Of a DNA stretch of 64,000 nucleotides, positions 1 through 64,000 are shown in pieces. This DNA is from Gemmatimonadaceae bacterium. GTDB taxonomy: Bacteria; Gemmatimonadota; Gemmatimonadetes; Gemmatimonadales; Gemmatimonadaceae. The notes beneath the pieces were generated by a model. That model made no database searches and was not told where the DNA came from. It worked only from the letters and a program-made list of their open reading frames with translations. The stretch is taken from NCBI GenBank assembly GCA_019186945.1, contig JABAQJ010000001.1, forward strand, positions 248,001-312,000, given 5' to 3'. Made by a program: the position numbers and the translations under genes. Position 1 is the stretch's first letter. The number at the start of each line of letters is the position of its first letter.

Positions 1-1
1 C

Positions 2-166
2 TTCGAGCTGAGGATGAGCGGCGTACCGGAGTTCCCTCCGGACGCGCCCACGATCCGTGTGAAAGGGTCCGCATATCTCGCAAGCGTCGAAGCTGTCGTC
101 CGCGGCCTGAGTCGCAAGCAGCGTCGCGCCGAGAAGAGGCTCAGGGGGTCGTCGGGCTCGGAGTAG
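2..166 (+). CDS. C-terminal fragment of an unrecognised protein
   Basis: The window opens inside an open frame that runs from base 2 to a TAG at 164-166 and encodes the last 54 residues of a protein. The tail is strongly basic (RKQRRAEKRLRG) and low in complexity near its end. No family can be named from this fragment. The frame is open at the left edge, so the true start lies outside the window. It could also be a chance frame, because 55 codons is short for GC-rich DNA. Confidence 0.4.
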   Translation, partial: FELRMSGVPEFPPDAPTIRVKGSAYLASVEAVVRGLSRKQRRAEKRLRGSSGSE

Positions 167-324
167 CAGCGTCGATGTGTCAGCGTGCCGGGCCGCATGA
201 CCAGCGTTGTCCGGCACCGGCTTCACGGCGCAATGCGGCCAGCCCTCGCGCAACGGAACGGACGATGCTAGTGTAGGGCCGGGCAGCGTCGGGACGTCGC
301 AACTTCGTACACTGAGGTACCGGT

Positions 325-645
325 ATGCTGACGATCGCGCAGTGGTTGGACGGGATTGGTGCCCGCGCTTTCGGGATATCGGCTGCATTTTTCCTTCTGA
401 TCAATGGCGCCGCGCTCGCGATCCTTGCGATCAAGCGTGACTATACGCTGGTGAATCGCTGGACGTCCCGTCTGCTGGCTGCGAACCTCGTCCTCATCGG
501 GACAGGGATTGGCATACCGCTCGCGACAACGTTGGCGCGCAGTGCCCTGATGGCGCTGGCCCCAATGACCCAGGGGATTAGCACGGGAACGCGGGACAGC
601 GTCCTGGAAGGGCTATCGGAACGCGAGGGTCGAGTCCGACATTGA
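325..645 (+). CDS. small two-helix membrane protein, unknown function
   Basis: Encodes 106 residues. The ATG follows a weak GAGGTA ribosome site. Two hydrophobic stretches (about residues 17-37 and 50-72) suggest two membrane helices with the basic segment IKRDYTLVNRW between them. The C-terminus is short and polar. I do not recognise the family. The gene ends just before a strong hairpin shared with the convergent gene at 728-1195, which supports its being a real transcription unit. Function cannot be assigned. Confidence 0.6.
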   Translation: MLTIAQWLDGIGARAFGISAAFFLLINGAALAILAIKRDYTLVNRWTSRLLAANLVLIGTGIGIPLATTLARSALMALAPMTQGISTGTRDSVLEGLSEREGRVRH

Positions 646-666
646 GCATTGGCTCATGAAAACCGA

Positions 667-700
667 GCGGGGCGATCCACTCACCTGGACGCCCCGCTTT
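667..700. terminator. bidirectional intrinsic terminator between convergent genes
   Basis: Inverted repeat GCGGGGCG (667-674) with CGCCCCGC (690-697). Inside it a second stem TCCA/TGGA closes a CTCACC loop, and TTT follows on the plus strand. It lies between the stop of the plus-strand gene at 645 and the stop of the minus-strand gene at 728, as expected for a shared terminator. Confidence 0.75.
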
Positions 701-727
701 CGCAGTTCCTGAGGATTATTCGACAGA

Positions 728-1195
728 CTATCCGCGCTTTCCCTTCCGTGCGCCGGACTTCTTCCCGCCTCCACCCCCGCCTCCACCGCCCCGTTTGACG
801 TTGCCACTGCCGCCCAAGCCGCCGTTGACCAGCTTCGGCGTCTTCTTGGTTTCGGGATCCGGAGTGTAGTCGACAGAAATCTTCGGTGTTGTCCGACCGA
901 GGCTGGCACTGGAAGGACTGCCAGTATTAATCGATGGTCGCCCTCGACGTGCGCTGCCCGCTGCTGCCGGAACGCTGACCTGAGGCAGTTTGGCGGTTAC
1001 GCCAACGCTCCCCTTCCTTGCCGGGCTGCTCTTCTTCTTGGAGGCTGCCTTCGTTGGCTGGGACCACGTGCCACCGGAACGACCGGCCTTTGCTGCTTTC
1101 GCTGCACCACGTCCGCGGCGCTGAGCGTCCAGATGCGTCGGTGCAACCGCCACAAGGAGCAGGGTAGCCAATCCGGCCGCAAACAGTTTTCGCAT
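728..1195 (-). CDS. secreted basic glycine-rich protein, unknown function
   Basis: Encodes 155 residues from the ATG at 1195. The open frame extends further upstream, but the internal start MRKLFAAGLATLLLVAVAP gives a textbook Sec signal peptide that ends near HLDAQ. The mature protein is lysine/arginine-rich (AAKAAKAGR, KKKSSPARKG) and finishes with a run of nine or more glycines followed by a basic tail. No enzymatic motif is visible. Low complexity and charge suggest a structural or polymer-binding envelope protein, which is inference only. Confidence 0.65.
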   Translation of the reverse strand: MRKLFAAGLATLLLVAVAPTHLDAQRRGRGAAKAAKAGRSGGTWSQPTKAASKKKSSPARKGSVGVTAKLPQVSVPAAAGSARRGRPSINTGSPSSASLGRTTPKISVDYTPDPETKKTPKLVNGGLGGSGNVKRGGGGGGGGGKKSGARKGKRG

Positions 1196-1683
1196 GACGG
1201 AATGTTCTCCGGCGAGACGTGTTGTTCTTGCCGAGGTGCAAGGACCGCGCCCGATAGGGCAACGGCGTTGACGGACCAGGAGCACTATATGGATGTTAAC
1301 TGGAGTGAATGCAATCCCTTGTGCGGCATCCAGTTGAAAGTTCCAAGCGTCCGGGTTTGTCTGATAGGCGTGGGTGGTTGAGGCTTCGTGGTCGGAGATT
1401 CCTGACGCGGAGCAGACACTACACATGCGGTTTTTATCCACTGGCGAGCGCAGGGTTTCGAACACCTATCCGGACATGCCGAGCCTTTCGTCCTCCTCGA
1501 CGTTGATCAGCAACTTGGAGGTTCTGGAGCGGTCTGCCAGTGATCGAATGCTGGAATCGGCGCGAGCGGTTACTAGTTCTTTCCGGGAACTCGATGCCGG
1601 CCGTGTGAGGGAAAACCCGTTGCCGGCGTGCCCGACGTCGTGCAAGATGACGGATTGACCAACCACCATTCCCGGAGGGAGTC
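1196..1683. other. intergenic region, no gene seen
   Basis: About 490 bases lie between divergently transcribed genes, so promoters for both the basic secreted protein (minus) and the M28 peptidase (plus) should be here. I see no convincing small gene, RNA gene or repeat. Open frames in this stretch have atypical composition and no plausible domain. Confidence 0.5.
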
Positions 1684-3258
1684 GTGATTTCAGTTGCGTC
1701 CGTTCGTCGTCCAGCTTCCAGATATTGGCGTGCCGCGTCGTTGATCGCCTTCATTGCTGCGGGACCGATTGCTGCGCAGGAGAAGGTGGATCTGGCGGCT
1801 ATCGATCGGATCAAGGATGAAGGATTCCAGCGGTCACAGGTTATGGAGACCGCGAGCTGGTTGACCGATGTGTACGGCGCTCGCCTGACGGGTTCGCCCG
1901 CGATAAGGAATGCGGGGGACTGGGCGGTCAGGAAGCTGACCGAGTGGGGCCTTGTTGGTGCCAAGCTGGAGCCATGGGGGCCTTTCGGTCGTGGCTGGTC
2001 GAACGATTACTTGAGCGTCCAAGTGGTAGCGCCGACTTCGTATCCCGTTATCGCGTACGCGGCGGCATGGACGCCAGGGACGGCGGGTCCCGTAACCGGC
2101 GACGTTGTTCGTGTGCAGGTGGACAGCGCGGCCGATTTCGCGAAGTATCGCGGTAAGCTCAAGGGGCGCTTTGCTTTGATTACGTCAGGAGCGCGCTTGG
2201 CAGCACACTTCGCGCCCGATGGGAAGCGTTTCACGGAAGAGGAGCTTGACCGCATGGCTGTGGCGCCCGTCCCGGATGCGGCTGGTGGGCGTCCAGGACA
2301 ATTCCAGCAGTCGGATGCGTTTCGCCGCATGCAGGAACTGGCCAGCCAGCGTGCGAAGTTCTTCGCCGACGAAGGCGTCGCCGCGGTGATGTCCGTTGGA
2401 CGGGGGGACATGGGTACGGTTTTCACAGGGGGGGCGGGGTCGCGAGACCCGAAGGCGCCGACGCCGACGCCGTCGCTGATTCTCGCAGCCGAGCACTATA
2501 ATCGGATCCTGCGGACACTGGAAAAGGACGTACCGGTACGAATGGAAGTGAACGTGAAGAACACGTTCTACGATCAGGATTTGAACTCGTTCAACGTCGT
2601 CGCGGAGATACCGGGATCGGACCCGGTTTTGAAGGACGAACTCGTGATGCTGGGCGCGCACTTCGATTCATGGCACGCCGGCACGGGCGCGACCGACAAT
2701 GCCGCCGGGTCCGCGGTGATGATGGAAGCGGTGCGCATCCTCAAGGCGGCCGGTCTGCCGCTCAAGCGATCCGTGCGGATCGGCTTGTGGTCCGGAGAGG
2801 AGCAGGGGTTGCTGGGCAGTCGAGCCTACGTCAAGGAGCACTTCGCCGACGTAGCGGCCAAGGACATCAAGCCGGACCACCAGAAGTTCGCCGGCTACTT
2901 CAACCTGGACAACGGTACGGGGAAGATTCGCGGCGTGTACCTGCAGGGGAACATGCAGGTTGCGCCGATTTTCCGGGAGTGGATGAAGCCCTTCGAGTCG
3001 TTAGGTATGCGGACGCTGACGCCGGCCAACACCGGGGGGACGGATCACCTGGCGTTCGACGCCGTGGGTTTGCCAGGGTGGCAATTCATCCAGGACGACG
3101 TCGAGTATGGGTCGCGCACGCATCACTCGAACATGGACGTATGGGACCGGCTGGTAGCGGACGACATGAAGCACAACGCTGTGGTGGTTGCCGCCTTCGT
3201 GTACCTTGCCGCCAATCGACCGGAGAAGCTGCCGCGCAAGGCGATGCCGGCGATGTAG
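1684..3258 (+). CDS. secreted M28-family zinc peptidase with PA-type insertion
   Basis: Encodes 524 residues from a GTG preceded by GGAGGGA. The signal peptide ends near IAAQ (residues 1-34). The M28 catalytic domain shows the expected metal and catalytic set: H326 and D328 (GAHFDSW), bridging D338 (TDNAAG), E372/E373 (WSGEEQG), D409 (NLDNG) and H480/H481 near the end. The segment of about residues 100-300 fits a protease-associated (PA) insertion. It should release amino acids or dipeptides from peptides in the periplasm or outside the cell. Exact specificity (aminopeptidase or glutamate carboxypeptidase type) cannot be read from sequence. A hairpin about 160 bases downstream may end the transcript. 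Confidence 0.92.
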   Translation: MISVASVRRPASRYWRAASLIAFIAAGPIAAQEKVDLAAIDRIKDEGFQRSQVMETASWLTDVYGARLTGSPAIRNAGDWAVRKLTEWGLVGAKLEPWGPFGRGWSNDYLSVQVVAPTSYPVIAYAAAWTPGTAGPVTGDVVRVQVDSAADFAKYRGKLKGRFALITSGARLAAHFAPDGKRFTEEELDRMAVAPVPDAAGGRPGQFQQSDAFRRMQELASQRAKFFADEGVAAVMSVGRGDMGTVFTGGAGSRDPKAPTPTPSLILAAEHYNRILRTLEKDVPVRMEVNVKNTFYDQDLNSFNVVAEIPGSDPVLKDELVMLGAHFDSWHAGTGATDNAAGSAVMMEAVRILKAAGLPLKRSVRIGLWSGEEQGLLGSRAYVKEHFADVAAKDIKPDHQKFAGYFNLDNGTGKIRGVYLQGNMQVAPIFREWMKPFESLGMRTLTPANTGGTDHLAFDAVGLPGWQFIQDDVEYGSRTHHSNMDVWDRLVADDMKHNAVVVAAFVYLAANRPEKLPRKAMPAM

Positions 3259-3283
3259 GCCGAGCGCAGTGTCGTCAGACGCA

Positions 3284-3391
3284 GTGCGTGCTTGCCGCCA
3301 CGGGCGCTGGAATGGGGTCAGACTCCATTTCCAGTGAAATGGGGTCAGACTCCATTTCCAATAATTGGTGCGTTCTTGCCGCTACGGGCGC
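3284..3391. repeat. nested direct repeats around an imperfect palindrome
   Basis: Two 24-base arms (3284-3307 and 3368-3391), 22/24 identical, enclose two exact 23-base copies (3311-3333 and 3338-3360) of a unit built on TGGGGTCAGACTCCA. Each inner unit is an imperfect palindrome (AATGG...CCATT, GG.GTC.GAC.CC). Units with this core resemble short dispersed elements mobilised in other genomes by REP-associated tyrosine transposases (recall from family knowledge). No transposase is present here. Confidence 0.8.
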
Positions 3392-3416
3392 CGCGATGCA
3401 CGTTCTCTGGATCCGC

Positions 3417-3439
3417 GCGGGAGGGTGAGACCCTCCCGC
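3417..3439. terminator. intrinsic terminator hairpin
   Basis: Perfect 10-bp stem GCGGGAGGGT / ACCCTCCCGC with a GAG loop, followed by TTCTGTT on the plus strand. It lies between the M28 peptidase and the DUF485/actP pair and probably separates these transcription units. Confidence 0.65.
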
Positions 3440-3473
3440 TTCTGTTGGACCCGATGACTTGACGGAGCGGTAC

Positions 3474-3746
3474 GTGAGCGACCACGATTCGGACCTGCAG
3501 GCGCTGTCTCGCGAACGTATGAGATACGCGGTCGCGCTTACGTTGGCGATGATCGCCGTGTATTTCGGCTTCATCCTGCTCCTCGCATACGATAAACCGC
3601 TGATGGGGAAGCTTCTGATGCCTGGCCTCTCGCTGGGCATCCTGCTGGGCGCCCTGGTGATCGTGGTGTCGTGGCTGCTGACGTATGCATACGTACGCTG
3701 GGCGAACCGCGTGTACGACGCTCGGCTCGATGCGTTGAAGCGCTAG
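3474..3746 (+). CDS. DUF485 (YjcH-like) inner-membrane protein
   Basis: Encodes 90 residues. I chose the GTG at 3474 because ACGGAGCGG sits at ribosome-binding distance; a TTG at 3459 would add five residues. Two membrane helices (about residues 20-42 and 53-77) are separated by a short loop containing AYDKPLMGKL, the DUF485 pattern. In many bacteria DUF485 genes immediately precede the acetate/cation symporter gene actP. Here the gap to the next start is only three bases, so the two should be co-translated. The role is probably as accessory partner of the symporter. Confidence 0.85.
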   Translation: MSDHDSDLQALSRERMRYAVALTLAMIAVYFGFILLLAYDKPLMGKLLMPGLSLGILLGALVIVVSWLLTYAYVRWANRVYDARLDALKR

Positions 3747-3749
3747 CCG

Positions 3750-5330
3750 ATGCTCGCGATCCTGTTTCAGACGTCGGAGCCCACGACACCGACAACCGTG
3801 CTTGGCGAGCCGAACGCCGTGTCGATGGCGTTCTTTCTCGTGTTCATTGCCATCACGCTCGGCATTACTGCGTGGGCGGCTCGCCGAACGCGGACCACAG
3901 AGGAGTTCTACGCTGCCGGGCGGACGATCAGTGCGGGGCAGAACGGGTTTGCGTTGGCTGGCGACTACATGAGCGCGGCGTCCTTTCTTGGGATCGCTGG
4001 TCTCGTGTCGACGACCGGTTTCGATGGCCTGATCTACTCGACCGGCTGGCTCGTCGGCTGGCCGGTAGTTCTGTTCCTGATTGCTGAGCCGCTGCGTAAC
4101 CTGGGACGGTACACCTTTGCCGACGTGGTGAGTTTCCGGTTGCGTCAGGGGCCGGTGCGGATCGCTGCCGCTGCAGGTACGCTGTCGACTGTCGTGTTCT
4201 ACCTGATCGCTCAGATGGTCGGCGCGGGCGGATTGATCAAGCTGATGTTCGGGCTATCGTACGAGCTGGCGGTGGCGATCGTTGGAGCGGCGATGCTGGC
4301 ATATGTTCTGTTTGGCGGGATGATTGCCACGACATGGGTTCAGATCGTGAAGGCGTTCCTGCTGTTGAGTGGGGCGAGCCTGCTGGCGTTGCTGGTACTG
4401 GCGCGATTCGGGTTCAGTCCGACGGCGTTGTTCAACGCGGCGGCCGAGCGGTATGGTGCGGCGATGCTGGCGCCGGGGAAGCAGGTGTCGAATCCGCTTG
4501 ACGCGATTTCGCTCGGCATGGCGCTGATGTTCGGTACGGCCGGGTTGCCGCACATTCTGATGCGGTTTTATACCGTGCCGGATGCGAAGGCAGCGCGGCA
4601 ATCGGTGTTTTACGCGACGGGGCTGATCGGCTTCTTCTACCTGATGACGTTCATCCTCGGCTTCGGCGCGATGGTTCTGGTAGGGCCGGATTCGATCAAG
4701 GCGATCGACGCTGGCGGCAACATGGCGGCGCCGCTCCTCGCCGAGACGTTAGGCGGCACGCCTTTCCTTGGTTTCATCGCTGCCGTGGCGTTCGCGACCA
4801 TCCTCGCGGTGGTTGCCGGTCTGACGCTGTCCGGCGCAGCTGCGCTTTCGCACGACTTGTGGGTGCATGTTGCGCGGAAAGGGCACGCTCCGGCGCAGGA
4901 GCAACTGCGGGTCGCGCGTATCGCGACGGTGCTGCTCGGGGTGATTGCGGTATTGCTCGGGATCACGTTCAAGGGGCAGAACGTCGCGTTCATGGTCTCG
5001 CTGGCATTCGCGATTGCCGCCAGCTCCAACTTCCCGGCGATTCTGTTGTCCGTTTTCTGGAAACGATGCACCACGCAGGGTGTGGTGGCTTCCATGGTGC
5101 TGGGCACCGCCTCCACACTGCTGCTGATCTACCTCTCCCCTACGATCCAGATCGATATCCTCAAGCACGACTCGGCGTGGTTCCCGCTGAAGAACCCGGC
5201 GTTGCTGACGATTCCACTGTCGTTCGTCGTCGGTATCGCCGTGTCGCTGGCGACGCAGGACGCCGCCGCCGAATCGGGTTTCGAACACGCGCAGCGGCGG
5301 ATGGCCATGGGAGTCAGCGAAGCTTCCTGA
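3750..5330 (+). CDS. actP: sodium:solute symporter, ActP-type acetate permease
   Basis: Encodes 526 residues with about 13 predicted membrane helices, the usual size and topology for the SSS family. The N-terminal segment TEEFYAAGRTISAGQNGFA followed by GDYMSAASFLGIAG is diagnostic for this family and is closest to acetate/glycolate permeases. It should import acetate or other short monocarboxylates with sodium. Pairing with DUF485 three bases upstream matches the yjcH-actP arrangement. No acetyl-CoA synthetase gene is nearby, so exact substrate remains inferred. Confidence 0.9.
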   Translation: MLAILFQTSEPTTPTTVLGEPNAVSMAFFLVFIAITLGITAWAARRTRTTEEFYAAGRTISAGQNGFALAGDYMSAASFLGIAGLVSTTGFDGLIYSTGWLVGWPVVLFLIAEPLRNLGRYTFADVVSFRLRQGPVRIAAAAGTLSTVVFYLIAQMVGAGGLIKLMFGLSYELAVAIVGAAMLAYVLFGGMIATTWVQIVKAFLLLSGASLLALLVLARFGFSPTALFNAAAERYGAAMLAPGKQVSNPLDAISLGMALMFGTAGLPHILMRFYTVPDAKAARQSVFYATGLIGFFYLMTFILGFGAMVLVGPDSIKAIDAGGNMAAPLLAETLGGTPFLGFIAAVAFATILAVVAGLTLSGAAALSHDLWVHVARKGHAPAQEQLRVARIATVLLGVIAVLLGITFKGQNVAFMVSLAFAIAASSNFPAILLSVFWKRCTTQGVVASMVLGTASTLLLIYLSPTIQIDILKHDSAWFPLKNPALLTIPLSFVVGIAVSLATQDAAAESGFEHAQRRMAMGVSEAS

Positions 5331-5929
5331 CGTGCCGGAGGCGTTCCGATGCTGGCCGTTGTGCAGCGTGTCAGGGCGGTCAGGCACGATACGAAAGCCC
5401 ATCCGTGGGCGAGCGCGACGTGGTAACTGGAGGAATCGCCGTATTTCCTGCCGCACCGATCGCTCCGTGGCTGTAGCTCGTCATACGACGACAAGGGCAT
5501 GTCGTGCCGCGAGGCGCGGGAGCCATTCCGTGCGCCGCGACGATCGGATCGCACGGTGCAGCTGGCGGTGTACGAATGGATGGGGCGAGTGATCGACGCG
5601 CTGACGTATCCCGAAGTCGGCCGGTTGGCGATACGGTCGAGCTTCCTCGTGCCATCCCGGAGCCATCGCCTCGGTGGCGTAGGCGACGCGACACTGCTTA
5701 CTTTGCGCGGTCCAATGCATGCGAATGCGAACCTCCGGCCCCCGCTCGACCGCTCTGAAGGCGAGATCGACGGGGTTTGCGGCCGAGTGCGGGCATGCCT
5801 CGTTATCGCGACGCCAATCGTCGAAGGAATGCCCCCTCACGCCGTTGCCGGGTTCGACGCTGTCCGGACATGTGCGCGTCGCGCCTCCGTATTCCCCCGT
5901 GACCTGGCGTGCTCCATTATCCCCTGACT
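5331..5929. other. intergenic region upstream of the glycogen operon, no gene seen
   Basis: About 600 bases without a convincing gene. Several open frames cross it on both strands, but they are arginine-rich and lack family resemblance or ribosome sites. The promoter of the glycogen operon should lie here; no clear motif was recognised. Confidence 0.5.
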
Positions 5930-8086
5930 ATGGCTGTCGACCGAAACAAGATTCCCTACCTGCCCGAGCGAATCGAGGGGCTTGCCGTCGCTGCAACGAA
6001 TATCTCGTGGAGCTGGAATCGCGAGGCGCGCCGACTGTTTTCCATGATCGACGAGCCGCTCTGGCACCTGACTCGGCATAACCCCATCTCGGTGTTGCGG
6101 CGCATCGATCCGGAACGACTGAATGCCTGCGCGCGGGACACCGGCTTCCTGGCGTTGTACGATCATGTCATGGCGGATCTGAGGCAGGCGCTCGAGGGAA
6201 GCGATACGTGGTTCAGTGCCCGCCATCCGTCGCTTGCCTCGGGAACCATCGCCTACTTTTGCGCTGAATTCGGGTTGCACAACTCGGTCCCGATATACTC
6301 GGGAGGTTTGGGTGTACTGGCGGGCGATCACTGCAAGGCATCGTCGGATCTGGGGATTCCGCTGGTCGGCGTCGGTCTGTACTACCAGCACGGTTACTTC
6401 GACCAGAAGTTGCGGCTGGATGGATGGCAGGAGGACAGCGAGGAGCAGTATGACGTTGTCAATACGCCCCTCGAGCGTGTCCTCGGCCCGAGCCGAGAGC
6501 CTTTCCTGGCGCGCGTGAGCACGTTCGGTCGGGATGTTCACGTGGGTGCTTGGCGCATGATGGTCGGTCGTGTGCCGGTGTACCTGCTGGACACAGACCT
6601 CGAGGTGAACGATGTCGCCGATCGAGAGTTGACGTCCAAGCTTTATGCTGGCGGGCCCGAGGTGCGGCTGCGACAGGAGTGGATCCTCGGAGTGGGGGGC
6701 GTGCGGGTGTTGCGCGCTGTTGGCATCTCGCCGGCTGCCTGGCATGCGAACGAAGGGCACGCGGCGTTCATGCTGACGGAAAGGGTCCGCGAGTTGACCG
6801 TGCAGGGCATGGCGTTCGACGAGGCGGTGAAGCGCGTGCGGGCATCCAGCGTGTTCACGACTCATACGCCGGTACCGGCTGGCCACGATACGTTCTCGTT
6901 CGACCAAGTGGTGCAGTGCAGCGGCGCCGTGTGGGAGGAGATGGGGATCAGTCGCGAGACCTTCCTCGAGATCGGCCAGCATCCGACGGAGGAGCAGGAT
7001 CGATTTCACATGACGGTGACTGCGTTGCGGCTGTCGAAGCATGTGAACGGCGTTGCGCGGCGACATGGGGAAGTGTCACGGCAGATCTGGGCGCCGCTGT
7101 GGCCCGATCGACCGGCGGAGCGAGTCCCTATCAGGCACATCACGAACGGCGTGCACCTGGACACGTGGATGGGAAAGGAGATCATGGAGTTGCTCGACGA
7201 GTTGCTGGGTCCGGCCTGGTGGACACGGAGCGACGACAGTGCGATGTGGAACCGGATGTTGGAGCTGGACGATGCCGGATTGTGGGCGGCACACGTTGGG
7301 TTGAAGCGCAGCTTCATGAGCTTCGTTCGCGAGGAGGCGAGGAGGCGCTGGGCGCGGCACTGGAAGGAAGCCACGCACGTCGTCGGCGCCGGTACGCTTC
7401 TCAATCCGGACGTGTTCACGATCGGGTTTGCCCGTCGTTTCGCAACCTACAAGCGTGCGGACCTCGTGTTCCGCGACATCGAACGCCTGCGCGCGCTGCT
7501 GGTCAACGCATCGCGGCCGGTGCAGATTGTCTTTGCCGGGAAGGCCCATCCCGCGGACACGCCTGGGAAAGAAGTCCTTCGTACTGTCTACGGTTTCACG
7601 CGCGATCCGCGACTGGAGGGACGGGTAGCGTTCATCGAGGACTACGAGTTGCATCTGGCTCACAGGCTCGTACAGGGAGTCGACCTGTGGCTGAATCTCC
7701 CGCGTATCCCGATGGAAGCGAGCGGGACCAGCGGCATGAAAGCGGCATTGAACGGCGTGCCGCAGCTCTCTACGCTCGATGGGTGGTGGCACGAGGGCTA
7801 TGACGGCCAGAACGGATGGGCGATTCCGGCGGCTTCGTCGCGTGCCACACCCGACGAGTGGGACGCGGAGCGGTTCTACACACTACTCGAAGACCAGGTC
7901 GTCCCGCTCTATTATGCGCGAGACGAGCGCGGCATCCCCGTCGGATGGCTGCTCAAGATGAAACACGCGATGCGTGTGGCAGGACAGCAGTTCACGGCCC
8001 GGCGCATGCTCGCGCAGTACGTCCAGCAGTCCTACGCGTCGGCCATGCAGGGCGACGCGTCGCCGGACGATCCCCCGATTGCCTAA
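5930..8086 (+). CDS. glgP: alpha-glucan (glycogen/maltodextrin) phosphorylase, GT35 short form
   Basis: Encodes 718 residues from the ATG at 5930; a GTG at 5909 would add seven. It releases glucose-1-phosphate from alpha-1,4-glucan ends using inorganic phosphate and pyridoxal phosphate. The cofactor motif EASGTSGMKAALNG is present, with K604 as the Schiff-base lysine. The N-terminal region carries CAEFGLHNSVPIYSGGLGVL, typical of the shorter (about 700-850 residue) alpha-glucan phosphorylases found in thermophiles and many soil bacteria, rather than the longer E. coli GlgP form. It is the first gene of a same-strand glycogen operon, six bases before glgA. Confidence 0.95.
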   Translation: MAVDRNKIPYLPERIEGLAVAATNISWSWNREARRLFSMIDEPLWHLTRHNPISVLRRIDPERLNACARDTGFLALYDHVMADLRQALEGSDTWFSARHPSLASGTIAYFCAEFGLHNSVPIYSGGLGVLAGDHCKASSDLGIPLVGVGLYYQHGYFDQKLRLDGWQEDSEEQYDVVNTPLERVLGPSREPFLARVSTFGRDVHVGAWRMMVGRVPVYLLDTDLEVNDVADRELTSKLYAGGPEVRLRQEWILGVGGVRVLRAVGISPAAWHANEGHAAFMLTERVRELTVQGMAFDEAVKRVRASSVFTTHTPVPAGHDTFSFDQVVQCSGAVWEEMGISRETFLEIGQHPTEEQDRFHMTVTALRLSKHVNGVARRHGEVSRQIWAPLWPDRPAERVPIRHITNGVHLDTWMGKEIMELLDELLGPAWWTRSDDSAMWNRMLELDDAGLWAAHVGLKRSFMSFVREEARRRWARHWKEATHVVGAGTLLNPDVFTIGFARRFATYKRADLVFRDIERLRALLVNASRPVQIVFAGKAHPADTPGKEVLRTVYGFTRDPRLEGRVAFIEDYELHLAHRLVQGVDLWLNLPRIPMEASGTSGMKAALNGVPQLSTLDGWWHEGYDGQNGWAIPAASSRATPDEWDAERFYTLLEDQVVPLYYARDERGIPVGWLLKMKHAMRVAGQQFTARRMLAQYVQQSYASAMQGDASPDDPPIA

Positions 8087-8091
8087 CGATA

Positions 8092-9657
8092 ATGGCAACA
8101 CGACGATCCGCCAGAACGCCGCGCAGCGTGGCCGCTCAGGATGTCAGGCTCGCCCCCGATGGCTATCCGCTGGCTCATCCCGCAACGGGCGAAGCCGTCA
8201 CGGTCGTGCACATGGCGGCCGAATTGGCGCCATTCGCCCGCACCGGCGGCCTTGGCGAAGCCGTTGCCAGCCTCGCCCACTTTCAGGCCCGAGCGGGTCT
8301 CGATGTCGTCATCCTCTTCCCGCTGTACCGACAGGCGCGCGAAGTCGCAACCGATCTCGAACCGGTTTCAGAGAAGTTCCCGGTTATCGTCGGCCCGCGC
8401 ACCGAAGAAGCGCAGCTCTTCGAGTCGCGCGAACTCAGGAACAATCCGGCGCACGGCAAGCCGAGAATCCTGTTCGTCGACAACCCGCACTACTTCGACC
8501 GCGACCAGATCTACGGCGATGCGCGTGGCGACTACGCGGACAATCATCGCCGGTACGCGTTCTTCTGCCTGGCGTCGCTCGGCGCGCTCCCGCGAATCGC
8601 CCGGGCGCCTGTTCTGCTCCACGCGCACGACTGGCACATGGCGCTCGCACCGGTATATCTGCGACTGTACGACGCTGGCCGCGAGTTCTACCGCCGGACC
8701 GCGTCGGTGCTCACGGTGCATAACGCGGGATACCAGGGGCACTTCCGTACGGAGACGCTTCCCGACATCGGTCTTCCCTGGGAGATCTACAACCATCGGC
8801 AGATCGAGTGGTATGGCCGCGTCAATTTCCTGAAAGCCGGCATGGCGTTCGCCGATGCCGTGATCACAGTCTCGCCGTCGCATGCGCACGAACTCCGCAC
8901 GCCGGCAGGCGGCTTCGGCCTTCACGAACACTTCCTCAGTCTGCGTGACCGCTTCGTCGGAATCGTCAACGGCATCGACCAGGGCGAATGGGATCCGGAG
9001 ACCGACCCGCTGATCACGGCGCGCTTCTCGAAGGAGGACCTGAGCGGAAAGAAGCGATGCAAGACGGCGTTACAGCGCATATTCGGACTCCCGCAGCGCG
9101 CGCGCACCCCGATCTTCGGGATGAGTGCGCGGATGGTGTACCAGAAGGGACTGGATCTGATACTCGATTCTCCGCGGTTTCTCTCGCTGGATGCCCAGTT
9201 CCTCTTTCTCGGCCAGGGAGAGAAGAAGTACATCGACGCACTGACCGAGCTGGCGCTGCGTGCGCCCGGCCGCATCGGTGTCCAGACCAACTTCACGAGC
9301 AAGCAGGAGCACCGGCTGCTCGCTGGTTCCGACATCCTCGTCATGCCTTCGCAGTACGAGCCGTGCGGGTTGACGCAGATGCGCGCGCAGCGCTACGGCG
9401 CGCTTCCTGTCGCCCGGAAGGTTGGCGGTCTCGCGGACACGATCGAGGACGGCATTACGGGGTTCCTGTTCGACGCGTTCAGCACGCGTGACTTCCTCAG
9501 CGCCTGCGTCCGTGCGATCGACCACTACAGCCACCCGACGATCTGGCAGGCGATGCAACGCGAAGCGATGTCCCGCGACTTCGGCTGGGAACGGTCGGCG
9601 GCCAGGTATCTGGACCTCTACCGTCGAGTACTGCAGTCGCCACGCTTTCCCCGGTAA
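8092..9657 (+). CDS. glgA: glycogen synthase, GT5
   Basis: Encodes 521 residues, about 40 more than E. coli GlgA, with a basic N-terminal leader (about residues 1-30). It should extend alpha-1,4-glucan from an activated glucose donor. GT5 signatures are VVHMAAELAPFARTGGLGEA near the N-terminus, LHAHDWH in the middle and PSQYEPCGLTQ near the C-terminus. The donor-loop motif reads R50-TGGLG where KTGGLG is usual. The open frame extends far upstream into glgP, but the ATG at 8092 gives the conserved N-terminus. Only five bases separate it from glgP. Confidence 0.95.
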   Translation: MATRRSARTPRSVAAQDVRLAPDGYPLAHPATGEAVTVVHMAAELAPFARTGGLGEAVASLAHFQARAGLDVVILFPLYRQAREVATDLEPVSEKFPVIVGPRTEEAQLFESRELRNNPAHGKPRILFVDNPHYFDRDQIYGDARGDYADNHRRYAFFCLASLGALPRIARAPVLLHAHDWHMALAPVYLRLYDAGREFYRRTASVLTVHNAGYQGHFRTETLPDIGLPWEIYNHRQIEWYGRVNFLKAGMAFADAVITVSPSHAHELRTPAGGFGLHEHFLSLRDRFVGIVNGIDQGEWDPETDPLITARFSKEDLSGKKRCKTALQRIFGLPQRARTPIFGMSARMVYQKGLDLILDSPRFLSLDAQFLFLGQGEKKYIDALTELALRAPGRIGVQTNFTSKQEHRLLAGSDILVMPSQYEPCGLTQMRAQRYGALPVARKVGGLADTIEDGITGFLFDAFSTRDFLSACVRAIDHYSHPTIWQAMQREAMSRDFGWERSAARYLDLYRRVLQSPRFPR

Positions 9658-9665
9658 CTTGCGTC

Positions 9666-11468
9666 ATGCGGCAAACCGACTTCGTTCTGATGCTGCACTC
9701 GCACCTTCCGTACGTGCTGAACCACGGGCGGTGGCCGCATGGCAGCGACTGGATCTGCGAGGCAGCGATCGATACGTATCTGCCTCTGGTGGAGAAGCTG
9801 CGCCGGCTGGAGGATGCGAACATCGCAGCGCCCGTTACCGTCGGCTTCACTCCGATCCTCGCCAACCAGCTCGAGCATCCGACGTTCCAGCAGGAACTCG
9901 ACGCGTATTTCACCCAGCGAATCGGGTTTTGCGACGAGGCGCCGGAATCGCTCGAGAGCACGAACGATGCGCACCTCCTGCCCTTGGTATCGTTCTGGCG
10001 AACGCGGTTGCTCCGGTTGCGCGACCTGTTCCACGCGCTGGACAGGGACATACTGCGCGAATTCCGTCGTTTGCAGGACAAGGAGCGCCTCGAGATCACC
10101 AGTTCGGCGGCGACGCACGGGTTCCTGCCGCTGCTGGGTCGCGATGAGAGTATTCGGTTGCAACTGGCGTTAGGTCGCGCCGAGCACGTGCGGATCTTCG
10201 GGCGCGAGCCGGATGGATGCTGGGTGCCGGAGTGTGCGTACCGAAGCGCGGGCCCATGGAGTCCGTTCCCCGGCGAACCGCCGCACGGCGTCCGTCGCGG
10301 CATCGAGGAGCACCTCTCGGAAGCCGGCTATCGGTACTTCTACGTCGATTCGCACATGGCGCGAGCCGGGTTGCCGTTAGGCCTTTACGGCGAACTGTTC
10401 GCGGGAGAAACGGAACGGGTGGCGCTCGGGGCGATCGGCACGGACGTTCGTCGCGCCGCACACTCGCCGTATCGTGCGTATCGCGTAACCACGGTGGACG
10501 CGCCGGTTCCGGTCGCCGCGCTGGTGCGCGATCCTCGCGCGTCGATGCAGGTGTGGAGTCGGCACGGCGGCTATCCGGGAGCGGCTCCCTACCTCGAGTT
10601 TCACAAGATCCGCTGGCCCGGTGGGCTCCGGCTCTGGCGCGTCAGCGCCGAGGGAACGGACCTCGGCGCCAAGGAGCCGTACGTCCCGGATGACGCGCGT
10701 GCACAGGCACATGCTCACGCAGCGCATTTCACGAGCCTGCTCAACCGCCTCGCCGTCACCCACGGTGGCCGCGAGGATAGCGTCATCGTCGTTCCATTCG
10801 ATACCGAGCTGTTCGGTCACTGGTGGTTCGAAGGGCCGGATTTCCTTGGCGACTTGTACGCCACGCTGCCGCAGCACGTGCGCGTGCGTGCGGTGACCGC
10901 CAGCGAGCACATCGACGCACACACGGCACGGCACGGGTTGCGGCTGGCGGAGGGATCCTGGGGAAAGAACGGCGATTACTCGATGTGGATGAGTCGCCTC
11001 GTCGCCTGGACCTGGCCGGTGATCTGGAACCTGGAGCATGCGCTTTGGGACGCAGCGCCCCGGGCGCTGGATCGCCCGGACTTGCACCCGATCCTTGCCC
11101 AAGCCGCTCGGTCGTTGCTGCTGCTGCAGTCGTCGGACTGGCAGTTCATCATTTCTACGGGCGAGGTCGAGGACTACGCCATCAAGCGATTCAACGGCCA
11201 TGCTGCCGACACGCGCCAGCTTCTGGACGGTCTGCGGGCCGCGCTGGATGGCGCCGATCCCGGCGCGACACTGACACGCGCCCATGAGCTGCAAGAGCGG
11301 GACGACGTATTCCGCGACATCATCCCGTCGATCCGGGCGGCGTTGCACCGGGAGCCGCTGCGGATCGTCACCGATCCACTGACGCCACTGGCGGCATGGG
11401 CGGACGACCCGTCCGATACTGTCGCTCCCATGGTCGCCGATGACGACGACACGGTCGCCGGAGCCTGA
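9666..11468 (+). CDS. GH57 1,4-alpha-glucan branching enzyme
   Basis: Encodes 600 residues. GH57 family: the N-terminal motif LMLHSHLPYV opens the barrel, WVPECAYR carries the nucleophile E189, and VPFDTELFGHWW carries the acid/base D379. The C-terminal helical part (GKNGDYSMWMSR; LQSSDWQFIISTGE) matches the DUF1957-type branching enzymes such as TK1436 of Thermococcus. It should introduce alpha-1,6 branches into glycogen made by the neighbouring GlgA. It begins eight bases after glgA stops, which is consistent with one transcript. It replaces the GH13-type GlgB, of which I see no copy in the window. Confidence 0.92.
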   Translation: MRQTDFVLMLHSHLPYVLNHGRWPHGSDWICEAAIDTYLPLVEKLRRLEDANIAAPVTVGFTPILANQLEHPTFQQELDAYFTQRIGFCDEAPESLESTNDAHLLPLVSFWRTRLLRLRDLFHALDRDILREFRRLQDKERLEITSSAATHGFLPLLGRDESIRLQLALGRAEHVRIFGREPDGCWVPECAYRSAGPWSPFPGEPPHGVRRGIEEHLSEAGYRYFYVDSHMARAGLPLGLYGELFAGETERVALGAIGTDVRRAAHSPYRAYRVTTVDAPVPVAALVRDPRASMQVWSRHGGYPGAAPYLEFHKIRWPGGLRLWRVSAEGTDLGAKEPYVPDDARAQAHAHAAHFTSLLNRLAVTHGGREDSVIVVPFDTELFGHWWFEGPDFLGDLYATLPQHVRVRAVTASEHIDAHTARHGLRLAEGSWGKNGDYSMWMSRLVAWTWPVIWNLEHALWDAAPRALDRPDLHPILAQAARSLLLLQSSDWQFIISTGEVEDYAIKRFNGHAADTRQLLDGLRAALDGADPGATLTRAHELQERDDVFRDIIPSIRAALHREPLRIVTDPLTPLAAWADDPSDTVAPMVADDDDTVAGA

Positions 11469-11489
11469 CGCGGCAAGGGCGTCGACTTC

Positions 11490-11496
11490 GGAGGGG
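11490..11496 (+). promoter_or_regulatory. ribosome-binding site that decides the start of the DUF3536 gene
   Basis: GGAGGGG nine bases before the GTG at 11506. The earlier ATG at 11440 overlaps the previous gene by 29 bases and has no comparable site, so the GTG is the better start. Confidence 0.6.
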
Positions 11497-11505
11497 CCTG
11501 CCGTC

Positions 11506-13635
11506 GTGCGTCCCCTCTCGCTGGTTCTGCACGGACACTTCTACCAACCGCCGCGCGAAAACCCGTGGCTCGAGGAAGTCGAGGTCGAAGTCTCGGCTGC
11601 GCCGTTTCATGACTGGAACCAGCGCATCGAACGCGAGTGCTATCGGGCCGTCGTCGCCGCCCGTGTGCAGGGGACAGACGGTCGAATCGCCGAAATCGTC
11701 AACACGCTGGACTGGATCTCGTTCAACTTCGGGCCAACGTTGCTCGAATGGATGGAACGCGCCGCTCCCGATACCTACCGCGCGATCCTTGGCGCCGATG
11801 CCGCCAGTATCGCTCGTCTGGGCGCGGGGAACGCGATCGCACAGCCGTATCACCACGCGATCCTTCCTCTTGCCAGCCGCCGCGACAAAGTCACGGAAGT
11901 ACGATGGGGGATCGCCGATTTCCGTCGCCGCTTCGGCCGCGATCCGGTCGGCATGTGGCTGCCGGAAACCGCCGTCGATGACGAGACGCTGGACGTCCTG
12001 GCAGCCGAAGGAATCCGGTTCACGATTGTCGCGCCGCATCAAGTGCGACTCGCACCGCCCCATGGGCTCCCGGGCCGATACACGACCGCAAACGGACGGC
12101 GGATCGCGCTATGCGTGTACAACGGCGACATGTCGCACGGCATTGCCTTTGGCGGAGTACTCGCCGATGCGCTGCGATGGGTCGACGTCATCGAACGGCT
12201 GGCCCGCGAGCAGGAGACCGAAGTCGATCCGGACGCCGACGACACGAGTGCGATCGGCGCGATTGACAGTGCGAAGCATGCTGAGCCGCGGCTGCTGTCA
12301 GCAGCAACCGATGGAGAGACGTACGGGCACCATCACCGGTTCGGAGAGATGGCGCTCGCCCGAATGCTGCAGGAGATGCGTGCACGCGGCGCAACTGTCG
12401 AGAACTACGATACGTTCCTGCGTCGGCATCCCCCGCGACACGAGGTGGAACTGGTCGCTCCCACGTCGTGGAGTTGCGCGCACGGCGTTGGTCGATGGCA
12501 GCGGGACTGCGGCTGCCGCATGGATGGCGCGCGATACCCAAGCCAGGCGTGGAGAACGCCGCTGCGCAACGGGCTTAACGCTTTGGCCGGTGGATTGCAC
12601 GCGATCTTCCAGGACGAGGCTGGCCGGATCTTCCGCGATCCGTGGGCGGCGCGCGACGCCTATGGCGAAATCGTGGCGGATCCGTCGTCCGGCAACGTGG
12701 ATACGTTCCTCGACTCAGAGGCCCGGACGACGCTCACGCCCGAGCAACGCCTTCGGGCGCGCGAGTTGTTGGAGCTGGAACGCGACGCACTGCGCATGTT
12801 CACGTCCTGTGCGTGGTTCTTCGACGACATCGGCGGCATCGAAACACAGCAGGTGCTGCGCTACGCTGCCCGCGCGATCTCGCTCGCCGGTCCGGCCGCC
12901 GCACCGCTGGAAGCGGCGCTCCTCGCCACGCTCAGGAACGGCGTGAGCAACGATCGCGTAGTCGGGACGGGACGTGATGTCTACCTCACGTACGCTCGCT
13001 CGCCAGCGCCCGCCGCAGCGCGTATTGCTGCTGCCGAACTTGCGGCGCACACGATCGGCGTGCATCACGAAATCGAGTATGCAGCGGCCACGGTCACCAC
13101 GCAGCGCGATCGCGTCACCGTGACCGAGCGCCGGACCGGCCGCACCCACCGCTTCCGCGGCCGTGTCTTTCGCGCTGGCCTGACCGACGTCGAGATCGAA
13201 CTGCAAACGGATGAGCCTGATGCCCTGACCCATGCGTTCACCGTCCGTGACCTGCCTGAGGGTGCCCGGCTCGAGATTCGTTCGGTGCTTCGTCGCCAGC
13301 TTCTTCCGCGGTGCCTGACGTCGGCGGAACTGGATCACCTGGCGGCAGGAGACGTTCAACTGCGCGGCATTGCCGCACTGGCGCTGGTGCGAAATATCGT
13401 GCGCCTGGACGAAGCACGAATCGACGATACACTGGATCTGGTAAACGCGCTGCTCGACCTGTTCGAGCACCTCGAGGTGAAGACTCCGTTCGACGCTCAG
13501 ACAGCGTTCTGGAACGTTTGGGAGGCCGCGACCGAGGAACGCCGGGAACCGCTGAGGGCGCTGCGCTGGCGTCTCGGTTTTGTGGAGCTGGCGGCAGAGG
13601 CTACTGCACCGGGACAGGCGGCTCGCGCGCGGTAA
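11506..13635 (+). CDS. GH57 family glycosidase with DUF3536
   Basis: Encodes 709 residues from the GTG with a good ribosome site. The N-terminus LSLVLHGHFYQPPRENPW is the hallmark of the DUF3536 subgroup of GH57. Catalytic candidates are E154 (MWLPETAVD) and D269 (ATDGETYGHHH). The C-terminal half (about residues 300-700) is the DUF3536 region, rich in alanine and arginine. The family is related to amylopullulanases and branching enzymes, but biochemical activity of this subgroup is poorly known. Its place right after the branching enzyme suggests trimming, debranching or rebranching of glycogen. Confidence 0.88.
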   Translation: MRPLSLVLHGHFYQPPRENPWLEEVEVEVSAAPFHDWNQRIERECYRAVVAARVQGTDGRIAEIVNTLDWISFNFGPTLLEWMERAAPDTYRAILGADAASIARLGAGNAIAQPYHHAILPLASRRDKVTEVRWGIADFRRRFGRDPVGMWLPETAVDDETLDVLAAEGIRFTIVAPHQVRLAPPHGLPGRYTTANGRRIALCVYNGDMSHGIAFGGVLADALRWVDVIERLAREQETEVDPDADDTSAIGAIDSAKHAEPRLLSAATDGETYGHHHRFGEMALARMLQEMRARGATVENYDTFLRRHPPRHEVELVAPTSWSCAHGVGRWQRDCGCRMDGARYPSQAWRTPLRNGLNALAGGLHAIFQDEAGRIFRDPWAARDAYGEIVADPSSGNVDTFLDSEARTTLTPEQRLRARELLELERDALRMFTSCAWFFDDIGGIETQQVLRYAARAISLAGPAAAPLEAALLATLRNGVSNDRVVGTGRDVYLTYARSPAPAAARIAAAELAAHTIGVHHEIEYAAATVTTQRDRVTVTERRTGRTHRFRGRVFRAGLTDVEIELQTDEPDALTHAFTVRDLPEGARLEIRSVLRRQLLPRCLTSAELDHLAAGDVQLRGIAALALVRNIVRLDEARIDDTLDLVNALLDLFEHLEVKTPFDAQTAFWNVWEAATEERREPLRALRWRLGFVELAAEATAPGQAARAR

Positions 13636-13845
13636 CGGGCCGCACTCGGCGCCAGGCGGCTGCGTAACGCAACCGGAATCCAGTCGCCCGACACCGGTAT
13701 TTCCGGAGCGCATATGGCCCGGATTGGTGTCGGTACCCGTCGCACGAGGCATGGCCATCCTGCCGGTGCAGCGAGGTTGCTTTGCCAATCGCCAGACAGC
13801 AAGTTCGCGCATCCGGCTTCTTCACGCGAATCCCCGACAGCGCGC

Positions 13846-15057
13846 ATGTTCGCCATCTTCGCCGCACCGCTTCTTTCGGACAACGCTTTCACGATGATTG
13901 CCGCCGCGGCATCGCTTCCCGGAGTGAGGCTGGGCGTGATCACGCACGACCCCGCCAGCAAGCTGCGACACCTGGAAGGTCAGGTTGCACATTGGCGTGT
14001 CGACAACATCCTCGACGTCAATCAGCTGCGCTGGGCCGCGACCGAGCTACAGGCGCGCAACGGCCGCATTCATCGTCTATACGGAGCCTACGAACAGCTT
14101 CAGGAGGCGCTCGCGGAGGTCCGCGAGTCGCTCGGCGTCGACGGCATGAGTGTCGAGACTGCGGTGAACTTCCGGGACAAGGCCCGCATGAAGACCGTCA
14201 TGCGGGCCAACGGCGTTCCCTGTGCGCGCCACAGGCTGGCGGCGAACATCGCGGAAGCGCTTGCGTTCGCGGCGACATCCGGATTTCCGGTAGTGGTAAA
14301 GCCGCCGGCCGGCGCCGGAGCGCAGCAGACCTACCGGGTAGAGAATCCCGATCAGCTGCAACGTGCGTTGAGCGCACAGCCGCCGAGTGCGACGACACCG
14401 GTGCTGCTCGAGGAGTTCATCCTTGGCGAGGAGCATAGTCTGGAGACGATTTCGGTCGACGGCAATGCCGTCTGGCATTCGCTCACCCGGTACCGCCCCA
14501 CACCTCTGCAGGTGATGGAAAACCCGTGGATCCAGTGGTGTCTCGTCCTGCCGCGGGAGGTTGACGATCCGCGCTACGACGACATCAGGGCCGCGGCCCG
14601 CAAGGCGCTCACGGCGTTAGGCATGCGTACCGGCCTGAGCCACATGGAGTGGTTCCGCCGAGCGGACGGCAGCATCGCCATCTCCGAAGTCGCCGCCCGC
14701 CCGCCCGGCGCACAGATCACCACGCTCATTGCACGCGCGCACGACATCGACTTCCTGTGGGCGTGGTCGCAGCTGATGATCTTCAACACGTTCGAGGCTC
14801 CACAGCGGAAGTATGCTGCCGGCGCCGCGTACCTCCGAGGCCAGGGTCGCGGGCGAGTCGTCGGCATCCACGGCTGGGATCGGATCCAGCGGGATTTGGG
14901 CGACCTGATCACCGACGTCAAGCTCCCGGCCATGGGCGCGACGCCGTCCACGAGTTACGAAGGCGAAGGCTACATCATCGTGCGACATCCGGACACCGCC
15001 GTCGTCGAGCGCGCGGTGTCTCGCATCGTTTCCACCGTCCGAGTCGAGCTGGGCTGA
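13846..15057 (+). CDS. ATP-grasp carboxylate-amine ligase-like protein (copy 1)
   Basis: Encodes 403 residues from the ATG at 13846; the open frame starts 132 bases earlier, but that leader lacks the Rossmann-like MFAIFAAPLLSDNAF opening. ATP-grasp features are FRDKARMKTVMRANGV (pre-grasp/central transition), FPVVVKPPAGAGAQQT (phosphate loop and lysine), LLEEFILGEEHS and the metal-binding region SEVAARPPGAQ. Such enzymes activate a carboxylate as acyl-phosphate and join it to an amine. The substrate is unknown. It is 210 bases downstream of the GH57/DUF3536 gene and 44 bases upstream of a paralogue. Confidence 0.85.
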   Translation: MFAIFAAPLLSDNAFTMIAAAASLPGVRLGVITHDPASKLRHLEGQVAHWRVDNILDVNQLRWAATELQARNGRIHRLYGAYEQLQEALAEVRESLGVDGMSVETAVNFRDKARMKTVMRANGVPCARHRLAANIAEALAFAATSGFPVVVKPPAGAGAQQTYRVENPDQLQRALSAQPPSATTPVLLEEFILGEEHSLETISVDGNAVWHSLTRYRPTPLQVMENPWIQWCLVLPREVDDPRYDDIRAAARKALTALGMRTGLSHMEWFRRADGSIAISEVAARPPGAQITTLIARAHDIDFLWAWSQLMIFNTFEAPQRKYAAGAAYLRGQGRGRVVGIHGWDRIQRDLGDLITDVKLPAMGATPSTSYEGEGYIIVRHPDTAVVERAVSRIVSTVRVELG

Positions 15058-15101
15058 TCCCGCCGTCAGCTCGCACCACCACTTCCGCGAGAGTCGTCGA
15101 T

Positions 15102-16319
15102 ATGAACGTGATCATGCTGGCCCCGGGGTACCCCGGCGAGATGCCCTACTTCTGCCGAGGGCTGTCCGTGCAGGGGGCGAAAGTGTATGGCGTCAGCGAC
15201 GTGGTCGAATCGGATCTTCCGCCAATGACGCGCCAGCACCTGTCCGGCTACCTGAAGGTGCCTAACTTCCAGGATGAGGACACCGTCGTGAAGATGGTTG
15301 CGGCTGGCGTCGGGTCGAACACGATCGATCGCGTGATCTGCATGTGGGAGCCTGGCGTCCTGCTGGCCGCGAAGATCCGGGAAGCGTTAGGTGTGCCCGG
15401 CATGGGTGTGGAACAGGCGATGACGTTCCGTAACAAGGATCTGATGAAACAGAAAGTCACCGCCGCCGGAATACGTGCAGCCCGACACGCTGGCGCTACG
15501 TCGATCGCCGGCCTGCGCTCAGCGGCCGAGCAGATCGGATTCCCGATCATCGTCAAGCCGATGTCCGGCGCGGGATCGATGGACACGTTTCGCGCCAACG
15601 ACATGGCGGATCTCGACGCCAAGCTGGCCCGCGTCACCAGGTACGACGAGGTCAACGTCGAGGAGTTCATCGAAGGCGAGGAGTATACCTACGACACGAT
15701 CTGCATCGATGGCAAAGTGGTTTACGAGAACGTCTGTTTCTATCGACCGAACCCGCTCGCCGCGCGCAGCAACGAATGGATCTCGCCTCAGACGCTCGCC
15801 GTCCGCGACCTGTCGCCGCCGCAGATCCAGGCCGGAATCGCCATGGGCCACGACGTTCTCGAGGCGCTCGAGTTCAAAACCGGCTTCACGCACATGGAGT
15901 TCTTCCACACACCGAAGGACGAAGTCGTGTTTGGCGAGATCGCGGCGCGTCCGGCGGGCGCCCAGACGGTGGACCTGATGAATTACTGCGGTGACATCGA
16001 CCTGTTCGTCGGATATGCCGAGGCGGAGTTGAAGGGCACGTTCTCCTGCTCCACCGAGCGGAAGTACAACGTCGCGAACATCTTCAAGCGCGCGATCGGG
16101 AAAGGCCGCATCTCTCGCATTGCCGGGCTCGACTCGATCCTGAATCGGTTCGGCGAGCACATCGTGCACGTAGACCTGTTGCCGATCGGCGCCGACCGTC
16201 GAAACTGGATCCTTACCTTGGTCTCGGACGGCTACGTCGTCGTCAGGCATCCCGATTGGCAGGCATGCTGTGACATCGCAGATGCGGTGGGAACGGACCT
16301 GACACTGTACGCGTCCTGA
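15102..16319 (+). CDS. ATP-grasp carboxylate-amine ligase-like protein (copy 2)
   Basis: Encodes 405 residues. Domain order and motifs parallel the previous gene: FRNKDLMKQKVTAAGI, FPIIVKPMSGAGSMDT, VEEFIEGEEYT and GEIAARPAGAQ. The N-terminus MNVIMLAPGYPGEMPYF forms a preATP-grasp fold. The two proteins are clearly paralogous but diverged, so this is an old tandem duplication and they may act on different substrates or as a heteromer. Why two ligases should follow a glycogen cluster is not explained by known pathways. The start at 15102 follows a weak ribosome site; no longer in-frame start looks better. Confidence 0.85.
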   Translation: MNVIMLAPGYPGEMPYFCRGLSVQGAKVYGVSDVVESDLPPMTRQHLSGYLKVPNFQDEDTVVKMVAAGVGSNTIDRVICMWEPGVLLAAKIREALGVPGMGVEQAMTFRNKDLMKQKVTAAGIRAARHAGATSIAGLRSAAEQIGFPIIVKPMSGAGSMDTFRANDMADLDAKLARVTRYDEVNVEEFIEGEEYTYDTICIDGKVVYENVCFYRPNPLAARSNEWISPQTLAVRDLSPPQIQAGIAMGHDVLEALEFKTGFTHMEFFHTPKDEVVFGEIAARPAGAQTVDLMNYCGDIDLFVGYAEAELKGTFSCSTERKYNVANIFKRAIGKGRISRIAGLDSILNRFGEHIVHVDLLPIGADRRNWILTLVSDGYVVVRHPDWQACCDIADAVGTDLTLYAS

Positions 16320-16382
16320 ACGTCCCTTATGCCGGTATCGCCTGACCGCGGGGTTCTCGCGGGCAGGGTGAGGCGGAACGGC

Positions 16383-16408
16383 TGGGCGGCGACGTGCCGA
16401 GCCGCCCA
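16383..16408. terminator. hairpin between convergent genes
   Basis: Stem TGGGCGGC / GCCGCCCA with a ten-base loop, between the stop of the second ATP-grasp gene and the stop of the OsmC gene. There is no T-run, so function as an intrinsic terminator is plausible but not certain. Confidence 0.5.
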
Positions 16409-16425
16409 CGCGGCGGCGGTCCGTG

Positions 16426-16893
16426 TCAGGACGTCGCCGCGTCCGGCGTGATTATCTCGACGCGTACGGGGGTCGGCAGTTCCAGTGTGTGGTGCGCCGG
16501 ACAGCTCTTGACCACGCGATCCATCGCCTCGCGATACGCCGGCGATAGCGGGGATGCCAGCTCGACTCTGACCGCGAACTCGCCAACACGGTACGGATTC
16601 TTCGCGCCGTGTTGCTCGACTTCCACGCGCATCCCCTCGGACGGGAGATTGCGCGCAAGCAGAAACTGCTGGACGTAGTACGCGATGCACGTACCTAACG
16701 ACACGCCGAGCAGTTCGAGCGGCATCGGGGCCGTGTCTGCACCGCCGGCCCTGACTGGCTGGTCCACGTGGACCACATGCGATCGGACCTGGGCGGCGAA
16801 CCGCACGCCACCCTCGTGTGTCACGACGATTGGCGGCCGCCCCGGTGCCTCCGTGGCCTTCGTCCCCTCGGCGTGCGAAGCGGTATCTGTCAC
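16426..16893 (-). CDS. OsmC/Ohr family peroxidase-like protein
   Basis: Encodes 155 residues from a GTG at 16893 that follows GGAGAGTAAC; a longer frame to 17088 would add 65 residues with no family match. The OsmC fold is shown by PLELLGVSLGTCIAYYVQQ with C69 and KSCPAHHTLELP with C131, the two cysteines used to reduce organic hydroperoxides. The protein should be cytoplasmic and protect against oxidative damage. Size fits the family (about 140-160). It converges on the glycogen operon and is not part of it. Confidence 0.85.
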   Translation of the reverse strand: MTDTASHAEGTKATEAPGRPPIVVTHEGGVRFAAQVRSHVVHVDQPVRAGGADTAPMPLELLGVSLGTCIAYYVQQFLLARNLPSEGMRVEVEQHGAKNPYRVGEFAVRVELASPLSPAYREAMDRVVKSCPAHHTLELPTPVRVEIITPDAATS

Positions 16894-17197
16894 GTTACTC
16901 TCCAGGCGACTCGAATGCCCATTCGCTGAGAAATCGAGTCGATTGGCGGCCGGCACGCAGTCAGCGAATTGCTGTCCGGCGGCGTGGCCAGCCCCCCACA
17001 TGCCTTCAGGAGAATCCCGATGCACCGGGTCACGACCTGTGCCGACAGGCTGACCTGTCGAGCACACTGCCTCCGGCGCTCCGGACATCGTCAGCGGTGG
17101 TATGACCGCGCGGTAAACGGTCGCTCATGTTCCACGCCCACCGCCGCAAAGCAGTGCCCGGTCGCACGAACCGGGCGCTGCTTCCCCGGTGCCGTCG
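16894..17197. other. intergenic region, no gene seen
   Basis: About 300 bases between two minus-strand genes. It should hold the promoter of the OsmC gene and the 3' end of the S9 peptidase transcript. No hairpin better than five base pairs and no small gene was recognised. Confidence 0.45.
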
Positions 17198-19279
17198 TCA
17201 CCGTGTGCCGTCGGACGAGGTGGCCCGCACTGTCGGTCTGGTGCTGTACTTGTCGAACCACGCCCGCAGGTACAAGTGCGTCCGCAGGAAGTTCGAGGGC
17301 GTACTGGTCGTGCCGTGGTATTCGTTGTTGAACCTGATGAGCGCCGAGGGAACACCGCGGTACTTGAGCGCTCGATAGAACTCCTCGGACTGCGGCATGG
17401 GAGTGCGCAGATCCAGAATGCCCGTCATCAGGATCGTCGGCGTCTTCACGTTACCGACGTACATGATGGGCGATCGCGTCAGGTACTCGCTCGGATCTTC
17501 CCAGAAGGGCTTCTCGAAAGTCTGGTACCAGCCAGCGCCATCCGTCTGTCCCACGAAACTCATCCAGTTGATGACCGGGCAGAGCGATGCAGCCGCGGCG
17601 AAGCGATCCGTGTGACCAACGACCCATGCCGTCAGCACGCCGCCGCCCGAACAGCCGTACACGAACATGTTCTTCGCGTCCACGTAGCCGCGGCCGACAA
17701 CCGTATCCACACCAGCCATTAGGTCGTCGAAGTCCTTTCCCGGGTAGGCGTTTCTGATCAGGTCAGTGAACTTGTTACCATAACCTGTACTGCCGCGCGG
17801 ATTCGTATAGAGCACGACATAGCCCTCGGCGGCTTGCAGCTGCCGCGCGTAGTTGAAGCTGACATTGAACATCGCTTGCGGGCCGCCATGGATCTCGAGG
17901 ATCAGGGGATACTGTTTCTGCGGGTCGAATCCGGGCGGCTTTACGATCCAACCCTGGATCCTGAGTCCGTCACTGGACGTGTACCAGACTTCCTCTGTCT
18001 GGGCCAGCGACTTCCCGGCCAGCACGTCGTCATTGACGTTCGTGAGCTGCGTTAAGGCGCTCGCCGCTCCGGTTTTCGGGATAGCGAAGGTGACGACGTC
18101 GCCAGGCCTGAGCGACGTGGCGCGTGTGCCGACGGCGACACCCGTGCCGCTGATGTCGCTGACGTTGAGCATGTGCGTTCCGGTCGTCACCGGCCGTACC
18201 TGTCCGGCGACCGACGCGAAATACAGGTTCTCGGTCCCCTCGCTCTGCACGTTGAAGTACACACCGCTCGCGTCAGGCGCCCAGCGTACGCCGGACATGG
18301 GACGGTCGAGGTTCCCGGAGATCGTCCGACGGCCCGATCCATCGGCATTCATCACCATCAGTCTCGTGTCCGGCCAGGCCGAGTGGTCGATCGAGTCGGC
18401 CGACATGAAGGCGATGTACTTCCCGTCCGGCGAGAACACGGGGTTGTTGTCCGACCCCGGATGATGCGTGATTCGCCTGATTTCGGCGGTTTCGGTATTG
18501 GCCAGGTAGATCTCCGACTCGGTCCCGCGGCCGATCCACGCGCGGTCTGCGTCGGGCACGCGGTAGGACGAGAACGCAACCCACTTGCTGTCTGCCGAAT
18601 AGTTAGGCGCCGAGGCATTCCAGTCGCCGGATGTAACCTGGCGGGGCGTACCGCCGTCCGCGGGAATCACGAAGATCTGGCGATAGCCTTCGTCGGTGAA
18701 GCCGATGCGATCGGACCGGAAGGCGATTCGCGTGACGATCTTCGGCGGGTCGACCCACTTCGCGCCCTTCGGTGGCGAGGGCATGGGGATCCGGAAATCC
18801 GCCAGCTGCTGCGGTGCCGGGACCATCATCGTGAACGCGATCGACTTGCCGTCCGGTGACCATTCGATATCGGACGGCGACTCCGTCAGGCGCGAGATCT
18901 GGGTCGTTGCGCCTTCCGCGTCCATCCAGCGCACCCAGATCTGCGATCCACTCGGCTCTCCTTTGGCGATGTAGGCTATGCGCTTGCCGTCCGGTGACCA
19001 CTGGACGTTCGCGCCTTGCACCAGCGCTCGTTGGCGCGAGCCGTCCGCGTTCATGAGCCAGAGGCTGCTCTCCCACCGGTCGTTCAACTTGTCCACCCAG
19101 CGGCGCGTGAAGACGATCTGCGTGCCATCCGGGGAGAGCTGCGGAGCCTGGACCTCTTCCCAGTCCAGGTATTGCTCGACCGCGATCCTGGATAGCGGCT
19201 GTTGTGCGGGGAGCGTAGTACCCGCACACAGTGCCACGAGTGTGCCGGCAGTCAGCGAGGCGGAGCGTGCGACCTTCAT
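17198..19279 (-). CDS. secreted S9 (prolyl oligopeptidase-type) serine peptidase
   Basis: Encodes 693 residues with a signal peptide (about 1-26, cleaved near LPAQ). The first two thirds is a beta-propeller built of WD40/TolB-like repeats (WSPDGKRIAY, FSPDGKYIAF). The C-terminal alpha/beta-hydrolase domain has nucleophile S544 in YGCSGGG, D623 in GILDLRTP and H655 in EYHGTT, a full triad. It resembles acylaminoacyl or dipeptidyl peptidases that cleave short peptides in the periplasm. It lies 90 bases after the susD stop on the same strand, with a strong hairpin between, so it may be partly uncoupled from the SusCD transcript. Peptide import by SusCD and peptide cleavage here would fit together. 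Confidence 0.92.
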   Translation of the reverse strand: MKVARSASLTAGTLVALCAGTTLPAQQPLSRIAVEQYLDWEEVQAPQLSPDGTQIVFTRRWVDKLNDRWESSLWLMNADGSRQRALVQGANVQWSPDGKRIAYIAKGEPSGSQIWVRWMDAEGATTQISRLTESPSDIEWSPDGKSIAFTMMVPAPQQLADFRIPMPSPPKGAKWVDPPKIVTRIAFRSDRIGFTDEGYRQIFVIPADGGTPRQVTSGDWNASAPNYSADSKWVAFSSYRVPDADRAWIGRGTESEIYLANTETAEIRRITHHPGSDNNPVFSPDGKYIAFMSADSIDHSAWPDTRLMVMNADGSGRRTISGNLDRPMSGVRWAPDASGVYFNVQSEGTENLYFASVAGQVRPVTTGTHMLNVSDISGTGVAVGTRATSLRPGDVVTFAIPKTGAASALTQLTNVNDDVLAGKSLAQTEEVWYTSSDGLRIQGWIVKPPGFDPQKQYPLILEIHGGPQAMFNVSFNYARQLQAAEGYVVLYTNPRGSTGYGNKFTDLIRNAYPGKDFDDLMAGVDTVVGRGYVDAKNMFVYGCSGGGVLTAWVVGHTDRFAAAASLCPVINWMSFVGQTDGAGWYQTFEKPFWEDPSEYLTRSPIMYVGNVKTPTILMTGILDLRTPMPQSEEFYRALKYRGVPSALIRFNNEYHGTTSTPSNFLRTHLYLRAWFDKYSTRPTVRATSSDGTR

Positions 19280-19334
19280 GGGGCCTCCCGTGAAACGCGC
19301 TCGTTAGGGTTGCGCAACGTCTTGCCCGAGGCGA

Positions 19335-19361
19335 GAACGGCGGCCGTCCGGGCCGCCGTTC
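19335..19361. terminator. strong hairpin between susD and the S9 peptidase gene
   Basis: Eleven-base-pair stem GAACGGCGGCC / GGCCGCCGTTC with a five-base loop, eight bases beyond the susD stop. No T-run follows on the minus strand. It may terminate or attenuate transcription into the peptidase gene or protect the susCD messenger. Confidence 0.6.
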
Positions 19362-19369
19362 GTATCGTC

Positions 19370-20629
19370 TCAGGATGTCTGTTTCAGGTTCGGGTTATTG
19401 TCGAGTTCTGTGCGCGGGACTGGATAACACACCTGCGTGCCGACCGATCCGAAACCGGTTCTCCAGTAGGGACTGCCGGCTACCGGAACGTACCGCGATG
19501 CCGCGACGGGCTGGCGTCGCCAATCCGCCATGCGCTTTCCCTCGAGCCAGAAGTCGTAGCCCTTCTGGAAGAACAGTTCGGCGAGGATCGAGGCTGCGTC
19601 GGTCGGGCCGGAGTACGGTTGCTGCTGTGCCGCCGCACGCTGGCGATCGATCAGGGCAAGCTGCTGATTCGCGTCGCCCGACGCTTCGGCAACGATGTAC
19701 TCGGCTTCGAGCTTGGATGCCAGCCGGATCGGTGCCGCGTAGGTTGGAAACTTCTGCTGCACGTAGAACGGTCCCGCGGCCTGATCGACGGCCGTGAACT
19801 TGTGCTGTCCCGGCGCCAGGAAGGTCACGCGCGGGTCCGTCGTCTGATAATACGGCGGGACGCTGATCGTGCCGCGGTCGACCGTGAAGCGCCACATCGT
19901 GTTCGACAAGCGCGCCCTGTTCGCCAGGTCGTCGGTGAAGTTCATGTTGAAGCTGAAGCCCGCGGGCACCGCGCTGGCATCGGCCGTGGCGCCGGCCTTG
20001 TCGCCCTTCTGCAACTTCGCCCGCGCGCGCCCGACCAGTGACAAGCGAGCGAGCGCCAGCCCGTCAGTCGTCCCGTTCGCCGTTCCCACGTCGACCGCCC
20101 TGTTGAACCAGAAAATCGCGGAGTCGAGGAGTTGCGTTGTGTTGAGTGCCGGTCCGGCGTTGAGCGTGCCGCTGCAGAAGTCGATGGCGAGATAGAGGAT
20201 GCTGTACGCACGGAACGCCGCACCACGCGCGATGTTGATGTTCGTAGTCGGAGATGGGAGGTTCAGGTCGAGCAGGATTTTCCCGGAAGCCGCCACCAGC
20301 TGCAACCCGGCCCAGCGGGCCGCGAGCGTGGGATTGTCGACCGACACCTCCCGTTTCCCGAATTCGTTCTGGCTGGAACTGGTCTCGATGATGTACGTCT
20401 CGCCAGTGAAGTGCGATTCGAACATCGCCGTCATCCCCATCTCGGTGACGAAGTTCTGCTGCACCGTCGCGGCAAGCGCTCCTGCCGCTTCGGCCGGGTT
20501 GACCGTTCCCGCGTCGATCACGTTCGGGTTGGTAACTTCGAGGAACTTGTCGCCGCAGGCGGTGGCGCCGAAGAGTACGAGGGCGCCCGCCACAGTGCGC
20601 GAGACCGCGCGTCGGATCTGGATGCTCAT
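19370..20629 (-). CDS. SusD/RagB-family outer-membrane lipoprotein
   Basis: Encodes 419 residues from the ATG at 20629, preceded by GAGAGGACC. The lipoprotein signal ends at LFGATAC followed by GDKFLEVTNPNV, the usual SusD opening. The helical middle (TPR-like) and the C-terminal ELFFQKGYDFWLEGKRMADW motif, close to the family R-x-ELAxEGxRxxDxxR pattern, support the call. It should act as the lid and substrate-binding partner of the SusC channel encoded 16 bases upstream. The ligand (glycan or peptide) is not evident; the adjacent S9 peptidase hints at peptides. Confidence 0.9.
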   Translation of the reverse strand: MSIQIRRAVSRTVAGALVLFGATACGDKFLEVTNPNVIDAGTVNPAEAAGALAATVQQNFVTEMGMTAMFESHFTGETYIIETSSSQNEFGKREVSVDNPTLAARWAGLQLVAASGKILLDLNLPSPTTNINIARGAAFRAYSILYLAIDFCSGTLNAGPALNTTQLLDSAIFWFNRAVDVGTANGTTDGLALARLSLVGRARAKLQKGDKAGATADASAVPAGFSFNMNFTDDLANRARLSNTMWRFTVDRGTISVPPYYQTTDPRVTFLAPGQHKFTAVDQAAGPFYVQQKFPTYAAPIRLASKLEAEYIVAEASGDANQQLALIDRQRAAAQQQPYSGPTDAASILAELFFQKGYDFWLEGKRMADWRRQPVAASRYVPVAGSPYWRTGFGSVGTQVCYPVPRTELDNNPNLKQTS

Positions 20630-20645
20630 ATGGTCCTCTCGCGGG

Positions 20646-23600
20646 TCAGAAGTTGATGTCGAAGCGCAGCATGGCACGCCGCGGAGTAGGTAACGTAAAG
20701 AAGTCTGCGCGTGAGAAGTTGCCGCTGTCCGTGATCACTTCGGGATCCGGTCCTTCGTAGTCCGTCCAGAGCCGGAGGTTCTGCATGGCGAAGGTCACGG
20801 TTGCTCCCTCGACGATGTCGCGCATCGCAGTCAGGAACCGCTTGGGGACGCTATACGCAGCCGAGAGTTCGCGGAAGCGAACGAAGTCGCCCGGCTGTTC
20901 CCAGGCCTCGTACACGTCATTCTGGGTTGCGACGGCGCCAGATACGGTCACGAACGCCGGCTTGCCGGGCGTGTCGTTGCCGTACCGACGCAGCCGTTCG
21001 CGACGCGAAAGTCGCTTGGGGTCGAGTCGGTTGGCGGATCGCACCAGCTGCGTCTCTCTGTAGAAATCGGTGAAATTGTCGGTGATGAAGTCGCGCTTGG
21101 CGTCCACGAGCGCGGTGATGCGGAAATCGCGGAACACGGTGAACGTGTTGGACACGTTCCACTCGAACGTCGGATAGAGGTTTCCGACCGGCGAAACGGT
21201 ATCGGCGACGACGACCTTGCCTGTCGCCTCGTCGATGGACTGAATGCGCTTCGAGACGTAGACGCCCAGCTGCTGGCCGAGCATGGCGCGCGTGTGACTG
21301 AAGCTGCCGCCAGGCGCAAATGCGGCCACGCCGCCCAAGTCGGTCAATTCGTTCTTGAGCGTGTTCGCGGCCAGTCGGATATCCCACCCGAGGTTACGCA
21401 TCTGGAACAGCGCTGCGTTGATGCCGATCTCGAAGCCGCTGTTCTGTACGGAACCGATGTTCTGCAGCGGATTGGCGGCAGCGCCGAGTTGCGTGTAGCC
21501 GAGCGACGGCGCAATGGGCTTGGCGATGATCAGGTCGTTGGTGGTCTTCCTGTAGTAGGTCAGTTCGGCGCTCACGCGGTCTCGCCAGAAGCCAGCGTCC
21601 ATGCCGACTTCGAACTCCGTGCCGCGTTCAGGCTTCAGATCCGCGTTCCCGGGGTTTCCCGGATTGGCTCCGTTCAGCGTCACGCCCGCGATGTTGTATG
21701 GTGCGGCAACGAGGATGTTGAGCGCGGCGCCCGGAGCCGGTGACCGACCCGTCGTTCCCCACGCTGCCCGCAGGCGCAGGCTGTTGAAGTACTTCTGCAT
21801 CCCGCTGAAGAACGGCTCGTCGGAGATGGTCCACGATGCGCCGAGCTTCGGCAGCACGAACGATGGCGCCGCGGACCCGAAAGCGGAGTTCTTGTCGACG
21901 CGCAGGGCGCCCTGGACGAAGAGGCGGTTCTCGTAACCCAGCTGCAACTGCCCAAGATATCCGAACTGCTTCTGTTGCGTCTGCTGGCTTCCGCCGGTCG
22001 TGGTTGCAGCCGAGTTTACCGAGTTGTTCGCGTTCGTGACGAAGCCCACGCCACGTGAACTAGTCACCGTGTTTCGCGAGGATACGACCTGCAACCCGGC
22101 CGACAGGTTGGCTTCCCATTGCGAGCGGCTGCCGAACGTCTTGCGGGCGTTCCCGAGGTAATCGACAGTGTAACGCTCGGCGCCGCGCGCCTGGCGGTTC
22201 ATCTGCCCGAGATCCACCTGGCCGCCATACCAGGTACTGTCGTTCTTCGGAAAGAACTCGAACTGCTCGTCGGACGCGTAGTCCGTTCCGACGGTCAGGC
22301 GGTTCGTAAACCACGGGTACGGGAGATAGCTCGCCGTGATGTTGCTGGTCACGCGGTGAGTCAGGAGCTGGTTGTTGATGCTCTTGATCGCGTTGGAGTG
22401 CCTGTTGAACCCGAACCATCCGTCGGCGCTGTTGGCCGGGTTGTCCGACCGCGTGAGGGGTGAGCCGAGCAGGGCCCCGGCGATCCACCCGTACAGCGAG
22501 TTGTCGAGATTCGGCAGGCGCGTCCGGTTCTGCGCGAGGCCAAGGCCGACATCGAGGGTGAGTCGCGAATCCGGGACGAAGTTGAAGTTCGAGCGGACGT
22601 TGTACTTGGCGTTATTGTTGTTTGGCAGCGTGCCTTCTGCTGTCGTGGTGCCAGCAGACAGGTTGTAGCCGTAGTTCTGGCCGCCGCCACGCCCGTTCCA
22701 GCTGACGGTCAGGTCGTTGCCCGTCCGGAGTACCGGATACCGCCTCCAGACGTTGTCGTGCACGAGCGTCCCCACCGCCTGCCCACGGCAAAGTGGGTTG
22801 GTGCTCGTCGGGGCGACGAGTGCCGCGGTGCAGTTTCCGTAACTGTCGTCCGGGTAGAAGTTCTGGTCGACGCTCCCGAACTCGGCCCGCACCGACTGCG
22901 AGAAGCGGTTGGAGCCGGGGCGGCCTTTCTTGGTGATGATCTGGATTACGCCAGCGGAGGCATCGGCGCCGTAGAGCGTTGCGGCTGCCGGTCCCTTGAC
23001 GACTTCGACGCTCTCGATTTCATCGGGATTGAGGTCGTTCATGCGGTCGTAGGACTGGCCGCTCACGTTCCCGTTGATCGCTCCTTCATTGATGCGCACG
23101 CCATCCACGAACAGCAGGGGCTGGTTGGACAGGTTGATCGACGCGGCACCGCGGATGCGGATGGTCTTCGCGGATCCGATGACGCCGGAGTTGGCGCTCA
23201 CGGCGACGCTCGGTATGCGCGATTGCAGCAGTTCGCCGACGTTCTTGACCGGCGCTTCCTTCACGAGTTGCGGCACGGTCAGCGATGCCACCTGCGCCGA
23301 CTGCGCGCGCCGCTCCTGGTTGCCGGCGGTTCCCGTCACGACCACCTCGGAGAGCGATACCAGAGACTGCGCCAGCTGGAAATTGACCGTATGCGTCTGG
23401 CCGGCGACGACGCGAAGCGTGTCGCCGGATGCCTTGTAGCCGAGTCGGAAGGTCTGCAGCGTGACTCTGCCGGGCCGAACGTTGGTGAGTCGATATTCAC
23501 CCGTTGCGCTGGTCTGCGTCGTGAGCGCCGTTCCGGCGATCGCGACGCGCACATCGGCGAGCGGGGCGCTGCTGGCGGCGTCCGTCACCTTGCCGACGAT

Positions 23601-23681
23601 CGTCCCGGTTTGCGCCGTGGCTGCTGCGGGCAGCAGGAGCACGGCTAGCGCGGAACGCACGAGCCTTACACGCGAATACAT
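20646..23681 (-). CDS. SusC/RagA-family TonB-dependent outer-membrane transporter
   Basis: Encodes 1011 residues from the ATG at 23681, which follows GGAGGTGTCC. After the signal peptide (about 1-24) comes a carboxypeptidase-regulatory-like domain (GTIVGKVTDAASSAPLADV), then the TonB plug (LSEVVVTGTAGNQERRAQ to ATLYGADASAGVIQI), then the 22-strand barrel ending in a terminal phenylalanine (MLRFDINF). It should import a large ligand across the outer membrane with energy from TonB and form a pedal-bin complex with the SusD protein that follows. Regulation is not visible; a G-rich tract lies just upstream of the gene. Confidence 0.93.
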   Translation of the reverse strand: MYSRVRLVRSALAVLLLPAAATAQTGTIVGKVTDAASSAPLADVRVAIAGTALTTQTSATGEYRLTNVRPGRVTLQTFRLGYKASGDTLRVVAGQTHTVNFQLAQSLVSLSEVVVTGTAGNQERRAQSAQVASLTVPQLVKEAPVKNVGELLQSRIPSVAVSANSGVIGSAKTIRIRGAASINLSNQPLLFVDGVRINEGAINGNVSGQSYDRMNDLNPDEIESVEVVKGPAAATLYGADASAGVIQIITKKGRPGSNRFSQSVRAEFGSVDQNFYPDDSYGNCTAALVAPTSTNPLCRGQAVGTLVHDNVWRRYPVLRTGNDLTVSWNGRGGGQNYGYNLSAGTTTAEGTLPNNNNAKYNVRSNFNFVPDSRLTLDVGLGLAQNRTRLPNLDNSLYGWIAGALLGSPLTRSDNPANSADGWFGFNRHSNAIKSINNQLLTHRVTSNITASYLPYPWFTNRLTVGTDYASDEQFEFFPKNDSTWYGGQVDLGQMNRQARGAERYTVDYLGNARKTFGSRSQWEANLSAGLQVVSSRNTVTSSRGVGFVTNANNSVNSAATTTGGSQQTQQKQFGYLGQLQLGYENRLFVQGALRVDKNSAFGSAAPSFVLPKLGASWTISDEPFFSGMQKYFNSLRLRAAWGTTGRSPAPGAALNILVAAPYNIAGVTLNGANPGNPGNADLKPERGTEFEVGMDAGFWRDRVSAELTYYRKTTNDLIIAKPIAPSLGYTQLGAAANPLQNIGSVQNSGFEIGINAALFQMRNLGWDIRLAANTLKNELTDLGGVAAFAPGGSFSHTRAMLGQQLGVYVSKRIQSIDEATGKVVVADTVSPVGNLYPTFEWNVSNTFTVFRDFRITALVDAKRDFITDNFTDFYRETQLVRSANRLDPKRLSRRERLRRYGNDTPGKPAFVTVSGAVATQNDVYEAWEQPGDFVRFRELSAAYSVPKRFLTAMRDIVEGATVTFAMQNLRLWTDYEGPDPEVITDSGNFSRADFFTLPTPRRAMLRFDINF

Positions 23682-24048
23682 GGACACCTCCGAACTCGTT
23701 ATGGGGCGGGGGGGAGGGGAGAGGGAGGAAGCGCGAACCGATGCACGCGTCCCGGTTGGGCGTGGGGGCGCCCGAGGCAATTTTTCCTAGTATCCGCTTC
23801 GGGAAACGTTTGTCAATACCGCGTCAATGCGGCGAGCAGCGGGAGTGTGTGCCGGGGACTTGGAAGGATGCACGCGAACCGTGTTGCCGACGGTTGCTGG
23901 CAGCGGCCAGGCATTGCTGTCGGATCGTGGACACCGGAGGACGCGACACGTCGTCGACCTCCGTTCCTGCTGGCGTGGGCAGCGAGCCAGGCGTGACGCG
24001 CGCATCGAGGACGGCCACGGCCGATGGCAATACGCCAGGCCGTGCCGC
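23682..24048. other. leader of susC with a G-rich tract, no gene seen
   Basis: About 370 bases separate the cpATP-grasp gene from susC, both on the minus strand. At 23703-23728 the plus strand carries G-runs of 4, 7, 4 and 3 bases separated by one to three bases, a pattern able to form a G-quadruplex; the susC transcript is correspondingly pyrimidine-rich there. The open frames in this stretch are not convincing. Confidence 0.5.
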
Positions 24049-25389
24049 CTACCTGCGTTCCGCGATGAACGTCGGTACGGTGCTGCCTCCCCCTGCCGTC
24101 ACGTTCAACAGGTCCGCCGTCGAGAGTCGAGTAAGCACGCCCTCCATATACTCGCCATGGCAGACGAAAGGGGCGGTGTCGTACATGCGGTCGTAGATCT
24201 CGACGCGGCCGTCCACCCAGCTTGGGTACGGCTCGCTCGGGACAACGACCTTGTCCTGGACGATGTGCGGCGTCTTCATGGCTTCCTGCACGGCTGCTTC
24301 CCATTCGCCGTGGCTGACCGTCCATCCAAGGACGATTCCCTTGCCGCCGTACTCATCGTTAGGCTTGATGACGAAACGCTCGCGGTGTTCGACGATGTGC
24401 GGAATCAGATCCACGGTCTGCCCGTCATGCGCGGTCTTTCGCTCCTCCACTACTCGCGTCCACGGGATACAGTCGCCGATGCCGCGCCGTTCCTCGGCGT
24501 CGAACATGTCCGCGTTGGCGTCGTCGGAAAGGACCGCCAGTGACGCCTTCTTGTGCAGGATCTTGCAGCGGAAGCCGTCGACCATGCACACCGCACCGTC
24601 CCGCACGGCGCGCACCACGGGCGAGTCCAGGCCGCAGGTATCGATCAGCTCGCTGATCAGCACGCGCTTGTAAACGAGATCGATGGCCCTGCCACCGGCG
24701 TGCAGCACGCCGCCGCGGTACTCGCAGCGCCGCGGGTCGTCGATTACGCAGGCAATGCCCAGCGACGCGAAATGCCGCCGGTACATCTCGAACTCGGTGA
24801 CTGTCGGTACGTCGTCCCAGTCGAGGATGCCGACAGTAGGAGAGCCGCCGCCGCGGAACTCACGATACGCGTCGAGCAGCACGCCGACGACGCCATGGCG
24901 CGCGGGGATCGGCATCACGTCGTGCGTGCGGGAGAACTGGCGCATCGCCGGCGCGTCGAGAAACGCATCGGACAGCGCATCAGTGTAGGCCGCTCCCGCT
25001 GGCGTCTCTGCGTTGTATTCCGTCAGCCCCAACGCTCCTCTGGCCGGATCCCAGAAGAAGTCGAGCCTGGACGTCGGGCTTGGCCGCGAGTACCCGGTCC
25101 GATCGGCGAGCAGTGTCTCCTCCCAATCGACCAGCTTGAACTGCCCCCGAAACACCGGGTCCGCCATCGCTCGTTCGTATGCCTTGTCGAAGGCGCGCAT
25201 CAGCGGCCGGAGGCGCTGCTGCAACGATCGATATTGCGCCAGCGTAAGGAATCGCGGTCGAAGCACCGTGCACAACGCGCGGCCGCCGAAGACCAGGCCG
25301 TTCGCGGCAAGGTGCCGCTCTAGGTGGTCGTGGGTCCCCTCGGCGATCTCCGCCGTGAGCAGGTCGTGGTAACCGGCGGCGGTACTCAT
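24049..25389 (-). CDS. circularly permuted ATP-grasp-like protein
   Basis: Encodes 446 residues. The sequence resembles circularly permuted ATP-grasp ligases of the glutathionylspermidine-synthase type: LTEYNAETPAGAAYTDA in the first half, a central VYKRVLISELID, and RFVIKPNDEYGGKGIVLGW near the C-terminus as the ATP-binding loop. Such enzymes form amide bonds between a carboxylate and an amine. No separate amidase domain is present. It is the last gene of a four-gene minus-strand unit, 25 bases after a second, conventional ATP-grasp gene. The substrate is unknown. Confidence 0.75.
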   Translation of the reverse strand: MSTAAGYHDLLTAEIAEGTHDHLERHLAANGLVFGGRALCTVLRPRFLTLAQYRSLQQRLRPLMRAFDKAYERAMADPVFRGQFKLVDWEETLLADRTGYSRPSPTSRLDFFWDPARGALGLTEYNAETPAGAAYTDALSDAFLDAPAMRQFSRTHDVMPIPARHGVVGVLLDAYREFRGGGSPTVGILDWDDVPTVTEFEMYRRHFASLGIACVIDDPRRCEYRGGVLHAGGRAIDLVYKRVLISELIDTCGLDSPVVRAVRDGAVCMVDGFRCKILHKKASLAVLSDDANADMFDAEERRGIGDCIPWTRVVEERKTAHDGQTVDLIPHIVEHRERFVIKPNDEYGGKGIVLGWTVSHGEWEAAVQEAMKTPHIVQDKVVVPSEPYPSWVDGRVEIYDRMYDTAPFVCHGEYMEGVLTRLSTADLLNVTAGGGSTVPTFIAERR

Positions 25390-25414
25390 GATGTCGTCGT
25401 TGGTGGAAGGGGCT

Positions 25415-26344
25415 TCATCCGAACAGCGAGCGCCACGACATCTCCTTGAGTTGCGGTTTGGGGTTGAGTGCCCGGTCGATCGCGAGGTCCGCCATGGCTT
25501 TCACTACCCACTCGAAGTAGTGCGGCGTGAGCGAGTAGATGTCCATGTCCGGAGCGCAGTTCATGAAGTCGATCGCGTACGGCACGCCGTCCTTCACCGC
25601 GAACTCCGCCGAGTTCATGTCGTAGCCCAGTGCGTGACACAGCTTGCGGGCATCTCCTACGATGCGCTCGCGCAGCGTCGGCGTCAGGTAGGCATCGTTG
25701 ACGTGGTATTTCCGGGCCTTCGGGTCGTACTGGATTGGCTGGATCGTGTCCCTGCCAATGCAGATGCAACGAACGAACTGGTCCCACTGCACGAACTCCT
25801 GCACGATCATCGTCAGCAGGCCGGAGTCGTTGTAGTTGCGGATCAGTTCCTCGACGGAGTTGCAAACGTAGACCTCCTTCCATCCGCCACCGTGCGCATC
25901 CTTGAGGATACAGGGCATGCCGACACGTCGAACGATCTCGTCCCAGTCGAGCGGGAAGCGGAGGTTGCGGAGCGATTCCGTCGGCACGATGCCCTTCACG
26001 TAATCCTTGTTCGGCAGCAGGGCCGTCCTGGGCGAGACGCAACCGATCTTCGTTGCCAGCGTGGCGCCGAAGAACTTGTCATCGGCGGACCACATGAACG
26101 GGTTGTTGATGCACGTCTTGCCGTCCAGCACCGCCTTCTTCAGATACGAGCGGTACATCGGCACCTCGTGAGAGATGCGATCGATCAAGACGTCGTACGG
26201 CACTTCGCTGTCGTGGAAGTCCCCGCCCAATTGCGCGAACTCGGCGATTACGCCCCGATCGCGCGAGTTCACTTCCTTGAGGAATTCGGGCGGCCAGCTC
26301 CACTCGCGCCCGACGATCATCCCGACTCGTTTGAGCTGTGACAT
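25415..26344 (-). CDS. ATP-grasp protein (RimK-like fold)
   Basis: Encodes 309 residues. The N-terminus MSQLKRVGMIVGREWSWPPE starts a preATP-grasp domain. The middle holds CINNPFMWSADDKFFGATLA and MPCILKDAHGGGWKEVYV, an ATP-grasp lid with lysine and glycine loop. The end has YDMNSAEFAVKDGVPYAIDF followed by MNCAPDMD, where the acidic and asparagine residues would bind magnesium. It should ligate a carboxylate to an amine or thiol. The start ATG shares a base with the stop of the esterase gene at 26344, so the two are translationally coupled. Confidence 0.82.
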   Translation of the reverse strand: MSQLKRVGMIVGREWSWPPEFLKEVNSRDRGVIAEFAQLGGDFHDSEVPYDVLIDRISHEVPMYRSYLKKAVLDGKTCINNPFMWSADDKFFGATLATKIGCVSPRTALLPNKDYVKGIVPTESLRNLRFPLDWDEIVRRVGMPCILKDAHGGGWKEVYVCNSVEELIRNYNDSGLLTMIVQEFVQWDQFVRCICIGRDTIQPIQYDPKARKYHVNDAYLTPTLRERIVGDARKLCHALGYDMNSAEFAVKDGVPYAIDFMNCAPDMDIYSLTPHYFEWVVKAMADLAIDRALNPKPQLKEMSWRSLFG

Positions 26345-27075
26345 CAGTCATGTCCTCCCACGTACGTGACGATCATGCGTTCCCAATAGGGCCAGTCGTG
26401 AGCATGTCCATCCCAGACGCGGAGCGCATTGCCGATCCCGCGCTTCCACATCAGGGCGCTGAAGTCGCAGTTCTCGTCGAAGTGCGGGTCCCCGCGGCCG
26501 ATGGCGAGGATGATATCCATGCGGCGGAGCGCATCGAGGCGCCGCGGATCCTTCTCGTGCTGGACGAAGTCGAACGGATTGCAGGCATAGACGTTGGCGT
26601 CGGAGTAGCCTCCCGTCATGCCCTTGATGTCGTAAGTGCCGCTCATCCCGATAAGTCGATGGAAGAGCCCAGGGTTGCGCAGAGCGATCGAGGCGGCGTG
26701 GAAGGCGCCGAACGACGCGCCGGTGGCGATGACGAACTGATTGTCGTTCACGTGCCGCATGAACGGAAGCAGTTCGTCGCGAATGTAGGCGTCATAGCGC
26801 AGGTGCAGCCACGCCCGGTGGCCTGGATGCGCCTTCTTGTCGTACCAGGATGCGTCGTGATTGTGGTCCGGACACCAGAGCTGGATCCATCCCTTCTCGA
26901 TGTGCTCTCGCAGCACGTCCGGCATGTACCGGTTCGGCCACTCGTTATGGTTCCCCATCGTCGTGGGGAAAGCGATCAGGTGCGCGCCGCCATGCCCGAA
27001 CCATCGCACGTGCATCTCGCGCCCGACCGCCGGGCTGTACCAGACCCTGTGTTGTCCAGGAACTCGCGTGCTCAT
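26344..27075 (-). CDS. alpha/beta-hydrolase, esterase-D-like
   Basis: Encodes 243 residues and no signal peptide, so it is probably cytoplasmic. The nucleophile elbow is GASFGA with S121, and DGHAHDWPYW near the C-terminus supplies the histidine. The overall pattern matches the putative esterase (Esterase D) family, which includes carbohydrate esterases and enterochelin esterase relatives. It sits between another esterase (one base upstream) and an ATP-grasp ligase (overlapping stop and start), so it probably hydrolyses an ester or amide made in the same pathway. The substrate is unknown. Confidence 0.82.
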   Translation of the reverse strand: MSTRVPGQHRVWYSPAVGREMHVRWFGHGGAHLIAFPTTMGNHNEWPNRYMPDVLREHIEKGWIQLWCPDHNHDASWYDKKAHPGHRAWLHLRYDAYIRDELLPFMRHVNDNQFVIATGASFGAFHAASIALRNPGLFHRLIGMSGTYDIKGMTGGYSDANVYACNPFDFVQHEKDPRRLDALRRMDIILAIGRGDPHFDENCDFSALMWKRGIGNALRVWDGHAHDWPYWERMIVTYVGGHD

Positions 27076-27076
27076 A

Positions 27077-27886
27077 TCAGGTGAGTGATCCGCTCAGGAG
27101 AAAAGGGAGCGCATCGCGCAGACGCCGCCCCCAGGCTGCCTCGTTATGCATTCCGCCCTTGTCCTCGACCCACGACAGTTCCGTGCCCGGAGCATAGCCC
27201 TTGTCGATCAGCAGGTCGCGCATCATCCGGGCGTTGGCCAGCGTCCCTTCGCCTTCTCGCGTGCCCACATCCAGATAGATGCGCCCGCGAACGTACGGCG
27301 CTTCCCGTATGTAGGGGAAGATGGCGGCGTCGGCAAACCACAGTGCCGGGCTCAGTGCCCCCGCGAAACCGAAGCGGCTGGGTTGACGGAAAAACGCGTA
27401 AAGACTGATCAGCCCTCCCAGCGAAGATCCGACGATCCCGGTCGATTCGGTTTGCGCCGCCGTCCGATACCGCTCGTCGATCATCGGTTTCACGGTATTG
27501 AGGAGGAAGCTGACGTAAACATCGCCCAAGCCACCGCCATTTCTGGCATCTACGAACGGGGAGTATTCGCGGATCCGATCGATCCCCATGTTCGGAACCC
27601 CAACGACGATTGCTCGCCGCCCCTTGCGTCGTGCCCGGGCGAGGGCCTCGTCGACTCCCCATTCGCCGGCAAACGATGTCGTGGGATCGAAAAGGTTCTG
27701 GCCGTCGTGCATGTAAATGACCGGGTACGGCCGGTCATTTTTCGAATAGGACGACGGCAGGTAGACGGAGATATCGCGCCGGTTGCCCAGTTCGGGGGAA
27801 TAGACGTCCTGGATGACCTCGAGGGTGCCTGGTGGGGATCGGCGCCGGGCCAGCCACTTCTCCAGGAATGTCGAGTCGGACGGCAT
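27077..27886 (-). CDS. alpha/beta-hydrolase, Fes/esterase-D-like
   Basis: Encodes 269 residues, first gene of the four-gene unit. ISVYLPSSYSKNDRPYPVIYMHDGQNLFD is split over residues of about 38-66 and is typical of esterase-D and enterochelin-esterase (Fes) catalytic domains; the nucleophile elbow GSSLGG has S155. The C-terminal GGMHNEAAW supplies the likely catalytic histidine. No signal peptide is seen. It may hydrolyse the same class of ester as its neighbour; two different esterases in one unit suggest successive or alternative substrates. Confidence 0.85.
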   Translation of the reverse strand: MPSDSTFLEKWLARRRSPPGTLEVIQDVYSPELGNRRDISVYLPSSYSKNDRPYPVIYMHDGQNLFDPTTSFAGEWGVDEALARARRKGRRAIVVGVPNMGIDRIREYSPFVDARNGGGLGDVYVSFLLNTVKPMIDERYRTAAQTESTGIVGSSLGGLISLYAFFRQPSRFGFAGALSPALWFADAAIFPYIREAPYVRGRIYLDVGTREGEGTLANARMMRDLLIDKGYAPGTELSWVEDKGGMHNEAAWGRRLRDALPFLLSGSLT

Positions 27887-28073
27887 TCTCCTCGCTCTCG
27901 GCGCGGTGTTTGGTGCGGAAAAGTAGTCGGCCGGCGACGCGCTCGCCCCTCATTCGAGCATACTCCTGCAGCTATCCCCCAGCGTTCTCAGGCCGCAAGT
28001 TCTTCAGATGCCGGAGGAAATCGAGAACGATCGCCACTCGCCCGCCGGCAAGTCTCCATCGGCGTTCCTCACG

Positions 28074-29480
28074 ATGACTTCACGTCGCAACTTCGTCCGT
28101 TCGATGGGCGCCTCGATTGCCGCTGCATCGGTCGCCGCTGAGTCGCTCGCGGCCCAGTCGGCTGGTTCGCAGCGCTCGGGATCCGAGCGCCTCCTCGTTG
28201 ACAACCCCTTCCACCCCACCCCGGCGCCAGTCGGAGTGGACAGACTCCCGCTGGCCTGGTACCAGCAGCGATCGCGCATTCTGCGCACGCAGGCGCGCGA
28301 CAGGGGGGCGGACGCGGTCCTGCTCCAGAGTGACACGAACCTCGTGTACTTCACCGGCTGCTTCCGCAGCAGTGGCGAACGAACCACTTGGGCACTCCTG
28401 CCCGTGGACGAGACGGATACCGTCTACTGGTTCTCTCCGGCCATCGACCGCGACCTTATTACCTCGTGGTGGTCGACCGAGAACGACTACTATTTCTGCT
28501 ACCCGCACGCCGAGGGCGGCTTTCCCAACCGGGGACAACTTGCCCGCGGCACTCGAGTCGACCTGTGGGAATGGGTACTCGGCAAGCTGGCGGCGAAGGG
28601 GCTCGGCGACCGAACGATCGCGCTCGATCGCGAACTCGGACCGTCGGCGCAGAGAACGTGGAACCGTATGCTTCCCTCCGCGCGTGCCATCGACATATCG
28701 AGTGAGTGCCTCGCGTTGCAGGTGATCAAGACGCCGGAAGAGATCGCCCTAACGCAGCGCGCGTATCGCTACTTCGATCGCATTCACGCGTTCGCTCGCG
28801 ACTACATCCTGGAGCATGGCACGACGACGACCGACTACCAGATCGGCCAGGCGCTGGCTTCGTTCGGCATCAACCTGATGATGCACGACGTCAAGCGCGA
28901 TGGACGACCGCACAGCGCCGTGGGCATGGATGTGACGGGCAACTACGTGCGGACGGGCGTCGCCACGGCGTACCCCCACCCAAACCAGTTCTTCCACGCC
29001 CAGGTACAACGCGGCCAGCCGCTCTATGTCAACTGCGACATTCTGTTAGGCGGCTACGGCGGCGAAGGGTATCGCAACTACATCCTGCTACCATCCACGC
29101 AACAGCACGACCGGATGTGGCAGGTGGTGGCGGATACGGTGCAGATGATCGTGGAGGAAGCCAGGCTGGGCGCAGTGTGTTCGGAGATCGCGTACAAAGT
29201 GCACGCGCATCAGGTGAAGGAGGGCATGCAGGAGTTCATCTACCATCGTCCCGGACACGGCCAGGGGCAAAACTTCGTCGGTCACCAGCCTCCGTTCCTC
29301 GCGTTAGGTGACGATACCGCGATCGCCGAGGGCATGACGTTCTCCGTCGAACCGGGACTGTACGATGCAAGGTCGGGGATCGGAATCAATCCGAGCGATC
29401 GGCTGCTCGTTCTCGAGGATCGCGCCGTCCTGATGAGCCGCATCCCGTTCACGAGGGAGTGGAGCTACCTGAACGTGTAG
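28074..29480 (+). CDS. Tat-exported M24-fold protein with altered metal ligands
   Basis: Encodes 468 residues from the ATG at 28074; an ATG at 28008 would add 22. TSRRNFVRSMGASIAAAS is a twin-arginine signal. The rest matches the M24 (Xaa-Pro peptidase/creatinase) fold: RPGHGQG keeps the histidine and FSVEPGLY keeps one glutamate. However, the usual VD...D pair reads VN(320)...GE, and the last RIED glutamate is replaced (GINPSDRL). With three of five metal ligands changed, it may be a metal-independent creatinase-like hydrolase or a non-catalytic relative rather than a true aminopeptidase. Confidence 0.8.
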   Translation: MTSRRNFVRSMGASIAAASVAAESLAAQSAGSQRSGSERLLVDNPFHPTPAPVGVDRLPLAWYQQRSRILRTQARDRGADAVLLQSDTNLVYFTGCFRSSGERTTWALLPVDETDTVYWFSPAIDRDLITSWWSTENDYYFCYPHAEGGFPNRGQLARGTRVDLWEWVLGKLAAKGLGDRTIALDRELGPSAQRTWNRMLPSARAIDISSECLALQVIKTPEEIALTQRAYRYFDRIHAFARDYILEHGTTTTDYQIGQALASFGINLMMHDVKRDGRPHSAVGMDVTGNYVRTGVATAYPHPNQFFHAQVQRGQPLYVNCDILLGGYGGEGYRNYILLPSTQQHDRMWQVVADTVQMIVEEARLGAVCSEIAYKVHAHQVKEGMQEFIYHRPGHGQGQNFVGHQPPFLALGDDTAIAEGMTFSVEPGLYDARSGIGINPSDRLLVLEDRAVLMSRIPFTREWSYLNV

Positions 29481-29520
29481 ATTGCTCTCGAGATATCCCC
29501 GGACGCGATCGTCTGCGCGG

Positions 29521-29536
29521 CCGGCCGAGGGGCCGG
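29521..29536. terminator. short GC hairpin after the M24 gene
   Basis: CCGGCC GAGG GGCCGG, a six-base-pair stem with a four-base loop, 41 bases past the M24 stop and just before the GlcG-like gene. It is followed by a pyrimidine tract (TCCTCTTCCTC) rather than a T-run, so it is a weak candidate. Confidence 0.4.
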
Positions 29537-29562
29537 TCCTCTTCCTCATGTTGGAGTTTCCC

Positions 29563-30027
29563 ATGCGTGCGTACATCCTCGCCCTCTGTCTTGCCTCGTT
29601 CACCCCGGCCGGCGTCCGTGCCCAGCTTGCCGAATCCCGGATCCTCACGCTTGCCGCGGTCAAGAACGCGATTGCAGCCGCCGAGTCCGAGGCGAAGGCG
29701 AACGGCTGGAAGGTGTCGATTGCCGTCGTCGATGCCGCGGGCGACCTGCTGGGGTTCCTGCGCATGGACGGCGCGAGTCTGATGTCCATCCAGATTTCGC
29801 AGGGCAAGGCACGAACCGCGGCGCGCACGAAGCGCCCAACCAGGGACTACGCGGATCGCCTCACGCAGGGCAATATCGCGACGCTCGCTCTCGACGTGAT
29901 GCCGCTCGAAGGTGGCGTGCCCATCATCGTCGACGGTGTTGCAGTCGGTGGGATCGGAGTGAGCGGCGCCACATCTCAGCAGGATGCCCAGTGCGCCACC
30001 AAGGGGGTCGCGGCCATCAAGCCATAG
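29563..30027 (+). CDS. secreted GlcG/HbpS-family protein
   Basis: Encodes 154 residues from the ATG at 29563, which gives a signal peptide MRAYILALCLASFTPAG cleaved near VRAQ. The body matches the GlcG/HbpS (formerly DUF336) fold: LAAVKNAIAAAESEAKANG, VVDAAGDLLGFLRMDGA and GGVPIIVDGVAVGGIGVSG. Relatives bind haem or small cofactors, or act as accessory proteins in glycolate, diol or other catabolic clusters. No such cluster is near. It follows the M24 gene on the same strand after 82 bases. Confidence 0.85.
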   Translation: MRAYILALCLASFTPAGVRAQLAESRILTLAAVKNAIAAAESEAKANGWKVSIAVVDAAGDLLGFLRMDGASLMSIQISQGKARTAARTKRPTRDYADRLTQGNIATLALDVMPLEGGVPIIVDGVAVGGIGVSGATSQQDAQCATKGVAAIKP

Positions 30028-30230
30028 CCACGAGATGTTTCGAGTCCGTTTCCCCACGACGATGAACATGGGCGAGGCGTCCGAATGCGTGGGCGTCGCC
30101 GGGCATCTCGTCGCGAGGGGTCGGTAGTGACTTGGTGCAGGCGCGGTCGCGTCGACATCAGCGACGAACGAAGCCAACCGAGACGACGCTCGGCTGCGCC
30201 AGCCCAGTGGTTCTGCACCGCACCACGCCG

Positions 30231-30770
30231 TCAGCGAAGGCCGTCCCCGCCGGGAGGAGCGTGCCGCGCACCGGTTTGCGATGTCGTCAGTCGAGTGAAC
30301 TGTCGATACATCCCGGCACGCCATCGGACGATCATCCCGAACGCCATCAGGAAGAACACCGATGCCGTCTGGAGTGGGGAGATCAGGTGGCCGATGTAGT
30401 CGTGTAGCGCCATGCGAACCGCCAGCAGTCCGAGGAGGATGCCGATGAAGGCCCGCGACCGCTTCATGTAGACGCCACCATCGCGCAGTTCGAGGCGCGA
30501 CGACCTCACCACGGGCCATGAAAGCGCGAACACTCCGATGAGAAAGGAGCCGATTGCCCAGGACCAGGGCACGCGGGTGAGCGGCAAAAGGAACATGAAG
30601 AATGCGCTGCTCATCGCCACCGGCGGGATTGCGATGGATCTGACCGTGACGGGAACTCGCATCTCCCGTGCGCGCCATGCGAGCAGGGCGAGGCCGCCGA
30701 AGATCGGGCCGAAGCGGAGGGCAGGCCTGAGAACGGCCTCGTAGCGCGCGTACAGGTCCTGGATGCTCAC
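30231..30770 (-). CDS. CcdC-like (DUF1453) membrane protein
   Basis: Encodes 179 residues with about five hydrophobic helices. The segment RAFIGILLGLLAVRMALHD followed by YIGHLISPLQTASVFFLMAFGMIVRWRAGMY (split here) is the CcdC pattern, a family named for genes near cytochrome c biogenesis in Bacillus but of unproven role. No cytochrome genes are adjacent. A short cytoplasmic tail follows the last helix. It is divergent from the DUF4412 gene. Confidence 0.72.
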   Translation of the reverse strand: MSIQDLYARYEAVLRPALRFGPIFGGLALLAWRAREMRVPVTVRSIAIPPVAMSSAFFMFLLPLTRVPWSWAIGSFLIGVFALSWPVVRSSRLELRDGGVYMKRSRAFIGILLGLLAVRMALHDYIGHLISPLQTASVFFLMAFGMIVRWRAGMYRQFTRLTTSQTGARHAPPGGDGLR

Positions 30771-31042
30771 GATGACGCAGGTTGACGGCGAGGTTGCGGT
30801 TGTCGGAGCATACAGAGAGAAGCTGACGGGTCAGGCGCGGTGTGCGAAAGGCTGGCGGCATCCCGAGGTCGGCGGATACCAGCGGGTGCGATCGGGATTG
30901 CCCCGGTGAAGCCGGCGGCCGTTTCGTCCCGTTGACGGATCTGCCGGACTCGCTGACGTTACAGCATCGGCCCGATGCCCGTCCACTTCCAGACGTCCCG
31001 CCGACCACACATTGCCACGTACTTGAACCAGGGGGAGAGGTC

Positions 31043-31822
31043 ATGCGACGGCTGCTTTTCGGACTGGTCTTTCTTGCGCCCCTCAGTGCGCGCGCGCAGC
31101 TCACGATCACTTACAAGGGCAGCGAGCACCGCGATGGGAAAGCGGTGCCCGTCATGACACAGTATTCCGTCCAGGACGGACGGGTCGCGGCGATCATGAG
31201 AGGCGAGAAGACGGCACGCGTGCTCTACCTCTCGAAGGAGCAGGTGCTGCGCGTCATCAACGAGAGCGACAAGAGCTATGTCGACCTCGATCAGGGCACG
31301 GTAGACCAGATGACGAGCATGGTGGCCGACATGCGGAAGCAGCTCGAACAACTGCCGGCAGCGCAACGAGCGATGGCGGAATCGATGATGAAGAACGCGA
31401 TGGGCGGAACGAAGCCGGCAATTGCATACACGTGGTCGAACGAGACGCAGAGAGTCGCTGGCTACGAGTGCAGGCTCGCAACAGGAATGCGTGGCGAGGA
31501 GAAGGTGACGGAGTACTGCGCGTCCAAGGCACCCGAGTTCCGCATGACCGCCGATGAGCGTCGGACAGTCCAGGACATGCAGTCGTTCCTGAGCAGCTTC
31601 ACGAGCATCATGCGCTCAGGCGACGACAACACGACGAACGCGTTCGCGTGGGATGCCACCGGCGACGGATATCCTGTCCTGTCGCGGAGCTTCAAGGACG
31701 GCAAGGTCACACTCGAATTGCAGCTGGACCGGATCAGCCGGGAGCGAGTTGCCGACTCGTTGTTCACCGTACCGGAGGGGTACCGGAAGCTCGAGATGCC
31801 CGGAGGCGGCCGGCGACGTTAG
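31043..31822 (+). CDS. secreted DUF4412-like protein
   Basis: Encodes 259 residues from the ATG at 31043, preceded by GGGGGAGAG; the frame is open 200 bases further upstream without family resemblance. The signal peptide MRRLLFGLVFLAPLSARA is cleaved before QLTITYKG. The repeated pattern of YSVQDGRVAAIMRG, ARVLYLSKEQVLRVINESDKSYVDL and GYECRLATGMRGEEKVTEYC matches DUF4412 proteins, which are periplasmic proteins of unknown role. The methionine-rich middle (MVADMRKQLEQ...MAESMMKNAM) is a probable helical hairpin. Confidence 0.75.
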   Translation: MRRLLFGLVFLAPLSARAQLTITYKGSEHRDGKAVPVMTQYSVQDGRVAAIMRGEKTARVLYLSKEQVLRVINESDKSYVDLDQGTVDQMTSMVADMRKQLEQLPAAQRAMAESMMKNAMGGTKPAIAYTWSNETQRVAGYECRLATGMRGEEKVTEYCASKAPEFRMTADERRTVQDMQSFLSSFTSIMRSGDDNTTNAFAWDATGDGYPVLSRSFKDGKVTLELQLDRISRERVADSLFTVPEGYRKLEMPGGGRRR

Positions 31823-32118
31823 GCGCCCGCTTCGCGCCGATCGATCAGGATCTGCTGACGACTCTCGCCGCCTCGGCCGGGAAGATATCGGACGGCGCCG
31901 CTGAGGCCACCGGGACGCGACCTGCCCCAACCCAACCCGACACGTTTCGCGCCCGATGACCTCACGATGATACAAAGCAGACGGCGTGCCAGCGCGTAGC
32001 GGCCCGTTTTCCCGGCTTTCCGGGCGTATACGGGCAGGCGCGAGCGCTGCGCTACCAGGATGTTTGCGCCTGCACAAAGTCTCTTGTAGTTTCATGCGAT
32101 CCGTACCTCGGAGTCGAC

Positions 32119-33612
<1,494 letters not shown>

Positions 33613-33623
33613 TCGTCGACTGT

Positions 33624-33649
33624 CCGGAACTCCCGATCTACTGTTCCGG
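33624..33649. terminator. inverted repeat between the CARF regulator and the ECF sigma gene
   Basis: CCGGAAC (33624-33630) and GTTCCGG (33643-33649) with a 12-base loop, 12 bases after the regulator stop. It could terminate that transcript. Because it contains GGAAC, the usual -35 core of ECF sigma promoters, it could equally be part of an autoregulated promoter; no convincing -10 element was identified. A second imperfect repeat (about 33654-33698, ACCGCCG/CGGCGGT) follows. Confidence 0.4.
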
Positions 33650-33728
33650 GCGAGTCACCGCCGCGACTGTCATATGTTGCCCCCCCGGCGGTCACTAAGT
33701 CTCGGAATGAGAACCGCTCCAGATCCGG

Positions 33729-34241
33729 ATGGCTCCGACCACCTCCGCCAGCACCGAACTCGAAGCCTCTCTGGAGGCGCTGCACGAGTCGAGTTTCGGA
33801 TGGGCGCGCAGTTGCTGCGATGGGGACCGGGAGGAGGCGCACGACGTTCTACATACGACGTACGTGAAGATCCTGTCCGGTCGCGCGAGGTTCGAGGGAC
33901 GTTCCACGTTCCGGACCTGGCTCTTCGGCGTCATTCGCCTGACGGCGCTCGAGGAACGTCGTGCCAGCGCCAGACAACGCGCTCTCGCGGATTGGGACGA
34001 GCGGCGGGAAGCCGACCCGCTGGATGCCGCGCTGATCGCGGTCGACGAACGGGAGGCGCTGCGATTGGCACTCGCACGCCTGCCGGCGCGACAGCAGGAA
34101 GTGCTGCACCTCGTGTTCTACCAGGATCTCAGCATCGCCGATGCGGCCGAGGTAATGGGCATCTCGGTGGGCTCTGCCCGCACACACTACGAACGTGGGA
34201 AGAAGCGGCTGCGTACCCTGCTGTTCGCTGAAGGCGGTTGA
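33729..34241 (+). CDS. ECF-family RNA polymerase sigma factor
   Basis: Encodes 170 residues. Sigma-2 region: DREEAHDVLHTTYVKILSG, then FRTWLFGVIRLTAL. Sigma-4 region: LPARQQEVLHLVFYQDLS and IADAAEVMGISVGSARTHYER, which binds the -35 element. It should direct RNA polymerase to an envelope-stress or metal-stress regulon. It is followed after 16 bases by a membrane protein that looks like its anti-sigma factor and then by a Spy/CnrX-like periplasmic protein. This is the classical arrangement of a sensing trio. Confidence 0.93.
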   Translation: MAPTTSASTELEASLEALHESSFGWARSCCDGDREEAHDVLHTTYVKILSGRARFEGRSTFRTWLFGVIRLTALEERRASARQRALADWDERREADPLDAALIAVDEREALRLALARLPARQQEVLHLVFYQDLSIADAAEVMGISVGSARTHYERGKKRLRTLLFAEGG

Positions 34242-34257
34242 CCAGGAGCGACGAGCG

Positions 34258-34665
34258 ATGATCGAGGACGCCGGACGAGACGAAGATCTGCGCGCACGGT
34301 TCGAACGTCTGCGCCAGGAGGATGCATCGCAGGCGCCGGCATTCGGCGCGATGCTCGCTCATGTCCGCTCGTCGGCCGCAACGCTCCAGCGACGACCGGT
34401 CGTGGTGGCGGATACTGCCGCCAGTCGCTGGCGTCCATCCCGACTGGCTCTCTGGGGAGCGCCAGCGCTTCTTGCGGCCTCACTCGTCTTCTGGATGGTC
34501 GAGGATCGCCTTGCGGACCGCGAGTTCGACCTACTCGTCTCGGAATGGTCCCGCACCGACGGTGCCCTTCAATCGCCAACGCGGGATCTGCTCAACGTGC
34601 CCGGCGCATTTCTGTTGAACCAGGTGCCAGCCGTCGGCAACGGCAGCTCGCGGAGGGGCCTATGA
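34258..34665 (+). CDS. candidate membrane anti-sigma factor
   Basis: Encodes 135 residues from the ATG at 34258 after CAGGAGCGACG. The N-terminal half is charged and helical (EDLRARFERLRQED), followed by one membrane helix (LALWGAPALLAASLVFWMV, about residues 66-84) and a short periplasmic domain. The layout of cytoplasmic sigma-binding segment, single helix and small outer domain fits anti-sigma factors, though no zinc-binding HxxxCxxC motif is present. It overlaps the next gene by four bases (ATGA). The function is inferred from position. Confidence 0.7.
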   Translation: MIEDAGRDEDLRARFERLRQEDASQAPAFGAMLAHVRSSAATLQRRPVVVADTAASRWRPSRLALWGAPALLAASLVFWMVEDRLADREFDLLVSEWSRTDGALQSPTRDLLNVPGAFLLNQVPAVGNGSSRRGL

Positions 34666-35096
34666 AGCGCACGTGCACCATCGCCGCCGTCATCTTTCTT
34701 GGCTGCCTGGCCTTCGGTTCGACGCTGGCCGCCCAGGCCACGCCCAAGGCTGACGACCCGATCGCTCGCACGCTGTTCGAGCCGGAGTTGATCATGACGC
34801 ACCGGCGGGCGATCGACCTGAGCGATCGGCAGCGCGACGACATTAGCCGGCTGATCAGGGATCTGCAGGGTCAGGTCGTAAGCCTGCAGTGGGATCTCAA
34901 GGAGCAGACCGACGCGATGTCAGCCGAATTGAGCAGACCACGCGTCGATCTCGATCGCGCCCGGGATCGTCTCCGCCGCGTCCTGCAGATCGAGGGCCGC
35001 ATCAAGGACGCGCACCTCTCCATGTTGGTCCGCATCAAGAACATCCTGACGCCAGAGCAGCAGCAGACGCTGCTGAAACTGCGCGGTCAGGCATGA
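34662..35096 (+). CDS. periplasmic Spy/CpxP/CnrX-like sensor or chaperone
   Basis: Encodes 144 residues. Signal peptide MKRTCTIAAVIFLGCLAFGS, cleaved near LAAQ. The mature part is almost wholly helical: RAIDLSDRQRDDISRLIRD, a long middle helix, and KNILTPEQQQTLLKLRG, which is the LTxxQ-type ending of the Spy/CpxP and metal-resistance (CnrX) families. It probably senses metal or misfolded protein and acts with the adjacent anti-sigma protein to free the ECF sigma factor. Its stop lies three bases from the stop of the convergent gene. Confidence 0.82.
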   Translation: MKRTCTIAAVIFLGCLAFGSTLAAQATPKADDPIARTLFEPELIMTHRRAIDLSDRQRDDISRLIRDLQGQVVSLQWDLKEQTDAMSAELSRPRVDLDRARDRLRRVLQIEGRIKDAHLSMLVRIKNILTPEQQQTLLKLRGQA

Positions 35097-35099
35097 GCC

Positions 35100-35723
35100 T
35101 CACGGCCACCAGACGATTCCCAGCCCGAATCGAAAGGAGTTGGCATCGACCTCGAGGTTCTTGATTGCGAGGTTGCCGACATCGATCTTCGTGAACTCGC
35201 CGCCAGTCCACTTGAGCGAGACGTCAAGCGCCATCGTTTCCTTCAGGTAGGCCGACAGGCCGGTACCGAAAGTGAAAGCGCCTCCGCTGAAGCTGATGTC
35301 GTTGGCCGTCTGCCCGCGGACCTCTGCGTTCTTCACGCTCACCGCTCGCGATCCCAGGGAAGTCTCGACGTACGGCACCCAGCGGCGAAGCGAGTTCGCG
35401 AAATGGAATCGCACACCCAGCTCGGCGTGCGCGAGCGCCCAGTCACCCGTGATCGATCCCTGCTCGTCCACAGGGATATCGATCCTCGAGCCGTCCAGCT
35501 GAATGAAACCCGTCACGATCCGGTTGAAACCATAGCCAAGCTGAACTCCCAGCCCGCCGCCGCCGTGCGCATCGTTCCCCTCGACCGAAAGAGAAGTGCC
35601 TTGGACGTGCACACCCAGCGAGACCCCACGCGTCGTGGACAGCTGCGCCGAACCATGAGAGGGTGCGAGCGCCGCGACACCGACGGCGATCGCGAGAAGC
35701 ACGCGAGATGTGTGAAGATCCAT
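35100..35723 (-). CDS. outer-membrane beta-barrel protein
   Basis: Encodes 207 residues. The signal peptide (about 1-26) is cleaved near GSAQ. Alternating hydrophobic residues in strands (RGVSLGVHVQGTSLSV, LGVQLGYGFNRIVTGFIQL, WALAHAELGVRFHF) and the terminal SFRFGLGIVWWP, an aromatic outer-membrane ending, mark an eight-strand-type barrel similar to OmpA/OmpW-like proteins. The precise role is unknown. It converges on the sigma-factor operon with a three-base gap, so the two transcripts may interfere. Confidence 0.78.
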   Translation of the reverse strand: MDLHTSRVLLAIAVGVAALAPSHGSAQLSTTRGVSLGVHVQGTSLSVEGNDAHGGGGLGVQLGYGFNRIVTGFIQLDGSRIDIPVDEQGSITGDWALAHAELGVRFHFANSLRRWVPYVETSLGSRAVSVKNAEVRGQTANDISFSGGAFTFGTGLSAYLKETMALDVSLKWTGGEFTKIDVGNLAIKNLEVDANSFRFGLGIVWWP

Positions 35724-35823
35724 GACGATGATCGCGGAAAGGGAAAGATCCTCCGGCGCATCGCGCCGGAGGACTCATCGAACTACCGGTTCAACCAGCC
35801 GGATTCGCTCCGATCTGGGGGAC

Positions 35824-36936
35824 TCAGAGTATCCACCCGAGCAACAGGAGCTTCTCCACCGGTTCCACGAGATTCTCTATCAGGTCGAAGACGTCGTCAA
35901 CCATGTGCATCAGCGCGTGCAACAGCCTGAGCTGGTCGGGGGAAAGCGGCTCCCCTGTCGGCCCGCGCAGCGTCGGATTGCCTGCCGGTCCCGTGACCGT
36001 CGCGAACGTCGCACTGTTGAGGTACACGACGCCGTCCAGCATTCCCGCATTGTCGGCGACGTCCACGCGCAGGCTGTTGGAGCCGTGCTTCACCGTCAGG
36101 TCGACCTGCCCGCCACTGCCGTTGCCTTCAGCCACTCCGCGAACCGCACCGGTTGCCTCGAAGTTGCGCGGACTGAGCTTGAGCAGGAAGTCCGCGTCGA
36201 TACGGGTCTCGCCGGAAACGTCCTTGCCAGTGGCGTTCACCGTGAACGTGAGCCTGGTGCCCTCGCGATTCTGGACGTAGCCGTCGACGTCGATCTGTCC
36301 CTTGCCAACCTGGAAGTCCACCCGCGCCCGGTAGTCTACGAGGGTGATTCCTCGCTCCACGACGATCAGACGCAACACAACGGCGCTCCCCGTGTTCGCT
36401 CCTTCGTCCAGCAGATCGGCGTAACCCACTTCCTTCGACGGAATCGGCCGGCCGTCGGACCCTACCTCGTACAGGACGAAGCGAACGCCATTCGCCGGCG
36501 CACCGGGGCGTTGCGGGTCGATCACCCACTCGTCACTGGACGCATCGTAGACGAACGTCTTGCCAAGATGCCGGTTGGAAATGACAGTCCGTGCCAGGAC
36601 AGGATCCGCCGTGCGCGATGTGGCAAGATCACGGAAGAAACGGGCAACGAATGGCCGCCCCGATTCGGCGCTGGCGAACTGCGGTAATTCACGCATCGCA
36701 GCAGCAGCAGCTCCAACGGACAGCGACGTGCGACCGCTCAGAGCCTGAAAGCTCGTCCACCCCGTTGTCGAGAACACCTGTTCCATGGCCTGGTAGTCCT
36801 CGAGTGCTGCTCTTGCATCGAGCTGATTGCGTGCGCCCGGTCCGGTCGCAGGTTCGCACGCGGCCACCAGGGCCAAAAGGACCACGGGGAGAATCCCGAG
36901 CCGGCGTCTGCGGTGTACTGCGCCAAAGTTCAACAT
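35824..36936 (-). CDS. secreted lipoprotein of unknown function
   Basis: Encodes 370 residues from the ATG at 36936 (GGAGGCAGG just upstream); the longer frame to 37023 lacks a signal. The lipobox LLALVAAC (about residues 29-36) predicts lipidation. The middle (DSGETRID-type alternating strands: LTFTVNATGKDVSGETRID, ATGAVRGVAEGNGSGGQ) looks beta-rich. The C-terminal helix VDDVFDLIENLVEPVEKLL is amphipathic. No family was recognised. Proteins of this general size and lipobox are common in Gemmatimonadota envelopes. Confidence 0.65.
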   Translation of the reverse strand: MLNFGAVHRRRRLGILPVVLLALVAACEPATGPGARNQLDARAALEDYQAMEQVFSTTGWTSFQALSGRTSLSVGAAAAAMRELPQFASAESGRPFVARFFRDLATSRTADPVLARTVISNRHLGKTFVYDASSDEWVIDPQRPGAPANGVRFVLYEVGSDGRPIPSKEVGYADLLDEGANTGSAVVLRLIVVERGITLVDYRARVDFQVGKGQIDVDGYVQNREGTRLTFTVNATGKDVSGETRIDADFLLKLSPRNFEATGAVRGVAEGNGSGGQVDLTVKHGSNSLRVDVADNAGMLDGVVYLNSATFATVTGPAGNPTLRGPTGEPLSPDQLRLLHALMHMVDDVFDLIENLVEPVEKLLLLGWIL

Positions 36937-37028
36937 CCTGCCTCCATCCGCCTGCGGCGAAAGTGCTGGGGTTGCGCCTTCATTGTGGGCATGAGTGGCA
37001 ACCGCGGACGGTTTGTATGACACAGGTG

Positions 37029-37072
37029 GAATACGCTGGCGGCACGTGCCGGGCTGTGTCGCCAGCGTATTC
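37029..37072. terminator. intrinsic terminator with 13-bp stem
   Basis: Perfect inverted repeat GAATACGCTGGCG (37029-37041) / CGCCAGCGTATTC (37060-37072) with an 18-base loop that itself contains GCACGTGC. It lies 12 bases past the stop of the minus-strand DUF937 gene and should end its transcript. Confidence 0.75.
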
Positions 37073-37083
37073 GTCCGGTTTCG

Positions 37084-37665
37084 CTACTGCGTCGCCTTTC
37101 CGGCCATTCGCAGGATGTCGTCGAGCGGGTTGCCGTCGCCATCGAGGTCGATGAGGGAGCCGAGCCCCACGCCCGCACCCGCACCCGCTCCGCCGCCGCC
37201 AAGCAAACCGCCCAGGAGCGTACCGAGTCCGCCGCCGGCCGAAGTCGGCGCAGCCGATCCAGCTCCACTCTTGGACATGTAACCGGTAACCAGCATGGCT
37301 ACCATCGGCAGCATCTTCTTGAGAAGGCCGACGTCCATGCCGGTCTGCGACGCTGCGTTTTGCGCCACCGTTCGACTCACGTCCTTCGAACCGAAGATCT
37401 GACCAAGCACGTTGTTCCCGCTGCTGAGGTCCGTCGGCTGCGTGTTCAGCACGTTTTCTAGTAATGCCCCTCCGCCGAGTTGACCGAGCAGGCTGCCGAG
37501 TCCTCCCAAACCGTCCGGGTGCGACTGCACCTGTTTCTTGAATCCGCCGAGGATCGCGGGAGCCAGCGCCGCTGCGCCGCTCGCTGCCTGGGACTCACTG
37601 ATGCCCAGTTCGCGGGCAATGGACTGAAAGCCGCCCAACTGGCCGAGCAGGTCTGTGATTTGCAT
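37084..37665 (-). CDS. DUF937 family protein
   Basis: Encodes 193 residues. The start is the ATG at 37665: AAGGAG sits six bases before it, whereas the ATG six bases further upstream directly abuts that site. The N-terminal DUF937 domain (residues about 1-140) has DLLGQLGGFQSIARELGISE, the GAAALAPAILGGFKKQ helix and LLKKMLPMVAMLVTGYMSK. A glycine/alanine-rich linker follows and then IDLDGDGNPLDDIL. DUF937 proteins are related to YidB and have no established function. It is divergent from the sulfatase gene. Confidence 0.82.
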   Translation of the reverse strand: MQITDLLGQLGGFQSIARELGISESQAASGAAALAPAILGGFKKQVQSHPDGLGGLGSLLGQLGGGALLENVLNTQPTDLSSGNNVLGQIFGSKDVSRTVAQNAASQTGMDVGLLKKMLPMVAMLVTGYMSKSGAGSAAPTSAGGGLGTLLGGLLGGGGAGAGAGVGLGSLIDLDGDGNPLDDILRMAGKATQ

Positions 37666-37671
37666 CGCCAT

Positions 37672-37677
37672 CTCCTT
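37672..37677 (-). promoter_or_regulatory. ribosome-binding site that decides the DUF937 start
   Basis: AAGGAG on the minus strand, six bases before the ATG at 37665. The alternative ATG at 37671 would have no spacing from this site. Confidence 0.65.
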
Positions 37678-37829
37678 GCTGTGTGATCGACTGGAGCGCT
37701 CACGCTCACCTGTCGCACGCGGATGCGCAAGCCACGACGAGGCGGTCCCGTTCTTGCTTCGTGACAGGATGGCGATGCAAGATCGAAATCGTGCGGTCCG
37801 GCTTGTGCAACAGGGGGAGTGACATTCAG

Positions 37830-39275
37830 ATGACACGGGGACTCCGAGTTGCACCCCGCGCGACCCTGGTCGCGGTCCTTCTCCTGGGCGGCTGTGCTCT
37901 GGACAGGCCTACGGCGTCGACGACCGAGTCGCAGCAATCCCATGTCGGTTCCGGCGGGCAGTCAACCCTTCCCAATATCGTCGTGATTCTTGTCGACGAT
38001 GCGCGCTTCGATCTGACGACGCGGCCTTTCCTGCCGAAGACGTACGCGCACCTTGCCGACTCGGGCATCGTGTTCAGGAACGGCTACGCCAACACGCCGC
38101 TCTGCTGTCCGTCTCGGTCGACGATGTTCACGGGGCTCTACGTGCACAATCACGGAGTTATCGACAACTCCGCGCCCGATGGCGGAGCGCAGGCGTTCAA
38201 CGACACCCGGACGATTGCCACGGCACTGCATGGTGCCGGATACGTGACCGGGCTGTTCGGGAAATACCTCAACCAGTACGGGAGTCTGCAGCCGTTTCCG
38301 TATGTCCCCCCGGGGTGGGACGAATGGCACGGAGTTCTGGAGACGAATCCGTATCGATACTATAACTACCGGACGGTCGATCGTCTGTTGGCAGCTGCAA
38401 CGACGACGGTGACGTGGCATGGTTCCGCACCGTCCGACCATCAGACTACGACGATCGAGGGTTTGGCCATCCGCTTCATCGGCAGCGTGCCGGCGAACCT
38501 TCCGCTGGCGATGTTCGTCACGCCGTTCGCACCTCACCAGCCGGCGACGCCGGCGCCCAGCGACCTCGCCGCGTGCGCCGGCCTGCCGGTCTTGCGGCCG
38601 CCATCGTACAACGAGGCCGTCGTCAGCGACCAGCCGGCGTTCGTTCGCGCACGAAAGATCCCATCGGCGCGGATCCTTGCCGCCAGCGACTCGCTCCGGC
38701 TGTACATGTGCCGCTCGCTGGTCGGCGTCGACCGGATGGTCGAGGCCATCGTCCAGGCGTTAGGCTCGTCGGGCAGACTTTCCAACAGTTATCTGTTTTT
38801 CCTCAGCGATAACGGATATCACTTCGGCGAACATCGCCTCTTCCTTCGAAAAGCGACCTTGTTCGAGGAGTCGGTGCATGTGCCGTTCATCGTTCGCGGG
38901 CCGGGCCTCCAACCGCGCGTGGATGCCATGCACTTCGTACAGATCGCCGATGTCGCACCTACGTTGCTGCAGATCGCGGGAATCCCCAACACACTGCCTG
39001 TGGACGGGTCAAGCCTGTTCGACGTCTTCAGCAATCCGATGGCGCCCGGTCGCGACGACGTACTCCTCGAGATGCTGGACGTGAGCGTGCCTAACGAAAC
39101 CGCGGTGGGCATTCGGACGGCGCAATGGGCGTACCACGAGTACGCGAACGGCGATCGAGCCCTGTACGACATGGTCAACGCACCTCCCCAGGCGACCAAT
39201 CGTGCTGGCCAGACGGCGTATGCCGCCATTCAGGCTCAGTTGGCGTCACGTCTGGCTGTCCTCCGGACACAGTAG
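37830..39275 (+). CDS. sulfatase-family lipoprotein
   Basis: Encodes 481 residues from the ATG at 37830, preceded by AGGGGGAG; the longer frame adds 49 non-family residues. The lipobox VLLLGGC predicts anchoring. The alkaline-phosphatase-superfamily metal site opens with NIVVILVDDARFD. The formylglycine signature is C92-C-P94-S-R96 (CCPSRSTMFTG), so C92 would need conversion by a sulfatase-maturating enzyme not found here. Later motifs are GLFGKYLNQYG and FLSDNGYHFGEHRL. It should hydrolyse sulfate esters of an extracellular compound. No polysaccharide-utilisation genes flank it. Confidence 0.9.
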   Translation: MTRGLRVAPRATLVAVLLLGGCALDRPTASTTESQQSHVGSGGQSTLPNIVVILVDDARFDLTTRPFLPKTYAHLADSGIVFRNGYANTPLCCPSRSTMFTGLYVHNHGVIDNSAPDGGAQAFNDTRTIATALHGAGYVTGLFGKYLNQYGSLQPFPYVPPGWDEWHGVLETNPYRYYNYRTVDRLLAAATTTVTWHGSAPSDHQTTTIEGLAIRFIGSVPANLPLAMFVTPFAPHQPATPAPSDLAACAGLPVLRPPSYNEAVVSDQPAFVRARKIPSARILAASDSLRLYMCRSLVGVDRMVEAIVQALGSSGRLSNSYLFFLSDNGYHFGEHRLFLRKATLFEESVHVPFIVRGPGLQPRVDAMHFVQIADVAPTLLQIAGIPNTLPVDGSSLFDVFSNPMAPGRDDVLLEMLDVSVPNETAVGIRTAQWAYHEYANGDRALYDMVNAPPQATNRAGQTAYAAIQAQLASRLAVLRTQ

Positions 39276-39401
39276 GTCGGGTACTCAGCTACAGAGCGGT
39301 TGCGCGAACGAAGGTCGTCTCGTGTGCGTACCCAAACGGCATCTCGCGCAGTGCCCGCTATCAGGCTTGCTCTTTCCCAGCGGGGCGCCCATATAGTCGG
39401 C

Positions 39402-39980
39402 ATGTCCACCCAGCGCCCAACCGCCTCACGCCGCCCACTCAGCCGCGTCGCGTTCTATCTCCATCTCTGGCTCGGTGTCGTCAGTACCGTATCGCTCGTG
39501 GCAATCGCGTTCACCGGGATACTGCTCAATCACAAACGCGGGCTGGGCCTGATGCCGGACGTGCCATACGCGCCGACAGCCCCGTTCGAATCGGCGATTC
39601 ACCTGGAGCGGCTCGCGTACGCGGCACTTCTCGCGGCGCCCGTGGAGGCGCGGCTGCACTGGCAGCCGAACGATGCCGTGGACGTCGGTCTCATTGATCG
39701 GATGGACGTGCGGCCGCGGAACGGATACGTGAAGGTACGGTTGCGGGACAAGGCCTCCACCGAAATGACCGTGGACATCACGAGCGGCAAGGTTCTTCAC
39801 ATCGGCCGGCGGGGCGATGTCTTCCTCGAAAAGCTGCATTCGGGCGAAGCATTCGGCGGTGCGTTCGTGATTCTCTCGGACATCGCCGGCGTGGCGCTGA
39901 TCCTGACTTTGGTCACGGGCTATTGGCTCTGGCTGGTACCGAAACTCGGACGCGGCACTCGCACCAGGGAGGGCGCATGA
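39402..39980 (+). CDS. PepSY-associated membrane protein
   Basis: Encodes 192 residues from the ATG at 39402. Two membrane helices (about residues 17-40 and 158-180) enclose a periplasmic PepSY-like domain (EARLHWQPNDAVDVGL, VKVRLRDKASTEMTVDITSG). The motif FYLHLWLGVVSTVSLVAIAF and the later SGEAFGGAFVILSDIAG match iron-uptake-linked PepSY TM proteins, which often work beside siderophore receptors as reductases or accessory factors. No receptor is next to it. Its stop overlaps the following start by four bases. Confidence 0.8.
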   Translation: MSTQRPTASRRPLSRVAFYLHLWLGVVSTVSLVAIAFTGILLNHKRGLGLMPDVPYAPTAPFESAIHLERLAYAALLAAPVEARLHWQPNDAVDVGLIDRMDVRPRNGYVKVRLRDKASTEMTVDITSGKVLHIGRRGDVFLEKLHSGEAFGGAFVILSDIAGVALILTLVTGYWLWLVPKLGRGTRTREGA

Positions 39981-40315
39981 GCCTGGGAATCGTGGCATTT
40001 CTGCTCGGGCTCTTTGGGGTTCCGCTGGTGCTCCTGGGTGTGGCACACAAGCTTCGGCGTCGCAGTGCGCGCGTTCAGGCCGGCTTCTGGGGCGCGGTAT
40101 GGGGACACTGCATCGCGGGCGTCATTGCCGTGACTTGGGGAATGATTCCACCCGAGGCGTGGACGGACTCGGAGGTGGCGAGAGGCGCGGCCGGGCTCTG
40201 GGGATTGTTGACGATACCGGCGATCGGTGCGCTCGTCAGAGTTGCTGCTGCCGGCGGGGCGAAGGCTCAGCGGCCCCGGGAAGGCAAGTCCGACCGCGCC
40301 GCCACTTTGAGCTGA
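39977..40315 (+). CDS. small membrane protein coupled to the PepSY gene
   Basis: Encodes 112 residues; the start overlaps the PepSY stop (ATGA), implying coupled translation. Three hydrophobic stretches (about 2-22, 37-55 and 72-90) are separated by the basic loop HKLRRRSARVQ. No family was recognised. Its tight coupling suggests a partner of the PepSY protein. Confidence 0.65.
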   Translation: MSLGIVAFLLGLFGVPLVLLGVAHKLRRRSARVQAGFWGAVWGHCIAGVIAVTWGMIPPEAWTDSEVARGAAGLWGLLTIPAIGALVRVAAAGGAKAQRPREGKSDRAATLS

Positions 40316-40361
40316 CGGGATCCGGAACGCTGACGGACGAGAGGGGACGGGCGAACACGAC

Positions 40362-41507
40362 ATGGCGACCGGCGACACGAAACACCTGCTCGGCGTGTGG
40401 AACCCGTCGTACGAGGCGGACGCGATGGATGCGCACATCGGTGTGCTGCTCCGTCATGCGCGGTCGCACACGAACGACGTCCACGTGTGGTGGGGAAAGC
40501 TGCGCTCGCAGTATCGGCAGGCGCCCCTTCCGCACCTCGGCGACGTCCTGGCGCTCGAGGAGCAGATCGCACGCGACGACGATACGGAAACTCAGTTGTA
40601 CCTGACGGACTTCCGATCGTTGTACGTGGCGCACGTAGGGAGTATCGTTGCCGCGGACGTCCGCGACGATCGTGGTCAGCACGGACACATCCCGCCGTAC
40701 TACCTGTACGGCAGCCGAGTGGCCGACTGCTGGTTCCGACTTCGGGACATCCGGCGACTCGTGCTCGATGACACCTTGTCAGTGGCCTCCGAACTCCGGA
40801 ATCTGCTGAACAGCAGGTACAACGATCAGCGTGTGTCCCTGTATGGCGGCATGGTGGATCTGCCCCTGATCGTGAGACGGCCGGACGGAAAGCGATGGTT
40901 CGATACCGAGGAGCGCGAGCGTTTGACCGGCGGACGGTGCTGGGTCGAGTTCGACGCCGAACGGGCCGGCACTGGCGAGATGCAGCGCGACCTGCGCGAC
41001 AACAGATTCGGGGCCCGTCTCTGGGGCAACCTGGATCCGGCAGCACGGTCGTTCATCGCCACCGCGGAGCAGCTCTACCGGACACATCGGAACGACGCAG
41101 CCTTCGATCTGTCGGCTGTGATCATCGACTTCGCCAAGGCCATGGAGGTGCAGGTGAACGGACTGGTGCGACGTACGCTAGGGAAAGCAGCTCCGGCGCT
41201 CAGGATGTTCACGCACGATCAGCGGCTGGTGGATATCACCGCCCGGTCCTCGTGGGGTCTGGGTGAACTCCATCGGATCGTTAGCGAAGACCGCCAGCGC
41301 AACGAGTTTCTTCGTAAAGCGCTGCAGAATGGAGAGTGGTTCGCGGCCAGTCTGCCGCCGGTGCTGGAGGAACTGCGGGTCGTACGGAACAAGGCGGCGC
41401 ATGGCGGTGCGATCGAACGGGAACGGATCGATCAGCTCCGCGGCGCGTTGATTGGCGTCGGCAGCAAGGGAGGCCTGGTGGAGCTGGCGGGTGTGACAGT
41501 ACGGTGA
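40362..41507 (+). CDS. HEPN-family protein with an unrecognised N-terminal domain
   Basis: Encodes 381 residues. The C-terminal third is a HEPN-like helical bundle: a first long helix (FDLSAVIIDFAKAMEVQVN) and then R342-NKAA-H347, the R-x4-H signature of HEPN ribonucleases. The N-terminal part (about 1-220) begins HLLGVWNPSYEADAMDAHI and includes VHVWWGKLRSQYRQ; it may be a PUA/EVE-like or other nucleic-acid-sensing domain, but I cannot assign it. HEPN proteins often cut RNA as toxins or defence effectors. It stands alone, with a membrane protein upstream and a convergent amidohydrolase downstream. Confidence 0.68.
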   Translation: MATGDTKHLLGVWNPSYEADAMDAHIGVLLRHARSHTNDVHVWWGKLRSQYRQAPLPHLGDVLALEEQIARDDDTETQLYLTDFRSLYVAHVGSIVAADVRDDRGQHGHIPPYYLYGSRVADCWFRLRDIRRLVLDDTLSVASELRNLLNSRYNDQRVSLYGGMVDLPLIVRRPDGKRWFDTEERERLTGGRCWVEFDAERAGTGEMQRDLRDNRFGARLWGNLDPAARSFIATAEQLYRTHRNDAAFDLSAVIIDFAKAMEVQVNGLVRRTLGKAAPALRMFTHDQRLVDITARSSWGLGELHRIVSEDRQRNEFLRKALQNGEWFAASLPPVLEELRVVRNKAAHGGAIERERIDQLRGALIGVGSKGGLVELAGVTVR

Positions 41508-41516
41508 TGCGAATGA

Positions 41517-41540
41517 GGCGGCGGAGATACCTCGGCCGCC
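41517..41540. terminator. bidirectional hairpin between convergent genes
   Basis: GGCGGC-G-GAG (41517-41526), loop ATAC, CTC-G-GCCGCC (41531-41540): nine base pairs with one G:G mismatch. It lies between the HEPN gene stop at 41507 and the amidohydrolase stop at 41590. Confidence 0.6.
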
Positions 41541-41589
41541 GTCTGTGACACCAGCACTCCATTCGACTGCGGAGGTCCGCTCCTGGCGG

Positions 41590-43122
41590 CTATCCCCGCG
41601 GCTTCGTCCAGATCGGTTTTTCCGGAAGGCGATCGCGGTCGACGATGCGCCCGCCCACCATCACCATCGACAGTTTCCGGATATTGTGTATGTCGGCGAG
41701 CGGATCGGCGTCGAACAGCAGCAGGTCTGCCAGCTTTCCGACCTCGATCGTGCCGTAGTCGCCGAGACCCTGCGAGGCGATGGCCCCGTTCTTCGTGGCT
41801 GCGACGATCGCCTGCGAAGGCGTCATGCCCAGCTCGACCAGGCCTTCGATCGCCGCCAGCGTCGCCGTCCCCGGCATCATGTGCTGGTCCGTTCGCGGCG
41901 TGCGACGAAACTCCGGTGCGCCGGACAGGTACGTGTCTGTCGACGGCGTCGTCAGGCAGCCACCCTTGATCAGCTTCTCCACATTCGCACGGCGCAGCTG
42001 CATGGCTTCGCGCCGTCTCTCTGTGCGAAGCTCCCAACCTGTCTTCTGCCGTGCGCGCGCCGACACCGTGTCGCTCCGGATCGAGTCGGCTCGCGCGGAA
42101 TCCGATCGCTGGCGTGTCTTCAGGTAATCGGACCAGGCCTTTCCGGTCACACCGTTGGAAAGTACCGAGCAGATCACCTTGCGATCGACGATGAGCCTCA
42201 CCAAGTCGTCGGGTATCGGCACATCGTGAATCTCCGGATGCTGGATCAGGTCCACGCCCGCAAGGACCGAGATCCGCAGCGGCTCGGGATTCGTGGAGTG
42301 CACCTCCGCGATCAAACCGCGCCTGTGCACCTCCTGCACCAGGGCTTCCTGCTGCCGCGGAGAAAACGTGATGAGGTTGCTGGTGTGCGACGTGCCGCCG
42401 TACTTCACGAAGTTCGGCCCCTTGTCGAGATACCTGCCGATGGCTGTCCGCAAATCCTCAGGCGACATCTCGAGCAGTTCCTCACCAGATCCCTGTGCGA
42501 TGAAGTCCATCATCTGCTCGTCGAAGTAGGTCGCCGGCGTGGCGTTGGAAAAAAGCGGTGACTTGGGACCACCCCAGCCCACGATGTTTCCAGCAACGAG
42601 TATCCGCGGCCCGATCAGCTGACCCCGGGCGATAGAGTCGCGGACGGCGTTGAGCGGGAGTAACGCTCCGTAGCTGTCTCGGACGGTTGTGATACCGTAC
42701 TTCAACTCGGTCTGCGCCGCCTCCACTACGAGATCCGTAAACCGGTCCTCGTAACGCACCATCGACTCGCCATTGTTGTAGAGCGACAGGTGCACATTGG
42801 TGTCGATGAAGCCCGGAGTCGCGAACTTTCCCGCGGCATCGACCACGCGCGCTCCTCTGGGAACCGGTGTCGATGCCCTCGACCCGATGGCCGCGATGCG
42901 CCTGCCCCTGACTATGATGGTGGCGTCGGCGACCGGAGGTCCGCCATTTCCGTCGATCACGGTCGCCCCGACGATGGCCACCAGGCTGTCGCTCGACGCC
43001 ACGGCGGGCGCGCCCTGCTGCGCCGCAACCGCCGCAGACATCCCCGTCAGCAGGAACACTGTCACCGGGAGCCACAGCGCACATCGTCGGACAGGTGCAA
43101 TAAGTCGCCGGATCGTTTGCAT
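41590..43122 (-). CDS. secreted amidohydrolase with a substituted metal ligand
   Basis: Encodes 510 residues from the ATG at 43122, which begins the signal segment MQTIRRLIAPVRRCALWLP, cleaved near VAAQ. The amidohydrolase-superfamily barrel starts at VVDAAGKFATPGFIDTNVHL: the usual HxH metal pair is N109-V-H111, so the first histidine is lost. EVHSTNPEPL and LIQHPEIHDVPIP give later histidines, and GTIEVGKLADLLLFDADPL is the family ending. It is imidazolonepropionase- or prolidase-like in layout. The missing ligand leaves the metal number and activity uncertain. Confidence 0.85.
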   Translation of the reverse strand: MQTIRRLIAPVRRCALWLPVTVFLLTGMSAAVAAQQGAPAVASSDSLVAIVGATVIDGNGGPPVADATIIVRGRRIAAIGSRASTPVPRGARVVDAAGKFATPGFIDTNVHLSLYNNGESMVRYEDRFTDLVVEAAQTELKYGITTVRDSYGALLPLNAVRDSIARGQLIGPRILVAGNIVGWGGPKSPLFSNATPATYFDEQMMDFIAQGSGEELLEMSPEDLRTAIGRYLDKGPNFVKYGGTSHTSNLITFSPRQQEALVQEVHRRGLIAEVHSTNPEPLRISVLAGVDLIQHPEIHDVPIPDDLVRLIVDRKVICSVLSNGVTGKAWSDYLKTRQRSDSARADSIRSDTVSARARQKTGWELRTERRREAMQLRRANVEKLIKGGCLTTPSTDTYLSGAPEFRRTPRTDQHMMPGTATLAAIEGLVELGMTPSQAIVAATKNGAIASQGLGDYGTIEVGKLADLLLFDADPLADIHNIRKLSMVMVGGRIVDRDRLPEKPIWTKPRG

Positions 43123-43741
43123 GATCGTCGTCCTCACAGGCTGGCAGCTACGAGCTCGACAACACCGATTTGTCACCAACGGTCGCCCGGTGCGACTCCC
43201 TAATCAGCGGGAGCGCCGCGGTTTCGCAAGGCACTCGGCCCCGACTGCGCGGCGTGAATCGAACTCGCCAGCCACTGGAGGCGCTTCCCGGCAACCTGCG
43301 TGTTCGAGAGCGGCCAAGTGCCGCGCACATGCCGAAGTGTCGCCGAGTGAATTGCGCAGGGGACCAGCAGGTGAGTCTTCTCGCTTCCTCCACCGGCCCC
43401 ATCGAGAGTTTTCGCCGCTGTTGGGAGGTGGCGGGCGGGGATCGCTGACGCCACTGCGCCCGCCTGTCCCGTGCTTCGCTCCTCCCGTCACAGGCTTACG
43501 CGCCTCAACACGGTGAAACCTTCCCTGGCCGAGCGATACGAGCGAGCGATCCGCTCCAGCTCGTGCCGCCATGTCCGCAGGGGGAGCGGATCCGGCGGTC
43601 GTGAGCGGCACGCGGTCACCCGGTCGCATGGCCTGGAGGGCTGCCGCTGGCACATGGACTGTACACGATGTCGATTCAGGGCATGGCCCGACCGGGTACG
43701 GCGAAGCGTCGGGCTCACCCACCGTTCAACCACACTTCCAA
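43123..43741. other. long intergenic region with one large hairpin, no gene seen
   Basis: About 620 bases between divergent genes. An inverted repeat GGCGGGCG (43430-43437) / CGCCCGCC (43457-43464) with a 19-base spacer is the only clear structure. Open frames on both strands are proline/arginine-rich and not convincing. The VOC gene might start further upstream than shown, up to 43571. Confidence 0.5.
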
Positions 43742-44833
43742 ATGCACGGGCAATTCATCTGGTATGAGCTGACGACACCGGACGTCGCTGGAGCGAAGGC
43801 GTTCTACCCGCGTCTTACCGCATGGGGTACGCAGGCGTTCGACAAGGACTACACGATGTGGACCACGGGTGGATCGCCGTTGGCGGGTATCTTCCGTTTG
43901 ACCGACGAAATGAAGGCGCAGGGCGTGCCACCGAACTGGATGCCGTATGTCGAATCCCGGGACGTTGACGAAACGGTGAAGCTGGCGGCGGCGTCGGGTG
44001 GGGAAGTGCTGCATGGGCCGGAGGAGGTGCCTGGCGTGGGACGCTTCGCGGTTGTGTCAGATCCGCAGGGCGCTGTTTTTGGCGTCTACAAGCCTGCCTT
44101 TTCGCAGGCCGCATGGGACGGGACGCCCGTCGTCGGTCGCTTTTCCTGGCACGAACTGATGACGACGGACCGCGCCGCAGCGCTCCGATTCTACAGCAAG
44201 CTGTTCGGGTGGGAGGCGCTCGACGAGATGGACATGGGCGACGGTGAGATGTACGCGATGTGGGGCCATGGAAAGGCGATGTACGGCGGAATGTTCGATC
44301 GTCCGCAGCAAATGGCCGGGATGCGACCATTCTGGCTCGTGTATATCAACGTGAAGGACGTCGGCAAGGCGGTTGCAGCCGCGACGCGCGCAGGCGCCAC
44401 CGTGGTCCGGTCCCAGATGGACATTCCCGGCGGATCGATCGCGATCCTGGCCGACCCGCAAGGCGCCGGGTTCGCGTTGCATCACGTGTCCGCGCCGGCA
44501 CCTGCCGCAACGCCGACTCGGAAGGTGACCGCCAAAGCGACGTCGGCGAGGTCGAAGTCAGGGAAGGCAGCGGCCGGGCGCCAAACGAAACGGGTCGCCG
44601 GCGCCGTGACGCGACGGAAGACCAAGGCGCCGGCGAAACGCATCGCGAAACCCGCGGCGAAGAAAGCCGTCGCCAGGAAGACCGCAGCAGCAGGACGCTC
44701 TACACGCAGGCCGGCGAAAACGAAGGTACGGAAGACGTCCGCCGCACGGCCGCGGAAACCCGCAGCTCGTAATGCGCGCCGCGCCACCTCGAAACGAACC
44801 AGGACCGCGCCACGCACGAAGAGAAGACGCTAG
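43742..44833 (+). CDS. tandem VOC (glyoxalase-fold) protein with histone-H1-like basic tail
   Basis: Encodes 363 residues from the ATG at 43742; no good ribosome site is seen, and a start at 43571 is possible. Two VOC domains occur in tandem: FIWYELTTPDVAGAKAFY... and FSWHELMTTDRAAALRFYSKLFGWEALDE..., each followed by VSDPQGAVFG or LADPQGAGFA. The C-terminal 100 residues or so (from about residue 255) are alanine, lysine and arginine repeats (KRIAKPAAKKAVARK, RKPAARNARR), the composition of histone H1 and bacterial H1-like proteins. The tail should bind nucleic acid. The catalytic role of the VOC part is unknown. Confidence 0.85.
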   Translation: MHGQFIWYELTTPDVAGAKAFYPRLTAWGTQAFDKDYTMWTTGGSPLAGIFRLTDEMKAQGVPPNWMPYVESRDVDETVKLAAASGGEVLHGPEEVPGVGRFAVVSDPQGAVFGVYKPAFSQAAWDGTPVVGRFSWHELMTTDRAAALRFYSKLFGWEALDEMDMGDGEMYAMWGHGKAMYGGMFDRPQQMAGMRPFWLVYINVKDVGKAVAAATRAGATVVRSQMDIPGGSIAILADPQGAGFALHHVSAPAPAATPTRKVTAKATSARSKSGKAAAGRQTKRVAGAVTRRKTKAPAKRIAKPAAKKAVARKTAAAGRSTRRPAKTKVRKTSAARPRKPAARNARRATSKRTRTAPRTKRRR

Positions 44834-44893
44834 GAAATCCATTTGCCACCTCATCAATCCCGTGCCGGTGCGAACCGGTACGGCTTCCCTGCC

Positions 44894-46375
44894 ATGCGCT
44901 CGATCGTTTCCCTGACTCTGACATGGCTGGCCGCCTGCACGTCCGCCGCGCCGCCATCGTCCACTCCCACCACCGCATCCGCCGCGCCGGCGCCCACCGC
45001 GCCGCCATCGTCCACTCCCACCACCGCATCCGCCGCGCCGGCGCCCACCGCACCGCCAATCGACGTCGTCGCAGTCGACTCGTTGATTCGACGCGTGGTG
45101 GCCGGCAAGAGGTTGGTCGGCCTCTCCGTCGGCGTCATGCAGGACGGCAAGGTAGTCCTCTCCCGGGGATATGGGTTCCGCTCGCTGGACCCGGACCTGC
45201 CAGTCACGCCCACGACCATGTTCGGCATTGGCTCCGTCACGAAGCAGTTTACGTGCAGCTCGGCGTTGCTCCTGGAGCAGGACGGCAAGCTTTCCATGAA
45301 CGATCCGGTCGCGAAGCACGTGCCCGCGGCGAGCCGGGCCAAAGACATCTCGCTGTTGCAGCTGGGCCAGCACGTCTCCGGATACCGCGACTACTATCCG
45401 CTCGATTTTGTCGTGCGCGAGATGACCAATCCGGAACCGACCGATACCGTGATCGCGCGGTACGCGACTCTCCCGCTCGACTTCGAGCCTGGGTCGCGTT
45501 GGTCCTACAGCAACACCAACTTCCTCATCCTCGGCAAGGCGATCGAGAATGCGTCGGGCCAAACCGTCGGCGCATTCATGCAACAGCGCATCTTCACGCC
45601 GCTGGGGATGACGCGCACGGCGTTCGATCGGATCCCAGGGGACAGCAACACCGCCAAGGGATATACCTCGTATGCGCTCGCACGGCCGACGTACGCCCGA
45701 CCGGAAGGGCAGGGCTGGATCGGAGCTGCCGGAGCTATCTGGTCGACCCCGACCGACTTGCTGGCTTGGGATCTGGCGCTCATCGACGGGAAAGTGTTGT
45801 CCCCGGCTTCCTACGCGAAGCTGACGACGCCGCGACTGCTCACCGACGGGCGTGAGACGACGTATGGTTGCGGGCTTGGCGTGCAACGCACCGGAGAGAC
45901 GCTCATCTATTCGCACGGCGGCGGGATAGCCGGCATCGTCACGCAGAATATCGTGATTCCGGCGACGCGATCCGCCATCGTCACACTTGCCAATGCTGAC
46001 TTCGCTGCAACCGGGGAGATCACATCCGCCCTGGTTGCGATGCTGTCGCCACACGCGGATCTCCCAACGATCGCAGGGCCCTCTGCGCTCGACGCCGCCC
46101 GGACGTTCCTGAATCAAGTCGAGAAGGGAAAGGTGGATCGCTCAACGCTGGGCGACGATTTCAATGCCCTGCTGACCGACGAGCATCTGGCCAGGGATCG
46201 TGCGTCGCTGGCTGCCAACGGAGCAATCTCGGACGTTGTCGTCCGCAACAGGGTGGAACGGGGTGGTATGGAGGTCGCGATCGTCGAGTACATGGTCGGG
46301 AAGACGCCGGCACGATCGGCGATGTATCGCACGCCAGACGGGAAGATCCAGCAGTTCCTGATCAACCGGCGATAG
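44894..46375 (+). CDS. secreted beta-lactamase-fold (class C/S12) serine hydrolase
   Basis: Encodes 493 residues from the ATG at 44894. The N-terminus has a probable lipobox (LTWLAAC) and then a proline/alanine/threonine-rich linker made of two exact 17-residue repeats. The serine-hydrolase motifs are S114-VTK117, YSNTN (the YxN element) and SHGGG (the HxG element). Family members act as esterases, D-aminopeptidases or penicillin-binding-protein relatives; a true beta-lactamase is less likely. A C-terminal extension (about the last 120 residues) resembles the domain often found after such hydrolases. A hairpin directly follows the stop. Confidence 0.88.
   Translation: MRSIVSLTLTWLAACTSAAPPSSTPTTASAAPAPTAPPSSTPTTASAAPAPTAPPIDVVAVDSLIRRVVAGKRLVGLSVGVMQDGKVVLSRGYGFRSLDPDLPVTPTTMFGIGSVTKQFTCSSALLLEQDGKLSMNDPVAKHVPAASRAKDISLLQLGQHVSGYRDYYPLDFVVREMTNPEPTDTVIARYATLPLDFEPGSRWSYSNTNFLILGKAIENASGQTVGAFMQQRIFTPLGMTRTAFDRIPGDSNTAKGYTSYALARPTYARPEGQGWIGAAGAIWSTPTDLLAWDLALIDGKVLSPASYAKLTTPRLLTDGRETTYGCGLGVQRTGETLIYSHGGGIAGIVTQNIVIPATRSAIVTLANADFAATGEITSALVAMLSPHADLPTIAGPSALDAARTFLNQVEKGKVDRSTLGDDFNALLTDEHLARDRASLAANGAISDVVVRNRVERGGMEVAIVEYMVGKTPARSAMYRTPDGKIQQFLINRR
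44948..45049 (+). repeat. perfect 51-base tandem duplication in a coding region
   Basis: Copies at 44948-44998 and 44999-45049 are identical over 51 bases and keep the frame; each encodes a 17-residue APPSSTPTTASAAPAPT unit between the lipoprotein signal and the hydrolase domain. Perfect identity suggests a recent slippage event and possible length variation of the linker. Confidence 0.85.
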
Positions 46376-46726
46376 TTGCACGGTATCGTGCCGTGCAGCT
46401 CCGGCATCATCCGCGCCTGCGTTGGATCCGGCGGATAAGCCCGGCAAGTTCCCGATTGGCTGCTTGGGTGGCGGGCTGAGCGTGCACACCGGCAAGCAGT
46501 CAGGAGAACGACAGGAGTACCAGGTATGCTGCGATGGCGGGGATGGGGCGCCTGGCAGGGCGCGGTCGAGGTGGGATCGCTGTTCAGGCAGGTAAGACGG
46601 CCACCATGGTGCGTCGGCAGGCTGGGGTTCCTGACGCATCTTCCGGGTTCCTCCGTCGCGTGCCGTCCGCCCGCACCGTACCTTCCGGCAAGGCCGGCCA
46701 GCATTCCGCTCAACCGTTCGGGCACC
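46376..46726. other. intergenic region before the carboxylate-amine ligase gene
   Basis: About 350 bases. Apart from the hairpin at its left end I see no feature. The frame of the next gene is open through part of it (from 46526), but the added residues do not match the family, so this is read as untranslated. Confidence 0.45.
46377..46397. terminator. intrinsic terminator hairpin
   Basis: TGCACGGTA / TGCCGTGCA with a TCG loop (nine pairs, one G:T), starting two bases after the stop of the serine-hydrolase gene. No T-run follows, so strength is uncertain. Confidence 0.6.
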
Positions 46727-47935
46727 ATGAAGCCACCGTCCCTGACCATCGGCGTGGAAGAAGAGTACCAGATCATCGATCCGCGTACTCGGGAGTTGCA
46801 GTCGTACATCACCCAGATTCTCGAGGAAGATCATCTCATCATCGGCCAGGTGAAGCCGGAGCTTCACCAGTCGATCGTGGAGGTGGGCACCCGGGTATGC
46901 CACACGCCGAGCGAGGTGCGCGATCAACTCGTGGCGTTGCGCAGCGGTGTGATGGAGCTGGCGGCTAAGAAGGGGCTCAAGATTGCGGCCGCCGGGACGC
47001 ACCCTTTCTCGCACTGGGCGGATCAGAAGATCACGCCGTTCGAGCGTTACATCGGCACGCGGGAGGCGATGGCGCAGCTGGCGCAGCAACTGCTGATTTT
47101 CGGCACGCACGTCCATATCGGCATCGACGATCCCGATTTCCTGATCGACGCCACGAATGTGACGCGCTACTTTCTGCCGCACATCCTCTGCCTGTCCACC
47201 TCGTCCCCGTTCTGGTTAGGCAGGGAAACCGGGCTCAAGTCGTACCGATCGGCGATCTTCCGTGCGTTTCCGCGCACCGGGATTCCCCGGTTCCTCTCGT
47301 CGTTCGCCGAGTATCAGAACTACATCAAGACGTTGCAGGCGACGGGTTCGATCCCGGATGGCTCGAAGATCTGGTGGGACGTGCGACCGCATTGGAAGTA
47401 TCCAACGCTCGAGTTCCGCATCTGCGACGTTTGCACAAGGGTAGACGAAGCGGTGTGCATTGCCGCTATCTTGCAGGCGCTCGTGTTCAAGATCTGGAAG
47501 ATGCGCCGGGACAACATCACGTTTCGCATCTATTCGTCGGACCTGATCGACGAAAACAAGTGGCGCGCTGTGCGTTACGGCTTGCAGGGGAAGTTGATCG
47601 ACTTCGGGAAGGAAGTGGAGCAACCAGCGCCGGTGCTGATCCGGGAGTTCATCGAGTGGTTCCTTGGCGATGTTCTCGACGAGCTTGGGACGCGCAAGGA
47701 GGTGGAGTATGCGTTCAGGATTCTGGAAGGCGGCACGAGCGCGGATCGACAGGTGGCGGTATACCGGCAGACCGGGAGCCTGAAGGCTGTAGTGGATCAG
47801 CTGATTGCCGAGACTGAGGAAGGGGTGCTGGCCGCGCCGGGATCCGAGGGGCTGCTGGCTCCCCGCCAGTCGCCGACGCGGGCGGTATCGGAGTTGCGGT
47901 ACTCGGAGACGGGTGAGGCACAGCCGTCAACATAG
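46727..47935 (+). CDS. GCS2-family carboxylate-amine ligase (YbdK-like)
   Basis: Encodes 402 residues from the ATG at 46727. The GCS2 signature is strong: [19 protein letters not shown] at the start, [30 protein letters not shown] and [18 protein letters not shown]. YbdK-type enzymes use ATP to join glutamate (or another acid) to an amine, by the glutamate-cysteine ligase mechanism, and have weak glutamate-cysteine ligase activity in E. coli. The natural amine here is unknown. It is followed after 36 bases by a class I amidotransferase-type hydrolase and then by a second GCS2 gene. Confidence 0.9.
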
Positions 47936-47971
47936 CAGCCGCCTTGCACTGCTTCTTGCTACTCAAAAGAG

Positions 47972-48751
47972 ATGAAGACGATCACACCACGCCGGCCGGT
48001 TATTGGCGTTACGACACAGACGTTGCACTCGATCGACGGGATCCCCGCAGGCTTGCCACAGTCTGTGGTGATGAACCAGCGGTACTACATCGCCGTCACA
48101 CTGGTTGGGGCGACACCGATACTGATTCCCCTGCTCGACGACGAGCCTGAGGCGTTGCGCGGCATCTACGACATCTGCGACGGTATTTTGATCCCGGGTG
48201 GCGTGGACGTCGATCCAACCTGTTTCGGCGAGGCGCCGCATCCCAAGCTGGGGCGGATCGATCCGGCGCGCGATCGAGTGGAGATGCAGATGACGAAGTG
48301 GGCGGTGGAGGATCGCAAGCCGCTGCTCGGGCTCTGTCGCGGGGCCCAGGTCATCAACGTCGCGCTGGGCGGGACGTTGTATCAGGATCTGGAATCGCAG
48401 TGCCCGGCCGCGATCAAGCACGATTACTTCCCGACACACGGATTCGAGCGCGACCACCTGGCGCACGAAGTGACGCTGACGAAAGACTCCCGGCTTCGCC
48501 ACCTGATGGAACTGGACCGCATTCCGGTGAACAGCATGCACCATCAGGGCATCAAGACGCTGGGTCGCGAACTTGTAGCATCGGCGGTTGCTCCTGACGG
48601 GTTGATCGAGGCAGTGGAGTCTGCCGACGATCACTTCCTGGTGGGCGTGCAGTGGCACCCCGAGGTCTTCGAACTGACGGACCCGCACACACGGCACGTG
48701 TTCCGATCTTTCATCGCGGCGTCCATGGAGTATCGCGCGAGACAGTCGTAG
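47972..48751 (+). CDS. gamma-glutamyl hydrolase (PuuD/class I amidotransferase-like)
   Basis: Encodes 259 residues. The triad is C122 (GLCRGAQ), H229 and E231 (QWHPEVF). The start VIGVTTQTLHSIDGIPAG and LIPGGVDVDPTCFGE match the gamma-glutamyl-gamma-aminobutyrate hydrolase group (PuuD-like) rather than glutaminase domains of biosynthetic amidotransferases. It should cleave gamma-glutamyl amide bonds in the cytoplasm. Sandwiched between two GCS2 ligases, it may remove or edit the gamma-glutamyl group that they attach. The start follows AAAAGAG. Confidence 0.88.
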   Translation: MKTITPRRPVIGVTTQTLHSIDGIPAGLPQSVVMNQRYYIAVTLVGATPILIPLLDDEPEALRGIYDICDGILIPGGVDVDPTCFGEAPHPKLGRIDPARDRVEMQMTKWAVEDRKPLLGLCRGAQVINVALGGTLYQDLESQCPAAIKHDYFPTHGFERDHLAHEVTLTKDSRLRHLMELDRIPVNSMHHQGIKTLGRELVASAVAPDGLIEAVESADDHFLVGVQWHPEVFELTDPHTRHVFRSFIAASMEYRARQS

Positions 48752-48978
48752 ACGCCGCGGTTCAACAGATGGCGGTGCGGGGCGCTGCGATGCACGCTTC
48801 GCGGTGGCATCTATCGGGCGTGCGGTCCCGTCGTTGCGCCAGGAAGGGGCGTGTCCGCTACCGAGCGGTGACGCGTTCGTGACGGTCATCCGTCAGTGTG
48901 CGGCCAGCAGTGTCGGGTGGCCGCCCGAAATCGACTTCGGGCCATCCTGACGCGAAATCCGGGGAAAGCCCGGTAGAG

Positions 48979-50499
48979 ATGGCGTCGTACTCGCGCGAGC
49001 GTGCTGCCATGGCACGGACCATCGATCGTACGTCGTTCCTCGACGCCGAATATGCGGCGTTCGCCGAGCGCCTCGAGTCGAACCTTCGGGCGCTGCGCAT
49101 GGTCCTCGACCGGCCCGGGTTCGGTGATGGAGATCCTTCGTTAGGCGCAGAATTGGAGTTCTCGATCGTCGACGATCGGGCGCGTCCGTTGATGCGGAAC
49201 ACGGACATCCTGAAGCGATGTGCGGACCCGCGTCTGGGGCTGGAGCTGGACAGGTTCAACCTCGAGTTCAACCTGACTCCCGTGTCAGCACGCGGTCATC
49301 CATTCTCGCATATGGAAGCGGAGGTGGCGGCGGCACTGGACATGACCAACCGGCTGGCGGCGGCTCATGGCGGTCGGGTGGTGCCGATCGGCATCCTGCC
49401 GACGCTCACCGAGGACGATCTTCAAGCCTCCGCCCTGACCGATGCACCGCGCTACCAGGCCCTGTCAGCCGGCGTCCGGCGGTTGCGTCACGCGCCGTCG
49501 GTGGTGCGCATTTGCGGCGAGGACGTGCTTCAGGTGACGAGTGCGGACATCGCGCTGGAGGGCGCTAACACGTCGTTCCAGGTACACTATCGCGTCCCGC
49601 CGCGGGATTTCGCTCGCGCGTACAATGCGGCGCAGCTGGCTCTTCCCGTCGCGATGGCCGTCAGTTCCAACTCACCGACGTTTCTCGGCCGGCGGTTGTG
49701 GGACGAAACCCGTATTGCCCTGTTCAAACAGGCGCTGGATTACCGGGATCTGGAGGCGACGCGCTGGCGTCCGCCGACGCGTGTGGGCTTCGGTCACGGG
49801 TGGCTGAGGAGGGACGCGTGGGAAGCGTTCGCTGAGTCGGTGGCGCTGTTTCCAGCGATCTTCCCGATCGTGGACGACGAAGATGCCGAAGGCGTAGCCG
49901 CTACGGGTGGCGTACCGCGGTTGCGAGAGCTGCGGCTGCACCAAGGAACCATCTGGCGCTGGAATCGCGCGATCTATGACCCGGGTTTCGACGGTCATCT
50001 GCGGATCGAAATGCGGGCCCTCCCGTCAGGGCCAACGCCTGTCGACATGGTGGCCGGTGCGGCCTTGCTGACAGGGCTGACGCGGGCTCTCACGGATCGG
50101 ATGGACGATCTGCTGCCTCGATTTCCGTTCGCATACGCCGAATACAACTTCTATCGGGCGGCACAGTACGGTCTGGGAGCGTCGCTTCTGTGGCCCGGCG
50201 GCGGGCGCTGTGGCGAATCGCCGATGGAGCGTCCCGCAGTGGCCGTGGTTCGCGATGCGTTGCCCATGGCGGAAGCGGGGCTGGAAGCGCTCGGTGTGGA
50301 TAGCGCGGAGGCGACGCGTCTACTGGGGATCGTGCGGGGCCGGGTGGACAGCGGAGTGACAGCGGCACGGTGGCAGCGCCGATGCTTCGAGCGATTGTCG
50401 ATTGCACACCGGCGCGACGAAGCGCTGGCAGAGCTGGTCGAGCTCTACCTGGTGCATTCCCGATCGGGTCGACCTGTGCACGAGTGGCCCGACGCCTGA
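48979..50499 (+). CDS. second GCS2-family ligase-like protein
   Basis: Encodes 506 residues from the ATG at 48979 (GGGGAAAG upstream); ATGs at 48898 and 49009 are alternatives. The GCS2 fold is recognisable from SLGAELEFSIVDDRARPL, LDRFNLEFNLTPVSARGHP and GHLRIEMRALPSGPTPVD, but it is longer and diverged from the first copy. HYRVPPRDFARAYNAAQL is a probable substrate-loop region. It may attach glutamate to a second amine. The last residues contain a short HEWPDA tail. It is 297 bases upstream of the caspase-clan operon on the same strand; whether they share a transcript is not known. Confidence 0.8.
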   Translation: MASYSRERAAMARTIDRTSFLDAEYAAFAERLESNLRALRMVLDRPGFGDGDPSLGAELEFSIVDDRARPLMRNTDILKRCADPRLGLELDRFNLEFNLTPVSARGHPFSHMEAEVAAALDMTNRLAAAHGGRVVPIGILPTLTEDDLQASALTDAPRYQALSAGVRRLRHAPSVVRICGEDVLQVTSADIALEGANTSFQVHYRVPPRDFARAYNAAQLALPVAMAVSSNSPTFLGRRLWDETRIALFKQALDYRDLEATRWRPPTRVGFGHGWLRRDAWEAFAESVALFPAIFPIVDDEDAEGVAATGGVPRLRELRLHQGTIWRWNRAIYDPGFDGHLRIEMRALPSGPTPVDMVAGAALLTGLTRALTDRMDDLLPRFPFAYAEYNFYRAAQYGLGASLLWPGGGRCGESPMERPAVAVVRDALPMAEAGLEALGVDSAEATRLLGIVRGRVDSGVTAARWQRRCFERLSIAHRRDEALAELVELYLVHSRSGRPVHEWPDA

Positions 50500-50796
50500 C
50501 CAACGCACCCAAAGTGCCGTGGCGTCCTCGTTTCGGCTTGACGTCATGCGGATTGGTTGCCAGCGAGCCGCAGCCACGAAAGAAGCCAGCCAGGCCGGCT
50601 GCCTCTTCCTCGCAGCGACTTGTCTCGCGATGGCTCGGCTTGGGTTCGGCGTGAACGTCAGGGACGATGCGCGCAAATCCGCGGCAAACATCCGAGACCT
50701 TCACGGGAGGAGCTGAACCGGGATCCTCCGGGGCATTGCAGCCCGGCCCGTTACAGCCGAGATTATCGCCCTCAAATCGCCAGCATGGGGGCGGCC

Positions 50797-52152
50797 ATGT
50801 CCGACGAGATCCGGGGACCACTGCAGCTCTCCGGCATCCAGATGCCGACGTGGATCCTCCGCTACAATGCGGACGGGATCTGTGAATCGCCGCTGACCCG
50901 AGGCGATCTCTTGGAGCGGCTGAGAGCCGAAGAGCACTCCGATGTCATCCTCTTCTCTCATGGCTGGAACAACGACTTCGATGCCGCGTCGCGCTTGTAT
51001 GGCCGATTTCTGGCCGCCTTCGAAGGGTTGCTTCCATCACATCCGGCGAACCGCACGTTCACGCCGGTCTTCGTTGGCATCACCTGGCCCAGCACTTGGC
51101 TGGTGTTCGACAACGGGCCGAAGATCGCCGGGGAGGAATCGCTGGAAGGCAAACGGACCGAAGCATCGATCGATGTCATGTCGCGGGCGATCGCCGAGGC
51201 CGGCACTCCGGACAAGGCGGCCCGGTTCCGTGAGCTGATGGGCAAGCCAACCGTCACTGCTGAGGAGTCCGAGGAACTGTCGCGGTTGATGCTGCCGCTG
51301 CTGGCGTCCGCGTCGGACGACGAGATCGGCGATGGCGCGCGGGATCTGACGGCAAGCGACCTGGCCAGTGCTGCCGAGGCAACAGCACTGGTCGAACATT
51401 CGTCAACAGCGCCGGCGGACCTCGACGATTTTGGTGGGACGGGCGATGGGGGCGCGACCGCTGGCCCGAAGGCTGCCGGCGCCCTCTCGTTCCTCGATCC
51501 GCGGACCTACCTCCGACTGGCCTCCGTCTGGCAGATGAAAGATCGCGCCGGTCGCGTGGGGGCGCGGGCGATGTCTGCTCTCATGCGTGACATCCAGACC
51601 GCGACCTCCGCCAGGATTCACGCGGTGGGGCACTCGTATGGGTGCAAGGTGATGCTCTCAGGCATCTGTGCCGGACCGGCATTCGTACGGCCGCTGGACT
51701 CGTTGCTCCTGCTGCAGCCGGCGTGTTCGTATCTTTGCTTTGCGGCGAGTGTCCCGGGGACGAGGAGGGCCGGCGGTTACCGGCGGGCGCTGGATCCGTC
51801 GATGGTGCGTCATCCGATATTTTCCACGTACAGTCGGAAGGATCTTCCGCTGCATGCCACGTTTCATCTGTCGTTGCGCCGGGATTCCGACGCCGGAGAG
51901 CCGCTCATTGCGGCGTCGGCAACATCGGCCGGCGATCCGCCGAGCCGGTACGCCGCGTTAGGTGGCTACGGGCCGCGTGGCGCTGGCGAGGAATTGCGCG
52001 ATCCGATTCCTGCTGCCGGTGAGGACTACGGCTCCCTTGGGACGGCATCGATCATCGGCCTCGATGGGTCTAAGGGACGGATCTCGGGACACGGCGATAT
52101 TGCCAAGCCCGAGACGGCGTGGGCGCTCCACCGGCTGGTGTTTCGCAAGTAA
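50797..52152 (+). CDS. alpha/beta-hydrolase with HGWNN and GHSYG motifs
   Basis: Encodes 451 residues from the ATG at 50797; an ATG 12 bases upstream gives MGAAM, and the GGGGG between them is at ribosome-site distance from the second ATG. The oxyanion region is VILFSHGWNND (residues 50-60), the nucleophile elbow is GHS280YG, and D349 (SRKDLP) and H432 (GHGD) complete a possible triad. The segment of about 110-265 between them is long, charged and serine-rich, a lid or regulatory insert. No signal or membrane helix is seen. First gene of a tightly spaced operon with three caspase-clan-like proteins. Confidence 0.82.
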   Translation: MSDEIRGPLQLSGIQMPTWILRYNADGICESPLTRGDLLERLRAEEHSDVILFSHGWNNDFDAASRLYGRFLAAFEGLLPSHPANRTFTPVFVGITWPSTWLVFDNGPKIAGEESLEGKRTEASIDVMSRAIAEAGTPDKAARFRELMGKPTVTAEESEELSRLMLPLLASASDDEIGDGARDLTASDLASAAEATALVEHSSTAPADLDDFGGTGDGGATAGPKAAGALSFLDPRTYLRLASVWQMKDRAGRVGARAMSALMRDIQTATSARIHAVGHSYGCKVMLSGICAGPAFVRPLDSLLLLQPACSYLCFAASVPGTRRAGGYRRALDPSMVRHPIFSTYSRKDLPLHATFHLSLRRDSDAGEPLIAASATSAGDPPSRYAALGGYGPRGAGEELRDPIPAAGEDYGSLGTASIIGLDGSKGRISGHGDIAKPETAWALHRLVFRK

Positions 52153-52163
52153 CCGGGGGCCAC

Positions 52164-53639
52164 ATGGCGGTCTATCTGAAGAAGCGGCATCACCTGCTTG
52201 CGCTCAAGCTCTCGTTGCGTCGGGAGGGTCGGGTGTGGGTCGTGCATCTCGACCTGGAGACGCATGCTGGCGACGAACCCAGGACCTTGGCGACGTTTCG
52301 GATGCCGACGGAGAACCTGGGACTGCCGCGCTACGTCGACGCCACGTCGGCGCCGTCGTTCTTCATTCCTGGGGAGGTCACCGGAGACTTGCGCGAACGG
52401 ATCGCCGAGTTGCAGCTGGAGCCATCTCATCCGCTCTGGTTGCATCTGGTGAAGCCGTATGGGTACCTGGGGGTGGTGCCGTGGGAGGATCTGCTGGTGC
52501 CGGAGTTGCAGCGACCGGTCTTGCGGCTACCCGACTTCCTCGAGCCGGCGCGCGAGCGGCGAGATACGCTCGACGTGGCCCTGTGCTGCTGCGTGCCGGC
52601 ATCCGAACGGTCGTTCCCGGTCCCACAGGCGCTCGGTGAGATCGCGGCCGCGGTCCTCCGGGGTTCGCGCCGGCCGCACACCAGGATTCACGTGTTTCCC
52701 GACATCGGCTCCTTTGCGCAGGTGCGCGACGCATTCGAGGGCGAACCGCGCGTCTCCGTACACGACCCGTCGGCAGCGCGTCGCTACCTCGGTCAACGGA
52801 TCGAGGGAGCCTCTGCCAGTGCGGTCACGAGCCCCTGGTTGCAGTGGATGCGGGATGCGATGGAAGGTCGGTCGCTGGATACCGTGCATTTCGTCTGCCG
52901 CGGTTACTTCGCCGACGAGCGTCCCTGTCTGACGGTGACCGAGTCTCCGGCGGAGAGCCAGGATGCACGAACCGCGCGATACCTTGGCGTGGCGGAAACG
53001 TCCACGTTTCTCAACCAGACCGGCGCGTGGTCCGTGGTGTGTACCGCGCCACCGGACGGCAGCCCGGAGCTCGGGCTACGTTACTTCGTCGATACTCTGG
53101 CGCAGGTTCGACCCGGCCCGGCACTGTTTCACGATTCCAACCGGGACGATGGCCTCGTTGCACTGCAGAGTGCCTACGAGTTCCTGTTTTCGCCGGATCC
53201 GCGCGAGGCGATCGCCGGTCCGCTCTTCATGTACTGCCAGCCGGCACTGGTCGACACGCAGCTCCCCGTGGAGGCGAAATCCGCGCTCGGCGCGACTATC
53301 GTCAGTTTCAACTCGGATTTGTTCAACCCGCCCGTGACGGCATCCGACTCGGAGAAGCCACGGGCAGCCCCAGATCGGAAGCGCGCCAAGCGCATGACGC
53401 AGACGGAAGCCATATCTGCTCCCTCCGAGGAAGCGCCGGCGGATAGTGACGTGCCGAACTGGCTCTCGTCGACACAACGTTTCGTCGAGGAGCAGATGCA
53501 GGAGGCGCAGCGACGGGACGCAAGCCTGGGGCGTGCGCCGAATCCCCGGATGCAGGCCCGCACGTCAGCGATTGCCGAGACGCTCGCCGATGTCCAGAGC
53601 ATCATAAAGAGCTTCGCCGCCTCCAGGCTGAAGCCCTGA
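52164..53639 (+). CDS. CHAT-like protein lacking the catalytic dyad
   Basis: Encodes 491 residues from the ATG at 52164 (GGGGGCC upstream), 11 bases after the hydrolase stop. VVPWEDLLVPEL (104-115) is the strand pattern that opens CHAT domains. The position of the catalytic histidine reads VHFVCRGYF (241-249; the usual second GHG is CRG), and the cysteine strand reads WSVVCTAPPDGS (289-300) instead of LNxC-E/S-G, so both catalytic residues appear lost. The C-terminal third (about 390-491) is polar and helical (FVEEQMQEAQRRD). A scaffold, inhibitor or pseudo-protease partner of the next protein is the likely role. Confidence 0.72.
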   Translation: MAVYLKKRHHLLALKLSLRREGRVWVVHLDLETHAGDEPRTLATFRMPTENLGLPRYVDATSAPSFFIPGEVTGDLRERIAELQLEPSHPLWLHLVKPYGYLGVVPWEDLLVPELQRPVLRLPDFLEPARERRDTLDVALCCCVPASERSFPVPQALGEIAAAVLRGSRRPHTRIHVFPDIGSFAQVRDAFEGEPRVSVHDPSAARRYLGQRIEGASASAVTSPWLQWMRDAMEGRSLDTVHFVCRGYFADERPCLTVTESPAESQDARTARYLGVAETSTFLNQTGAWSVVCTAPPDGSPELGLRYFVDTLAQVRPGPALFHDSNRDDGLVALQSAYEFLFSPDPREAIAGPLFMYCQPALVDTQLPVEAKSALGATIVSFNSDLFNPPVTASDSEKPRAAPDRKRAKRMTQTEAISAPSEEAPADSDVPNWLSSTQRFVEEQMQEAQRRDASLGRAPNPRMQARTSAIAETLADVQSIIKSFAASRLKP

Positions 53640-53653
53640 CGATGGGAGCCGCC

Positions 53654-55024
53654 ATGCAACCACGGACCATCGTCTCCATAGAGCAGGACACCGAGGGAGC
53701 GCTGGTGGCGCGCCTGTTGAAGGCGGAAAGCAATCTGCCGAACGCTCGCCAGTCGATACCGATAGGTTTCGATGCCGGTGCAATTCCTGCGATGGACGAC
53801 GAAGCGAAGGTACAACTGTATGGGGCGCTGCTGCGCGACGCGCTGAAGAAACACCCCGCGATCCAGAGCGCCCTTTCGGCCATGTTCCAGCTGCCGGATG
53901 GTCAGTCGCGTGCGCTTTGCTTCGAGATCGTTGCCCTGCAGGGAGAGCAGATCCGATGGGAGGCTCTGTGCGACGATGCCGGTGACTTCGTTGCGCTTGG
54001 CGGTCGATGCCGGGTGAGCCGGATAGCCGACGAGGTCAGCCGGCAGGATGCCGGCATTCGCCCGTTCAACCTGCCGCTGAGGATCTGCGCCTTCATGTCG
54101 GCCGCTGGCCGCGATGCGACGCCCGAGTGGACCGCGTTCGTGTCCGCATTCGATGGCGCGCGTTCGGCGGGTCTGGCCCTGGAGGCGCGCGTGTTCGTGG
54201 GACAGCAACAGCTTCTCGACCGGATCCGGCAGGAACTCGCGGACGGGCAGCATCCGGGCGTCACCATAGCTTCCATGCCGTCGTCCGACCTGGATGTGGA
54301 GGGAGCACTCAACGAGTATCGGCCGCAACTGGTACACTTCTTCTGCCACGGATCGTCCGGGTTCGGCAAGGCGTACCTGGAGTTGGCGACCATCGTCGAC
54401 CACGACACGGAGAGCGTCGAAGGATCGGTCGTGGTGGAAGTCAATTCGCTGGTTGAGGCTGGCGGAGTGCGAAACGCGTGGTTGGTGGTGCTGAACTGCT
54501 GCGAAGGAGCGGCGGCCGGCGAACGACTCGCGTCCATGGCTTTCCGGATCGTGGCGAATGGGAGCGTTCCAGCGGTCATCGGCATGCAGGAGCCCATTCC
54601 GGCAGGCGACGCAAACGTGTTCTGCGAGAAGCTCTATCCCGAACTCTTCCGCCTGCTCTCCGCGACAGCAACGGAGAGTCTGAGCAAGCCGGTGGCGCTG
54701 GACCTGACGGAGACGCTCGTCCCGGCCCGACGCGCCATTCGCAATCGCCACAGGAAGAACCCGTCGAGTTTCCACAACTGGACGCTGCCTGTCCTGTACG
54801 TCCAGAAGGAACCGCTGCAGGTACAATGCCGGCCGGCAGAGTCGGACGAACACTTGGCGTTGATGCGGGATCGGGTGAGGCTGGTCGCAGGTCTCCTGCG
54901 GCAGCTTCCGCCAGATGCGGATCCCGCGTTGCGCGCGCAGTTCCTGGGAGTTCTCGACAAGCCGCCTGTGGTGCCGCCGGAGTTGCGGCCGGACTCGATG
55001 GGACAGATTCCAATCGGCCTGTAG
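53654..55024 (+). CDS. CHAT-family cysteine protease
   Basis: Encodes 456 residues. As with the first gene, two in-frame ATGs bracket a GGGAG site (53644-53648), which favours the second, at 53654. The CHAT domain runs from about residue 95 to 385: QIRWEALCDD, LVHFFCHGSSG with H232, and WLVVLNCCEGAAAGE with C283, an intact His/Cys dyad of clan CD. FRIVANGSVPAVIGMQEPIP follows, the usual S1-pocket region. CHAT enzymes are related to separase and caspases, and in known systems cleave specific protein partners. The partner may be the hydrolase encoded in the same operon. Confidence 0.85.
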   Translation: MQPRTIVSIEQDTEGALVARLLKAESNLPNARQSIPIGFDAGAIPAMDDEAKVQLYGALLRDALKKHPAIQSALSAMFQLPDGQSRALCFEIVALQGEQIRWEALCDDAGDFVALGGRCRVSRIADEVSRQDAGIRPFNLPLRICAFMSAAGRDATPEWTAFVSAFDGARSAGLALEARVFVGQQQLLDRIRQELADGQHPGVTIASMPSSDLDVEGALNEYRPQLVHFFCHGSSGFGKAYLELATIVDHDTESVEGSVVVEVNSLVEAGGVRNAWLVVLNCCEGAAAGERLASMAFRIVANGSVPAVIGMQEPIPAGDANVFCEKLYPELFRLLSATATESLSKPVALDLTETLVPARRAIRNRHRKNPSSFHNWTLPVLYVQKEPLQVQCRPAESDEHLALMRDRVRLVAGLLRQLPPDADPALRAQFLGVLDKPPVVPPELRPDSMGQIPIGL

Positions 55025-55026
55025 GC

Positions 55027-56433
55027 ATGTTCGCGCTCTCCGATCTGCTGCGGATCAACGCCTGGACCGGTGCGGAATCGCCGTCAGCCCAGCCGGCGCT
55101 GAAGTGGGGTCTGAAACGCCGCATGGACGGCCCGTCGGCGGACGACGGGAAGCTGGCCGGACCCGCGAAAGTCACGTCCGAATCCAACTGGAGGCATCCG
55201 GCCATCGGTTGGGGACTCGTGCTGCCGGACAACGACGAACTCGATGCCGCAGCGCGCGCGACTGCCGATGACGCACCACACGCGATCCAGGAATTGGTCG
55301 CGGCGCGTAACAACGCACCGGTGTTCCGGTACGTGACCGGGCACCAGGGAGGATTCCTGCGCCGCTACTTCAGCGACGGGAAGTTCCAGGATCCATCGCT
55401 GGCCGGGAGCGCACCAGGGATCGCGCGCGGGCAGCTACCACGCTACCTGCTCATTTACGCGCCGCCGGAGCGAATACCGTGGCGTTTCCAGTACGTGGCC
55501 AACTCCAGCACCTTCGTCGGACGAATCTGGCTCGAGGGTGACGCACTAACGAACTACGTCAATGCCCTCCTCAAGGACTGGAGCGATACCCCAAGTAACC
55601 CGTTGGCGCCGGTGGTGTGGAGCGTAAACCTCGGAGAGCCGGACATCACGTGGCTGATGGACACGGTGATTTCGAAAAGACTCCGCGACAGGTTTGCCGA
55701 GGGGGAGCTGACGGAAGGCGCGAGCATGTTCAACGACGACGCCACGGCCGCGGCACTGGCATCGGCGCTGGCGAAACACACTCCATCGCTGATCGCGTCC
55801 ACGAGCCACGGAATGACTGGCCCGCTTTCCACGCCAGCGCAGATGAACGCGGACCTCGGGATGCCGGTGGGCGTCGATCACGACCTCGTACGACCGGAGA
55901 CGCTGCTGGATGGCTGGGCGCCTAACGGGGCGATCTGGTACGCGCACGCCTGCTGTTCGGCCGGAAGCGACGCCAGTTCGCGGTACGCAGGGCTGTTCGA
56001 TCCGGGGTCGTCGGTGGCCACGACGCTGGCAGGCGTTGCCGCGACCTGCCAGGATCGGGTGGCGCCGTTGCCGACGGCCCTGCTTGGTGCGAAGCACCCA
56101 TTGCGCGCGTTCGCCGGTCATGTGGAACCGACTTTCGATTGGACCTTGCGCAACCCGGAGACCGGCCAGCCGCTGGCGCACGCGATCGTCGATGCCCTGT
56201 ACACGCGACTGTACCAGCAGGGCGAGGATCGGATGACGTTAGGTCACGCCCTGACGAAAGTGTATGCCGAGGCGGGCGCGTTCCTGGCACAACACGCGCA
56301 GGCGCTCGAGGCTGTCAACCAGGGTGCCGAGCTCGCCCGCGAGCGCGCGCTCTATCGCCAGCTCGTGGCGATGGATCGCCAGCAACTGGTGATACTCGGC
56401 GATCCGACGGTGATGCTCCCACCGCTACCCTGA
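55027..56433 (+). CDS. caspase-clan (gingipain/C25-like) cysteine protease
   Basis: Encodes 468 residues starting two bases after the CHAT gene stop. H261 lies in IASTSHGMTG and C309/C310 in WYAHACCSAGSD, the paired His and Cys of clan CD peptidases. The ending LVILGDPTVMLPP is the pattern that closes C25 (gingipain) and related caspase-like domains. The N-terminal region of about 170 residues (FQYVANSSTFVGRIWLEG) is not assigned. No signal peptide is seen, so it acts inside the cell, unlike secreted gingipains. A third caspase-clan member in one operon suggests a proteolytic cascade. Confidence 0.78.
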   Translation: MFALSDLLRINAWTGAESPSAQPALKWGLKRRMDGPSADDGKLAGPAKVTSESNWRHPAIGWGLVLPDNDELDAAARATADDAPHAIQELVAARNNAPVFRYVTGHQGGFLRRYFSDGKFQDPSLAGSAPGIARGQLPRYLLIYAPPERIPWRFQYVANSSTFVGRIWLEGDALTNYVNALLKDWSDTPSNPLAPVVWSVNLGEPDITWLMDTVISKRLRDRFAEGELTEGASMFNDDATAAALASALAKHTPSLIASTSHGMTGPLSTPAQMNADLGMPVGVDHDLVRPETLLDGWAPNGAIWYAHACCSAGSDASSRYAGLFDPGSSVATTLAGVAATCQDRVAPLPTALLGAKHPLRAFAGHVEPTFDWTLRNPETGQPLAHAIVDALYTRLYQQGEDRMTLGHALTKVYAEAGAFLAQHAQALEAVNQGAELARERALYRQLVAMDRQQLVILGDPTVMLPPLP

Positions 56434-56434
56434 G

Positions 56435-57250
56435 GTGACGCCGCTCGCGTCGGCCGGCGATGGGAAGAGGCGGGCCGATCCGCGCCGCCGGCGAATCGTC
56501 CGCGGCATCCTCGTCATGCTCGTGGCGGCCATCGGTAACGCCGGATGCACGCACGACATCCACCTCGCACCCGCGCCTCCCCTGGCGGCAGCCACAACAA
56601 CTACCGGGCCGTGGGCAAGCATGATCTTCGCCGCCCGCACGGACAGTGGTGTGGTGGTGATCGACTTGGGGTGGACCGGTGCCGACAAGGCACTGCGGTC
56701 CCTGCTCACGCAGTTGGGAGCCACAACGGCAGACGTGCGCTGGACCTTCCTGACGCACGCCCATCGCGACCACATCGGCGCCTGGCGCACGGTGCAAGCA
56801 TCGACACTCGTGCTTGGACGCGACGAGATCCCTTTCTTCACAGGCAGCGCGCGGTACACCGGACTGGTACCTCGGATCGGCGATCGGCTGGTGTCGTATC
56901 CGCATCCGGGAAAGGGCGAGCTCCGTCTGCTGCCGATCGCGACCGATACCGCGTTCGTACTGGGCCGCGACACGCTTCGAGCCTTCCCCGTACCCGGTCA
57001 CACCGCGGGGAGCACGGTCTACCTCTTTCGTGAGACGCTGTTCGCCGGGGACGCCGTAAACTGGCGTGTGACGAGCGGTTTTCGTGGCGCGCGAAGCGAG
57101 TATTCCGATGATCCGAAGCGGAGCCGTGCGAGCTTGGCGTCGCTGCTTCGGCGGATCGATTCGGCAGGTGTGCGCTGGCGCGTCCTGTGCACGGCACACG
57201 GGAAATGCGGGCTTGCGGATTCAACGCTCCGCGCGAGGATTCTGCGGTAG
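56435..57250 (+). CDS. metallo-beta-lactamase-fold lipoprotein
   Basis: Encodes 271 residues from a GTG one base after the previous stop; an ATG at 56516 is an alternative. A basic N-region and ILVMLVAAIGNAGC form a lipoprotein signal. The MBL zinc motif is H108-A-H110-R-D112-H113 (THAHRDHIG), followed by PGHTAGSTVYLF and AGDAVNWR. It may hydrolyse a beta-lactam or another ester or thioester in the periplasm. The close spacing suggests readthrough from the caspase-clan operon, but export and Gemmatimonadota-style composition suggest an independent role. Confidence 0.82.
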   Translation: MTPLASAGDGKRRADPRRRRIVRGILVMLVAAIGNAGCTHDIHLAPAPPLAAATTTTGPWASMIFAARTDSGVVVIDLGWTGADKALRSLLTQLGATTADVRWTFLTHAHRDHIGAWRTVQASTLVLGRDEIPFFTGSARYTGLVPRIGDRLVSYPHPGKGELRLLPIATDTAFVLGRDTLRAFPVPGHTAGSTVYLFRETLFAGDAVNWRVTSGFRGARSEYSDDPKRSRASLASLLRRIDSAGVRWRVLCTAHGKCGLADSTLRARILR

Positions 57251-57275
57251 CCTGGCAGTTCAAGAGGAGGAAGCG

Positions 57276-57680
57276 ATGTACCGGCAAGCCCTGCTGGCCA
57301 CCTTGATCGCGATGTCGACCGCGGCGTGCGCCAGTGGCGGGAATGCCAGCGCCACGGGCGCCCTGACGTCGCGGCAGTCCGATATCATCACGCGCAGCGA
57401 GATCGCGGAGACGCAGGGACTCCTGACGGCCTGGGACGCGGTACAACGCCTCCGTCCGCGCTTTCTAAGGAATGCCGGCCGCACCAGCGTCCGTGGCAGC
57501 GGAGACAATCGGGCAATCGTGCGAGTCGACGACAATGTCGCCGGTTTGCCGGAAGTCCTGCGCTCCATCGACATCAGCGAGGTCATGGAGATTCGGTATT
57601 ACTCGGCCGTCGATGCTACCGCACGGTTCGGCGGGATGTATGGGCGAGGCATCATCCACGTGATCACACGACAGCGTTGA
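57276..57680 (+). CDS. small lipoprotein with TonB-plug-like ending
   Basis: Encodes 134 residues from the ATG at 57276, preceded by GAGGAGG, 25 bases after the MBL gene. The lipobox is IAMSTAAC. The segment RPRFLRNAGRTSV and the ending MEIRYYSAVDATARFGG then MYGRGIIHVITRQR resembles the end of TonB plug domains. Proteins of this type are common in Gemmatimonadota, and their function is unknown. Confidence 0.75.
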   Translation: MYRQALLATLIAMSTAACASGGNASATGALTSRQSDIITRSEIAETQGLLTAWDAVQRLRPRFLRNAGRTSVRGSGDNRAIVRVDDNVAGLPEVLRSIDISEVMEIRYYSAVDATARFGGMYGRGIIHVITRQR

Positions 57681-57718
57681 GCGGTCGACCGCATCGGCCC
57701 AGGCCGAGCACGACCGCT
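57680..57718. terminator. nested inverted repeats between convergent genes
   Basis: Outer stem AGCGGTCG (57680-57687) / CGACCGCT (57711-57718). Inside lie the 12-base perfect palindrome GCGGTCGACCGC and a TCGGC/GCCGA stem. It spans the 36-base gap between the lipoprotein stop at 57680 and the FG-GAP gene stop at 57717 and should terminate both transcripts. Confidence 0.65.
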
Positions 57719-59066
57719 ATCGACTTTCCGGCGTAATGACGAGGGCTCGACCGCTGTAATCCGTGGGATCGATGTGGCGGGTGACGGCAGTGCGTCGCGC
57801 GCCGCTGTTGAAGTACGTCAGCTCGACGTCGACCGACCGAACGACGGCTGGGAGTCCGAAATGCAGCGGCGCCATGCCCTGCGCGCAGTAGCCGCTGCCG
57901 GAATCGACGAGCCGTGTGGCGAGCAGTCGGCCGGTGGACGTGTCGTACAGGCGGACCTCTGCGCCTGGAAGCGTCCAGCGACGTACCGAATCGAGCGCAA
58001 CGACCGCCAGCGATCGCGTTGCGGCAGATACCGGCAACGTGTTGCGCATCAGGTAGTGCTTGCCTTGCGCGTGGTTGTTCGCGAGCGCGATGTCCAGCGC
58101 GCCATCGCGGTCATAGTCAGCGACGGCCACGCCGTGGCTGGCGCCGTGCTCGACGAACGGCTGCGGGAGGACGTCGGTCCAGCCGGACATCGTACGCTTG
58201 TACAAGTGGTCGCGAGCTTCCGGTTGAGCCGAAAGGAAACTCGATACGTATAGCTCCAACATGCCGTCATTGTCGAAGTCGCCCCATGCTGTGGTGACGT
58301 CGTGGGTATCGCTAGCGAGCGGAGTGCCGGGTGCCGCGTTCCGGAAGCGGCCACCGCCCAGGTTCTCCCACAGCAGGTCCGGGCCGTAGGCGGCGACGTA
58401 GAGGTCCAGATCGCCGTCGTTGTCGAAATCGGCGGCTGCTGCGCCCACGCCACCGATGTCGCTGCGCCTGCCCGGGTTGTCCATTCCGAGTGCAGGCGCA
58501 ACATCTGTGAAGCGTCCTTCATCGTTGCGATAGAGCCCGTCGGTGTCGCCGTCCTGGTTGGCGACGAACAGGTCGAGGTCGCCATCCTGGTCGTAGTCCA
58601 CCCAGGCCGGTTGCCTGGTCGTGCCATCGAGGTCGAGGTTCAGCGATGCCGCCACGTCCGTGAAGTCGCCGCCATCGTTCCGGTACAGGCGTGTCCGGGC
58701 GTCACGTGCCGCCGCGAATCCGAGGAAGAGATCCGGATCGCCGTCGCTATCGAAGTCGCCCCACGAGGCCGCGCGCGTCTCGAACGGGACCGTCAGTCCG
58801 GCCGCGGCTGCAACGTCGACAAACCGTCCCCCTTCGTTGCGGTAAAGCCGGTTAGGCGCGCCGCGAAAACCGACGAAAAGATCCAGATCGCCGTCGCCAT
58901 CGTAGTCTGCCCAGGCGTTCGGCTGGCCACCGGGAGCGGAGAACAGATCCTGCTGCACACGCTCGAACCCGATGGCGTTCGCCGCGGTTGACGGTACCGG
59001 AGCCGGTGTGTTATTGCAACTGGCGACAAGTACGAGTGCGACGGGTAGCGCCAGATTCCGCGTCAT
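57717..59066 (-). CDS. FG-GAP/VCBS-repeat lipoprotein, CRTAC1-like
   Basis: Encodes 449 residues. The lipobox LVLVASC follows the signal. At least five repeats of the calcium-binding type DYDGDGDLDLFV, DFDSDGDPDLFLG, DYDQDGDLDLFVA, DFDNDGDLDLYVA, DFDNDGMLELYV form a seven-bladed propeller. The C-terminal part (VDVELTYFNSGARR) fits the ASPIC/UnbV domain usual in CRTAC1-like proteins. It is probably a surface protein binding another protein or calcium. The upstream hairpin at 59079-59108 could affect its expression. Confidence 0.88.
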   Translation of the reverse strand: MTRNLALPVALVLVASCNNTPAPVPSTAANAIGFERVQQDLFSAPGGQPNAWADYDGDGDLDLFVGFRGAPNRLYRNEGGRFVDVAAAAGLTVPFETRAASWGDFDSDGDPDLFLGFAAARDARTRLYRNDGGDFTDVAASLNLDLDGTTRQPAWVDYDQDGDLDLFVANQDGDTDGLYRNDEGRFTDVAPALGMDNPGRRSDIGGVGAAAADFDNDGDLDLYVAAYGPDLLWENLGGGRFRNAAPGTPLASDTHDVTTAWGDFDNDGMLELYVSSFLSAQPEARDHLYKRTMSGWTDVLPQPFVEHGASHGVAVADYDRDGALDIALANNHAQGKHYLMRNTLPVSAATRSLAVVALDSVRRWTLPGAEVRLYDTSTGRLLATRLVDSGSGYCAQGMAPLHFGLPAVVRSVDVELTYFNSGARRTAVTRHIDPTDYSGRALVITPESR

Positions 59067-59078
59067 GGCTCAGTTCCA

Positions 59079-59108
59079 GTGACCGTGGACCGCGACCGCG
59101 GCGGTCAC
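59079..59108. other. inverted repeat just upstream of the FG-GAP gene
   Basis: GTGACCG (59079-59085) / CGGTCAC (59102-59108) with a GC-rich 16-base spacer, 13 bases upstream of the minus-strand ATG at 59066. It is placed where a leader hairpin or operator would act; which one cannot be told. Confidence 0.35.
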
Positions 59109-59303
59109 GGCACCCGGCGAGTCGACCGTGCAAGCGTGTCCGTCGGCCAGCACACGACCGGTCTGCGTTCGGCTGTCGGAATGCACGCGATCGAAGCGAG
59201 GCACGTCCACGTATGCGACCGGTGCATTTGGAAGAATAACGAGATCCCGGTGGCAGGGTGTTCGAGAGGGACTCGGGAATCTGCCGTCGCCCCGTGTCTT
59301 GCG

Positions 59304-60998
59304 TCAGGGGCGAGGCGCGGGAACTCGTGCCACTCGCCGGGCGATTTCACCCTGGTTCAGCCGCAAGGTGTCCATGGGCGTCAGGCGGTCCGAGCCGAGT
59401 CGTCGGTTCAACGTCAACAGGGTTCGGGAAGGAAGGCCGCAGAACGAGATTCCGCCGCGCGAGTCGGATGTCCCGTCCTGCTGGCGCGTAGTGGAGAGCA
59501 GGTTCGCGCCGGATCCCGAGACCTCCAGCCAAGTCACGGCGAGGTCGGCGAACGCGAGCGGGCCCTCGGTGGCGGCGTTGCGAACGCTGACATGCAGCGT
59601 CCCTCGATCGCGAGCGGGCGGTCTGGTCGGGCACAACCGACTCACGATCTCACGGGTGTTGCTGGCGCGCAAGTTGAGCCGCACGGTCTCGCCCTCGGCG
59701 AGGACGGCGTCAGCGGACGCTGCTTTCAGGCCAATCGCGTCGTAATCCGCGTGCTCGACGACGACGTCGAAGTTGCCCGCCGGGAGCGAATCCAGCGCGA
59801 ACGTGCCGCTGGCGCCAGTCACGCCCGAGTACGGCGTGCCGTCGAGCCGGACCCGGGCTCCGGCAAGCGGACGTCGCAGGCTGTCCAGTACCTCGCCAAT
59901 GAGCATCGCGGGCTTCTCATAGACCCGCAGGCCCTCGGCGGTGACGTCGCCACCTTCTTCCCGAAGGCGATAGACCACGGATCTCACCAGAACGCTGGGT
60001 GCGGTACTGGTCAGCCCGACCGGTGGCGACACGGATCGTCCGACCTGCGGCATGCGGATGAACCAGCGTCGCACGATCCACGCTCCGGATCGGAGCCGCG
60101 CGAAGTGGACCTCGCCGCCCAGTCGGAGGTTGTCGGCGAAGTCGTCGAGGTTCGTGTATTGGTACTCCACGAACCTCAGCTCGAACGTCCGGGCATCCAA
60201 CCACAGCGTGCCACGCACGTCGCCCACATCCCGCCGCTTCGCAGGCTCGAATTGCAACCCGACCATACCTTTGCGGTCGCGCGACGGTCGCGCGTACCCG
60301 AAGCAGTGATCGGCCTGGAACCGGTCGGAGAGCAGCACGGCCGCGTCGGGCGCGAAATACAGTGTCGAACCATCCTGATCCTTGCGCCAGAAGCCGTGTG
60401 CCGAGAGAGATTCCGCCGGGAGCGAGAAGAATGGTCGATCGACCACGCCCTGGACGTCGGAGCGCGTCTCGTCTATCACCTTGAGCGTCGCCGGGTCGAT
60501 TTGTCTGACGTAGCGCACCAGGCGGGCGCTAAAGAGCCGGTCGCGGAGCGAGATTTGCGTAGCGGCCAGGGCTGTGCGCGCCTCGTCCCAGAGCGCGGCC
60601 ACGCGCGCTCCGTCCCTGTCGTCGCGTTTGCACAACGGAAGCGCCGTAACGACTACTTCGGGCAATGTGTAGAGCAGAGCATCGAGCTGCACGTTCAGCT
60701 CACGCGACTCTCCTGTTGCCAGATCAAACATCGCGGATGTGTACCGCCGCACGCCGATGCGCTTGGCCTCGATTCGATAGCGGCCGGCGGATGGCGCTCG
60801 GACGCCGTAAAGGCCGCGATCGCTCGTCAGCGCCGATGCAACCGTACGTGCCGAGTCGTCCACGAGTGCGACGAGGACTCCGCTCAATGGGGCTCCGGTA
60901 TTCCCCTCGGTTACGGTTCCGCGGACCAGCTGTGCCTGTGTTATCGGCGCACGAACGAGGCAGAGGAGCGTCAGGATGCGCGCAATACGGGACATCAT
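59304..60998 (-). CDS. secreted protein with carboxypeptidase-regulatory-like domains
   Basis: Encodes 564 residues with a signal peptide ending near TQAQ. Residues about 24-100 form a carboxypeptidase-regulatory-like beta-sandwich (VRGTVTEGNTGAPLSGVLV), and a second one occurs near residues 370-440 (IGEVLDSLRRPLAGARVRL). The large middle (RLVRYVRQIDPATLKVID, YFAPDAAVLLSDRF, GTLWLDARTFELRFVEY) is beta-rich and resembles proteins of Gemmatimonadota that sit beside TonB receptors, but no barrel is present. It is probably periplasmic or surface-exposed. Function unknown. Confidence 0.8.
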   Translation of the reverse strand: MMSRIARILTLLCLVRAPITQAQLVRGTVTEGNTGAPLSGVLVALVDDSARTVASALTSDRGLYGVRAPSAGRYRIEAKRIGVRRYTSAMFDLATGESRELNVQLDALLYTLPEVVVTALPLCKRDDRDGARVAALWDEARTALAATQISLRDRLFSARLVRYVRQIDPATLKVIDETRSDVQGVVDRPFFSLPAESLSAHGFWRKDQDGSTLYFAPDAAVLLSDRFQADHCFGYARPSRDRKGMVGLQFEPAKRRDVGDVRGTLWLDARTFELRFVEYQYTNLDDFADNLRLGGEVHFARLRSGAWIVRRWFIRMPQVGRSVSPPVGLTSTAPSVLVRSVVYRLREEGGDVTAEGLRVYEKPAMLIGEVLDSLRRPLAGARVRLDGTPYSGVTGASGTFALDSLPAGNFDVVVEHADYDAIGLKAASADAVLAEGETVRLNLRASNTREIVSRLCPTRPPARDRGTLHVSVRNAATEGPLAFADLAVTWLEVSGSGANLLSTTRQQDGTSDSRGGISFCGLPSRTLLTLNRRLGSDRLTPMDTLRLNQGEIARRVARVPAPRP

Positions 60999-61022
60999 GG
61001 GCTCACCCGGTACGCATCCAGC

Positions 61023-62552
61023 CTAACGCCGTCGAGACGTGCGGCGCGGTTTGAGCACGCCCATTGCGTCACGCACCAGCGTTCCCGTGATGGCCACGGC
61101 GGCGGTGCGCAGGACGCTCCGTCCGATGCTCGAGCCGAAGATCTGGCTCAGGAGACCGCCGCCGCTCCCGGCCGGTGCCGGATCGCGGCCTGTCGGCGCG
61201 GCGTCGTCGGTATCGGCCAATCGGGCGGCGAGCATCTCTCTCGCGCTCTCGTTGTCCACGGCCTGCGCATACTTCCGGATCTGCGGCGTGTTCAACCGTT
61301 GCGGCCACTCGGCGTCTGTGAGCGGTCCCATGCGACTCCGTGGCGGGATCAGGCGCGTCGCGAAAGGCGGCGTTGGCGTGCCCCTGGTCGTCAGCGTCGT
61401 GACGAGCGCTTCGCCGGTCCCTAACGAGGTCAATGTCTGCGGCACGTTGTAGAACGCTGTCTTCGGGAATGTCCGGGCAGCTGCCCTGAGCGCGGCCTCG
61501 TCGTCAGGCGTGAACGCGCGCAGCGCATGCTGAACGCGCTGGCCCAGCTGTGCCAGAACGGTTTCGGGTATGTCCTTCGGGCTCTGTGTGATGAAGAAGA
61601 TCCCCACGCCTTTCGATCGGATCAGGCGCACGACCTGTTCGATTTGCTCCAGCAACGCGGCGCTGGCGTTGTCGAACAGCAGGTGTGCCTCGTCGAAGAA
61701 GAAGACCAGCTTCGGCTTGTCGAGGTCGCCCACCTCGGGAAGCTCGTTGTACAGAGAGGCGAGCATCCACAGCATGAACGTCGAGAACAGTGCGGGTCGC
61801 TGCTGCACATCGGCGAGTTCGAGAATGCTGATGACGCCCCGGCCATCCCGTTCGATCTGGAGCAGATCGTCCAGATCGAACATCGGCTCGCCAAAAAACT
61901 TCCCTGCTCCCTGCTGCTCCAGCTCGATCATCTCGCGAAGAAGGACGCCGACCGTTGCTCTGGACATCCCTCCGTAGTCCTTCAGCTCCTCCGCGCCCTC
62001 CCCTGTCAGGTACTGAAGCACGGCCTTGAGGTCGGCCAGGTCGAGCAGGAGGAGTTTCTGGTCGTCGCAGAACTTGAACACCATCGAGAGTACGGAGCTC
62101 TGCGTCTCGTTCAGGCCAAGAACCCTGGACAGCAGCAGCGGCCCGAAGGACGACACCGTCGCGCGCAACTGCGCGCCTCGGGCTCCAGTGAGGCTCAGGA
62201 ACTCGACGGGAAACCCAGCGCTTTCCCAGGCGTACCCCGTATCCCTGGTGCGCTGCGTGAGCTTCTCGTTCGCCTCGCCGGGAACGCATACCCCGGACAG
62301 GTCGCCCTTGAGGTCCGCCATGAAAACCGGTACGCCGTGGGCGGACAATTGCTCGGCGATCAGCTGCAGGGATCTGGTTTTCCCTGTGCCGGTCGCGCCC
62401 GCGATCAGGCCGTGCCGGTTCATCATCCCGAGCGGGATGCCAACCGCTGGGTCCGGGTGGCACTCCCCCTCGTGCACTATGGCGCCGAGGACGATTGAAT
62501 CGGCAGCGTGCGGGAAGGCGCTGCTCGCAGCCTCGAGAACGGCTGGGTTCAT
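61023..62552 (-). CDS. HerA/FtsK-superfamily ATPase, DUF853 (YjgR-like)
   Basis: Encodes 509 residues. Walker A GATGTGKT (52-59) and Walker B LVFFFDEAHLL place it in the HerA-FtsK group; FITQSPKDIPETVLAQLG is typical of DUF853/YjgR. Members are putative DNA-translocating ATPases, and their cellular role is not well established. No NurA nuclease or DNA-repair partner is adjacent. The last 90 residues include an alanine-rich linker and a basic tail (PRRTSRRR) that may touch nucleic acid. It is followed by a single-gene gap to the carboxypeptidase-regulatory protein. Confidence 0.9.
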   Translation of the reverse strand: MNPAVLEAASSAFPHAADSIVLGAIVHEGECHPDPAVGIPLGMMNRHGLIAGATGTGKTRSLQLIAEQLSAHGVPVFMADLKGDLSGVCVPGEANEKLTQRTRDTGYAWESAGFPVEFLSLTGARGAQLRATVSSFGPLLLSRVLGLNETQSSVLSMVFKFCDDQKLLLLDLADLKAVLQYLTGEGAEELKDYGGMSRATVGVLLREMIELEQQGAGKFFGEPMFDLDDLLQIERDGRGVISILELADVQQRPALFSTFMLWMLASLYNELPEVGDLDKPKLVFFFDEAHLLFDNASAALLEQIEQVVRLIRSKGVGIFFITQSPKDIPETVLAQLGQRVQHALRAFTPDDEAALRAAARTFPKTAFYNVPQTLTSLGTGEALVTTLTTRGTPTPPFATRLIPPRSRMGPLTDAEWPQRLNTPQIRKYAQAVDNESAREMLAARLADTDDAAPTGRDPAPAGSGGGLLSQIFGSSIGRSVLRTAAVAITGTLVRDAMGVLKPRRTSRRR

Positions 62553-62719
62553 GGCGGTAGGCGCGGTGACAGGTTCGGCGTTCCGTCCAAGCTACTGTCG
62601 TGCCGGTGTCGACGCCACGGCCGGACATGCCTAACGCTTGCTGGTCGCCGGGCGGGGCGTGCCTCGGCAGAATGCGAATCGGGCGCAGTCGATTCCCGGC
62701 TGCAGCCGGAACCCGCCAT

Positions 62720-63715
62720 TCACGTATTGGCACAAGTGGAGGGGGACGCTGCCCGATCGGCGTCGCCGGCCTGCGAGGCCATGCCACGCTGCGTCGAGAT
62801 CGAATACGTGCTTCCCGGAAGACCGCTGGAGACGATCGTGATCGTTCCGTTGACATCGGTCCGATACCACGGAATCATACGCGAACGCAGCAACTCCACC
62901 GTCTGCTCGTGAACGAACCCGAAGTCGTTGGTGCTGGACAATGACATCACGATGGCATCCGGTCGTACCATGTCGAGGTATCGAGCCGTGATGCCGTTGC
63001 AGCTCCCGTGATGGTTTGCCTTCATGATGCGAGCGGACATCCCGGGCGTTTCGTCGTAGCCAGCGATGTCGAAATACTCGATCGCCTCGTGCTCGGCATC
63101 CCCGGCCAGCCACATGGAGAATGACGTTGAGTCCGGACCAAGCAGCTTGATGGCAACCGAGCGGTTGTTCGGCGAGTTGCCCTGATGGTCGGGGCGCAGG
63201 ATCTCCAGTCGTGCGCCGCCATCGAGCACCAGCGTGCACATGCGCGCACCCGAGCCGCACGGGTCGTCCGTGTCGTGGAGCATCATCTCCTGCCTGCTTA
63301 CGCGGGCACGGATCGAGTCCCGCAGTTCGATGAGCGATGAATTGAGAGCGGGATTACCGTTCTCGAAGAACGCGTCGATGACGATGCGTCGCGACGACGC
63401 AAACAACGCTCGCAGCCCCGCGTAGTGATCGAAGTGCTCGTGAGACAATATCACCGCCGTGAACCTTGCGCCGTTCAGACCGAGGCTGTCGAGCGCGCGC
63501 CCGAACGTCCCGCTGCTCGGACCGCCATCGACGATGACCCGGCTCGCGCCGTTCTCGATCACGATGGCATCGCCTTGACCGACGTCGAGGAAACGCACGA
63601 CGAGCGGTTTCGACACCGGCGGCGGCACGGCGCCGGGATCGAGTCCCTGGGAGCCGCACGCCGTCATCACCGCGGTGGCCACCAGCACCCATGGCCATCG
63701 CTGTACAGGATGCAA
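62720..63715 (-). CDS. MBL-fold lipoprotein related to the ComEC C-terminal domain
   Basis: Encodes about 331 residues; the start is uncertain (TTG at 63715 used here, GTG at 63688 possible; the ATG at 63811 would overlap the gene upstream). The lipobox VATAVMTAC is followed by VRFLDVGQGDAIVIE, the opening of ComEC-type MBL domains, then LSHEHFDHYAGL as the metal motif and ANHHGSCNGIT. In ComEC this domain is a nuclease. Here it is a stand-alone exported protein that may degrade nucleic acids or act on phosphoesters outside the cytoplasm. Confidence 0.78.
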   Translation of the reverse strand: MHPVQRWPWVLVATAVMTACGSQGLDPGAVPPPVSKPLVVRFLDVGQGDAIVIENGASRVIVDGGPSSGTFGRALDSLGLNGARFTAVILSHEHFDHYAGLRALFASSRRIVIDAFFENGNPALNSSLIELRDSIRARVSRQEMMLHDTDDPCGSGARMCTLVLDGGARLEILRPDHQGNSPNNRSVAIKLLGPDSTSFSMWLAGDAEHEAIEYFDIAGYDETPGMSARIMKANHHGSCNGITARYLDMVRPDAIVMSLSSTNDFGFVHEQTVELLRSRMIPWYRTDVNGTITIVSSGLPGSTYSISTQRGMASQAGDADRAASPSTCANT

Positions 63716-63737
63716 ACCGGATCGCAACGGCGTCGCT

Positions 63738-64000
63738 CTACTCGAAGCTCGGTTCGTACGCTTCCGCGGGCGCTGGTTTGAGCTGTGAGTTCCTCTGCAA
63801 CAGGCGCACACAGGAATTCCAGCGAAGGATCGACTCGTCGTTGTTGGCCGGCCGCATACCCTCTGCCTTCGCGAACCACTGCATCGCCTGTTCGATCCAG
63901 TCGTACGCCATTTCCGCCGAGCGCGGGATGGCGCGTCGCAGCAGCGCCTTTCCCCAGCGCTCGCAGACGATTCCGTTATAGTATGCGTTCTTGTACGGAT
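63738..64000 (-). CDS. C-terminal fragment of an unrecognised protein
   Basis: The minus-strand frame is open from the right edge to a stop at 63738-63740 and gives 86 residues: NGIVCERWGKALLRRAIPRS, MAYDWIEQAMQWFAKAEGMR and LRWNSCVRLLQRNSQLKP in order. The helical, tryptophan-rich composition suggests a helical-repeat or TPR-like end. The start lies beyond the window. It ends 22 bases upstream of the MBL gene's likely start on the same strand, so both may be in one operon. Confidence 0.6.
   Translation of the reverse strand, partial: PYKNAYYNGIVCERWGKALLRRAIPRSAEMAYDWIEQAMQWFAKAEGMRPANNDESILRWNSCVRLLQRNSQLKPAPAEAYEPSFE

Follow-up and report, generated by a model that had tools for sequence, protein, structure and literature searches.

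Gene content of the locus and fold assignments

The window, i.e. the whole 64,000-nucleotide stretch of the Gemmatimonadaceae contig JABAQJ010000001.1 analyzed here, carries between positions 50797 and 56433 a cassette of four co-oriented genes, termed HYD, DEG, CHAT and C25-like. As in the original prediction, the open reading frames lie on one strand and are separated by 11, 14 and 2 bp (Table 1). An in-frame ATG upstream at 53642 is also possible as the start of CHAT, and this gene is present as a single copy in its genome. A Pfam scan was performed on the four cassette genes and two neighbours. Upstream of the cassette, the run at 46526-50499 appears by eye to encode a GCS2/YbdK carboxylate-amine ligase, a C26-type glutamine amidotransferase and a second GCS2-like protein, with PF04107 confirmed by Pfam for 48898-50499 only; these genes may constitute a small peptide or amide ligase cluster.

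Table 1. Genes of the cassette and the adjoining downstream gene (positions in the window)
Gene	Position	Strand	Length	Assignment
HYD	50797-52152	+	451 aa	DUF900-type alpha/beta-hydrolase, probably cytosolic
DEG	52164-53639	+	491 aa	CHAT-derived pseudoprotease
CHAT	53654-55024	+	456 aa	intact CHAT (caspase-clan) protease
C25-like	55027-56433	+	468 aa	gingipain-like caspase-clan protease
MBL-fold hydrolase	56435-57250			directly downstream of the cassette; lipoprotein-like N-terminus; resembles secreted metallo-hydrolases

Using structure and profile searches, all four fold assignments of the original prediction were supported. HYD, taken to be an alpha/beta-hydrolase, matched Pfam DUF900 (31 bits against a cut-off of 20.5) and carries the Ser-Asp-His triad of such enzymes, S280/D349/H432, which was kept in all 51 cassette-type members and, with other HYD types added, in 72/72 of the wider family; an SHGWN motif lies near residue 55. 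The AF2 model of HYD (pLDDT 85) gave weak Foldseek matches only, mostly to lipase-type alpha/beta-hydrolases, with Nir2 DDHD, bacterial and pancreatic lipases, LCAT and Tle3 among the matches, so that the substrate class is a guess. In the same model, a helical insert was found at residues ~105-235, including a low-confidence Gly/Pro/Asp-rich loop at 203-228. Streptomyces-type HYD copies to which no protease gene is adjacent carry the insert as well, and its presence is therefore no clear indicator of gating. A D-D-F-G-like motif in the disordered loop was considered as a protease site and set aside: it is frequent in the C25 type (G213 in 82%), but its weak conservation overall and the insert in protease-free copies make it a lead only.

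DEG had no Pfam match, and its homology to the CHAT family was revealed by profile-profile alignment (hhalign E 1.3e-12 over 221 columns). The positions of the catalytic His and Cys are occupied by R246 and approximately P296, respectively, and across the family the His was found in 13/47 members, the Cys, which is usually replaced by Pro, in 1/47, and both in none of the 47. DEG is thus a conserved pseudoprotease, in agreement with the degenerate CHAT protein originally proposed. The third protein, predicted to be an intact CHAT protease, matched Pfam PF12770 (35.2 bits against a cut-off of 24) and keeps both catalytic residues, H232 and C283, in 51 of 51 members. Its profile matched the SAVED-CHAT structure 8tl0 (E 1.3e-6), and PADLOC gave a weak match to the SAVED_CHAT model (15 bits) over the CHAT part only.

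The C25-like protein had no Pfam match, and neither the protein nor its profile matched gingipains by sequence in Pfam, NCBIfam or the PDB. Its AF2 model (pLDDT 92.1) gave gingipain RgpB as the best Foldseek match (E 7.1e-7, prob 1.00, TM 0.41-0.49), followed by weaker matches to Craspase TPR-CHAT and SAVED-CHAT (8d9g and 8tl0), and distant relatives carry the PGAP name 'C25 family cysteine peptidase'. Within the family, H261 was kept in 56/57 members, C309 in 57/57 and C310 in 53/57, so that of the two cysteines left open in the gingipain/caspase-like assignment, C309 is the likely nucleophile; a C-terminal GDP motif at 458-460 was invariant (57/57). The fold and the His/Cys dyad of peptidase family C25 were therefore both found (RgpB by Foldseek; H261 and C309). 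The likeness to RgpB lies in this fold and in the order of the dyad; the two differ in that identity is ~11% with a TM-score below 0.5, and the C25-like protein has no visible signal peptide and is probably cytosolic. A simple hydropathy scan detected no general transmembrane or signal-like segment in any of the four families, which suggests that all four proteins are cytosolic.

Conservation and spread of the cassette

A plasmid search revealed the C25-like protein in Bradyrhizobium, Gemmobacter and Embleya (41-49% identity), where HYD, DEG and CHAT lie directly upstream in unchanged order; the cassette was found on conjugative as well as other plasmids. A single scan with C25-based patterns, covering 84,980 species genomes, yielded 56 further loci, a census that is tilted toward C25-containing forms and under-counts forms without C25, because the loci were gathered by a C25 query. 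The scan loci belong to Proteobacteria, Actinobacteria and Chloroflexota, and to single MAGs labelled Acidobacteria and Dehalococcoidia. Using iterated profiles, the order HYD-DEG-CHAT-C25 on one strand was kept in 43 of the 62 loci, window included, and the full-cassette carriers are mainly Proteobacteria and Actinobacteria. The median gaps across cassette loci are 9, -2.5 and -4 bp, and one gene is interrupted in a few full-cassette loci (L028, L057, L059 and L060; L numbers denote individual loci). Order and strand kept at 43 loci indicate a linkage far beyond chance. The original prediction had staked itself on conserved co-occurrence of the four genes and on their folds; the linkage proved to be conserved in several bacterial phyla, and the folds held.

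Clustering of all genes called in the loci, performed in search of a fifth flanking gene or a sensor, found no other family in >5 loci, and the unit therefore consists of four genes. The MBL-fold gene downstream of the window cassette was considered as a fifth component or a canu-like nuclease and was rejected, since it is not recurrent at other cassettes; relatives in which the cassette was not detected also carry this gene, which speaks against membership. Furthermore, pairwise distances were correlated among the four families (38 loci; r 0.75-0.87, Mantel p<=0.0005). C25 is the best conserved family, with a mean identity of 42%, followed by HYD (39%), CHAT (27%) and DEG (25%), the last being the fastest diverging.

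Within the phylum of the window, a strong CHAT match was found in 1/298 genomes, namely the window's own, and three weak matches elsewhere among these genomes resemble generic CHAT. Likewise, C25 was present in 1/146 genomes of one genus and 2/397 of one order. Such patchy occurrence fits an accessory conflict-type system. An empty-site comparison in the window's relatives was uninformative, the flanking genes not being syntenic there, and a phage or prophage origin was rejected, as no match was found in viral contigs or in phage records. Collectively, the four genes are a conserved module whose members travel together in several bacterial phyla, and the cassette is best read as one horizontally transferred, mobile functional module.

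Variant loci, alternative protease partners and genomic context

Several loci depart from the full cassette. At L056, a single 935-aa ORF encodes a HYD-C25 fusion, and HYD adjoins C25 with no intervening DEG-CHAT pair at L010, L022, L034, L040, L042 and L045. Reciprocally, DEG-CHAT-C25 occurs without HYD at L036 and L041, and in two Bradyrhizobium genomes a papain-family (C1) protease takes the HYD position before DEG-CHAT-C25 (L046:6058-7104 and L061:6059-7105); HYD is therefore not indispensable. Near HYD and C25 of L022, a 606-aa ORF (L022:5543-7363) has a C-terminal part that resembles ribosomal protein S5 by eye, and could be either a real fusion or an assembly or annotation artefact. On a Sinorhizobium plasmid (L066:9173-14634), HYD-C25 has two neighbours, one matching the PADLOC peptidase_U41 model and one large protein with an ATP-binding annotation, for which no Pfam match was found over the 1358 aa examined. 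On cyanobacterial plasmids, HYD occurs with C25 and/or large CHAT proteins.

The distant relatives of HYD are also accompanied by proteases. Across 16 further genomes from the phylum of the window, a protease gene lies directly upstream in every case (16/16), encoding an S8 subtilase in 14 and a CHAT protease in 2. An S8 gene also precedes HYD in Rhizobium (3 checked), in Rhodococcus (2) and at one Nocardia copy, and no adjacent protease was found at three actinobacterial copies, two of them Streptomyces-type and one a further Nocardia copy; altogether, an S8 subtilase or CHAT protease adjoins 22 of the 25 distant relatives examined. Two-gene units of S8 subtilase and HYD, ~5-30 bp apart, were found at L071-L084, L067, L069, L087-L089 and L109. 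They share the hydrolase family with the cassette and have the protease gene upstream, and differ in that a subtilase replaces CHAT and C25 and that the genes number two instead of four. The PADLOC 'subtilase' model matches the protease of such a pair and no PADLOC model exists for the hydrolase; these units may represent a separate protease-hydrolase system. Solo actinobacterial HYD copies (L107:110-2994 and L108:5520-8206) lie beside a conserved secreted protein, similar by eye to DUF1343, with no protease nearby. These comparisons showed that one hydrolase family is repeatedly paired with unrelated proteases, i.e. S8, CHAT and C25-like.

The C25 family has a further context. At L021, in a Bradyrhizobium, and at L113, C25 lies directly upstream of an LCAT-type hydrolase and a caspase/VMAP-C protein, with VMAP-C present at L021; both operons also encode a large multidomain protein and, as judged by eye, a MoxR-like ATPase. 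C25 relatives at these two loci thus sit inside a VMAP/MoxR conflict operon. The enrichment near known defence genes that the original prediction had named as a check was not observed around the cassettes themselves: 1/125 proteins flanking 16 cassette loci matched PADLOC at E<=1e-15, which is no excess over same-contig controls, whose rate was not lower and which happened to include a CBASS-type locus. The flanks consist largely of metabolic genes.

Candidate mechanisms and relation to known systems

Neither PADLOC nor the papers searched list this gene set, and the literature yielded related systems only. In VMAP systems, caspase-superfamily domains always occur with a neighbouring alpha/beta-hydrolase gene, with which they are said to work jointly (Kaur et al. 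2020, PMC7159879). The cassette resembles the VMAP/MoxR-vWA ternary systems in combining a caspase-superfamily protease with a neighbouring alpha/beta-hydrolase, and its C25 relatives lie within such operons (L021 and L113); however, its hydrolase is of the DUF900 type and not the LCAT type, it adds CHAT, pseudo-CHAT and gingipain-like proteins, and no MoxR, vWA, VMAP-C or EAD partner was detected in the four cassette genes or the two scanned neighbours. A 2025 study described proteases, including a caspase, that activate pro-nucleases in defence, among them the caspase-nuclease canu loci (PMC12799240). The cassette shares with canu and the Hachiman/AVAST nuclease-protease pairs of that study the recurrent pairing of an enzyme with proteases of varied families. 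In canu, the caspase-type protease activates its partner, whereas for the cassette activation is a proposal; the canu partner is an MBL nuclease, and no MBL-type nuclease partner of a caspase belongs to the cassette, which has a lipase-like alpha/beta-hydrolase instead. The type III CRISPR SAVED-CHAT effector and Craspase TPR-CHAT share the theme of a CHAT protease as a regulated switch, and similarity to the cassette was found in sequence (CHAT profile against 8tl0) and, more weakly, in fold (C25 model against 8tl0 and 8d9g). Their gene sets are different, and neither a SAVED or TPR Pfam domain nor a Cas protein was found among the cassette genes and neighbours tested.

As a mechanism, a protease-controlled operon with caspase-clan enzymes is plausible. 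The explanation that we favour, at somewhat less than even confidence, is that the cassette acts as a proteolytic switch in the cytosol, by which proteases of the caspase clan control a lipase/esterase-type hydrolase, with the DEG/CHAT pair as the regulated part. In such a switch, DEG and CHAT may form a complex that serves as initiator or sensor and responds to an invader, giving the cassette a role in defence; the pair would activate, or act together with, the gingipain-like protease, so that the proteases would work sequentially; and these would control the activity of HYD, their putative substrate and the most likely effector, whose target could be membrane lipids or another acyl ester and whose release might lead to growth arrest or death. 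The switch is supported by the HYD-C25 fusion at L056, by the alternative proteases beside HYD and by the C25 relatives in VMAP/MoxR operons, and also by the conserved order, co-inheritance, plasmid carriage and patchy occurrence of the cassette and by published precedents (PMC7159879 and PMC12799240). Against it stand the lack of a defence-gene excess, the three protease-free HYD copies in which the insert is kept, and the loci without HYD. The idea in the original prediction that the hydrolase is held under protease control therefore stood in part: the pairing of HYD relatives with S8, CHAT and C25-like proteases, the one fusion and the published caspase-hydrolase pattern (PMC7159879) favour it, but the insert, being found in the Streptomyces-type copies, is not specific to protease-paired hydrolases. 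A narrower version, in which the active/inactive CHAT pair would sense the trigger and switch on the gingipain-like protease, which would release a pro-lipase that damages the membrane, is a speculative, previously undescribed death switch with an initiator-executioner layout, which we consider rather unlikely.

The loci lacking HYD also invite the reading that the C25-like protease is itself the executioner, with CHAT activating C25, cellular or viral proteins being degraded, and HYD or the papain acting as an upstream modulator or trigger and not as the killer. The HYD-free loci L036 and L041, the C1 papain in the HYD position at L046 and L061, and the standing of C25 as the best conserved family are all in line with this reading, for which type III CRISPR SAVED-CHAT, where CHAT lies upstream of a caspase-like protease, is a known precedent. 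We nevertheless judge it unlikely, since the HYD triad is fully conserved and, at loci that lack C25, HYD is accompanied by other proteases, which suggests that the hydrolase is the constant output there. The largely metabolic flanks without defence-gene excess at 16 cassettes, together with the solo Streptomyces-type HYD copies beside a conserved secreted protein, would instead suit a cytosolic processing or quality-control function, such as deacylation and proteolysis of modified proteins or of storage-granule coats, rather than a conflict system; the extreme patchiness, plasmid carriage and transfer between phyla as a unit, as well as the C25 relatives within VMAP/MoxR conflict operons, speak against this function, which we likewise judge unlikely. 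That HYD acts as the toxin within a toxin-antitoxin-like unit, remaining uncut while the proteases destroy or release an inhibitor such as DEG, would account for a conserved dead CHAT relative that directly follows HYD and diverges fastest, but is highly improbable, as some loci have HYD-C25 and no DEG, and binding of DEG to HYD is purely hypothetical.

Activation of effectors by proteolysis is a recently recognised theme of bacterial immunity, represented by nuclease-protease pairs, CHAT and caspase systems. In the cassette, a lipase-type hydrolase is combined with two predicted active proteases of the caspase clan and a conserved pseudoprotease, all within a compact unit that crosses phyla. 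If the death switch is true, it would be part of a wider protease-hydrolase class in which subtilase, CHAT and C25 are swapped around one hydrolase family. If the proteolytic switch is real, the cassette would offer a small four-gene model for studying effector control by a bacterial caspase relay and an inactive protease relative, and the hydrolase family would provide candidate pro-lipases for screening.
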